Origin: Thermosphaera sp.
Lineage (GTDB): Archaea; Thermoproteota; Thermoprotei_A; Sulfolobales; Desulfurococcaceae
DNA: 36,144 nucleotides
Direction: 5' to 3'
Assembly (NCBI GenBank): GCA_020833525.1
Contig: JAJHRV010000002.1
Coordinates: forward strand, 1-36,144
Part shown: positions 1-36,144 of the stretch, piece after piece
How positions within the stretch are numbered: the stretch's first letter is position 1
Layout: each line of letters begins with the position of its first letter
The notes under the pieces: model-generated
Told to the model about the DNA's origin: nothing
Database searches by the model: none
What the model saw: the letters and a program-made list of their open reading frames with translations, nothing else
Position numbers and translations under genes: made by a program

Positions 1-1
1 C

Positions 2-532
2 CCCTCAGAGTACCACGTTCTCCACCCTCGCCCAGTGTACTTAGTGGTCTCGAGGAGTAGTAGTGGATTATTAAACGTAATGTCTGCGTCTTGGGTTACA
101 CCTGTTTCTGATGAGCCATTCCTCGTTGCACTATCCATATGGAAGGGTTCTCTTACTTATCAATATATAAGGGAGACAGGAGAGTTCACTATTAATATTC
201 CAAGTGATAAACACGTTGACTTAGTTTATAGAGCTGGAAGTGTTAGTGGTAGAGAAGTAGATAAGATCGCTCAATTAGGGTTGAAGACTGTGAAGTCAAG
301 TGTAATAGAGACACCAGGCCTCGAAGACATGCTGGGCTTCCTAGAGTGTAAAGTTGTAAAAGAGGTTGAAGTTGGAGGATCTAGTTTACTCATAGCTGAA
401 GTTAAAGCAATACACGTGGTGGGAGAAGTCTATACGAAGTACGGATGGGATCTCTACAAGGCAAAAATACTGCTTCACCATAGTGGACATGGTTTTACAA
501 CACCCTCAAGACTACTACTAGCGCAGAGATAA
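2..532 (+). CDS. Flavin reductase-like (FMN-binding split-barrel) protein, 5' end cut off
   Basis: The reading frame is open from base 2, and its first residues (PSEYHVLHPRPVYLVVSR) look like the usual start of archaeal flavin reductase-domain proteins, so the gene begins upstream of the window. The GTG at 35 is therefore probably an internal Val, not the start. About 176 residues are visible. The family holds FMN in a split beta-barrel; visible pieces are the N-terminal strand, the segment around NVMSASWVTPVS and FTINIP, and a later hydrophobic strand (SSLLIAEVKAIHV). Members act as NAD(P)H:flavin oxidoreductases or as flavoproteins of unknown substrate, and this one cannot be assigned a substrate. 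It is followed by about 100 non-coding bases before the next gene. Confidence 0.8.
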   Translation, partial: PSEYHVLHPRPVYLVVSRSSSGLLNVMSASWVTPVSDEPFLVALSIWKGSLTYQYIRETGEFTINIPSDKHVDLVYRAGSVSGREVDKIAQLGLKTVKSSVIETPGLEDMLGFLECKVVKEVEVGGSSLLIAEVKAIHVVGEVYTKYGWDLYKAKILLHHSGHGFTTPSRLLLAQR

Positions 533-636
533 CCCTAGATCATAAGTTCATTACACAAACGCTTTTCAACAGCCTCGTAGATAACTCAGCGAGTGAGGTT
601 TTAAACCCTTATCATATATATCGACTATGTGAGAGC

Positions 637-1323
637 ATGCCGCGTGTAAGGACTAAGCTAGTCTCCTGGGATGAGATTGTAGACTGGTCTATGCACCTCG
701 CAGATATAATTAAGAGAGATGGATATAGACCAGACTTAATCGTAGCTGTAGCTAGAGGGGGATACGTTCCCGCGAGACTACTATGTGATTTCCTAAGTGT
801 GGAGAACCTAGCTAGTGTGCAGAGCCAGCACTGGACTGAGGCAGCTAAAGTTGAGGAGAAGGCTATATTGAAGTTTTCATATAGACTCAACGCTTCAGGC
901 TTAAACATCCTTGTGGTTGACGACATCGTAGACACAGGGGATACATTGAAGCTAGCTAGAGACCACATTGAGGCGAACTGGAGTCCAAAAACCGTGAAGA
1001 CGGCTGCACTACAGTGGATTAGCCCCGTTGCGAAGTTTAAGCCCGACTACTACTATCTAGAGGTTAAAGAGTGGATTTGGTTTCAATACCCATGGACAAG
1101 GCTAGAGGATACATATCAATTCATCAAGAGAATGATGAGTGAAGCCTATAAGGAGATGGGTAAATCTGAGTGGACTAATGAAGAAGTAGTCAAGGGATTC
1201 AATGAGTGGTATGGTATAGACGTTGGGGAAACATACTATAGGAGAGCACTAGACGTTCTATTGGAGAAGGGGGTTATTACGTATGATCCATCCCGGAAGA
1301 CCTATAAACTCGTAGCTACCTAG
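637..1323 (+). CDS. Purine-type phosphoribosyltransferase (COG2236-like)
   Basis: This 228-residue protein has the PRPP-binding signature of type I phosphoribosyltransferases: hydrophobic strand plus acidic pair and small loop in [13 protein letters not shown] (about residues 89-101). An N-terminal motif, [16 protein letters not shown] (about 34-49), corresponds to the pyrophosphate loop region. Family members transfer ribose 5-phosphate from PRPP to hypoxanthine, guanine or xanthine in cytosolic purine salvage; the exact base cannot be read from sequence. The C-terminal 70 residues (from about 155) form a helical extension that resembles a small winged-helix-like tail ([12 protein letters not shown], then [11 protein letters not shown]). 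It sits 10 bases before MTA phosphorylase, another purine-salvage enzyme, which supports a salvage role. The ATG at 637 follows AT-rich stretches at about 598-622 that could hold the promoter. Confidence 0.85.
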
Positions 1324-1333
1324 GCTGGTAGAA

Positions 1334-2155
1334 TTGCTTGTTAAACCACCTCTACAGGTTGAAGTAGGAGTTATTGGAGGTAGTGGACTATACGAGCTAC
1401 CTGGAATTGAGAATCTCAAGGAATTGAAGATTTATACACCATATGGTGCTACAAGCGACAATATTATAGTCGGCGAGTTGAAGGGTCGTAGAGTAGCTTT
1501 TCTAGCTAGACATGGAAGAGGTCATAAAATACCACCACATAGAGTCAACTACCGTGCTAACATATGGGCTTTGAAAACACTCGGTGTAAAATGGGTATTG
1601 GCTGTATCAGCCGTTGGGAGCCTCAGGGAGGACTATAGACCAGGAGACTTCGTTATACCAGATCAATTCATAGATATGACAAAGGGTATAAGACCACATA
1701 CTTTCTTCGAGGGAGGAGTAGTAGCCCATGTAAGTATGGCTGACCCGTTCTGTAATCACTTAAGGAAGATAATTCTAAGAGCCGCCTCAGAATTCCCAGA
1801 GATAAGGATCCACGAGCGTGGAACCTACGTCTGCATTGAGGGACCTAGATTTAGCACTAGAGCTGAGAGTAGAGTTTGGAAGGATGTCTTTAAGGCAGAC
1901 ATTATAGGCATGACTCTAGTACCCGAGATTAATCTAGCCTGCGAGGCACAGTTATGCTACGCCACTATCGCAATGGTGACCGACTACGATGTCTGGGCTG
2001 AGAAACCCGTGACAGCTGAGGAAGTTATAAAAACCATGAATGAAAACATAAATAAAGTCAAGAAGCTAATACCACGTATAGTGGAGCTACTACCAAGCGA
2101 GCCAGATGAAAGAGAATGCAGTTGCTGCAAAAGCTTAGAGACAGCAGTGCTATAG
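1334..2155 (+). CDS. mtnP: S-methyl-5'-thioadenosine phosphorylase (MTAPII-like)
   Basis: This 273-residue purine nucleoside phosphorylase-family enzyme cleaves methylthioadenosine with phosphate to adenine and 5-methylthioribose 1-phosphate, recycling the by-product of polyamine synthesis. Evidence is the phosphate-loop [10 protein letters not shown] (residues 15-24), [18 protein letters not shown] (about 59-76), the substrate-site segment [11 protein letters not shown] and the MTDYD motif near residue 217. The C-terminus carries Cys262-Ser-Cys264-Cys265; a CXC motif at this place is known from the hyperthermophilic enzyme of Sulfolobus solfataricus, where it is linked to disulfide stability. 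The start is TTG, since no in-frame ATG lies near. The last 40 bases overlap the next gene, so the cysteine tail lies in the shared stretch. Confidence 0.93.
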
Positions 2156-3027
2156 ACTCACTAGTAGGGGGTTTAGAGAGAGTTGAGAGAGACGCCCGGG
2201 GTTTAACAAGCAAAATAATTGATTTTTTAAAACAATGCTCCGGACCCATCATAATCTACTCGTACACAGGTTACGGTTACACCCCTGCAAGCCTCCTCTA
2301 CTGGTCTTCATTAATATTCCAAAGCAGTAAACACCCTGTCCTCGCTGAAAGCGAGGAGGTAAGCATCTATCTACTGCCCTACCGTGAAGACTACTCAGTC
2401 ATAGTCTTTAGTACGGGTGAGTACTCGAAGCTGATACAGTCAATCCAAGTAATGAGGCTTCTAGGAGTTAATTACTATGCAATAGCTCCAAAACCACCTA
2501 CTGGGAGCATAGAGTCCATGGCTAGACACTACGGAGTTGAAATAATCCCCGTAGGCAACTTAGTGGAGGCAACACTATACATGACTCTAGCCTCGTTTTT
2601 CACGGCTTCAGAGCTATATAGAACAGAGTTGAATGCTAGGGGGAAGAGGCTGTTTGAGCATGGTAGAGAAGGGTTTGCCTTCACCGTTAAGTCTTTCATC
2701 GAGAAGTACGTAGAGGTATTAGAAGCTGTATCAAGTAAATCCCCGGTTGTTGTTACATCTACGAAGTTTCTCGAGGCCCCATCTATCCTATTATCTAGCG
2801 TATTGCGTGAACACGGGCTAGCATCCTATTATATACCATTTGAGGAGGCATTATCCATTAAACAGAGAGTTCTAGGGGTTTTTGCTTCAACAGATGAAAG
2901 AGTGCGGAGGGAGTTTAAAACACGTGGTCTTGGAGAAGGCTTAGAATTATTATTAAACCTTGAGCCTCTTGAAGCAATAGTGTATCTAGCTATATTATCA
3001 TACGTATTGTATAAATTAAAGCAATGA
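2116..3027 (+). CDS. SIS (sugar isomerase)-like protein of unknown substrate
   Basis: The 303-residue product shows two weak alpha/beta halves like the paired SIS domains of GlmS-type isomerases. In the first half [17 protein letters not shown] (about 43-59) stands where the phosphosugar loop would be, and [19 protein letters not shown] (about 93-111) resembles the SIS signature with S/T-G-E and a following helix. The second half has [15 protein letters not shown] (about 209-223). Key catalytic residues of known isomerases cannot be placed. The gene overlaps the MTA phosphorylase end by 40 bases in another frame and starts at ATG (TTG at 2122 is an alternative), suggesting co-transcription. 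The product of its neighbour is methylthioribose 1-phosphate, but a link to that compound is only inference. Confidence 0.6.
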
Positions 3028-3072
3028 GTATTCAATATTAAAAGCGACTTTTACCAAAAAATAATCTGCGAG

Positions 3073-3411
3073 GTGTTGACTACGCCCAGATTAGAGAGAG
3101 TAATTGGTTTAATTCTAATACTCGTTTTAGTTACATCCCTAAGTTTAGTAGTCGCGAGAGACATCTACTGGCAAGTTGCATCAATCTGTCTTCTAGTGGC
3201 AACGCTACTAGCTGCGACAAGGATAATAGATACTAGGCTAGATGCGAGAGAAGCCGCGGGATTCTATACATTAATACTCGCCGCCTTGACCACGGGGTCT
3301 GTGATAGGCGCTGTAGTCGCACAAACACTGTTAAGCACTCTCATTTCACTATCAATAGCCATTGTCTCAACCATATACTTCATTATTGCCTTAAAGGTGC
3401 GTGAGAGGTGA
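3073..3411 (+). CDS. Small four-helix membrane protein
   Basis: No family is recognised. The 112-residue product is almost entirely hydrophobic and shows four likely membrane spans at about residues 9-27, 30-50, 60-84 and 87-108, with short charged loops (ARDIY, DTRLDAREA) and a basic C-terminal end (KVRER), which by the positive-inside rule would face the cytoplasm. It begins with GTG at 3073 (TTG at 3076 is the alternative) and its stop overlaps the next start in a GTGA arrangement, so translation of the ATP-grasp gene is probably coupled to it. This pairing is the only hint to its role. Confidence 0.6.
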   Translation: MLTTPRLERVIGLILILVLVTSLSLVVARDIYWQVASICLLVATLLAATRIIDTRLDAREAAGFYTLILAALTTGSVIGAVVAQTLLSTLISLSIAIVSTIYFIIALKVRER

Positions 3412-4295
3412 AAATAGCCGTAATAGAGTATAGGAGGAGTCCTCCCCCAGCGGCTCAAGAACTCATGAGCGCTATCCAGGCGAGGGGGCATACACCTCTC
3501 TACTTAAAAGCACACATGCTCGACGCCAAGATCACTAGTAGGGGTGTTGAAGTATATCATGGAGCTGAATTAGTTGACGTAGACGCCGGCTTACTGAGGA
3601 ATATTGGGTTATATCTATCACTAGATACTTTTCTAAAGAGAATGGGTGTTGTAGAAGCACTAGCTAGTAAAATCCCCGTAGTCAATAGCCCAGCCTCAAT
3701 CATTGTAACGAGAGATAAGTGGAGGTGCCTCCTGAAACTATACCTCTCTAGTCTACCAGTGCCTGAAACACTCGTAACGGAAAACCCATTCTCGGCTATG
3801 AGGTTTACGAGGGAGAAGGGGAGAGTTGTGTATAAGCCAATAATTGGGAGCCTTGGATTAGGGAGTACTCTAATATACGACCCAGACATATCCTTCCACA
3901 TAACTAGGAGTCTTAAAAACCTTGGATTACCAAGCTACTACCAGGTATTCCTCGAGAAGCCTGGATACGACTATAGAGTATTTATTGTTGGAGACACTGT
4001 TATAGGGGCAATGAAGAGAGTTAGTAGTAGTTGGAAGACTAATATTGCCCAGGGAGCCGGTGGAGTCAAAGTGACTGAGGAGGAGGAGCCGGAGCCCTTC
4101 AAGATCGCTTTAAAGGCGACGAAGCACTTGGGGCTCGACTATGCAGGTGTAGATATTGCATATGACCTTGGGACTGAGAAATACTACCTACTCGAGGTTA
4201 ATGCCTTTCCGAACTGGGAGGGTTTAAGGAGGGCTACAGGGGTTAATCCACCGGACGCTATTGTGGAATACGTGATTATGAAGGCGAGAAAGTAG
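3408..4295 (+). CDS. RimK-like ATP-grasp ligase
   Basis: This 295-residue protein has the layout of RimK/LysX/MptN-type ATP-grasp ligases, which join an amino acid (often glutamate) to a carboxylate at the cost of ATP. An N-terminal Rossmann-like part (MKIAVIEYRRSPP) is followed by NSPASIIVTRDKW (about 95-107, typical for the family), the ATP-lid segment GRVVYKPIIGSLGLGS (about 138-153), EKPGYDYRVFIVGD and the C-terminal metal site with LEVNAFPNWEG. The acceptor substrate cannot be read from sequence; lysine/arginine biosynthesis carrier genes are not nearby. The GTG start overlaps the preceding stop by four bases. Close to its stop codon begins the TATA-like box assigned to the downstream guide RNA. 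Confidence 0.82.
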   Translation: MKIAVIEYRRSPPPAAQELMSAIQARGHTPLYLKAHMLDAKITSRGVEVYHGAELVDVDAGLLRNIGLYLSLDTFLKRMGVVEALASKIPVVNSPASIIVTRDKWRCLLKLYLSSLPVPETLVTENPFSAMRFTREKGRVVYKPIIGSLGLGSTLIYDPDISFHITRSLKNLGLPSYYQVFLEKPGYDYRVFIVGDTVIGAMKRVSSSWKTNIAQGAGGVKVTEEEEPEPFKIALKATKHLGLDYAGVDIAYDLGTEKYYLLEVNAFPNWEGLRRATGVNPPDAIVEYVIMKARK

Positions 4296-4303
4296 ATATA
4301 TTA
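4294..4303 (+). promoter_or_regulatory. TATA-like box for the guide RNA at 4329
   Basis: The sequence agatatatta overlaps the stop codon of the ATP-grasp gene. Archaeal transcription starts about 25 bases downstream of the box centre, which would place the 5' end near 4322-4326, just before the C box at 4329. That spacing is what is expected for a short C/D box RNA transcript. No transcript data are available. Confidence 0.45.
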
Positions 4304-4323
4304 GTCTTTTGCAAAATGGTAAT

Positions 4324-4380
4324 AATCGGTGATGAATAGTAAACCGCCTGAGTAGTGAAGAGGAGCTCTCATCCTGACTA
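4324..4380 (+). ncRNA. Candidate C/D box sRNA (2'-O-methylation guide)
   Basis: All four boxes are visible in order: C box GTGATGA (4329-4335), D' box CTGA (4348-4351), C' box GTGAAGA (4355-4361, one change from consensus) and D box CTGA (4374-4377). The two guide spacers are both 12 nt (4336-4347 and 4362-4373), and D' to C' is 3 nt, which is the regular architecture of archaeal guides that bind L7Ae, Nop5 and fibrillarin. I could not match either guide (atagtaaaccgc, ggagctctcatc) to a remembered rRNA or tRNA segment, so targets are open. The RNA ends where trm1 begins, and the same transcript may serve both. Ends are estimates. Confidence 0.72.
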
Positions 4381-5592
4381 ATGCTTTGCGTGTCTGCAAT
4401 GACGTATTATAGGAGTGAGCAGGTTATTGAGGAGGGCCTTGCAAAGGTAATTGTTCCCAGGTTTGAGTACTATAGGAGACCAGATGGAAGGTTAGAACCT
4501 GCGTGGATGCCTGTATTCTACAACCCACAAGCCGTCTTGAGCAGAGATCTCACAGTCCTCTTCCTTAGAGTTGTACTTGGCGGTAGAGACTACTTCTTCA
4601 TAGACTCTCTCTCTGGGACTGGGGTGAGAGGTATAAGGATTGCGCTTGAAGTTGGCGGCCGAGGAATACTCAACGATGTAGATCCTAGGGCATACTATTA
4701 TACCAACAAGAATATAAAGCTAAACAAACTAGCTGGGAGACTAGAGGCGTTCAATAGTGAAGCAAACTCACTACTAAATAACCTAGTGGTAACAGGTGTT
4801 GTTCCAGACTACGTTGACGTAGATCCATATGGCTCGCCAATACCACACATAGACTCTGCTTTGAAATCCCTTGGAAGAGAGGCATATTTAGGAGTAACAG
4901 CTACAGATACAGGGCCTCTATCCTGTACATATCCACGTAAGACACTAGCTAGATATTGGAGTAAATGCATTAAACTAGATTTTGAAAAAGAATTCGCTTC
5001 CAGACTATTGATCTCCAATATCGCACTCAGAGCAGCTGCCCTAGAGATAAGTCTAAAGCCGCTTATAACCCTTGTTTACAAGTACTATGTGAGAGTTTTC
5101 TTCCAGGCTAGAAGAAGCGCCGTTGAAGCATATAAAACAATCAACAATTGCACTGGATACCTATGGTACTGTACAAACACTATTGAGAGGGGATTTACTA
5201 AGAACCCCGAAGAAGTGGGCTTCAAGTGTAGCGATGGCTCTAAACCAGTTGTTCTAGGTCGCTTGTGGACCTGTAATATAATAGACCCCGAAGTAGCCTC
5301 CAAAATGCAGGCCTCCATAGGTGAATTACCGTGGATTAGTAGCTTATCTAGAGGAGTCCTAGAGATCTTGGCCCAGGAATCCATGATCAACGCTCCCTAC
5401 TATAGACTTGATAAACTCTGCTCAATACTAAAAATAAACATGCCGAGCACTATTAGAGTTATCAAGAGACTCAGAGAAATGGGCTGGATTAGCTCTAGAA
5501 CACACATGGATCCCCGGGGAGTTAAAGCCAGTGCAGACTACGGTGAACTAGTAGAAGTACTGAAGAGTATGTCTCAGCAGCATACGACGTAA
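4381..5592 (+). CDS. trm1: tRNA (guanine26-N2)-dimethyltransferase Trm1
   Basis: Trm1 methylates G26 of tRNA with S-adenosylmethionine. The 403-residue protein starts with the family-typical segment EEGLAKVIVP, has the SAM-binding loop DSLSGTGVRGIR (about 78-89), the acidic strand end with ILNDVDPRAY, and the signature motif VDVDPYGSPIPHID (about 140-153). A C-terminal winged-helix-like part (YRLDKLCSILKI..STIRVIKRLREMGWI) and cysteines at CTNTIERGF and FKCSDGSK fit the family's C-terminal domain. ATG at 4381 and ATG at 4399 are both possible; 4399 gives MTYYRSEQ and looks closer to the usual start. Neither has a well-spaced Shine-Dalgarno sequence, because the leader is occupied by the guide RNA. 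Confidence 0.93.
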   Translation: MLCVSAMTYYRSEQVIEEGLAKVIVPRFEYYRRPDGRLEPAWMPVFYNPQAVLSRDLTVLFLRVVLGGRDYFFIDSLSGTGVRGIRIALEVGGRGILNDVDPRAYYYTNKNIKLNKLAGRLEAFNSEANSLLNNLVVTGVVPDYVDVDPYGSPIPHIDSALKSLGREAYLGVTATDTGPLSCTYPRKTLARYWSKCIKLDFEKEFASRLLISNIALRAAALEISLKPLITLVYKYYVRVFFQARRSAVEAYKTINNCTGYLWYCTNTIERGFTKNPEEVGFKCSDGSKPVVLGRLWTCNIIDPEVASKMQASIGELPWISSLSRGVLEILAQESMINAPYYRLDKLCSILKINMPSTIRVIKRLREMGWISSRTHMDPRGVKASADYGELVEVLKSMSQQHTT

Positions 5593-5640
5593 TAATGCAT
5601 ATAAACTCCGCCCACGGAATAATATTTGGTGTAGGAAGCC

Positions 5641-5973
5641 TTGGCTATGGATGAACTCCGCGAATACCTTCTCAAAATCCTTGATAAAAACATATCTGAG
5701 ACTAGTGATGGTGTAGTATTAACCATCCGTGTCGAAGAAGATCCCCGTGAAAACTACCTTACGGTAGAAAACGACGAAATAGTATTTAAAACCAGGGATG
5801 CTGGAGACAACAGTAGATGTAATTCAAGCCTAGTAGGCTACTTATCTACGAGTCTAAAACTACCTTCATCGAGAATAGATATAGTACATGGTTCGAGAGG
5901 GGGATACGTGAAGAGGGTACTCATAATGAATACTAAGAAAGAAGAACTAGAGAGAAAACTACCAGGATTCTAA
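5641..5973 (+). CDS. DUF167/YggU-like small protein
   Basis: The 110-residue product resembles the DUF167 (UPF0235, YggU) family. The support is the C-terminal pattern LKLPSSRIDIVHGSRGGYVK, where family members have a hydrophobic strand, Ile-x-Gly-x-x-x-Arg-x-Lys, followed by a last strand (RVLIMN), and an N-terminal pair of strands (GVVLTIRVEEDP). The biochemical role of the family is not known. The start may be TTG at 5641 or ATG at 5647. The gene overlaps the oppositely oriented NTPase gene tail to tail by 15 bases, and follows trm1 by about 50 bases, probably on the same transcript. Confidence 0.6.
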   Translation: MAMDELREYLLKILDKNISETSDGVVLTIRVEEDPRENYLTVENDEIVFKTRDAGDNSRCNSSLVGYLSTSLKLPSSRIDIVHGSRGGYVKRVLIMNTKKEELERKLPGF

Positions 5974-6513
5974 GACTCGTCTAAATCGCTCCAAAGCCGC
6001 AACCACCTCACCAGGAATCTTATTCCTCAACTCCTCTCTATTCTCTACAGAGACGAAGATTTTCACGGCATCTCCTAGTCTAGACATAATTTCAGAGTCT
6101 TCAAGCCTATGATGGACAACTAGTAGCATGGGTTTACCCGAGTCCAAAGCTCTCAATAAGTTTTGTTTAAAAGATGGAAGCTTTAACTCCATGGGGCCAA
6201 CCTCATCAATAGCTATAACATCAGCTACTTCAAGAGCTCTCAGCAGAGCCTTAGACGCTAATTTATCAGCGGTTTCTACGAGGACTCCATAAGAGCCAAC
6301 CCTGGTGTTGCTTGGATAGCCTCTTCTAGCAAGCCATGTCTCTTCACCCGTTAATAAATCCACGAGTTTAAAGCCTTGTCTAATCCCGCCTTCTCTCACT
6401 TCAGGGGCTATAAACCCTCCAACCACGTAGCCCCTCTTCTTCAACGCCTCTACTATTAAATTAAATAAAGTTGATTTCCCGACTCCCGGCCTACCAGAGA
6501 TCACGAATTTCAA
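5959..6513 (-). CDS. Nucleoside-triphosphatase, THEP1 family
   Basis: The 184-residue P-loop protein matches THEP1-type NTPases (type known from Aquifex and human NTPCR) in length and motif order: Walker A GRPGVGKST (residues 7-15), the switch segment GGFIAPEVREGGIRQGF (about 32-48) with the family's glycine and arginine residues, and Walker B with VADVIAIDEVGPMEL (about 95-109). THEP1 enzymes hydrolyse NTPs slowly; their cellular role is unsettled. The reading frame lies on the minus strand, ends inside the DUF167-like gene and is preceded upstream (6514-6577) by a short gap containing the palindromic repeat atcgatatcgat. Confidence 0.88.
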   Translation of the reverse strand: MKFVISGRPGVGKSTLFNLIVEALKKRGYVVGGFIAPEVREGGIRQGFKLVDLLTGEETWLARRGYPSNTRVGSYGVLVETADKLASKALLRALEVADVIAIDEVGPMELKLPSFKQNLLRALDSGKPMLLVVHHRLEDSEIMSRLGDAVKIFVSVENREELRNKIPGEVVAALERFRRVLESW

Positions 6514-6577
6514 TGTAACCCCCTAAAGTTTCTATTACATTAGACCAATCTAATGAAGTGTTTTATCGATATCGATA

Positions 6578-7486
6578 TCAATGGTTGTCCTCATCCTGGA
6601 TTCTCTGGATGATTCTCCTTAGATGTATTACGTCTCCAGGGGTCTTAATAATGAACAACTTTGTATTAGTGTTCTCAGCTATTTTCTCCGCGTTTTCAAC
6701 TTTCTCTCTATTACTATCCATACCCGTCTCTTTGACTATTGAAATAGGCTTCTCAGTCCTCAGGACTACATCTACAGGCATTCTCGAGAACGAGATACAT
6801 AGCTTTCGCATAGTGCTAGCAACCCTGTACAGCGCGTTTTCAACTTTATCTCGCGGCATTGAACCTACATTTACTTTACCATGAAGACTAGTATCTCTAA
6901 ATATGTCGAATTCCTCGAATATATCCTCGCCGAGTATTGACGCTAGTTTAACCCCCTTTTCGAGTATAATGTGCATTTCTCCGCGTTCATACATGTACAC
7001 AGCCTTCTTGCTAATACCTAGTAAATCCGCTAATTCACCTCTTGAAATCCCCGACTCACTAGCTCTCTCTCGGAGTTTCTCTGGGTTTATTTTTAATACG
7101 TAGTTCCCACGAATGTATGCAACAAGCGATTTCTGGCCCTTAACAATGTAGTCTTCAAGTGTCTTGGGGGTTACAACTATATTGTCGTATTTGTAATATA
7201 CTACTTCATCCTCTAAATCCCCTTTCTCATCTCTTTGAGCTATAATCACTGTGTATGCATCATAGGCTACTCTAGCCTTCTTTAAATCTGAGACCTCTTG
7301 TTTTGACAGCTCATCGATGTTTTCAGTGACTTTCAATAATAGTGCTTTATTCTGTACTCGTGTTACAATATCTACACTCCTGCCTTCTCGTGGATATAGT
7401 ATTAAATCCCCCTTAGATTGAGCCTTTTTTATTATCCCTAAAACTTCCTCTAGTAACTCATCCTTCATTGGCAATATTATACCCAT
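6578..7486 (-). CDS. XRE-type transcriptional regulator (archaeal COG1395-like)
   Basis: This 302-residue protein matches the conserved archaeal family annotated as putative HTH-type regulatory protein. A Cro/XRE helix-turn-helix lies at about residues 140-180 (SRGELADLLGISKKAVYMYERG), where the YERG ending is typical. The N-terminal part (about 1-110) has alternating strands and conserved acidic/lysine residues (SVDIVTRVQNKALLLKVTEN) reminiscent of a nuclease-like alpha/beta fold; no activity should be assumed. The C-terminal part (about 205-290) is another alpha/beta unit ending in LFIIKTPGDVIHLRRII. The start is ATG 7486 or the internal ATG at 7468. It lies 48 bases downstream of fibrillarin on the same strand and may share its transcript. 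Confidence 0.85.
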   Translation of the reverse strand: MGIILPMKDELLEEVLGIIKKAQSKGDLILYPREGRSVDIVTRVQNKALLLKVTENIDELSKQEVSDLKKARVAYDAYTVIIAQRDEKGDLEDEVVYYKYDNIVVTPKTLEDYIVKGQKSLVAYIRGNYVLKINPEKLRERASESGISRGELADLLGISKKAVYMYERGEMHIILEKGVKLASILGEDIFEEFDIFRDTSLHGKVNVGSMPRDKVENALYRVASTMRKLCISFSRMPVDVVLRTEKPISIVKETGMDSNREKVENAEKIAENTNTKLFIIKTPGDVIHLRRIIQRIQDEDNH

Positions 7487-7534
7487 TTAAATTATCTAAG
7501 TAAAAAGGCTTTAATCTCTAATCTCTCTCAAGTA

Positions 7535-8242
7535 TTACCTCTTTCTATGATACCTTGCAAGGATCATTGCATGGTCTTTATCGTATGGCTCTAAGTGGAC
7601 TACACTAACGATCTCGAATCCCCTTTCCTTCAATGTATTGATCTCCCTCTTGTAGATCTCACTTGGCTCTTTGGTTACATCAATACTCCTCGCTTTAATA
7701 GCTAGTAGCAAGTATCCACCATCCTTCAAGAACATATCCGCGTTGTCGGCTACTATTGATGCTTGCTCGGGTTGAGCTATATCAGCGTATATTCCATCTA
7801 CGAGTTCAACTACGTGGCGGTACTCCTGGGGCTTACGTGCATCAGCTAGAATTGGGTACAAGTTCTTCCTAACCTCGGCGACCATGATGAACTCCCTCAT
7901 CACTCTAGGTGCTACGTCGAGTCCATAGATTCTCCCCTTGGAGCCGATGATGTCTGATATATGACTAGCCGTAGTGCCTGAAGCTACACCGAGGTAGAGT
8001 ATTTTATCTCCCTCGGATATAGGTTGATCAGCTAAACCATTCAATAACGCACCAGCAAGTTTGCTCCTAAAAGCATTCCACTCTCGGTACTCTACGCCCT
8101 CGAGCTTAAAGAGCCTCTCACCGTAGACTCTGTGCCCAGGTACTAGGTTTTTAGTGGCTAATCTAATGCCACCGTCTTCTAACTCCACTACATATACTCC
8201 TCTATATTTATCATGGGGTTTAATCGATACAGGCATAGCCAA
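7535..8242 (-). CDS. flpA: Fibrillarin, rRNA/tRNA 2'-O-methyltransferase
   Basis: Fibrillarin is the SAM-dependent methyltransferase of C/D box ribonucleoproteins. The 235-residue product has the archaeal N-terminal strand region ([22 protein letters not shown]), the SAM loop [18 protein letters not shown] (about 84-101), DVAPRVMRE after the second strand, and [11 protein letters not shown] (about 150-160) with the catalytic Asp region, followed by [13 protein letters not shown]. Length equals that of other archaeal fibrillarins. It follows Nop5 by about 20 bases on the minus strand, the arrangement seen in most archaea, so the two proteins of the particle are co-expressed. Guide-RNA candidates lie at 4324, 13280 and 26598. 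Confidence 0.96.
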
Positions 8243-8263
8243 CTCTAATCACCCCAATCAATA

Positions 8264-9487
8264 CTATTTCTTCCTCTCCCTCTTTTTCCTCTCCCTCTCC
8301 ACTGGTTTCTCAGGTCTAGGTGGTGGTTTTGAATAGAGCTTCTTGACTTCGTCAACCCTCTTCTCGAATTCCTCCACTAGCTTGTCACCAATGTATCTAC
8401 CCGTAAAGTAGTCTACTTTAGCGGCTATTGCTAGTTTAGCTGCAAGAGCCCTAGCAATTTTACCCCTCTGCCACCTGGGGCTTTTATGGATTGCTGGATG
8501 CTGAAAGATCACGCCGTGCTTAGGTGGCTTACCACCAGTCCTTAGAGCCCTAAATAACGCCTTCTCTGCGCCGAGTACTTGAATAGTGCTAGCCGGTAGT
8601 TTAGCTAGTTTCTCGAGGCCTCCAGCAATACTCATAAGTCTTGCACCTAGTTTAGGCCCTACGAGGGCAACAATATTTGGCGCCACCTCCTTCATTACCG
8701 TGTCAATGTACTCATCAAGGGTTGCTCTAAGCCTATACAAGTCCAGTATAATGCCAGCCAATACCGCTATGTAGTCTAGGTCGAAATCACTTAAGTCTGC
8801 ACCAATACTCTTAGCTGCGGCATCTGCTATCTTAGAAGACCTCTCCTCGGATAAACCTAGTTTACGCAAGTTATCCACAGTGAAGTTCCCTCTATGTCTA
8901 AGCTCGTGGACAAACCTAGCGTACTCCTCGTGGTCTCTAACAAGTTCGTCAAGCTCGGGGAAATGCACGCTATACCATTCCCTAAGCCTCGCAATGTAGA
9001 GGTTTATTGTTCGATCAATATCGTCGATAGCTCTAATCGCCTGCACAGCGAGTAAGTCTCTCTTTTGAGCCTCTCTCCTCAACTTCCTCCTCGTATACTC
9101 CATCATTACCTCGTGGAGCTTAGCGAAAAACTCCTCTTGGGAGGATGCGAAGCCGTATCTAACTGCTAGTTCTGGCAGTAGGGATCTAATGTAGAGAGCC
9201 TTGGAGTTACCTGGCTTTACCTCGGGGATTAACCCAGCTTGAGACACTGCTTTCGCTGTACCATAGTGTTCTACAACAACGTTTAAATAGCCTTTCTCCT
9301 TGATTTTAGCAACTGCTTTTTCATGTATGGGTGTTACTTCGCCTCTCTCAACGCTAATCAAGTACTCCACTAAGTCGTCTAGTCTACTGGGTGTTTGAAT
9401 AAAATCCAATATTTCATCGTTATCGCTCACTAGTATAATTCCAAATGGAGCCTCTACGAAATAGACTTTACTCTGCTGCAGAGACAT
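8264..9487 (-). CDS. nop5: Nop5 (Nop56/58 homologue), C/D box RNP scaffold
   Basis: The 407-residue protein bridges the L7Ae-bound guide RNA and fibrillarin. The N-terminal fibrillarin-binding domain (about 1-110) is followed by the coiled-coil stretch (about 130-255) and the NOP domain (about 265-375) with the family signature NIVALVGPKLGARLMSIAGGLEKLAKLPASTIQVLGAEKAL split over two halves and GVIFQHPAIHKSPRWQRGKIARALAAKL. The C-terminus is a lysine/arginine-rich tail (EKPVERERKKRERKK), common in hyperthermophile Nop5. It starts at ATG 9487 and shares an AT-rich divergent promoter region with S30e. Confidence 0.96.
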   Translation of the reverse strand: MSLQQSKVYFVEAPFGIILVSDNDEILDFIQTPSRLDDLVEYLISVERGEVTPIHEKAVAKIKEKGYLNVVVEHYGTAKAVSQAGLIPEVKPGNSKALYIRSLLPELAVRYGFASSQEEFFAKLHEVMMEYTRRKLRREAQKRDLLAVQAIRAIDDIDRTINLYIARLREWYSVHFPELDELVRDHEEYARFVHELRHRGNFTVDNLRKLGLSEERSSKIADAAAKSIGADLSDFDLDYIAVLAGIILDLYRLRATLDEYIDTVMKEVAPNIVALVGPKLGARLMSIAGGLEKLAKLPASTIQVLGAEKALFRALRTGGKPPKHGVIFQHPAIHKSPRWQRGKIARALAAKLAIAAKVDYFTGRYIGDKLVEEFEKRVDEVKKLYSKPPPRPEKPVERERKKRERKK

Positions 9488-9507
9488 GTTCTTTACCCAT
9501 CTACCAA

Positions 9508-9545
9508 TAGTGTTAAGTTAAAAAGATATTTTTAAATATAACTAA
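9508..9545. promoter_or_regulatory. Divergent promoter region between nop5 and rps30e
   Basis: This stretch is nearly pure A/T (aaaaagatatttttaaat and neighbours) and lies between the two oppositely facing starts at 9487 and 9575. A TATA-like element around 9530-9541 would put an S30e start of transcription about 10-15 bases before its ATG, and one around 9512-9522 read on the minus strand would serve nop5. Exact boxes are estimates. Confidence 0.5.
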
Positions 9546-9574
9546 TCTAGGTTTAACTAAATGGGTGCATATAT

Positions 9575-9736
9575 ATGCCTACACACGGCTCACTGACAAA
9601 AGCGGGAAAGGTTAGAAGCGCAACTCCGAAAATACCGCCAAAGCCTAAGAAAAATAAGCCACCGAGAGTTAGGAATAGAGCTGAGTACGCAAGAAGGCTC
9701 CTAAAGCCACAGGCAGCTGAGACTTTCCCCACATGA
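9575..9736 (+). CDS. rps30e: Small ribosomal subunit protein S30e (eS30)
   Basis: A 53-residue gene: [19 protein letters not shown] followed by [21 protein letters not shown]. This is the S30e pattern (start [18 protein letters not shown] and the conserved PRVRNRxxY segment) known from archaea and from the C-terminal half of the eukaryotic FAU precursor. About a third of the residues are Lys or Arg, fitting an rRNA-binding protein. ATG at 9575 is chosen because family members begin there; an upstream ATG at 9561 is in another frame. It stands alone, divergent from nop5, with about 205 bases before gatD. Confidence 0.95.
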
Positions 9737-9823
9737 TCATGCAGCTATAGTGCTAATTGAAGGCTATTCTCACCAATTATTTTCTGATTTTCCGAGAAAT
9801 ATGTGAAGGTATTCATCATCTTC

Positions 9824-9898
9824 CAAGCAACTATGCGATCTCTGGATACTTACATAAGTATTAGTGGGTAATTTACATCCTCTATTCAAGCAACTATG
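9824..9898 (+). repeat. 12-base direct repeat upstream of gatD
   Basis: The sequence caagcaactatg occurs at 9824-9835 and again at 9887-9898, each preceded by ttc or ttcc, with 63 bases between starts. Both copies lie in the 205-base gap 9737-9941, the second next to the TATA-like stretch of gatD. I see no gene or RNA in this gap; the repeats could be regulator sites or chance. Confidence 0.35.
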
Positions 9899-9941
9899 GT
9901 TTTTATTAAAGAGCTTTTTAGTATCCATTAATCATGTGTCA

Positions 9942-11306
9942 ATGGTGGTGTCATTGATTATTTACCATGGATATACTGGTAGAGCTGCTGACTATTTAAT
10001 ATCTAAAGGAATTAAGCCAGGCGACTATGTAATAGTTAAACTCGTCGAGGGAGTGGTTTTTAGGGGAATACTGCTTCCCAGGCCAGAGATCTATGCTAGT
10101 TCTTCACTAATCGTAGTTAAGCTTGAAAACGGATATAATGTTGGATTAGATTTGGCGAAGATAGAGTCGATAGAAAAAACTACTATAGAGGGAAAGGCAA
10201 GCCAGGTTGAAGTTTCAAGAATAACTCAAAACCCTATGCTACCGAGGGTTACATTGATTAGTACTGGCGGTACAATAGCTTCTAAAGTAGACTACTCAAC
10301 AGGTGCAGTAACACCTGCATTGAAGCCGGAGGAAATTATTGAGTGGATCCCTGAGCTAGGTGAAGTAGCATTTGTTAATGCAAGAGAGGTAATGAACATA
10401 TTTAGTGAAGACATGACTCCACAACACTGGGAGAAGATAGCCTTTGAGGTGTATCGGGAGATAGATAGTGGAGCTCAAGGAGTAGTTATAGCTCATGGAA
10501 CAGACACTATGTCCTATACCGCTTCGGCAATGGCTTTCAGTATATTTAACAAGCCAGTACCAATAGTACTTGTTGGTGCACAGAGAAGTAGCGATAGACC
10601 CAGTACAGACGCTGTATTCAACCTTATAAGTGCTTTCCTAGTTGCAGCTAAAGCCCCCTTCGCAGAATCCGTTGTTGTAATGCATAGTAACACCTCGGAT
10701 GAATTAAATAGTGTACATAGAGGTGTTAAAGTCAGGAAAATGCATACAAGTAGGAGGGATGCTTTTCAATCTATAAATGATAAGCCAATAGCTCTCGTAA
10801 ACCCCATTACGCGTGAAATAAAAGTTGTAGGCAAGATCATTGAGTATCGTGGAGTAAAGAAACCAGAGTTAAGGGCTAAGTTTGATGAAAAAGTGGCCCT
10901 CATTAAAGCATACCCTGGCCTCCAGCAGGAAATTATCGACTTCCTAGTGGATAAGGGGTTCCACGGAATAGTAGTCGAGGGGACTGGCTTAGGGCATATT
11001 GCAAATAGATTAATTGAGTCTATTAAGAGAGCCGTGGAAAACAATATACCAGTTGTTATGACTAGTCAATGCCTATTCGGACGAGTAAATATGAACGTAT
11101 ATAGTACGGGTAGAAGGTTGATAGAAGCTGGGGTAATACCAGGACATGATATCCTACCTGAAACAGCATACGTGAAGTTATCGTGGATCCTAGGCTCGAT
11201 CACTAGGGATCTCGGAGAGGTGAGGAAGTGGTTTGAATTAAACCTCGTTGGAGAATTCAATGATAGACACGTACCCGGATTGTATCCAAGGTGGAATAAT
11301 GAATAG
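9942..11306 (+). CDS. gatD: Glutamyl-tRNA(Gln) amidotransferase subunit D
   Basis: GatD is the glutaminase of the archaeal GatDE complex, releasing ammonia from glutamine so that GatE can convert Glu-tRNA(Gln) to Gln-tRNA(Gln). The N-terminal small beta-barrel domain ([25 protein letters not shown]) is followed by an L-asparaginase I-type domain with the nucleophile motif STGGTIAS, the second catalytic motif [14 protein letters not shown] and [14 protein letters not shown]. The frame stays open upstream to GTG 9864, but that part (LWFLLKSFLVSINH) is unlike the family, and a TATA-like stretch at about 9899-9908 would put transcription start near 9930. ATG 9942, GTG 9948 or TTG 9954 are therefore better starts. 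Its end overlaps gatE by 8 bases. Confidence 0.94.
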
Positions 11307-13227
11307 TGATTTCTACAAGTCTATAGGGTTGAAAGTCGGTCTCGAAATACACATACAGCTAAACACGAAGAGAAAGCTGTTTTGCCATTGCCCAACAAGC
11401 CCTGAGCCTGTTGAGGGACACAAGTGGGTTTTCAAGAGGTATTTGAGGCCTGCTAGAAGCGAGATCGGTGAAGTGGATCCAGCCGCGCTACTGGAGTGGG
11501 GGCATAATAGGCTATATATCTACGACGCCGCAGAGGGTTCATCATGCCTTGTAGAAACCGACGAAGAACCGCCGCACATGGTTGATGATGAGTCATTGCT
11601 TATAGCATTGGCAATCGCGAAAGCCCTAAATATGAAGATAGTTGACGAAATACACGTTATGAGGAAGATTGTTATCGATGGAAGCAATGTAAGCGGCTTC
11701 CAGAGAACAATGCTCGTTGCTGTTGATGGGGAAATCAAGATCGAGGATCGAAGGATTGGAGTTCAAACCCTGTGCCTAGAGGAGGATGCAGCTAGGAAGC
11801 TTGAAGAGAGAGAACTAGAAGTACACTACGCACTAGATAGACTCGGAATACCACTAGTTGAGGTTGCAACAGACCCTAGCATAGACTCCCCAGAACTAGC
11901 TTTGAAAACAGCCCTCAAAATAGGCCAGCTTGCAAGGCTAACTGGTAAGGCTAAGCGTGGCCTTGGGAGTATTAGGCAAGACGTCAATATAAGTATCGCT
12001 GGTGGAGCTAAAATAGAGATTAAGGGCATACAGCACTTGTTCATGATTCCAAAAGTAATTGAGTACGAAGTTCAAAGGCAGCTCAAACTACTAGAAGTTA
12101 GAGATGAACTTGCAAGAAGAGGATTAAACCCCTCAATGCTCCGTGGAGACATTGTTGACGTAACACATGTATTTGAGAAATCACAATCCAAGATTATTAG
12201 GAAAGCACTTTCAACGCCAAATGGAGCAGTACTCGCGGTTGCACTACCTGGATTCAAGGGGTTGCTCGGCAAAGAACTACAACCAGGGAGGAGATTTGGA
12301 ACAGAGTTAAGCGACTATGCGAGAGTATGGGGTGGTGTTGGAGGAATTATACATAGCGATGAACTCCCAAGCTATGGTATCACACTGGACGAATTGAAAA
12401 AACTCTACGAAGAACTAGGAGCTAACCTGGAAAAGGACGCAGTGGTGATTGTTGCCGATGAGAAATCAAAGGGGGAGAAAGCATTAAAGGCGCTGATTGA
12501 AAGAGCCAAATACTCCTTCATCGGTGTACCCGAGGAGACTAGAGCTGCCAACCCCGATGGAACAACTAGGTATGCTAGACCCCGTCCTGGTGCCGCAAGA
12601 ATGTACCCCGAGACCGATATACCGCCAATAGTGATAACGAGAGAGATACTTGAGATGGCTGAGAAGTATGTACCAGAACACCCGGATGTAAAGTATAAGA
12701 AGCTTGTTGAAAAACACAGTTTGAGCAAGACTCTTGCGGAGACCATTATCAATGACCTTAGACTAGACTTCTACGAGTATCTCGCAGACAAATATGGAGA
12801 CAAAGTACCCTGTAGTGTCATAGCAAGTATTTTTGTCAACACTATACCAATGCTTAGAAGAGAGGGTATACCAATAGATAGTGTTGACGAACAGGTAATT
12901 GAGCAGGTTGTAAAAGCAATAGCTGAAGGCATAGTGGCTAAGGAGGCTATTCCAGATGTACTGGCATTCATCGCGAAAAACCCAGGTATAACGGTATTTA
13001 AAGCAATAGAATCCCTTGGATTGAAAAAGCCGGAGCTGGGAGAACTCGATAAGCTCATAGAGGACGTAATTGAGTCTAACAAGGAAAAACTACTCTCAAG
13101 ACGTGACAAAGCATTCAATATAGTTATGAGCGAAGTAATGAAGACTGTTAGAGGTAGAGTAGATGGTGGATTAGTCGCTGAAAGAGTGAAAACTAAATTA
13201 AGGGACTTGTTGAATATAGAGACTTAG
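11299..13227 (+). CDS. gatE: Glutamyl-tRNA(Gln) amidotransferase subunit E
   Basis: GatE phosphorylates and amidates the glutamyl end of misacylated tRNA(Gln). The 642-residue protein begins with the GatB/GatE signature [21 protein letters not shown], has the cradle domain with [10 protein letters not shown] and [38 protein letters not shown] and [11 protein letters not shown], an AspRS-like GAD insertion (about 275-400, typical of GatE and absent from GatB) and a helical C-terminal tail domain. ATG 11299 is chosen over the frame's upstream ATG 11248: it fits family length and has the Shine-Dalgarno aaggtgg at 11288-11294. The start lies within the gatD end, indicating coupled translation. 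Confidence 0.95.
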
Positions 13228-13279
13228 CGATGAGGAGTACTCCCGACAATGAATAGTGATTGAAAGGCATTTGACCGAG

Positions 13280-13338
13280 CAAATATGATGAAAACATGGT
13301 TTAATGAACTGGTGATTAAGCACGAGCGTACTGATTAT
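13280..13338 (+). ncRNA. Possible C/D box sRNA (weaker candidate)
   Basis: In the gap after gatE a perfect C box ATGATGA (13285-13291) and a D box CTGA (13331-13334) are 50 bases apart end to end. Between them CTGG (13309-13312) could be a D' box and GTGATTA (13312-13318) a C' box, leaving a standard 12-nt guide agcacgagcgta before D. The D' and C' boxes touch without spacer, the first spacer is 17 nt, and no clear TATA box precedes it, so this is less regular than the candidates at 4324 and 26598. Targets not recognised. Confidence 0.38.
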
Positions 13339-13377
13339 TGAAACTAATTACTACCTCCTCTACATTAATTACCTATT

Positions 13378-14277
13378 GTGATTCAATTGCAGAGAAACGA
13401 AATCTGGAGAATTGTAGCTTTGGTTAACAAGTATAGGTCTATAGGTAAAACAAGCGAGTTTCTCGGGTGGAGCACGCCAAAGCTATCAAAAACTCTTAAA
13501 AAACTCATCGAGAAGAATATTGTAGTAAAACACTACGTGGTCCCCTTAGAGATCTCTCAGGCAAGGCCCTCTATAGCCATTATATATAAATCACAGAAAT
13601 CCAGCCATGAGTGCTTTAAGAAACCAAATAGGCTAATTATAAGTTACTACTCGTACACAGGCAACCCCACTTACCTATACTACATTGATGACGAGTGCCC
13701 CAAGATCGAGGAGCGCCTTGAGTACTCCGCATGCAGGATCATTCTATGCGAATCCATACGAAAAACCCTACTACCAATAGAAGACCCAGACCTCCTAAAA
13801 GTAGACCTCGCGGAGATCAATATAAAGGGGTCTGTGGGATTGGATGGAAACACTGCCCTGATTCTATTCGAAATCTTCAAGTTGTTTAATCCATCCCTAG
13901 AACTAATCCATAAAACCAGTGAGATCATAGAGTACTTGAAGAAAAAACTTGGTTTAAAAAATCCAAAGAGCTATTTTTACACATACGTACGTAAAGTCAT
14001 AGTTGAACACTACGTCCCGAGATTTAATGGCGACTATCTACTTATATACGCTACATCTGCTTCAAAAAAAGACTTAAATCAATTAATGAATCAATTAATT
14101 CAAGCCGGGTTTACAGTTGGTTATTCACAAGTACATATACTCAGCGAAGTCCCCGTAGAAGCGGTTATACATGCATGGGGTTTCTACGAGAAGTTCTTAG
14201 CTGAAGAAGCTGTTCATTCACATTTAAAGAATGTATCCTACACTGTGTACCCAGTGCTGGGTGTTCAACATGGTTGA
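13378..14277 (+). CDS. Winged-helix DNA-binding protein of unknown function
   Basis: The first 55 residues form a helix-turn-helix of the Lrp/MarR-like winged kind (RIVALVNKYRSIGKTSEFLGWSTPKLSKTLKKLIEKNIVVKHYVV, read in two halves), with the recognition helix at about 31-43. The remaining 240 residues match nothing I recognise; they alternate strands and helices, include YYSYTGNPTYLYYIDDECP (about 83-101), a Cys pair region (EYSACRIILCESIRK) and a later alpha/beta unit (GDYLLIYATSASKKDLNQLM..GFTVGYSQVHIL) that resembles a small ligand-sensing or RAM-like fold. The start is GTG 13378. The stop overlaps the phosphatase start by 8 bases, so the two are co-translated. Confidence 0.65.
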   Translation: MIQLQRNEIWRIVALVNKYRSIGKTSEFLGWSTPKLSKTLKKLIEKNIVVKHYVVPLEISQARPSIAIIYKSQKSSHECFKKPNRLIISYYSYTGNPTYLYYIDDECPKIEERLEYSACRIILCESIRKTLLPIEDPDLLKVDLAEINIKGSVGLDGNTALILFEIFKLFNPSLELIHKTSEIIEYLKKKLGLKNPKSYFYTYVRKVIVEHYVPRFNGDYLLIYATSASKKDLNQLMNQLIQAGFTVGYSQVHILSEVPVEAVIHAWGFYEKFLAEEAVHSHLKNVSYTVYPVLGVQHG

Positions 14278-15217
14278 ATTTCAGAGCATTGAGTTAAAGA
14301 ATAGTGAAATACGTAGACTACACGAAGAGGTCTTGGAAGACTCTTCTTCACCGCAGCGATATAGAGCTATTGTCGAAAACGCCTTTAATACTATTAAAAC
14401 ACCGCCGAGAGGTTCTTCTCTACACTTTGAAAACCTCATCGAGCTCCACGGTGAAGACGACTACGTCTTCATAGGGGATGTACACGGAGACTACTACACC
14501 CTTTTAACAATACTAGACCACTACTGGGGAGCCCCGGGTGAGCCTGTGATAGTGTTTCTAGGAGATTACATTGATAGAGGATATATGCAAGTAGAATCTC
14601 TATTATTCGCCTTGAAATTAAAGACCAATTATCCACAGCGTGTTGTACTATTAAGAGGTAATCACGAGCCTCCAAGATGGTTAAAACCGTATCCACATGA
14701 CTACCCAATCATACTGCGCCTTAAATATGGTATTGAAGCAAATGAGTTGTACGAAGTAACCCTAGATCTCTTCGACGAGCTCCCACTGGGAGTTTTCAAG
14801 GAGAGATTATTTTTAGCCGTTCACGGGGGACCCCCATTAAAAGTTATGGATATAGGTAGTTTGCATGAAGCATTTTCCTACTCAAGCGGTGAAGAGTACC
14901 ATAGATTAATAGAAGAGGTTTTATGGAGTGATCCCTCAGACTACGTTGAAACATATACTCCCTCTCCTAGGGGAGCAGGTGTTTTATATGGAGAAATAGT
15001 CTCTAAGAAGGCGCTCTCACTAATCAATGGGAGAGTAATTATTAGAGGCCACGAGGCTGTTGAAGGTCTTCGTGAAAACCACTCTGGCTTGGTCATAACG
15101 GTGTTTTCCTCGCCCTTGGTCTATGAGTTACCGTGCGGAGGAGTACTCGTATTTAAGAAACAAGAAGTTGAGGGGGATTACAAGATAGAAAAGAACTGCA
15201 TAGAACCCCTTTTATAA
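14270..15217 (+). CDS. PP1/PP2A-type Ser/Thr protein phosphatase
   Basis: The 315-residue protein carries every metal-site motif of the PPP phosphatase family in order: GDVHGD (Asp70, His72), GDYIDRG (about 98-104), RGNHEPP (about 129-135), AVHGGPP (about 182-188) and RGHEAVEG (about 259-266). Such enzymes remove phosphate from Ser/Thr in proteins using two metal ions; crenarchaeal members are known to be active. A 50-residue helical N-terminal segment precedes the catalytic core. The frame is open upstream to GTG 14231, but ATG 14270 gives the natural start and an 8-base overlap with the HTH gene. Substrates are unknown; the HTH partner is an obvious candidate but this is inference. Confidence 0.93.
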   Translation: MVEFQSIELKNSEIRRLHEEVLEDSSSPQRYRAIVENAFNTIKTPPRGSSLHFENLIELHGEDDYVFIGDVHGDYYTLLTILDHYWGAPGEPVIVFLGDYIDRGYMQVESLLFALKLKTNYPQRVVLLRGNHEPPRWLKPYPHDYPIILRLKYGIEANELYEVTLDLFDELPLGVFKERLFLAVHGGPPLKVMDIGSLHEAFSYSSGEEYHRLIEEVLWSDPSDYVETYTPSPRGAGVLYGEIVSKKALSLINGRVIIRGHEAVEGLRENHSGLVITVFSSPLVYELPCGGVLVFKKQEVEGDYKIEKNCIEPLL

Positions 15218-15234
15218 AGCCATAATACTTAATA

Positions 15235-15256
15235 ACTCCTTTAATCTATAGGAGTA
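15235..15256 (+). repeat. Short inverted repeat before the 98-residue gene
   Basis: The six bases actcct are followed after a nine-base loop (ttaatctat) by aggagt, giving a 6-bp stem in the 55-base gap between the phosphatase gene and the next ATG at 15273. It could be an operator or a weak hairpin in the mRNA. Small stems like this can occur by chance. Confidence 0.3.
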
Positions 15257-15272
15257 AAACGCAGGGATAATT

Positions 15273-15569
15273 ATGAAAACAAAGTATAGGAGGAAACTAA
15301 TAGACACTATTGAAAGCGTTGTTGGCGATATAGTCAGTGAGTTAATAGATAAGTATTACAGTGATCGAGTTGAGACAGACTACGACTACGAAAGAATTCT
15401 CTACTCTATAGCTCACCAGGTGAAACAAGAGGTCTTTAATAATAATGCGACATTAAACGATGTTATCGAGTACTTGGAAAAGCTTAGATCGAGAAGAAGC
15501 GTTGCTAAACTAGTTCTAAGCTACTTTATAGCCAGGTCTATTGAGGAGGAAGTTAGCGAGGTTCAATAG
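15273..15569 (+). CDS. Conserved-looking 98-residue helical protein
   Basis: Family not recognised. The product is predicted all-helical and charged, without membrane spans or cysteines: helices at about 5-28 (RRKLIDTIESVVGDIVSELIDKYY), 40-54, 60-73 (LNDVIEYLEKLRSRRS) and 75-94. The pattern of I/V/L every three to four residues suggests a small bundle or a protein-protein adaptor. ATG 15273 follows agggataatt, which contains a modest Shine-Dalgarno sequence. It sits between the phosphatase and the zinc-motif gene, both on the same strand, suggesting one operon. Confidence 0.6.
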   Translation: MKTKYRRKLIDTIESVVGDIVSELIDKYYSDRVETDYDYERILYSIAHQVKQEVFNNNATLNDVIEYLEKLRSRRSVAKLVLSYFIARSIEEEVSEVQ

Positions 15570-15685
15570 TGGAGGTAAATCAGTTAGTAAGTAGACTCGA
15601 GTAGGGGATTTTCATTTCCTCAAAGTCTCCAAAGCACAAGAAACGGGGGAAATTATCCGTAGAGACGGTTACTCCTAAGTCAACA

Positions 15686-16516
15686 GTGGAGAGTTCTCAC
15701 GCTTCACCCACGACTAAGTACTCATCTAAGCAAAAGTCAAAGGAGGCTGGAGAAGGAAAAACCACGAAGAAAACCACGAAAAAGAAGACTAAAACTAGCT
15801 TCAATATAGATGCTCTTGTAAGTGAAGTTTTTGATCAATTGAATGCATTGTTCTCCCTGACAAGCGATCTACAGCTACCGGAGGAGAAAGCACTAGAGTT
15901 GATCAAAGAAATAGTTGATCAGATTGCTTCCAGCTACTCCAGTAGGCCAACAGGTGAAATGATCGTTAAAAAAGCGAAGAAATACTTAAATATACTCAAT
16001 GAATACGTTGCTTCCAGAATACTCTCAGAGCTAGAGAACCTCACACCAACGCAGCTTGAATACGTCATAACGAGGGGTGGGAGAGCGGTAATACCTGAGG
16101 CTAGTAGGTTGTATAATCTAGCGGTAAAAACCGGCAGAGAGGATCTTGTTGAAACCCTTCGCTACGTATGGAATAAGCAGGGTCCTAGGGGCATGATTGA
16201 ATGCCCTAGTTGCGGATTCAATGCGATAGGCCCAGATCGATCATGCGTAGTCTGCGGTAAACTAGCACCGGAAGATTACATTAAGAGAAGACTAAACTTT
16301 GCCGAGAAGTTCGAGGTGTTTTTAAAGAACGCTAGTATTGCAGAATTAAATGAAGTTCTAAACTATGGATATGTACTACTTGGTGAGAGGGGTATATATA
16401 ATCCTAGATCCCAGAGGGCACGCCTCGAAAATCCAGTTGTATATATAGTTTATCTGAATAGAGTAGAGCAATCCAGAGTAATTGAAGAAGTTAATTCGAG
16501 AGAATTGCCTATCTAG
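15686..16516 (+). CDS. Lysine-rich, helical zinc-motif protein; start uncertain
   Basis: From GTG 15686 the product has 276 residues. A basic, Ser/Thr/Lys-rich N-terminus (KTTKKTTKKKTKTS, about 25-38) looks disordered and nucleic acid-friendly. Two helical blocks (about 40-165) surround a Cys4 knuckle, Cys173-x2-Cys176 and Cys187-x2-Cys190, likely to hold zinc, and a helical C-terminal domain follows. The frame remains open upstream back to the stop at 15602, with a coding-looking basic stretch (SKSPKHKKRGKLSVE) and no ATG, GTG or TTG; ATT at 15614 after taggggattt is a possible unusual start. No family recognised. It is the last gene of the HTH-phosphatase run. Confidence 0.65.
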   Translation: MESSHASPTTKYSSKQKSKEAGEGKTTKKTTKKKTKTSFNIDALVSEVFDQLNALFSLTSDLQLPEEKALELIKEIVDQIASSYSSRPTGEMIVKKAKKYLNILNEYVASRILSELENLTPTQLEYVITRGGRAVIPEASRLYNLAVKTGREDLVETLRYVWNKQGPRGMIECPSCGFNAIGPDRSCVVCGKLAPEDYIKRRLNFAEKFEVFLKNASIAELNEVLNYGYVLLGERGIYNPRSQRARLENPVVYIVYLNRVEQSRVIEEVNSRELPI

Positions 16517-16646
16517 CAAGCCTCCACTTGCCTTGAAAGAAGATGTTTCTATAAGAGTGTTAATTCGTAATCTAGGAGTATGAATAGACTTAGTTTCCTC
16601 TAGTTGACTAGGTTGCTTATGATCTTATGGAGTATTGTACGTTCCT

Positions 16647-16994
16647 CTAGACTCTTACATATATATTTCGTTTACTAAGAACTTCCCTAATACTTCTCCG
16701 TAAAATCTTCAAGTTTAGGTCTGCATTACTAAGTACACCTAGTTGTTCAAATATTAATTCACCCCTGTAGTAAACCCTCACAGCTGGAGCCGAGTCCACG
16801 TCTCCTAGCTCTGGGTGATCCTTTATATTCACTCTACAGAACAATATGTTCTTATCTGCGTATTTTGAGAACTCCTTCATTGATTCATACATAATCTCGC
16901 AGTCTTTATCCTCTGGTTTATAGTACTCTACAAGGACTACTTCATTGCCTCGAATTGCTCTTATAAAATCCTCTCTGGATTTTAATTCATACAT
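16647..16994 (-). CDS. Thioredoxin-fold protein with a degenerate active site
   Basis: The 115-residue product has the thioredoxin layout: first strand and helix (MYELKSREDFIRAI), central strand EVVLVEYYKP, active-site loop, strand ILFCRVNIKDHPEL, then SAPAVRVYYRGELIFEQLG with the cis-proline (Ala-Pro-Ala). The usual CxxC is reduced to Asp29-Lys-Asp-Cys32, so only the second, normally buried cysteine remains and ordinary disulfide exchange is unlikely. ATG 16994 is preferred to TTG 17006 because ggag lies 6 bases before it. The gene is divergent from the thermosome gene. Alternatives are a glutathione-like monothiol role or a pure binding role. Confidence 0.75.
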   Translation of the reverse strand: MYELKSREDFIRAIRGNEVVLVEYYKPEDKDCEIMYESMKEFSKYADKNILFCRVNIKDHPELGDVDSAPAVRVYYRGELIFEQLGVLSNADLNLKILRRSIREVLSKRNIYVRV

Positions 16995-17049
16995 ACTTGT
17001 CTCCAATTATTGACTTTGTTAGAGGGGGTAATTATTTATTTATTTACGC

Positions 17050-17069
17050 AACTCCTTCGTGGAAGAGTT
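17050..17069. promoter_or_regulatory. Imperfect palindrome upstream of the thermosome promoter
   Basis: The 20 bases aactccttcgtggaagagtt form an imperfect inverted repeat (7 of 10 half-site positions symmetrical, including AACTC/GAGTT arms). It is 33 bases before the TATA box of the thermosome gene and on the side of the divergent thioredoxin-like gene, where an activator or heat-shock regulator could bind. No regulator is known for it. Confidence 0.3.
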
Positions 17070-17102
17070 CTAAAGATCATTTATTCACACACAACAATAA
17101 AG

Positions 17103-17110
17103 TTTATATA
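17103..17110 (+). promoter_or_regulatory. TATA box of the thermosome gene
   Basis: TTTATATA is a near-perfect archaeal TATA box, preceded by purines (caataaag) that can act as the TFB recognition element. A start of transcription about 25 bases downstream, near 17131-17135, leaves a leader of roughly 25 bases before ATG 17157, containing gggtgatagg as the ribosome-binding region. Confidence 0.7.
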
Positions 17111-17156
17111 GAACCCGTTTAGATTACGAGAATACTGGGTTTGTGGGTGATAGGTA

Positions 17157-18809
17157 ATGGCACTGTATGGTATACCAGTCTTAGTACTTAAAGAAGGAAC
17201 CAGGAGAACTGTTGGTAGAGACGCTTTAAGATCCAATATTGCGGCTGCTAAAGCACTAGCTGAGGTTCTAAAGAGCAGTCTAGGCCCGAGAGGACTTGAT
17301 AAAATGCTCGTTGATAGCTTTGGAGACGTTACTGTCACCAACGACGGAGCCACTATCGTCAAGGAAATGGAAGTACAACACCCAGCTGCAAAACTCCTTG
17401 TTGAGGTTGCAAAAGCCCAAGATGCCGAGGTTGGTGATGGCACAACCAGCGCCGTTGTCTTAGCTGGTAGTCTTTTAGCAAAAGCGGAGGAACTATTAGA
17501 CCAGGATATCCATCCAAGTATAATTATAGAAGGCTACACCAAGGCTCTTAGAGAAGCCCTTAAAATCCTTCGCGAGATTGCCATACCAGTAAATATTAAT
17601 GACAGGGACTCGCATAGAAAAATAGTTAGAACAGCTATTGCGAGTAAGTATGTTGGAGGAGATGTGATATCGAATAAGCTAACTGAGATAGCAATAGACG
17701 CTGCACTAGCAGTAGCTGAACCCAGACCAGATGGTACAAGAGAGTTTAGAGTAGATGATGTAAAAATCGAGAAGAAGAAGGGTGGAAACGTACTGGATAC
17801 TCAATTAATTTACGGAATTGTACTCGATAAGGAGGTAGTTCACCCAGGTATGCCTAGGAGAGTTGAGAAAGCAAGAATAGCCCTATTGGACGCCGCCCTC
17901 GAGGTTGAGAAACCAGAGATTACCGCGAAGATAAACATCACCAGCCCCGAAATGATCAAAGCCTTCCTAGACGAAGAAGCAAAAATGCTGAAGGAGCTAG
18001 TCGATAAGATCGCTGAAGTTGGAGCAAATGTTGTTGTGTGCCAGAAGGGTATTGATGAAGTTGCACAGCACTTCCTCGCTAAGAAGGGTATTCTAGCCGT
18101 TAGGAGAGTTAAGAGAAGCGACTTAGAGAAACTAGAGAGAGCGAGTGGAGGAAAGATCGTGAGTAGTGTGCGTGATCTAAAACCAGAGGATCTCGGGTAC
18201 GCGGAGCTTGTGGAGGAGAGAAAAATAGGTAATGACAAAATGGTGTTTATTGAGGGCTGTAAGAACCCGAAGGCGGTTACAATACTTGTACGTGGAGCAA
18301 GTGACATGGTGCTAGATGAAATTGAGCGTAGCTTGAAGGATGCATTAAATGTATTGAGAAACGTTATGAAGTCTCCATACATTACACCAGGAGGCGGCGC
18401 GGTGGAAATCGAGGTTGCAATGAAGCTTAGAGAGTATGCAGCTAAGATTGGTGGTAAAGAACAATTAGCGATAGAGGCGTTTGCAAGCTCCCTTGAAGAG
18501 ATCCCAATGATACTTGCTGGGTCTTGTGGAAAAGACCCATTAGAAGTCTTAATGGAGTTGAGAAAACTCCACGCAGAGGGTAAGAGAAGTGCAGGTATTG
18601 ATGTCATAAGTGGTGAAGTAGTAGAAGATATGACTGAGAGGAATGTCATTGAGCCACTACTCGTCAAGGAATCAATGATTAAGACAGCTGCAGAGGCTGC
18701 ACTGACGATCATGAAGATCGACGACATTATTGCGGCGAGTCCACTTAAGAAGGAAAAAGAGAAGAAAGAGGAGAAAACGGGAGAAGAAATGAGTAAACCA
18801 GAGTTCTAG
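17157..18809 (+). CDS. thsA: Thermosome subunit (group II chaperonin)
   Basis: Thermosome subunits form the double-ring ATP-driven folding chamber of archaea. The 550-residue protein has the expected motifs: [14 protein letters not shown] (about 39-52), the nucleotide loop TNDGATI (about 61-67), [12 protein letters not shown] (about 93-104), the apical domain, and [10 protein letters not shown] near residue 409. The charged tail [16 protein letters not shown] is typical of crenarchaeal subunits. Only one subunit gene is in the window; alpha or beta cannot be told with certainty, so the symbol is tentative. A clear TATA box precedes it and a T-rich stretch follows its stop. The large minus-strand open frame inside it is a shadow. 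Confidence 0.97.
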
Positions 18810-18820
18810 GAGTAAACTAG

Positions 18821-18831
18821 GTTGTTTTTCT
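18821..18831 (+). terminator. T-rich terminator-like stretch after thermosome
   Basis: The stretch gttgtttttct, with five consecutive T, lies 12 bases after the thermosome stop codon. Archaeal RNA polymerase terminates at such U-runs without needing a hairpin. A second T-rich run at 18861-18872 merges with the TATA-like element of rpoK, so termination could be spread over both. Confidence 0.4.
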
Positions 18832-18865
18832 CCACATAGTTGAATTTCAAAAATCCCTTATTTTT

Positions 18866-18877
18866 GCTTTTTAAACC
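18866..18877 (+). promoter_or_regulatory. TATA-like box of the rpoK operon
   Basis: The sequence gctttttaaacc lies 52-60 bases before the GTG/TTG start choices of rpoK. It would put transcription start near 18897-18900 and a leader of about 25-30 bases. It is the only good TATA candidate between thermosome and rpoK. Confidence 0.45.
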
Positions 18878-18922
18878 ATTTTTACCATTACACTCTTTTT
18901 GACTATTATTGTTTTCCGGTGA

Positions 18923-19252
18923 GTGCTTTTGAGTATTCCACTCTTAGAAACCTATAGGAGGGTGTTTAGTCAAAGACTGACAAGGTTTGAGATTGCAAGA
19001 GTGATTGGTATTAGAGCTCTACAGTTAGCAATGGGGTCTCCTCCACTAATAGATATGACGAGTGTGAAAGTATATGATCCAGTTTATATAGCTATACTAG
19101 AGTTAATTAACGGTGTTTTACCAATGTCTATTCTCAGACCAAGTGGAGTAGGTGGACATGAACTCGTACCAGTCAACAAACTCATTACACCAGAGATTAG
19201 AAAATATCTTGAATCTATTCTCGCAAGCTGGAGTACAGGTCTTGGAATATAG
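18923..19252 (+). CDS. rpoK: DNA-directed RNA polymerase subunit K (Rpb6 homologue)
   Basis: RpoK is the small subunit that clamps the largest subunit of archaeal RNA polymerase. The signature is clear: LTRFEIARVIGIRALQLAMGSPPLI (here in two halves around residues 18-42), then DPVYIAILELINGVLPMSILRP with the family's Asp-Pro, Glu and Arg-Pro positions. At 109 residues it is a little longer than euryarchaeal forms, with a 15-residue N-terminal and a 20-residue C-terminal extra piece. GTG 18923 or TTG 18929 may start it; TTG has the better distance to the ggtga at 18918-18922. Its 3' end overlaps the M50 protease gene. Confidence 0.9.
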   Translation: MLLSIPLLETYRRVFSQRLTRFEIARVIGIRALQLAMGSPPLIDMTSVKVYDPVYIAILELINGVLPMSILRPSGVGGHELVPVNKLITPEIRKYLESILASWSTGLGI

Positions 19253-20303
19253 AGACTACGGTGTATTTTTAGACATTCTACTAAATCGAGAGATCAATCC
19301 AGAGAAATTTAATGAACTGTATAAAGAGCTATTAGTTAACTACAGAGTAATTATGCTCCAGCTTAAAGCCCAAGGCCCTATTATTAGGCTAGTACCATAC
19401 GTAGAAAAACACCACGCGATTTATAAATACCGATGGGCACTCACAGCCACTACTTTTATTACAGTGTTTCTAACTGGATACGGTTTAACAAGTAGCTTTC
19501 TAAGTTTGATTAGTCAAGCCAACACCACAAGGATTATTGCAGAGTCGATCCTATATACAGCTACCTTTCTACTAGCTCTATTAGCCCACGAACTAGGTCA
19601 TTTATTCATTAGTAGAGGGGAATTAATTGAGGCTGAAGGCCCCGTACTACTACCTGCACCACCTATACAATTAGGCTTCATAGGAACCTTTGGGGCAGTA
19701 ATATTCACAAAGACGCCTCCCCCGACAAAGAAAACTCTCGCAGAGCTAGGTATAATGGGCCCAATCATGGGGTTTATCGTAGCGACAATAGTAGGCTTAA
19801 TTGGGGTTTACATATCCCCCACTATACCACTAGATGTTGCGGTTGAAGCTATGGCGTCAGGTGAGATTCAAACACTAGGCTTCTCTAGTTTGATGTTTTA
19901 CTTGTTAGTTAACATGAGAAGAGTAGTTGATGGAGTACTCTTAATACACCCTGTGCTATTTGTAGCCTACATAGTGTACATTGTGACTTTTATAAACCTC
20001 CTACCTATAGGACAGCTCGACGGGGGACATGTTGTAAGGAGTTTTACTCGTGGAAAAATATTTAATGCTATGGGATTAGCGGTCCCTGTTTTATTGTTAT
20101 CGCTTGGATTTATCCTCGAGGTATTCTATGGAATTGGAGGTATCTATATCGGTGTTGGAATAGCCTCTACAATTCTCTATCTAGTAACGGGTAGGCATGG
20201 CCATCCGGGTTCGGCAAATCAATATGATGAAAGTCATTGCGGTTGGTGTATAATACTCTACATACTACTCCTAGTCTTAACGGCTCCAATACCCATATTA
20301 TAA
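19242..20303 (+). CDS. Site-2-type intramembrane metalloprotease (peptidase M50)
   Basis: A multi-spanning membrane protein with the zinc motif HELGH (first His at residue 116 counting from 19242) inside a membrane helix (LLALLAHELGHLFIS) and the third ligand motif QLDGGHVV near residue 260, both diagnostic of site-2 proteases, which cut membrane-anchored regulators or peptides within the membrane. About seven hydrophobic segments are visible. The frame is open upstream to GTG 19152 and ATG 19158, but this part (NSYQSTNSLHQR) has the make-up of a shadow of rpoK; TTG 19242, with ggag at 19230-19233, is a plausible start overlapping rpoK by 11 bases. The stop codon directly touches the next start. 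Confidence 0.88.
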   Translation: MEYRDYGVFLDILLNREINPEKFNELYKELLVNYRVIMLQLKAQGPIIRLVPYVEKHHAIYKYRWALTATTFITVFLTGYGLTSSFLSLISQANTTRIIAESILYTATFLLALLAHELGHLFISRGELIEAEGPVLLPAPPIQLGFIGTFGAVIFTKTPPPTKKTLAELGIMGPIMGFIVATIVGLIGVYISPTIPLDVAVEAMASGEIQTLGFSSLMFYLLVNMRRVVDGVLLIHPVLFVAYIVYIVTFINLLPIGQLDGGHVVRSFTRGKIFNAMGLAVPVLLLSLGFILEVFYGIGGIYIGVGIASTILYLVTGRHGHPGSANQYDESHCGWCIILYILLLVLTAPIPIL

Positions 20304-22433
20304 GTGAATTCCCGGGTATCGAGCATAATGGAGGATTTACGAGGATTTCTGGGATTGAATAAGTACTCCAGCAATAACATTAGATCAAACTATGCAAATC
20401 CAATCAGTATTTGGAGTCTAAGGGGTAGAGTACTAGTTATAGCCGAGAAACCAAAAGCCGCTAAGAAAATAGCCGATGCTCTCTCACAAAACCACATTAC
20501 TAGGAGATATCGTAATTTAGCCTACTACGAGATTGCACAAGGAGACCTTGTAATCATTGTTGCAAGTGCTGCTGGACACTTATATGAATTAAATACATGG
20601 GAGAAGGGTTACCCTATTTTTACATATGAATGGGTTCCAGCATACATAGCAAATAGAGAGAAGAGATATGTTAAAACCTACCTAGACTTACTAAGAGAGG
20701 TTTCCAAGAACTGTAATTACTATGTAAATGCCTGTGATTACGATATTGAGGGAAGCGTCATCGGGTTTTTATTGATAAAATTCCACGGCAATGAGAAAAG
20801 AGCTCTCAGAGCAAAGTATTCGAGTCTAACGCCATTAGAGCTGAGAGAGGCTTTTACGAGGCTACTCCCATTAGACTACCCAATGATCGAGGCTGGGTTG
20901 TGCAGGCATGAACTGGATTGGATCTGGGGCATAAATATTAGTAGAGCTTTAATGCAGGCAATATATACATCAACAAAGAAGAAGATTATTCTAAGTGCTG
21001 GTAGAGTTCAAACCCCTACACTAAAGCATGTTTACGAACATGAGGCTAAGCGGGGGCTTTTCATCCCCGTTCCACAGTACGTTATTACAGCTTCGTTGAA
21101 GAAGGATAATGTCAAAATCCAAGTTGAATACATTAACAACCCAGTGGAGAGTCAGAGTCAAGCTGAATTAATAAAAGTGAATGTTGAGCGGCAGAAATAC
21201 CTCGTAGTGAGAAACATTGAATTCAGTAAATCGAGGTATCAGCCGCCACCACCATTTAACCTCAGTGATTTACAAGAAGAGGCTTCACGAATATATGGAT
21301 TCAGCCCTATGAAAACCCAAGAGATCGCCGAGCAACTCTATCTAGATGCATTAATAAGCTACCCTAGAACTAATAGCCAGAAGCTACCACCCAGGCTAAA
21401 CTACAAGAACATCCTTAGCAACCTAGCAGAGATCAGAGAGTACAGAGAGCTAGTCCATAGACTAATCAACGAGACAAAGGGTATTTTAAAACCGGTGGAG
21501 GGTGAGAAAGAAGACCCAGCGCACCCAGCTATCTATCCAACCGGCGTATTGCCGGAAAAATTAACACGCGAGCAAGCCGCTATATACGACTTAATTGTTA
21601 GGAGATTCCTCGCGGTCTTTGCACCACCTGCAAGTATATCACACGTTAAAGCAGAGTTTTCAACTCCAGACCATAGATTCGCGTTCACTGCAACTGGTTT
21701 ATCTATTGAATACCCAGGTTGGCTAGTCTACTATCCATTCCACACACCTTCTACCAGGGAAATACCCCGATTAAACAGGGGAGAGAGCCTTGAAGTACTC
21801 AATGTATCTATACGTGAGGCATATACTAAGCCTCCGCCAAGACTTAGAAAAATAAATATTTTAAAGTGGATGGAGAGCGTCGGTATAGGAACAGAGTCTA
21901 CAAGAGCTATTATTATCGAGAAGCTCTTCGATCGTGGCTACCTCAAAAGCACTAAAAATGGTGTTGAAATATCAGACCTCGGTGTTGGAATAGTTGAGGT
22001 AATAGACGCTTTCTTCCCTGATTTAGCGAGTGTTGAGTTAACAAGGAAATTCGAGGTTTTAATGGATGAAATAATACGTGGTAGGAGGAAGAGAGAGGAG
22101 GTTATAAGTGAAGCGAAGAGAGTCATATCGAGTCTACTAGACAAGTTTAACCGAGATATAGGCAATGTGGGAGTAAGCCTCGCCAAGAAACTATCACTAG
22201 TAGAGAATTACGAGAAATGCTCTATTCCAAGCTGCAGATCAGACGTATATGCAAAGGGTCTGTGTAGAATACACTATAGTGCACTCGAAGCTATTGATAA
22301 AACCTACCAAGAGTGGGCTAGGAGAAAGAAAATCTCACTCGGAGAATACCTAGCTAAAATAAACGCGATGAAGTCTACGGGTAGGTATGTCAAAGAAGTA
22401 ATTAACTACTACTCGAGGACAAAACAGCAATAG
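20304..22433 (+). CDS. topA: Type IA DNA topoisomerase (archaeal TopA / Topo III-like)
   Basis: This 709-residue enzyme relaxes negatively supercoiled DNA by single-strand passage. The Toprim domain begins with VLVIAEKPKAAKKIADAL (about 44-61) and has the acidic motif CDYDIEGSVIG (about 144-154). The catalytic Tyr353 lies in ALISYPRTNS. LSAGRVQTPTL (about 231-241) and GIGTESTRAIII (about 528-539) are conserved family segments. The C-terminus has a compact Cys639-x4-Cys644-x9-Cys654-x2-His657 motif followed by a 50-residue helical tail, rather than the multiple Cys4 fingers of bacterial TopA. GTG 20304 abuts the protease stop; ATG 20328 is a likely alternative. Reverse gyrase is excluded, as there is no helicase domain. 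Confidence 0.93.
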   Translation: MNSRVSSIMEDLRGFLGLNKYSSNNIRSNYANPISIWSLRGRVLVIAEKPKAAKKIADALSQNHITRRYRNLAYYEIAQGDLVIIVASAAGHLYELNTWEKGYPIFTYEWVPAYIANREKRYVKTYLDLLREVSKNCNYYVNACDYDIEGSVIGFLLIKFHGNEKRALRAKYSSLTPLELREAFTRLLPLDYPMIEAGLCRHELDWIWGINISRALMQAIYTSTKKKIILSAGRVQTPTLKHVYEHEAKRGLFIPVPQYVITASLKKDNVKIQVEYINNPVESQSQAELIKVNVERQKYLVVRNIEFSKSRYQPPPPFNLSDLQEEASRIYGFSPMKTQEIAEQLYLDALISYPRTNSQKLPPRLNYKNILSNLAEIREYRELVHRLINETKGILKPVEGEKEDPAHPAIYPTGVLPEKLTREQAAIYDLIVRRFLAVFAPPASISHVKAEFSTPDHRFAFTATGLSIEYPGWLVYYPFHTPSTREIPRLNRGESLEVLNVSIREAYTKPPPRLRKINILKWMESVGIGTESTRAIIIEKLFDRGYLKSTKNGVEISDLGVGIVEVIDAFFPDLASVELTRKFEVLMDEIIRGRRKREEVISEAKRVISSLLDKFNRDIGNVGVSLAKKLSLVENYEKCSIPSCRSDVYAKGLCRIHYSALEAIDKTYQEWARRKKISLGEYLAKINAMKSTGRYVKEVINYYSRTKQQ

Positions 22434-22457
22434 CTCTACCACCCTGGAGAACCGGAA

Positions 22458-22910
22458 TTAAGACTCACGTCTTAGTAGTAGTGTGATCTCTCCAATGTAT
22501 GGTATTTTAATTATACATCTATTTACCTCGATAACTCTACCAATAACTCGATTGTATGGAATGCCTTTCCCACTTATAAAGTTCCATGTATCGGGGCCTG
22601 GATTATTGTCGCCTTTCGTTACGTAGTAGTAATCGCCATCTTCATTAACTATAGATATAACTCTGTGTATTACTAGAGAGTTTGATGGTGATTTGTACAC
22701 AATAACGTCTCCTATCTTTATTTCGCCGGGGTCTACGCGGGTTATAAATACAATATCCCCCTCTCTAAGCGTTGGCAACATACTTCTACCTTTAACAACA
22801 GCTACCGTGAACCAGCCGGTAACCGATGAATATACTAATACACCAATTACCACTAGCAATAGAATCAATATCAAGAGTCTTGCTAGCTTCAATGCCTTCA
22901 TGAACCCCAC
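22458..22910 (-). CDS. Signal peptidase I (archaeal, S26B type)
   Basis: The 150-residue protein removes signal peptides from secreted proteins at the outer face of the membrane. It has one N-terminal membrane helix (about 9-31, LARLLILILLLVVIGVLV), the Ser nucleophile in KGRSMLPTL (about 40-48), the His that replaces bacterial Lys in LVIHRVI, and the conserved Asp in VTKGDNNPGPD. Ser-His-Asp use is typical of archaeal and ER signal peptidases. The start GTG (22910) or ATG (22901) directly follows the zinc-ribbon gene's stop, which overlaps it by one base. A likely client, the secreted subtilisin, is encoded 2 kb away. Confidence 0.92.
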   Translation of the reverse strand: MGFMKALKLARLLILILLLVVIGVLVYSSVTGWFTVAVVKGRSMLPTLREGDIVFITRVDPGEIKIGDVIVYKSPSNSLVIHRVISIVNEDGDYYYVTKGDNNPGPDTWNFISGKGIPYNRVIGRVIEVNRCIIKIPYIGEITLLLRRES

Positions 22911-23203
22911 TATTCACTTTCCCTCCTAATTTCATCCATGTCGAGAACTATTTCCTTGGGTGGTCTCTCCTCCTCCTTGAAAACCTCTCTTACCCCCTCT
23001 ACTTCAACACCTTCACCAATCTTTAACTTGCTCACAACGCCTTTCCAGCTATATCCACAGTTCCTGCACTTCATAACGCCCATTACTGTAACCGTTAATC
23101 TTCCATATTTATCTGGAAGCGGGGAAGTTAGATTCCATGTTTTCACTACTTCTACGTCTTTTGAACCACACTTTGGGCATTTCCTCGCCTCTTTTTCACC
23201 CAT
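22910..23203 (-). CDS. Zinc-ribbon protein
   Basis: The 97-residue product has a two-knuckle zinc ribbon: Cys9-x2-Cys12 and Cys46-x2-Cys49, with strands between (VVKTWNLTSPLPDKYGRLTV), as in TFIIS/Elf1-like ribbons. A charged C-terminal tail (EVFKEEERPPKEIVLDMDEIRRESE) is probably helical or disordered. No functional family can be named with confidence; ribbons of this kind bind nucleic acid or polymerase. It sits between the 103-residue membrane gene and signal peptidase on the minus strand with spacings of 4 and -1 bases, so all three form one transcript. Confidence 0.75.
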   Translation of the reverse strand: MGEKEARKCPKCGSKDVEVVKTWNLTSPLPDKYGRLTVTVMGVMKCRNCGYSWKGVVSKLKIGEGVEVEGVREVFKEEERPPKEIVLDMDEIRRESE

Positions 23204-23207
23204 GTCT

Positions 23208-23519
23208 CTACACCAATAATTTCCACAGTGTATATGCTACCAAGGGTAGTGGTATGGTTAAAGCTATATTTAAGCTATTGCTTCGAGTATGGTTTAGAAC
23301 TAGGTAGGCGTATAGGGCAATACTCGTTGATAGTGAAGTTATAAATAGGTAGTCTAAGTGGAAGTTGGAGAGGTATAGTGCAGGAATAGTGTAGAGGCTT
23401 AGTGGAAACAAAACATAGATATAGATATTCTTTATTTTACCCCCAATTCTAGTCGTTAGTAAAACCCATAAAACATATGAAAACACTATATTAACCGAGA
23501 GAGCTATTTCGGTATACAT
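23208..23519 (-). CDS. Small multi-spanning membrane protein, unknown
   Basis: No family is recognised. Of 103 residues most are hydrophobic, with likely membrane spans at about 5-22, 31-49, 54-73 and 82-101 and short polar connections (RIGGKIKN, NHTRSNS). Its start is 23 bases from the enolase start on the other strand and its stop is 4 bases before the zinc-ribbon ATG, which supports a real gene heading a three-gene minus-strand operon. Because there is little room, its promoter must lie within the first codons of enolase (a TATA-like agtatatg is there at about 23555-23562 on the minus strand). Confidence 0.5.
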   Translation of the reverse strand: MYTEIALSVNIVFSYVLWVLLTTRIGGKIKNIYIYVLFPLSLYTIPALYLSNFHLDYLFITSLSTSIALYAYLVLNHTRSNSLNIALTIPLPLVAYTLWKLLV

Positions 23520-23542
23520 GTACTAGACCCTGTGTGATTGCG

Positions 23543-24859
23543 ATGTCTATGCTTGACATATACTGGGAGTCTCTTATAATAAGAGATGTAAAGGCAAGAA
23601 TGATCCTTGATAGCAGGGGGAATCCAACAGTACAAGTTAGAGTAATCACGGAGGGACTTGGAGTTGGAGTTGCAAATGCACCCAGCGGGGCCTCTACTGG
23701 TAAACATGAAGCAGTTGAATTGAGAGATGGTGGAGGAGAATACTTGGGTAGAGGCGTTAAGAGAGCTATTGAAAACGTCAATAGGATTATTGCTCCAGCA
23801 ATTACCGGGATGAATGCTGCAAGGCAACGCGAAATAGACTATAAGATGATAGAGATGGATGGCACTGAAAACAAGAGTAGACTAGGTGGAAACGCCATAG
23901 TGGCTACTAGTTTAGCTGTTGCAAAGGCAGCCGCGAGCACGCTCGGTCTACCCCTATACTTCTACCTTGGTGGTAAATCAGCGGATTACATGCCGGTACC
24001 ATTATTAAACATTATCAACGGAGGAGTACATGCAGGGAATAAACTTGACTTCCAAGAGTTCATGATCGTTCCAGCGGGGTTTAATGACTTTGCAGACGCT
24101 ATGAGAGCCGCTGTAGAAACATATCATGCATTGAAAACGATTTTAAAGGAGAAGTATGGCTTGAGTGCTGTAAATGTTGGAGATGAAGGGGGTTATGCAC
24201 CCCCACTAGAGAAAGCTAGAGATGCACTAGACCTACTTGTAAAGTCAATTGAAAAAGCAAAGTATGATCCAGGCGGTCAAATAGCGATCGCAATAGATGC
24301 TGCAAGTTCCAGGCTCTACAGAGAGGATGCTAAGATCTATGTATTAGAGGGTGAGGGGAGGCAATTGACTCGTGAAGAAATGATTTCATTCTACGAAGAA
24401 CTGGTGAGAGATTACCCACTTGTCAGCATCGAAGACCCTCTCTACGAGGAGGACTTTGAGGGGTATTCAGAGTTAACTAGAGCACTTGGAGGAAAAGTAT
24501 TAATTGTAGGAGATGATCTCTACACTACGAATCCAAAGAGATTGATGAAGGGCATTGAAGTAGGTGCAACTTCAGCAATATTAATTAAGGTAAACCAAGT
24601 AGGGACACTAACGGAGACTATTGATGTAGTTAAATTGGCGCATGAAAACTCGTTGAAGACTATAATAAGCCATAGAAGTGGAGAGACAGAGGATACAAGC
24701 ATCGCAGATATATCAGTAGGGTTAAACACAAAGTTAATTAAGACCGGTGCACCAGCTAGGAGCGAGAGAACAGCTAAGTACAATAGACTACTAGAGATAT
24801 ACGAGGAGCTCGAGAAGCCTCGATACCCAGGATTCCAGGTCTTCCCAAGGAAACCCTAG
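23543..24859 (+). CDS. eno: Enolase (phosphopyruvate hydratase)
   Basis: Enolase interconverts 2-phosphoglycerate and phosphoenolpyruvate in glycolysis and gluconeogenesis. The product (438 residues from ATG 23543) shows the family landmarks: AREILDSRGNPTV-like segment (VKARMILDSRGNPTVQV), APSGASTGKHEAVELRDG, the catalytic-acid region NVGDEGGYAPP, metal ligands at AIDAAS, SIEDPLYEEDFEG and VGDDLYTTNPKR, the lysine of ILIKVNQVGTLTE and SHRSGETEDTSIADISVG. GTG 23534 and ATG 23549 are other start choices. A TATA-like ctatatta at about 23486-23493 lies inside the divergent membrane-protein gene. Confidence 0.98.
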   Translation: MSMLDIYWESLIIRDVKARMILDSRGNPTVQVRVITEGLGVGVANAPSGASTGKHEAVELRDGGGEYLGRGVKRAIENVNRIIAPAITGMNAARQREIDYKMIEMDGTENKSRLGGNAIVATSLAVAKAAASTLGLPLYFYLGGKSADYMPVPLLNIINGGVHAGNKLDFQEFMIVPAGFNDFADAMRAAVETYHALKTILKEKYGLSAVNVGDEGGYAPPLEKARDALDLLVKSIEKAKYDPGGQIAIAIDAASSRLYREDAKIYVLEGEGRQLTREEMISFYEELVRDYPLVSIEDPLYEEDFEGYSELTRALGGKVLIVGDDLYTTNPKRLMKGIEVGATSAILIKVNQVGTLTETIDVVKLAHENSLKTIISHRSGETEDTSIADISVGLNTKLIKTGAPARSERTAKYNRLLEIYEELEKPRYPGFQVFPRKP

Positions 24860-24914
24860 TAAACATGCATTGTGGAATTAGTTGTGGAAATTATGGGTTT
24901 TTGAGTAAAAAAAT

Positions 24915-26150
24915 CTAGTAGTAGTTGAGGGCGTAGTAAACCGCGTCGTATGCATCCACTAGTCCATATCCATATAGAGAGTCGTATCCAGAGTAGCCAA
25001 GGTCTATTGCAGTTCCCGTTATTACGTCGTATACCTGGCTAGGCGTTAGCTTAGACTTCCCAGCCGCTAGTCGTAGAGCCTGTATTAGTGCTACAACACC
25101 CGACACGTGTGGACAAGCCATTGAGGTCCCGCTCATGTATCCATATTTTCCACCGGGTAGTGTTGAGTAAATGTTTACTCCTGGAGCTACTACGTCTGGG
25201 TTTCTATTGCTCCAGCTTGGTACATTTCCATTAGAGTCTACTGCTCCAACGGCAATAACTTGTGAGTAGCATGCTGGGCATGAAGGATATGATGCACCCT
25301 CGTTTCCAGCAGCAGCCACTAATACCACTCCATAGCTATATGCATACCTAACTGCATTGTACAATGTGGTAGAATGTGATCCACCCAGAGACATCGATAT
25401 TACATCCGCGTCGTCGGAGATACCAGGTGTCCCGTCAGGGCCTTTAGTAGCCTCTATTATGCCTCTTGCAATGTCGCTAATGTATCCACTACCACTCGCA
25501 CTAAGAACTCTGACTGCGTAAAGCTGCACTTTGGGTGCAACACCAGCCATTCCAGCACCATTTAGTCTAGCGGCTATTGTTCCAGCTGCATGTGTTCCGT
25601 GTCCATTGGGGTCTCTACAGTTGTATAGGTATGTACCCCTATAGAATGTGGCTCCATTATTTAGTGATACAATACAGTATTTTACAGCACCCTGGAGGTC
25701 TGGGTGTGAGTAGTCTATTCCAGTGTCTACTACTGCAACTTGGACTGTGGAGTAGTATCCATAGGCTGCGTTTCCATATGTTCCACTATAGGCGTTCCAG
25801 ACGTCTGGTGCATATATCATGGAAATATCCCATTTAACCTCTTGGTTGATCCTGACTTCTCTATCCTCTTCTATAAACCTCACATATGGTTGCTTCATGA
25901 GGTATGTAGCCATGGACCTAGGGGCCTCCACCACAACTACATTTATCTCGGGTATTTCACCAACTACTTTGCACGCTCTGCAGACTGAGAGGAGTTTATT
26001 TACATCGCCTCCATTGAGTCCAATAGAGAATCTAACAGTCTCGTTATTAAACCACCCCTCTAATGACATGGGTACTACGATTGCAACCAGGATTATTCCT
26101 ACAAATATAGTCGCTAAAGCTAGTTTTTTAACCACAGATGTGGATTCCAC
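24915..26150 (-). CDS. Secreted subtilisin-like serine protease (S8) with I9 propeptide
   Basis: A 411-residue exported protease for extracellular protein breakdown. An N-terminal signal or membrane segment (about 10-28, LALATIFVGIILVAIVV) precedes an I9-type inhibitor propeptide (about 38-100), then the catalytic domain with Asp142 in VAVVDTGID, His184 in NGHGTHAAG, the oxyanion Asn283 in AAAGNEGA and Ser343 in SGTSMACPH. Cys159/Cys178 and Cys291/Cys294 could form disulfides on the cell surface. The start is GTG. A TATA-like aaatttataaac lies upstream on the minus strand (26193-26204). It would feed amino acids to fermentation through the acyl-CoA synthetase encoded at 31005. Confidence 0.95.
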   Translation of the reverse strand: MESTSVVKKLALATIFVGIILVAIVVPMSLEGWFNNETVRFSIGLNGGDVNKLLSVCRACKVVGEIPEINVVVVEAPRSMATYLMKQPYVRFIEEDREVRINQEVKWDISMIYAPDVWNAYSGTYGNAAYGYYSTVQVAVVDTGIDYSHPDLQGAVKYCIVSLNNGATFYRGTYLYNCRDPNGHGTHAAGTIAARLNGAGMAGVAPKVQLYAVRVLSASGSGYISDIARGIIEATKGPDGTPGISDDADVISMSLGGSHSTTLYNAVRYAYSYGVVLVAAAGNEGASYPSCPACYSQVIAVGAVDSNGNVPSWSNRNPDVVAPGVNIYSTLPGGKYGYMSGTSMACPHVSGVVALIQALRLAAGKSKLTPSQVYDVITGTAIDLGYSGYDSLYGYGLVDAYDAVYYALNYY

Positions 26151-26192
26151 TCTAGACCCACCTTAGGCCGCGGGACTAATACACCACGAGGT

Positions 26193-26204
26193 GTTTATAA
26201 ATTT
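26193..26204 (-). promoter_or_regulatory. TATA-like box of the subtilisin gene
   Basis: Read on the minus strand, aaatttataaac is a good archaeal TATA box. Transcription would start around 26170-26174, about 20 bases before the GTG start at 26150. The gap also holds the GC-richer ggccgcggg around 26166-26174. Confidence 0.5.
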
Positions 26205-26284
26205 AACGATAGGAAGGCGTGGATTAAGCTATAGAAGTAGAAGTAGTTGAAGACTTTATTGTTTTACTGTTAAAAACGAATAGG

Positions 26285-26533
26285 CTACAGGAATATTGCC
26301 ACAGCCATCAATACTATTGATAGCGCCAACATGAATTTAATGAATTGCTTCACAGTCATATTGGGTATTTCCCTTATTGCAACAATGAGTATTCTCAAGA
26401 ACAACACGGCAACCACTAATACCAGTATTGTGAATCCAGCTAGAAACAACCAGTACCCTATACCCTGAATACCCGCCAGGCTCTCGCCTAGTTTAGCCAT
26501 GAACTCGCTTATTCTCTCTATTGTTGCACCCAT
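26285..26533 (-). CDS. 82-residue protein with two membrane helices
   Basis: No family recognised. A 25-residue amphipathic N-terminus (MGATIERISEFMAKLGESLAGI) is followed by two long hydrophobic segments at about 28-52 (WLFLAGFTILVLVVAVLFLRIL) and 64-81 (FIKFMLALSIVLMAVAIF), separated by a short loop (AIREIPNMTVKQ). It has ATG at 26533 and stands alone: the subtilisin gene is about 135 bases downstream on the same strand, and the guide RNA and cdvA-like gene run divergently upstream. A role with the divergent CdvA-like protein, which works at the membrane, is only a guess. Confidence 0.55.
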   Translation of the reverse strand: MGATIERISEFMAKLGESLAGIQGIGYWLFLAGFTILVLVVAVLFLRILIVAIREIPNMTVKQFIKFMLALSIVLMAVAIFL

Positions 26534-26566
26534 AGTAATCCCTGTTTTTCAATCCTTGGATAACTA

Positions 26567-26575
26567 GTTTTAAAG
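26567..26575 (+). promoter_or_regulatory. TATA-like box for the guide RNA at 26605
   Basis: The sequence gttttaaag is followed by a purine-rich agggggtc. Counting 25 bases on gives a transcription start near 26596-26600, right in front of the C box at 26605. Together with the T-run after the D box it frames a small RNA transcript. Confidence 0.5.
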
Positions 26576-26597
26576 AGGGGGTCTAGTAGAGTTAGTA

Positions 26598-26675
26598 ATG
26601 AAGGGTGATGAGGGTTAAAAGCGTGTAGCCCGCTATCCATGGGCAATGACAGGTGCCAGGCTTCTGACGGTTTTT
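26598..26675 (+). ncRNA. C/D box sRNA with guides fitting 16S and 23S rRNA
   Basis: A perfect C box GTGATGA (26605-26611) and D box CTGA (26664-26667) bracket about 50 bases; a T-run (26671-26675) follows. The inner boxes are degenerate (D' perhaps ctat at 26633-26636, C' atgacag at 26646-26652). The guide before D' (gcgtgtagcccg, 26621-26632) pairs over 12 bases, one G-U, with the 16S segment CGGGCUGCACGC recalled from archaeal rRNA. The guide before D (ggtgccaggc, 26652-26661) pairs with GUUUGGCACC of 23S near the peptidyl-transferase centre, two G-U pairs included. The rRNA sequences are from memory, not from this window. Confidence 0.72.
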
Positions 26676-26679
26676 AAGG
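26670..26679 (+). promoter_or_regulatory. TATA-like box of the cdvA-like gene
   Basis: The sequence gtttttaagg overlaps the T-run that ends the guide RNA. It would put transcription start near 26700, about 12 bases before ATG 26713, with ggtg at 26703-26706 as ribosome-binding site. Termination of the RNA and initiation of the mRNA thus share bases. Confidence 0.45.
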
Positions 26680-26712
26680 ATAGGTAGAGAGATATACGGA
26701 GTGGTGTAGACT

Positions 26713-27420
26713 ATGTGTATAACAGTGGAAACTATTGGAGAGTGCCTGGGTAAACCAGTAGTGGATCCTTATGGTAGGAGACTGGGCTTCCTCGTTAGTT
26801 TCTACAGTGATGTTGATGGGAGAGTAAAGTCTATAGAGGTGAATATAGGCGATTTCGAGTATAGAGAAATCCCCGTAGATAGAGTCAAAGTGTCTCCTGA
26901 GGGTATAGTTGTGATCCCTGAGTACGAGTATGAAGCAGTAATCGTGGAGAATAGATTGAAGAACATCAAGGGGAGACTTGCCTCCCTGGAGGAACTATAC
27001 TCAAAGAAGGAGATAGCTACACATGTATATGAATCACTAAAGAAGAAACTCGAAGAAGAACTCGCTGTGGTTAAAGCGAAGTCGAAAGAAGTAAAAGATG
27101 CTCTAAGGAGGAGGTTACATGAAATAGAAGACCAAGTAGCAGAAGTGGAGAGATCTATGGGTGCTTTGAAGACTAGCTATTTAGCAGGGGAGATAAGTGA
27201 GAAACCCTATCTAACAGCACTAGACATCATGAAGAAGAGCTTGGAGACACTATTAAGGGAGAAGGACAACGTTAAGAAACACATTGATAAAATCGAGTCA
27301 CTCGAAGCACTCCCACTAGCCCCAGCCATTGGTCTGCAACAGGCAGCGGGAACGCAGCCAGCAAAAACTACTCCACAGAGTCAATCCACGCAGCCAATGA
27401 ATGTTGTTGTAGTTGAGTAG
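26713..27420 (+). CDS. cdvA: CdvA-like cell division protein
   Basis: CdvA is the crenarchaeal membrane- and DNA-associated protein that recruits the ESCRT-III-like CdvB to the division site. The 235-residue product has the CdvA order: a PRC-barrel-like N-terminal domain (about 8-72, GKPVVDPYGRRLGFLVSFYSDVDG in two pieces), a coiled coil (about 78-195) with LASLEELYSKKEIATHVYE, a family-typical segment, and a Pro/Gln/Thr-rich linker ending in a hydrophobic tip MNVVVVE (229-235), which fits the short CdvB-binding peptide. Length matches Sulfolobus CdvA. Unlike in Sulfolobales, cdvB and cdvC do not follow; the next gene is convergent. The symbol assumes orthology and not a paralogue. Confidence 0.83.
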   Translation: MCITVETIGECLGKPVVDPYGRRLGFLVSFYSDVDGRVKSIEVNIGDFEYREIPVDRVKVSPEGIVVIPEYEYEAVIVENRLKNIKGRLASLEELYSKKEIATHVYESLKKKLEEELAVVKAKSKEVKDALRRRLHEIEDQVAEVERSMGALKTSYLAGEISEKPYLTALDIMKKSLETLLREKDNVKKHIDKIESLEALPLAPAIGLQQAAGTQPAKTTPQSQSTQPMNVVVVE

Positions 27421-27490
27421 ACTAAAATCACAGTGGAGAAAAAGATAAGTTGGAGTAAAAAGAGACACTCGTTTTTAAATAGCTGTTAGG

Positions 27491-28813
27491 TTAGACCTCG
27501 GGCTTTGTTACTTGTATATTTTCAAGTATCATAAATGGAGCTCTTGTAGGTGTTCTTACCTCCCACCAAGATATGTCATATCTTTCCCTGGACACTCCAA
27601 TAACGTTATTGAGTAGCCTTGGGAAACTCGTAGCTATTCTAACTCTCCCCACATGTCCCTCTATTTCTCCATTTTTAACTAGTAGTGCCATATCCCTGGA
27701 GACCGTTGAGAAGTAGCCTTCATAGTAGTTTTGCAGCCTAGTATACCAGTTGTTAAGTATAATTAATCCACTACCCAGCGCTGATGGAATTTCCTCTTCT
27801 TTTAAGTCTCCACTAGCGATCTCTAGGTTCCACGGGCTTGGATATATCCATCCAGCGTTGCCAGTACTCTTCGCCTGCATCTTAGAGGCTGTCCCTGTAT
27901 TGTGAAGTATATTCTTCACAACACCGTGCTCGATAATAGGCTTATCGAAGGTCTCCACGCCTTCATCATCAAATCCCCGCGCACCAGGTAGCATAGTGTC
28001 TCTTGGCTTATCATATAGACTTACATTCTCTGATCCTATTTTCTCCCCCGGCCTATACTTAGCGAACACTGAGAACCCTATTAACACGTAGAGTGCAGAA
28101 GACATAAATGACAAGTAGTTGAATAGATTACCTACAACTAGTGGTGAAACAGCTACTCTATACTCACCCGGAGATACATCAACTCTCTTACTCGTTATAG
28201 ATGCATAGTAGCCTGCCTTTCGACCCACTTCTCTAATAGCCTGTATATTGACCCCTGTTTGGCCGTAAGCCCAGTGCCCACTGTAATCACCTTTGAAAGC
28301 CCTGGCATATGCTTCAACACTCGTTTTATATTCCTCGCATTCAAAACCCCTGGAATTAACGAGTGTTATTTTACTCTTTGTAAGAGTTAGTGCACCGGCA
28401 ACTCTATCAACGCCTTGCGAGATCGAGGAGTCTATGATCTCGCCAATTAAACCACTAGGGTCTTCCATATATGATTCTACTTTACCATCATATACACCAC
28501 TAAGTGGCTTACACACACCTGGCTCTGGTAGAGGAGCATAGAGTTCTGATTGCTCTACTCTATCAGCGATTTTCAACAAGTTCTCAGCGTGCTTTAATAT
28601 GTAAACCGGGTCTCTAGCCTCATAGCTTAAAACCCATAGCCTCCCAGATTTAGCTAACCTTAAGTGTATATTTGTCTCCAGCCAAGACTGAGCCACAGAA
28701 GGCTCGGTGTTCCAGAGTTTCACCATAACTCTATGGTTTTCTTCAACAAGCACGGAAACCTCGTCAAACTTACCCATTTGGGCTTTTAAAAGGACTCCTG
28801 AGAGCTCGCTCAT
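27491..28813 (-). CDS. TldE/PmbA-type metalloprotease partner
   Basis: The 440-residue product belongs to the TldD/PmbA superfamily; it lacks the HExxxH zinc motif, as TldE (PmbA) subunits do. Recognisable parts are the N-terminal alpha/beta domain, GYYASITSKRVDVSPGEYRV, GNLFNYLSFMSSA and the typical C-terminal GEIEGHVGRVRIATSFPRLLNNVIGVS with the preceding NTGTASKMQ segment. TldE pairs with TldD in one heterodimer that degrades unfolded or small peptides. The gene overlaps the tldD stop by 4 bases on the minus strand, so production is coupled. Confidence 0.9.
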   Translation of the reverse strand: MSELSGVLLKAQMGKFDEVSVLVEENHRVMVKLWNTEPSVAQSWLETNIHLRLAKSGRLWVLSYEARDPVYILKHAENLLKIADRVEQSELYAPLPEPGVCKPLSGVYDGKVESYMEDPSGLIGEIIDSSISQGVDRVAGALTLTKSKITLVNSRGFECEEYKTSVEAYARAFKGDYSGHWAYGQTGVNIQAIREVGRKAGYYASITSKRVDVSPGEYRVAVSPLVVGNLFNYLSFMSSALYVLIGFSVFAKYRPGEKIGSENVSLYDKPRDTMLPGARGFDDEGVETFDKPIIEHGVVKNILHNTGTASKMQAKSTGNAGWIYPSPWNLEIASGDLKEEEIPSALGSGLIILNNWYTRLQNYYEGYFSTVSRDMALLVKNGEIEGHVGRVRIATSFPRLLNNVIGVSRERYDISWWEVRTPTRAPFMILENIQVTKPEV

Positions 28814-30258
28814 TTCAATACACCCACTCTCATTTTTCCAAGTCTAACATTTGGACCACCAAACCATACTGGGACACCCTGAGATGGCTCACCCTTACCG
28901 CATGTTCTAGGGTGAAACTCTAGGTTTCGATCCTTGCCAACTATATTACTATAAAACCACTCTGTTGTAAACTCGAGCACGGGGTTTAACACAGGCTCTG
29001 CTAATTCACCACCACGGATCACATATGCTTCTAAGCCAACGTATCTCTGGTTCCAACGGGCATCGTCAATATTCCACTCCATGTAGGACTTTACGTATAT
29101 TCCTAGCTCAATGTCCTCTATTAGCTCTTCGAATGAGAGATCGCCAGGTGCAATATACGTGTTACTCATTCTAATAATGGGCTCTAATGCATAGTTCATA
29201 GCTCTTGCAGCTCCATTACTTGAGGTTTTAAAGATCCACGCTGTATGCCTATTATGTAGGGGTTCATTGATCAAGCCCTCTTTATATAAATACCTTGGTC
29301 TTGCACGAATGCATTCATCGTCATATAGGTAGAATCCATAACTACCTGGTATTGTGGGATCCTCTATTACCGTTGCGTGTTGATTACCTATCTTCCTACG
29401 GCCGATCATTTCTGGCTTCACGTAGGATTCACCCGCTTGTGCTGCCTCCCTTCCAAGTATTCTATCAGCCTCCATTGGATGGCCGGAGGACTCGTGTGCA
29501 ATTAATCCAACGACCTCGGGCCCTAGTACAACGTCTACTTTATCGCTTGGGGGTGCCGTGCCTTTAACTAAAACTTTTTCGAGGTTTTTCAAGTCAGATA
29601 GCACTACTTGCTCCGGTCTCCACTCATCTATTAACTCCCACCCCCCTGATGCACCGAATTCTTTGAATCTCTGAATTGATCTACCACCGTAGATTAGTGT
29701 CGACCCAATCGATATAAATAGCCTTGGAATACGGGATTCGACGTATCCCCCCTCAGAAGTCATTATCATCTTCTCTTGTATGTGAACGCTGAGTGATTCA
29801 ACCATAGAGACGAGTTTAGCCTCCTTGATCTCTCCTTCTACTGATTTATAGATACCCGACAATGTGCTAATAGCATCCTCGATCTTAAAGTCCATTAATT
29901 GTTCTTTCTCAACAACTCTATATTTAGCTCTACCCGGCTTCTCCTCGGAAAACTCTATCGGGTTTTTCCTAAGCCTAGCGGTAGCCTTGGCTCTAGTGAA
30001 TGCTTTATCAACCGCTTTGTATAGATCCTCTATGCTTAGACTATTAGTTGCAGCAAAACCTAGCGAGCCATCGACTATAACCCTTATGCCAACACCCCTA
30101 GTCCTCGTCACCCCGACACTCATTAACTTATTATTCCTGAGGGAAACCCCATAGCCATAGTCATCTTGAAACCTTACCTCAACGTATTTTGCACCAAGAG
30201 TTAGCCCTCTATCTAGGAGGCTTAAAGCCAGTTCCTCACTAAAGCTCAATGAATACAC
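28810..30258 (-). CDS. tldD: TldD-type zinc metalloprotease
   Basis: The catalytic subunit of the TldD/TldE protease. The 482-residue protein has the zinc motif His255-Glu-Ser-Ser-Gly-His260 (IAHESSGHPMEAD) and the third ligand Cys453 in HPRTCGKGEPSQGVP. The N-terminal domain includes FSEELALSLLDRGLTLGAKYVEVR and GVGIRVIVDGSLGFAAT, both characteristic. TldD/TldE mature peptides such as microcin B17 in bacteria and cleave short, unstructured peptides in archaea. The gene starts at ATG 30258, 4-base overlap with the downstream partner, and is separated by about 118 bases from the ChrA-like gene. Confidence 0.95.
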   Translation of the reverse strand: MYSLSFSEELALSLLDRGLTLGAKYVEVRFQDDYGYGVSLRNNKLMSVGVTRTRGVGIRVIVDGSLGFAATNSLSIEDLYKAVDKAFTRAKATARLRKNPIEFSEEKPGRAKYRVVEKEQLMDFKIEDAISTLSGIYKSVEGEIKEAKLVSMVESLSVHIQEKMIMTSEGGYVESRIPRLFISIGSTLIYGGRSIQRFKEFGASGGWELIDEWRPEQVVLSDLKNLEKVLVKGTAPPSDKVDVVLGPEVVGLIAHESSGHPMEADRILGREAAQAGESYVKPEMIGRRKIGNQHATVIEDPTIPGSYGFYLYDDECIRARPRYLYKEGLINEPLHNRHTAWIFKTSSNGAARAMNYALEPIIRMSNTYIAPGDLSFEELIEDIELGIYVKSYMEWNIDDARWNQRYVGLEAYVIRGGELAEPVLNPVLEFTTEWFYSNIVGKDRNLEFHPRTCGKGEPSQGVPVWFGGPNVRLGKMRVGVLK

Positions 30259-30376
30259 CCCATTAACTCAATGACAATGCATGAGTAAATGAGCTTTACA
30301 ATTAAAACCCCCTTGAGGCGGGTGAATATAGAGCTTATAGTTGAAAATAGTCTTCTAGTGCGTGGTGAAGCTGAGT

Positions 30377-30940
30377 CTAGATGTTTAGGAGTATTTTTAA
30401 GACTAAGCTTATTACTGCTGAAGCAGCTATCACAACTAAGGTATTAACTCTAGTTGCCATCATCCACGTAAACACCGCTATAAATATTGCTACTACGACG
30501 TAGTCCACCATACCGGTTTGAGCTATAATAGTGCTTCCAGCTAGTTTGACGAGCGCGTATAGTATTATAGCTAATACAGCGGCGTTAATACCCCTGAAAA
30601 GAGCTTTTACAACATAGTGATCCATGTATGGCCTTAGAGAAACCACTATACCCAATATTACAATGTACGATGGAAGAACAACCCCGAGAGTTGCTACGAT
30701 AGAACCCATAATCCCCTTTAAGACATAGCCCACCCATGTAGCTGCATTAATTGCAATAGGTCCAGGCGTGCTCTCTGCTATTCCAACTATCACTTTGAAC
30801 TCCTCCTCGCTAATCCACTTTCTCTCCTCGACGAGAACCCTGTAGTATATGCCAATGCCTCCATACCCACCGCCAAACATTATAAACCCTATTTTCAAGA
30901 ACTCGAGAAATAAGTCTAGATAAGACACCATGAACTCCAC
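30377..30940 (-). CDS. Single-domain ChrA (chromate ion transporter family)
   Basis: This 187-residue integral membrane protein matches one half of the CHR family: FIMFGGGYGGIGIYYRV (about 18-34, the family's glycine-rich FGGG motif), GIAESTPGPIAINAATWVGY (about 48-67) and five to six membrane helices. Short-chain CHR proteins normally act as pairs of two genes, or as one duplicated protein of twice this length, moving chromate or a similar anion. Only one half is present here and neither neighbour encodes the other, so it could act as a homodimer, use a partner elsewhere, or have a different substrate. It ends 118 bases before tldD. Confidence 0.85.
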   Translation of the reverse strand: MEFMVSYLDLFLEFLKIGFIMFGGGYGGIGIYYRVLVEERKWISEEEFKVIVGIAESTPGPIAINAATWVGYVLKGIMGSIVATLGVVLPSYIVILGIVVSLRPYMDHYVVKALFRGINAAVLAIILYALVKLAGSTIIAQTGMVDYVVVAIFIAVFTWMMATRVNTLVVIAASAVISLVLKILLNI

Positions 30941-30960
30941 CCTCTACAACTACTTAATCG

Positions 30961-30970
30961 CATTTTATAA
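30961..30970 (+). promoter_or_regulatory. TATA-like box of the acetyl-CoA synthetase genes
   Basis: The sequence cattttataa is a good TATA match and predicts transcription start near 30990. The leader then contains aagggtg (30993-30999), five bases before ATG 31005, which decides the start of the alpha-subunit gene against the upstream TTG at 30990. Confidence 0.5.
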
Positions 30971-31004
30971 CATAGACTTTACTTAATAATTGAAGGGTGT
31001 ATAC

Positions 31005-32411
31005 ATGCACGCGCTTTCAAAGTTTTTCCAACCGAGTAGCGTGGTCATTATAGGTGCAACACCAAAAGAGGGGAAAGTAGGTAGAGCCATACTAGAGAAC
31101 TTCATAAAGAGATTCAATGGGAGAATATACCCTGTAAATCCAGGATATGATGAAGTCCTTGGTTTAAAGTGCTATAGAAGCATTAAGGAAATACCTGAAA
31201 CCCCAGACCTAGGGGTAATAGCGATCCCTGCAATCCAAGTCCCACAGGCACTGAGAGAACTAGGGGAGAAGGGGACGAAGGCGGTTATTATAATTAGTGG
31301 TGGATTTAGGGAAACTGGGACAAAGGAGGGTGAGGCTCTCGAGGAGGAGTTAATCAAGATCTCTAGAGAGTATGGAATAAGGGTTATTGGACCAAACTGC
31401 ATTGGGGTTTACGATAACTGGAGTGGAGTAGATACGTTCTTTACCCAAAAGATGAAGAAGCCCCCGCGTGGATACGTAGCATTTATTAGTCAAAGCGGTG
31501 CTTTTGCAACTGCTCTAATGGATTGGATGGCTTATCACGGTATAGGTGTTTCAAGAGCTATTAGCTATGGAAATAAAATAGATGTAGACGATGTCGATTT
31601 ACTAGAATACCTTGGAGAAGACGATAAGACTAGAGTAGTCTTAATGTATATAGAGGGTATAAAAGAGTCTCGTGGACGATTATTTATAGAAACCGCTAGG
31701 AGAGTATCACTAAAGAAGCCGGTTGTAGTGTACAAGGCAGGAAAGACCAGTAGAGGTGGAAGAGCTGCTGCAAGCCACACTGCTGCAATGGCTGGAGACT
31801 ACTCGGTGTATAGAGCGGCATTTAAACAAGCAGGGTTAATTGAAGTCGATAGCTTTGATGAAATGATGGATGTTGTGAGGATATTCCTAGATCAACCGTT
31901 AATGCGTGGAAACAGAGTATACATAGTGACAGATGCTGGAGGAGTTGGAGTTATGTTAACAGATGCTTTGACAAGCGCCGGGTTTGAAGTACCAGTTACT
32001 CCGCCAGATCTAAGAGAGAAGCTACGCAGTATTCTACCACCACACTGTATAGTCGATAATCCAATAGATTTAACTGGAGACACGGATGATGAGAGGTATA
32101 TTCGCGTACTCGAGGTATTATCACAGAGAGAAGATGTAGACGCGATTGTAGTTGTTGCACTACCCCAGGTTCCCGGGATAAAAGGTACATTTGTTGACTA
32201 CATAGCGAAAACAAAGGAGGAGACCGGGAAGCCCGTTGTTGCTTTAACTATTGGAAGTGAGGCTTCAATGGAAACAGCTAGGAGGCTACAGGAGAAGGGG
32301 GTTACAGTGTTTGAATCGCCTGAGAGGCTTGCTAAGTCCTTAAAAGCTCTTAGAGCATATAGCTCATATATAATCAAAAACAGACCGGGGTGTAGTCGAA
32401 TTGACGCCTAG
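31005..32411 (+). CDS. acdA: Acetyl/acyl-CoA synthetase (ADP-forming), alpha subunit
   Basis: The enzyme converts acyl-CoA, ADP and phosphate to acid, CoA and ATP, the main substrate-level ATP step of peptide- and sugar-fermenting hyperthermophiles. The 468-residue subunit has the CoA-binding domain (FFQPSSVVIIGATPKEGKVG and NCIGVYD), SQSGAFATALMDWMA, and the catalytic-histidine motif GGRAAASHTAAMAGDY, where the His is phosphorylated. ATG 31005 is preferred over TTG 30990 because of the aagggtg element before it. The 3' end overlaps the beta-subunit gene by 11 bases. Acetate versus branched-chain or aromatic acid use cannot be decided from sequence. Confidence 0.93.
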   Translation: MHALSKFFQPSSVVIIGATPKEGKVGRAILENFIKRFNGRIYPVNPGYDEVLGLKCYRSIKEIPETPDLGVIAIPAIQVPQALRELGEKGTKAVIIISGGFRETGTKEGEALEEELIKISREYGIRVIGPNCIGVYDNWSGVDTFFTQKMKKPPRGYVAFISQSGAFATALMDWMAYHGIGVSRAISYGNKIDVDDVDLLEYLGEDDKTRVVLMYIEGIKESRGRLFIETARRVSLKKPVVVYKAGKTSRGGRAAASHTAAMAGDYSVYRAAFKQAGLIEVDSFDEMMDVVRIFLDQPLMRGNRVYIVTDAGGVGVMLTDALTSAGFEVPVTPPDLREKLRSILPPHCIVDNPIDLTGDTDDERYIRVLEVLSQREDVDAIVVVALPQVPGIKGTFVDYIAKTKEETGKPVVALTIGSEASMETARRLQEKGVTVFESPERLAKSLKALRAYSSYIIKNRPGCSRIDA

Positions 32412-33102
32412 AGAAGTCATCAAGAAGGCCCTCGAAGAAGGCAGAGTCAAGCTCCTCGAACATGAGGCTTTTGATATAGCAAAGTACTATGGTATACCAA
32501 CACCCAATGCTATCCTCGTTAAATCACCCGATGAAGCCTATAAATACGCCGATGAAGTAGGTTATCCAATGGCTGCTAAAATAGTCTCCCCAGATATAAC
32601 TCACAAGAGCGATGTAGGGGGTGTAAAGCTATTTATTAAGAATAGAGAGGAGGCGTATAAGGCAGTAGAAGAAATATTTAGGAATGTTTCTCAAAACGCT
32701 CCGGGGGCGAAGATTGCAGGTGTAATAGTGTATAAAATGGCTCCACCAGGACTCGAAACCATTATTGGGGGGATCAGAGACCATGTTTTCGGCCCAACAG
32801 TAATGTTTGGTCTTGGTGGAATATTTGTCGAAGTCATGCGAGATGTATCATTTAGAGTCTACCCTGTTACATTCGAAGATGCCTTAGAAATGATCGATGA
32901 AATAAAGTCCTCTAGGATACTCAATGGTTATAGAGGACAGCCACCAGTCGATAAGCATGCCTTAGCAGACATCATTGTAAAAACCTCTAAACTCCTCGCG
33001 GAAAACGAAGAGATAGAATCCATAGATTTAAACCCAGTAATAGCGTACCCCCAGGGAGCGGTTGCAGTAGATGTGAGGATCATAGTTAAGCAACAAGGGT
33101 AG
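32401..33102 (+). CDS. acdB: Acetyl/acyl-CoA synthetase (ADP-forming), beta subunit
   Basis: The 233-residue beta subunit is the ATP-grasp part that transfers phosphate between the alpha subunit and ADP. Motifs are the LLEHEAFDIAKYYGIPTPN start, VGYPMAAKIVSPDITHKSDVGGV (about 52-74) with the catalytic His, GGIRDHVFGPTVMFGLGGIFVE and IDLNPVIAYPQGAVAVDVRI near the end. Together with the preceding gene it forms the usual two-subunit archaeal enzyme. TTG start at 32401 (translated Met), 11 bases inside the alpha gene; no other start fits the family better. Confidence 0.93.
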   Translation: MTPREVIKKALEEGRVKLLEHEAFDIAKYYGIPTPNAILVKSPDEAYKYADEVGYPMAAKIVSPDITHKSDVGGVKLFIKNREEAYKAVEEIFRNVSQNAPGAKIAGVIVYKMAPPGLETIIGGIRDHVFGPTVMFGLGGIFVEVMRDVSFRVYPVTFEDALEMIDEIKSSRILNGYRGQPPVDKHALADIIVKTSKLLAENEEIESIDLNPVIAYPQGAVAVDVRIIVKQQG

Positions 33103-33107
33103 TTTAA

Positions 33108-34022
33108 TTGAGTGATAACCTAAGCATAGAGGAACTCTCGAGGAAAGCCGATGAAATCTCACATGAATTAGTAGAAACTAGAGAGTCTATTAAAGCACTA
33201 AAAGAGAAGAGAACAGAGATACTAAATCAATTAGCAAAACTACGCGGGGAGAAGCAAAAGCTACTAGATGAAATCAGGAGTATTAAAAGTAAAATTAGAG
33301 AAGTTAGAGATGAAAGAAGAAAGTTGATTGAAGAGTATAGAAACCTCACTAAGGAGAAAAGAGAGAGCATACTCCAGTTAAAAGCCATTAAAGACCTTCT
33401 ATCGAGTAAGTCGATAGAGATCCAGAATCTCACAAGAGAGGTGAAAATACCCATTAGCGTAATCAAGCAGAAAGTAGAGGAAATAGAGTGGACTATTCAG
33501 ACAAGTGTTTTAACCCCGGAGAGGGAAAACAGCTTAATTAGAAAACTCAAAGCATACACTATGCTCTTGAATAAGGCAATGAGTATTAGGGAGAAGAAAG
33601 AAGAGGCACTAGAGCTGAGGGCTACATACCTATCCCTACGTACAAAAGTAAGCGAACTAGTGGAGAAAACGAAGAAACTACGTGGAGCAATAGATGAGAA
33701 GACGAAGAAACTAAGTGAACTACGTGACCAGCTGAATCAAGTCGTCTCAAAGTATGATAATGTGAAGAAAGAGTTAGAAGCCAAGAGAAAAGAACTCGAA
33801 GAATCAAATAAAGAGCTTACTATTAGATCCTCGAAGTTAAACGCCTTGAGGTCGCAGTACCAAGAGATTCTAGACGCCATAGAGAAAGCTAAGAGAATGC
33901 AGATTTTAAGCGAGAAGAAGTCTAAGGTAGCGAAGGATGTTGAAAAGAGGGAGAAGAAGAGGCTAAGTATTGAGGAATTGAAGATCATGTATGGAGACGT
34001 CGAGGATCTAGATGAGACCTAG
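33108..34022 (+). CDS. Archaeal coiled-coil protein (COG1340-like)
   Basis: The 304-residue protein is coiled coil nearly throughout (about 5-115 and 155-265), rich in Glu, Lys, Leu and Arg. The break at about residues 116-150 with KVEEIEWTIQTSVLTPERENSLIRK resembles the conserved centre of the COG1340 archaeal family (W-x-I/Q-x-T-S-x-L-T/S-P-E-x-E), where the two coils fold back into an antiparallel hairpin. The molecular role of this family is not known. TTG at 33108 starts it, 5 bases after acdB. Its stop overlaps the convergent cis-prenyltransferase gene by 4 bases. Confidence 0.8.
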   Translation: MSDNLSIEELSRKADEISHELVETRESIKALKEKRTEILNQLAKLRGEKQKLLDEIRSIKSKIREVRDERRKLIEEYRNLTKEKRESILQLKAIKDLLSSKSIEIQNLTREVKIPISVIKQKVEEIEWTIQTSVLTPERENSLIRKLKAYTMLLNKAMSIREKKEEALELRATYLSLRTKVSELVEKTKKLRGAIDEKTKKLSELRDQLNQVVSKYDNVKKELEAKRKELEESNKELTIRSSKLNALRSQYQEILDAIEKAKRMQILSEKKSKVAKDVEKREKKRLSIEELKIMYGDVEDLDET

Positions 34023-34828
34023 CGCCCAAATCTCCTCTCACGTCTTTGATAGCTTCTAATAGCACGCCAAAAGTCTATTTTTCTAAACTCAGGCCAGTAT
34101 GCATCGCAGAAGTATAACTCGCTATATGCAGAGTGCCATAGTAGGAAATTGCTAATTCTCTCCTCTCCACTAGTCCTAACAATTAAGTCGAGATCAGGTA
34201 TTCCACCTGTTGCCAAGTACTTTGAGAACAACTCCTCGGTTACATCACTTGGATTTATAACACCCAATACTGCATCGCTCGCTATTCGCTTAACAGCCTC
34301 AATTATCTCTTCTCTACCCCCATAGCAAAGCGCTATTGTCAAAGTGTATTTATCGTGACTGGATGTAGCCTTCATGATCTCTGTTGCTAAATTCTTAATT
34401 TCATCGGGTACAATGTCTAAGTTGCCTACTACAAGCACCTTTACCTTGTTTTTATATATACCCGGGAGTTTCCCCAGTTCCTCTAAGCCCTGCTTAATTA
34501 TATTGAAGAGATTTGATCTCTCCTCCGGGCTTCTATACAGGCAGTTCTCAGTACTCATAGCGAATAGTGTAACATATGGTATTTTCAACTCCCAAATCCA
34601 CTTTAAAACCTCCTTCATCTTCAAGTATCCAAAGTAGTGCCCATTGAGAACTTCAAGTCCTCTTTCCCTAGCCCACCTTCTATTCCCATCCGGTATTATC
34701 CCCACATGCCTCGGGAAAGGCCCATTCTTTATTTGAAGCCAAAGCCACTTCTCGTAGACCCTATATAGCGGCTTCAATAGTTTTTCTCCAATATGGAGCA
34801 TTACTGATTCAAGTCGTTTCTTAGCCAA
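34019..34828 (-). CDS. uppS: Cis-prenyltransferase (undecaprenyl-type diphosphate synthase)
   Basis: The enzyme extends farnesyl or geranylgeranyl diphosphate with isopentenyl units in cis to make the long polyprenol that carries sugars across the membrane. The 269-residue protein has the catalytic Asp motif HVGIIPDGNRRWARE (about 41-55), GHYFGYLKMKEVLKW, TLFAMSTENCLYRSPEE, GGREEIIEA, and DLIVRTSGEERISNFLLWHSAYSELYF near the C-terminus with the Arg pair binding the diphosphate. The start is TTG at 34828, preceded by a strong gggaggga ribosome-binding sequence. A cis-prenyl chain of archaea is dolichol-like, used for N-glycosylation; the exact length cannot be told. Confidence 0.93.
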   Translation of the reverse strand: MAKKRLESVMLHIGEKLLKPLYRVYEKWLWLQIKNGPFPRHVGIIPDGNRRWARERGLEVLNGHYFGYLKMKEVLKWIWELKIPYVTLFAMSTENCLYRSPEERSNLFNIIKQGLEELGKLPGIYKNKVKVLVVGNLDIVPDEIKNLATEIMKATSSHDKYTLTIALCYGGREEIIEAVKRIASDAVLGVINPSDVTEELFSKYLATGGIPDLDLIVRTSGEERISNFLLWHSAYSELYFCDAYWPEFRKIDFWRAIRSYQRRERRFGR

Positions 34829-34881
34829 AGACCCTTCCCTCCCGCCTCTATGCTCGGGATTTATTTTTCCACTACCGTGAA

Positions 34882-34891
34882 TTATTTAAAA
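34882..34891 (+). promoter_or_regulatory. TATA-like box of the S8e-SRP19 genes
   Basis: The sequence ttatttaaaa predicts a transcription start near 34912-34916, giving a short leader of about 12-15 bases before ATG 34928. This argues against the longer open frame that reaches up to 34850. Confidence 0.5.
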
Positions 34892-34927
34892 GCCCTGAAA
34901 TATTGTTTTAAACACCGGTGTGTAGCC

Positions 34928-35314
34928 ATGGCTTACTACCAAGGCAATGACTTAAAGAAGCCAACAGGGGGGCTTAGAGCGAGGAATAGAGGTAAGAGGA
35001 AGTACGAGCTGGGTTCCCCTCCAACGAAGACTACTCTTTCTAGTAGCGCGGAGAGAAAAGTTGAGAGAGTAATGGGTGGTAATGTCAAAGTTAGATTGAA
35101 GACTGCTCTCTACGTTAATGTAGCTCTAGCTGATGGTTCAGTGAAGAAAGTAAATATCCTAGATGTTGTTGAAACACCCGAGAACCCTCAGTATTCGAAG
35201 TTCAAGATTATCTCTAAGGGGAGTATTGTAAAAACAGAGCTGGGGTTAGTAAAGATCACTTCGCGTCCAGGGCAAGATGGGGTTTTAAACGGCGTACTAG
35301 TCCAGGAATCCTAG
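34928..35314 (+). CDS. rps8e: Small ribosomal subunit protein S8e (eS8)
   Basis: The 128-residue protein is the archaeal S8e: MAYYQGNDLKKPTGGLRAR, then NRGKRKYELGSPPTKTTL (about 20-37), VRGGNVKVR-like segment (VMGGNVKVRLKTALYVNVAL) and C-terminal ITSRPGQDGVLNGVLVQ, all family landmarks. It binds 16S rRNA. ATG 34928 is chosen because the family starts with this YQGNDLKKPTGG segment; the frame extends upstream to 34850 but crosses the TATA-like box. SRP19 follows after 18 bases, probably on the same transcript. Confidence 0.97.
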   Translation: MAYYQGNDLKKPTGGLRARNRGKRKYELGSPPTKTTLSSSAERKVERVMGGNVKVRLKTALYVNVALADGSVKKVNILDVVETPENPQYSKFKIISKGSIVKTELGLVKITSRPGQDGVLNGVLVQES

Positions 35315-35332
35315 CGGTAGTAGAGTGATAGT

Positions 35333-35629
35333 TTGAGTAGGGACTATAGAGGTAGACGAATAGTAGTATATCCATCTTACTTCGACTCCAATCGATCTAG
35401 GAGAGAAGGTAGACGAGTACCTCTAAGCCAATCTATTCCAAACCCAAGAATAGAGGAAATCGTGAAGACATGTGAGAGGCTGGGGTTGAATCCGGAAGTA
35501 GAGCCGAATAAAACATACCCCCGTGACATACTCTCTCCATCAAGGATAATAGTAGATAAGAAAGAAAGCAAATTAAAAACCCTAATACTAATAGCGAGTG
35601 AGCTCAAAAAGCAATACAAGAAAAAGTAA
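35333..35629 (+). CDS. srp19: Signal recognition particle 19 kDa protein
   Basis: SRP19 helps assemble SRP54 onto 7S RNA for targeting of membrane and secreted proteins. The 98-residue protein shows the RNA-binding signature: VVYPSYFDSNRSRREGRRVPLSQ split at residues 11-33, IPNPRIEEIVKTCERLGLNPEVE and the basic C-terminus KKQYKKK. Length is normal for archaea. The start is TTG at 35333, reading MSRDYRGRRIVVYP. It follows S8e by 18 bases, an arrangement common in crenarchaea, which supports the call. Confidence 0.94.
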   Translation: MSRDYRGRRIVVYPSYFDSNRSRREGRRVPLSQSIPNPRIEEIVKTCERLGLNPEVEPNKTYPRDILSPSRIIVDKKESKLKTLILIASELKKQYKKK

Positions 35630-35725
35630 ATTCATCGCCTACATTGACTTTAAACACTATAATGCCCTTACGTATCTAGCGAGTCTCCCTGATAACAATT
35701 ACAATGTAGGATTATATGAGCCTGT

Positions 35726-35736
35726 CTTTATTTAAA
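35726..35736 (+). promoter_or_regulatory. TATA-like box before the HAD phosphatase gene
   Basis: The sequence ctttatttaaa predicts transcription start near 35755-35758. If so, ATG 35745 would lie upstream of the mRNA and TTG 35760 would be a leaderless start. The remaining 100 bases of the gap 35630-35744 show no other feature. Confidence 0.4.
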
Positions 35737-35744
35737 CACATGAA

Positions 35745-36144
35745 ATGTGGCTGGTTGAATTGTGCATTGTCTTATTCATGGATCTTGATGGGACATTGTG
35801 GGATCACGAGGATATATCTACTTTGAAGCCTCCTTTTAAAAAGATTTCCGATTATTCTTTTATTGACTCCCACGGAGTTGAAGTCAGAGTCTACAAGATC
35901 GCGGTTGATTTATTAAATTACGCCTTGAGCCATGGGTTTATTACTTCCACACTTAGTTGGAATATACCCGAAATTGCATTAGATGCTTTGAAAACGATGG
36001 GTCTAGATAAGCTATTTCACTATCACGCAATAGAGAATCATCCATACAAGGCATTAATGGCTCAGAGAATAGTTGAAGCCCTTAAGAGGGCAAAGTGTAG
36101 TAGAGTGATTCCAATTTACATAGATGACAGAGAAATACACGTTG
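35745..36144 (+). CDS. HAD-superfamily phosphatase (MDP-1-like), 3' end cut off
   Basis: The frame runs to the end of the window, so the C-terminus is missing. The visible 133 residues begin near the HAD motif I LFMDLDGTLWDHEDIS, with nucleophile Asp and acid Asp two residues on, and continue with the motif II region (GFITSTLSWNIPEIALDAL) and DKLFHYHAIENHPYKALMAQRIVEALK before IPIYIDDREIHV, which contains the C-terminal acidic motif. This pattern fits magnesium-dependent phosphatase-1-type enzymes; their archaeal substrate is not established. ATG 35745 and TTG 35760 are start options. Alternative: other small HAD phosphatases. Confidence 0.85.
   Translation, partial: MWLVELCIVLFMDLDGTLWDHEDISTLKPPFKKISDYSFIDSHGVEVRVYKIAVDLLNYALSHGFITSTLSWNIPEIALDALKTMGLDKLFHYHAIENHPYKALMAQRIVEALKRAKCSRVIPIYIDDREIHV

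Follow-up and report, generated by a model that had tools for sequence, protein, structure and literature searches.

The 36,144-nucleotide stretch of Thermosphaera sp. DNA analysed here (hereafter the window) very probably encodes a double-guide C/D box sRNA that is predicted to guide methylation of A2469 and U2491 in 23S rRNA, that was once located at the 3′ end of a RimK-like ATP-grasp ligase gene, and that was later detached from this gene and gained trm1 as its downstream neighbour. Positions 4329-4377 of the forward strand form a complete archaeal C/D box sRNA, with C box, guide, D′ box, spacer, C′ box, guide and D box in that order. This sequence is a real C/D guide RNA, and its predicted rRNA targets are well supported. 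The relevant features, in window coordinates, are:

3408-4295, forward strand: RimK-like ATP-grasp ligase gene (PF08443), with its stop codon 33 nt before the C box
4293-4304, forward strand: weak TATA-like stretch TAGATATATTAG that overlaps the stop codon of the ATP-grasp gene; candidate sRNA promoter, unsupported by the tRNA-promoter matrix
4329-4335, forward strand: C box GTGATGA, a perfect match to RTGATGA; TGATGA is invariant in seven aligned congeners
4336-4347, forward strand: D′ guide ATAGTAAACCGC, 12 nt, pairing with 23S rRNA GCGGUUUGCUAC; predicted target U2491 (E. coli numbering)
4348-4351, forward strand: D′ box CTGA
4352-4354, forward strand: D′-C′ spacer of the k-loop type, 3 nt here and in every aligned congener
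4355-4361, forward strand: C′ box GTGAAGA, one mismatch to RTGATGA; GTGACGA, ATGACGA or GTGATGA in congeners
4362-4373, forward strand: D guide GGAGCTCTCATC, 12 nt, pairing with 23S rRNA GGUGAGAGCUCC; predicted target A2469
4374-4377, forward strand: D box CTGA, invariant in congeners
4381-5592, forward strand: trm1, tRNA dimethylguanosine methyltransferase (PF02005); first ATG at 4381, likely true start at ATG 4399
7535-8242, reverse strand: fibrillarin, the C/D RNP methyltransferase (PF01269, E 2e-104)
8264-9487, reverse strand: Nop5, the C/D RNP scaffold (PF01798, E 1e-74)

The initial annotation had described four ordered boxes and two 12-nt guides from the letters alone, and all of them are present. 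A strict scan of both strands, allowing at most one mismatch overall and guides of 11-13 nt, returned 4329-4377 as the sole site in the window and none in 150 simulated first-order Markov windows of the same dinucleotide make-up. The box order, the guides of about 12 nt, the short D′-C′ spacer and the complementarity that places an rRNA target at the fifth nucleotide from D or D′ are those of archaeal C/D box sRNAs, as is retention in relatives. Boxes and guides are kept in all eight genomes of the genus, and the congener alignment has 36 invariant columns, including both guide cores.

Both guides find partners in the 23S rRNA of the window's own genome (L035) and of its congeners. The D guide pairs with GGUGAGAGCUCC through 11 Watson-Crick pairs and one G-U pair of 12, and the D′ guide with GCGGUUUGCUAC through 10 Watson-Crick pairs and one G-U pair of 12; the two sites are 22 nt apart. 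When shuffled guides were compared against 23S and 16S rRNA, they equalled the real ones in 0.25% and 1.2% of cases, and both guides were matched jointly in one of 20,000 trials, a count that leaves out the 22-nt closeness of the sites. Target numbers were obtained by alignment to the E. coli K-12 rrlH 23S rRNA followed by the fifth-nucleotide rule, which predicts 2′-O-methylation at A2469 (D guide) and U2491 (D′ guide). Both nucleotides belong to helix 89, which leads into the peptidyl transferase centre, as is established for the E. coli structure. The register is constant in each family compared, with A2469 and U2491 as predicted targets in 15 of the 15 genomes that had a comparable sRNA and rRNA. 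Position 2467 of the rRNA is C opposite a guide G in Sulfolobaceae and U opposite a guide A in the window genus and in genome G183, and these changes are compensatory. Guide-target co-variation is nevertheless incomplete, because several other Desulfurococcaceae genera have a guide A opposite an rRNA C at 2467, which leaves a mismatch close to the duplex end. The search of both guides against rRNA and tRNA that had been proposed for this site thus yielded two 23S sites, whereas no convincing match was found among 45 tRNAs. The tRNA and sRNA surveys covered individually fetched loci. In our literature search, no statement on methylation of A2469 or U2491 was found; a chaperone role and dual guides whose targets come close together once the rRNA is folded have both been described (PMC4644070).

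The site would encode an sRNA of about 55 nt. If it is expressed, as we infer, L7Ae and Nop5 would bind the C/D and C′/D′ kink-turn motifs, and fibrillarin would methylate A2469 via the D guide and U2491 via the D′ guide, on the two strands of helix 89. The paired binding of both guides may also help helix 89 to fold. The sRNA is probably cut from a longer transcript, with its ends trimmed around the assembled RNP. The fibrillarin and Nop5 genes are present 3 kb from the sRNA gene (7535-9487, reverse strand), and seven of the genus's eight genomes have fibrillarin close to trm1. Two more C/D-like RNAs lie in tandem at 13230-13334 (forward strand), directly after the gatE stop codon. The first reads ATGAGGA...CGA and the second ATGATGA...CTGA, and they are kept in congeners (L194, L195, L196 and L198). 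Their D guides pair with 23S rRNA GCCAAATGCCTT (first RNA) and AACGCTCGTGCC (second RNA). The 16S and 23S genes at the rRNA loci of the window genome and of G005 (L043, L044 and L033) are far longer than the models (in G000, 2537 bases against 1478 model positions), a sign of possible rRNA introns.

The sRNA is widespread in the order. At E ≤ 0.01, a sequence-only covariance model built from seven congeners detected it in 114 of the order's 214 genomes; a broader model, applied to 229 genomes of the class at E ≤ 0.001, detected it in 122. When the whole phylum was searched, matches outside the order were few and mostly weak, and the family is therefore largely confined to the order. Of the two features whose conservation was to be checked, the boxes are kept in relatives, whereas their closeness to trm1 is confined to the genus among the loci examined. 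Box order, size and guide cores are the same in Rfam sR17 (RF01144) as in the window sRNA family, and a Sulfolobaceae relative (L087) passes the sR17 cut-off with 37.2 against 36 bits. The window copy, in contrast, scores 18.0 bits, below the gathering cut-off of 36, and an Rfam search of the window at the gathering threshold gave no match, so that the tie between the window sRNA and sR17 rests on the covariance models built here. The sR17 match is also among the grounds on which we infer that family f11 is Sulfolobaceae and f1 Desulfurococcaceae. The name itself has been reused, since the sR17 of N. equitans targets 16S rRNA (PMC4644070). In several genera, hairpins of differing sequence replace the 3-nt D′-C′ spacer (L083, L085, L088, L093, L096, L101 and L121; one example is the L093 hairpin, AACCCCTACTCGTAAATAGGGGTT), reminiscent of a k-loop that has become a stemmed kink-turn.

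The most persistent neighbour of the sRNA is the upstream RimK-like gene. It overlaps the sRNA or ends at most 60 nt before it, on the same strand, in 78 of the 90 loci read, 20 loci with variant boxes that the box pattern missed having been located from covariance-model coordinates. In 36 of the 78 linked loci, from families f1, f4, f10 and f11, the C box contains the RimK-like stop codon TGA in an identical register. The linkage extends to five families and was not seen in the members of f6, f8 and f9 that were examined. Two of three genomes of genus g10 have a further gene inserted upstream of the sRNA, after the RimK-like gene; at L068 and L073 of this genus, an opposite-strand gene separates the two by 1.3 kb. 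The RimK-like proteins of distant families share 33-48% identity, and were matched by tblastn rather than by a formal orthology test.

The polarity of the change was read from a maximum-likelihood tree of the RimK-like proteins, which was midpoint rooted and contains one doubtful long branch (G009). The window genus (g1) and genus g6 form a group (95/94 support) nested within successive overlap-bearing lineages, and in both genera the sRNA is detached from the RimK-like stop codon by 33-60 nt. Because the detached lineages are nested within overlapping ones, overlap came first in this portion of the tree, and a single detachment in the shared ancestry of g1 and g6 is the simplest account. The ancestor of the linked families of the order would thus have carried the sRNA at the 3′ end of the mRNA for the RimK-like ATP-grasp ligase. 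Along the branch shared by g6 and the window genus, the sRNA would have shifted 33-60 nt beyond the stop codon, and in the window genus trm1 would then have come to lie downstream. The shift past the stop codon and the arrival of trm1 would explain why the sRNA takes up the greater part of the intergenic space that separates the RimK-like gene from trm1.

Both the ancestral and the window arrangements are of known kinds, since both types of overlap have been reported. According to the review PMC7994747 (citing Tripp 2017), 25% of archaeal C/D genes overlap the 3′ end of a gene, the stop codon often falling within the C box; in 7% the overlap is with a 5′ gene end, and it lowered reporter expression. 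The arrangements seen here resemble these in having a 3′ overlap with the stop in the C box and a 5′ arrangement with the start after the D box. They differ from the overlaps in that review because one orthologous sRNA retains a single overlap partner across several families before shifting away from it. Our literature search returned no mention of the RimK-like/sRNA linkage, and we did not find a description of one overlap that persists through several families and is later dissolved.

How the sRNA is made is a sub-question of the proposed history. A promoter matrix was built from 40 tRNA upstream regions of the genus, in which tRNA promoters have a median score of 11.3 bits. The promoter that the initial annotation had predicted for the RNA fared poorly, because the window's TATATTA stretch, at the expected distance from the sRNA, scores -3.2 bits. 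The same place in congeners, 34-36 nt before the C box, scores 6.8 bits in G004, 7.2 in G006 and 4.7 in G007. G007 has, in addition, a strong TATA box (9.4 bits) positioned for trm1 alone. Co-transcription of the sRNA with trm1 is therefore plausible in the window species, but no rule of the genus.

It is quite possible, though short of probable, that the window sRNA has no promoter of its own and is produced by read-through transcription of the RimK-like gene, which ends 33 nt upstream, with trm1 as the next gene. Overlap with the RimK-like gene is the ancestral arrangement, no tRNA-grade TATA box precedes the window copy, and the review PMC7994747 describes most archaeal C/D RNAs as processed from longer transcripts. 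The same review (citing Tripp 2017) gives an own TATA-like motif for about 20% of archaeal C/D genes. However, G004, G006, G007, g6 (G024) and g10 have TATA-like sites of about 4 to 7 bits 34-39 nt before the C box, which is the right spacing for transcription to start just before the C box.

A closer bond between the sRNA and trm1 had also been proposed, namely that the guide RNA is merged with the trm1 leader. trm1 was located in 60 of the 61 genomes searched, the window's own included. The sRNA lies directly upstream of it in the window and in all six congeners with upstream sequence; in the eighth genome of the genus, the two lie on separate contigs, each at a contig end, which would fit a break in the assembly between them. 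Among 22 trm1 loci fetched from other genera, none has the sRNA upstream. trm1 is thus found downstream of the sRNA only in the window genus, and the linkage beyond close kin expected of a 5′ leader regulatory RNA of trm1 was not found.

The start of trm1 also needs correction. A start codon 11 residues before a conserved EGL is shared by six of seven genomes (the window, G004, G002, G007, G006 and G005), and given these congener N-termini, ATG 4381 is a less likely start than ATG 4399. The boxes had been said to end 4 bases before the first ATG; the D box in fact ends 3 nt before ATG 4381, and the likely start at 4399 is 21 nt on. The distance from the D box to the likely start in six genomes is 21, 21, 25, 46, 37 and 36 nt, with 21 nt in the window and G005. 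The remark that trm1 has no well-placed Shine-Dalgarno sequence holds for the window and for G005, whereas G004, G002 and G007 have one. The sRNA, the sRNA with the trm1 start, and the trm1 start region folded no more stably than shuffled sequences, and thus no conventional leader structure is indicated.

What stands of the proposed merger is the adjacency within the genus and the lack of a strong separate trm1 promoter in the window; a special functional link does not follow, since the adjacency is absent from the other genera examined. The merger is a lineage-specific adjacency, local and more recent. The sRNA may be processed from the trm1 mRNA or control it, but a regulatory role is unsupported and, on the evidence gathered, unlikely. 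The full version, in which both genes share one promoter, the RNP is excised and RNP assembly governs the level of Trm1 translation, is accordingly improbable. It draws on the likely start 21 nt past the sRNA in the window and G005, without a Shine-Dalgarno sequence or a strong intervening promoter, on the adjacency maintained across the genus, and on the nearly leaderless trm1 mRNA that cutting after the D box would give. Against it, the adjacency is limited to one genus, gap length and Shine-Dalgarno sequence vary, a strong TATA box is placed for the trm1 start in G007, the window sRNA has no strong promoter, and no known logic joins methylation of A2469 and U2491 to that of tRNA G26 or G10.

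Similarly doubtful is a functional reading of the ancestral overlap, in which the RimK-like enzyme and the rRNA guide would be mutually exclusive products of one transcript, a coupling broken in the window lineage and re-formed with trm1. Because the stop codon sits in the C box, excision of the sRNP would then remove the end of the RimK-like mRNA. That the boxes are a chance pattern without function is practically negligible, against their absence from the simulations, the order-wide conservation and the match of both guides to adjacent rRNA sites.

The preferred history offers a clear case of a guide RNA gene that was attached to one protein gene through several families, was then detached and acquired a new neighbour, while its two predicted rRNA targets stayed unchanged throughout the switch. 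For many archaea, the guides predict two methylated nucleotides next to the peptidyl transferase centre; culturable Sulfolobaceae are among these archaea and would allow a measurement.
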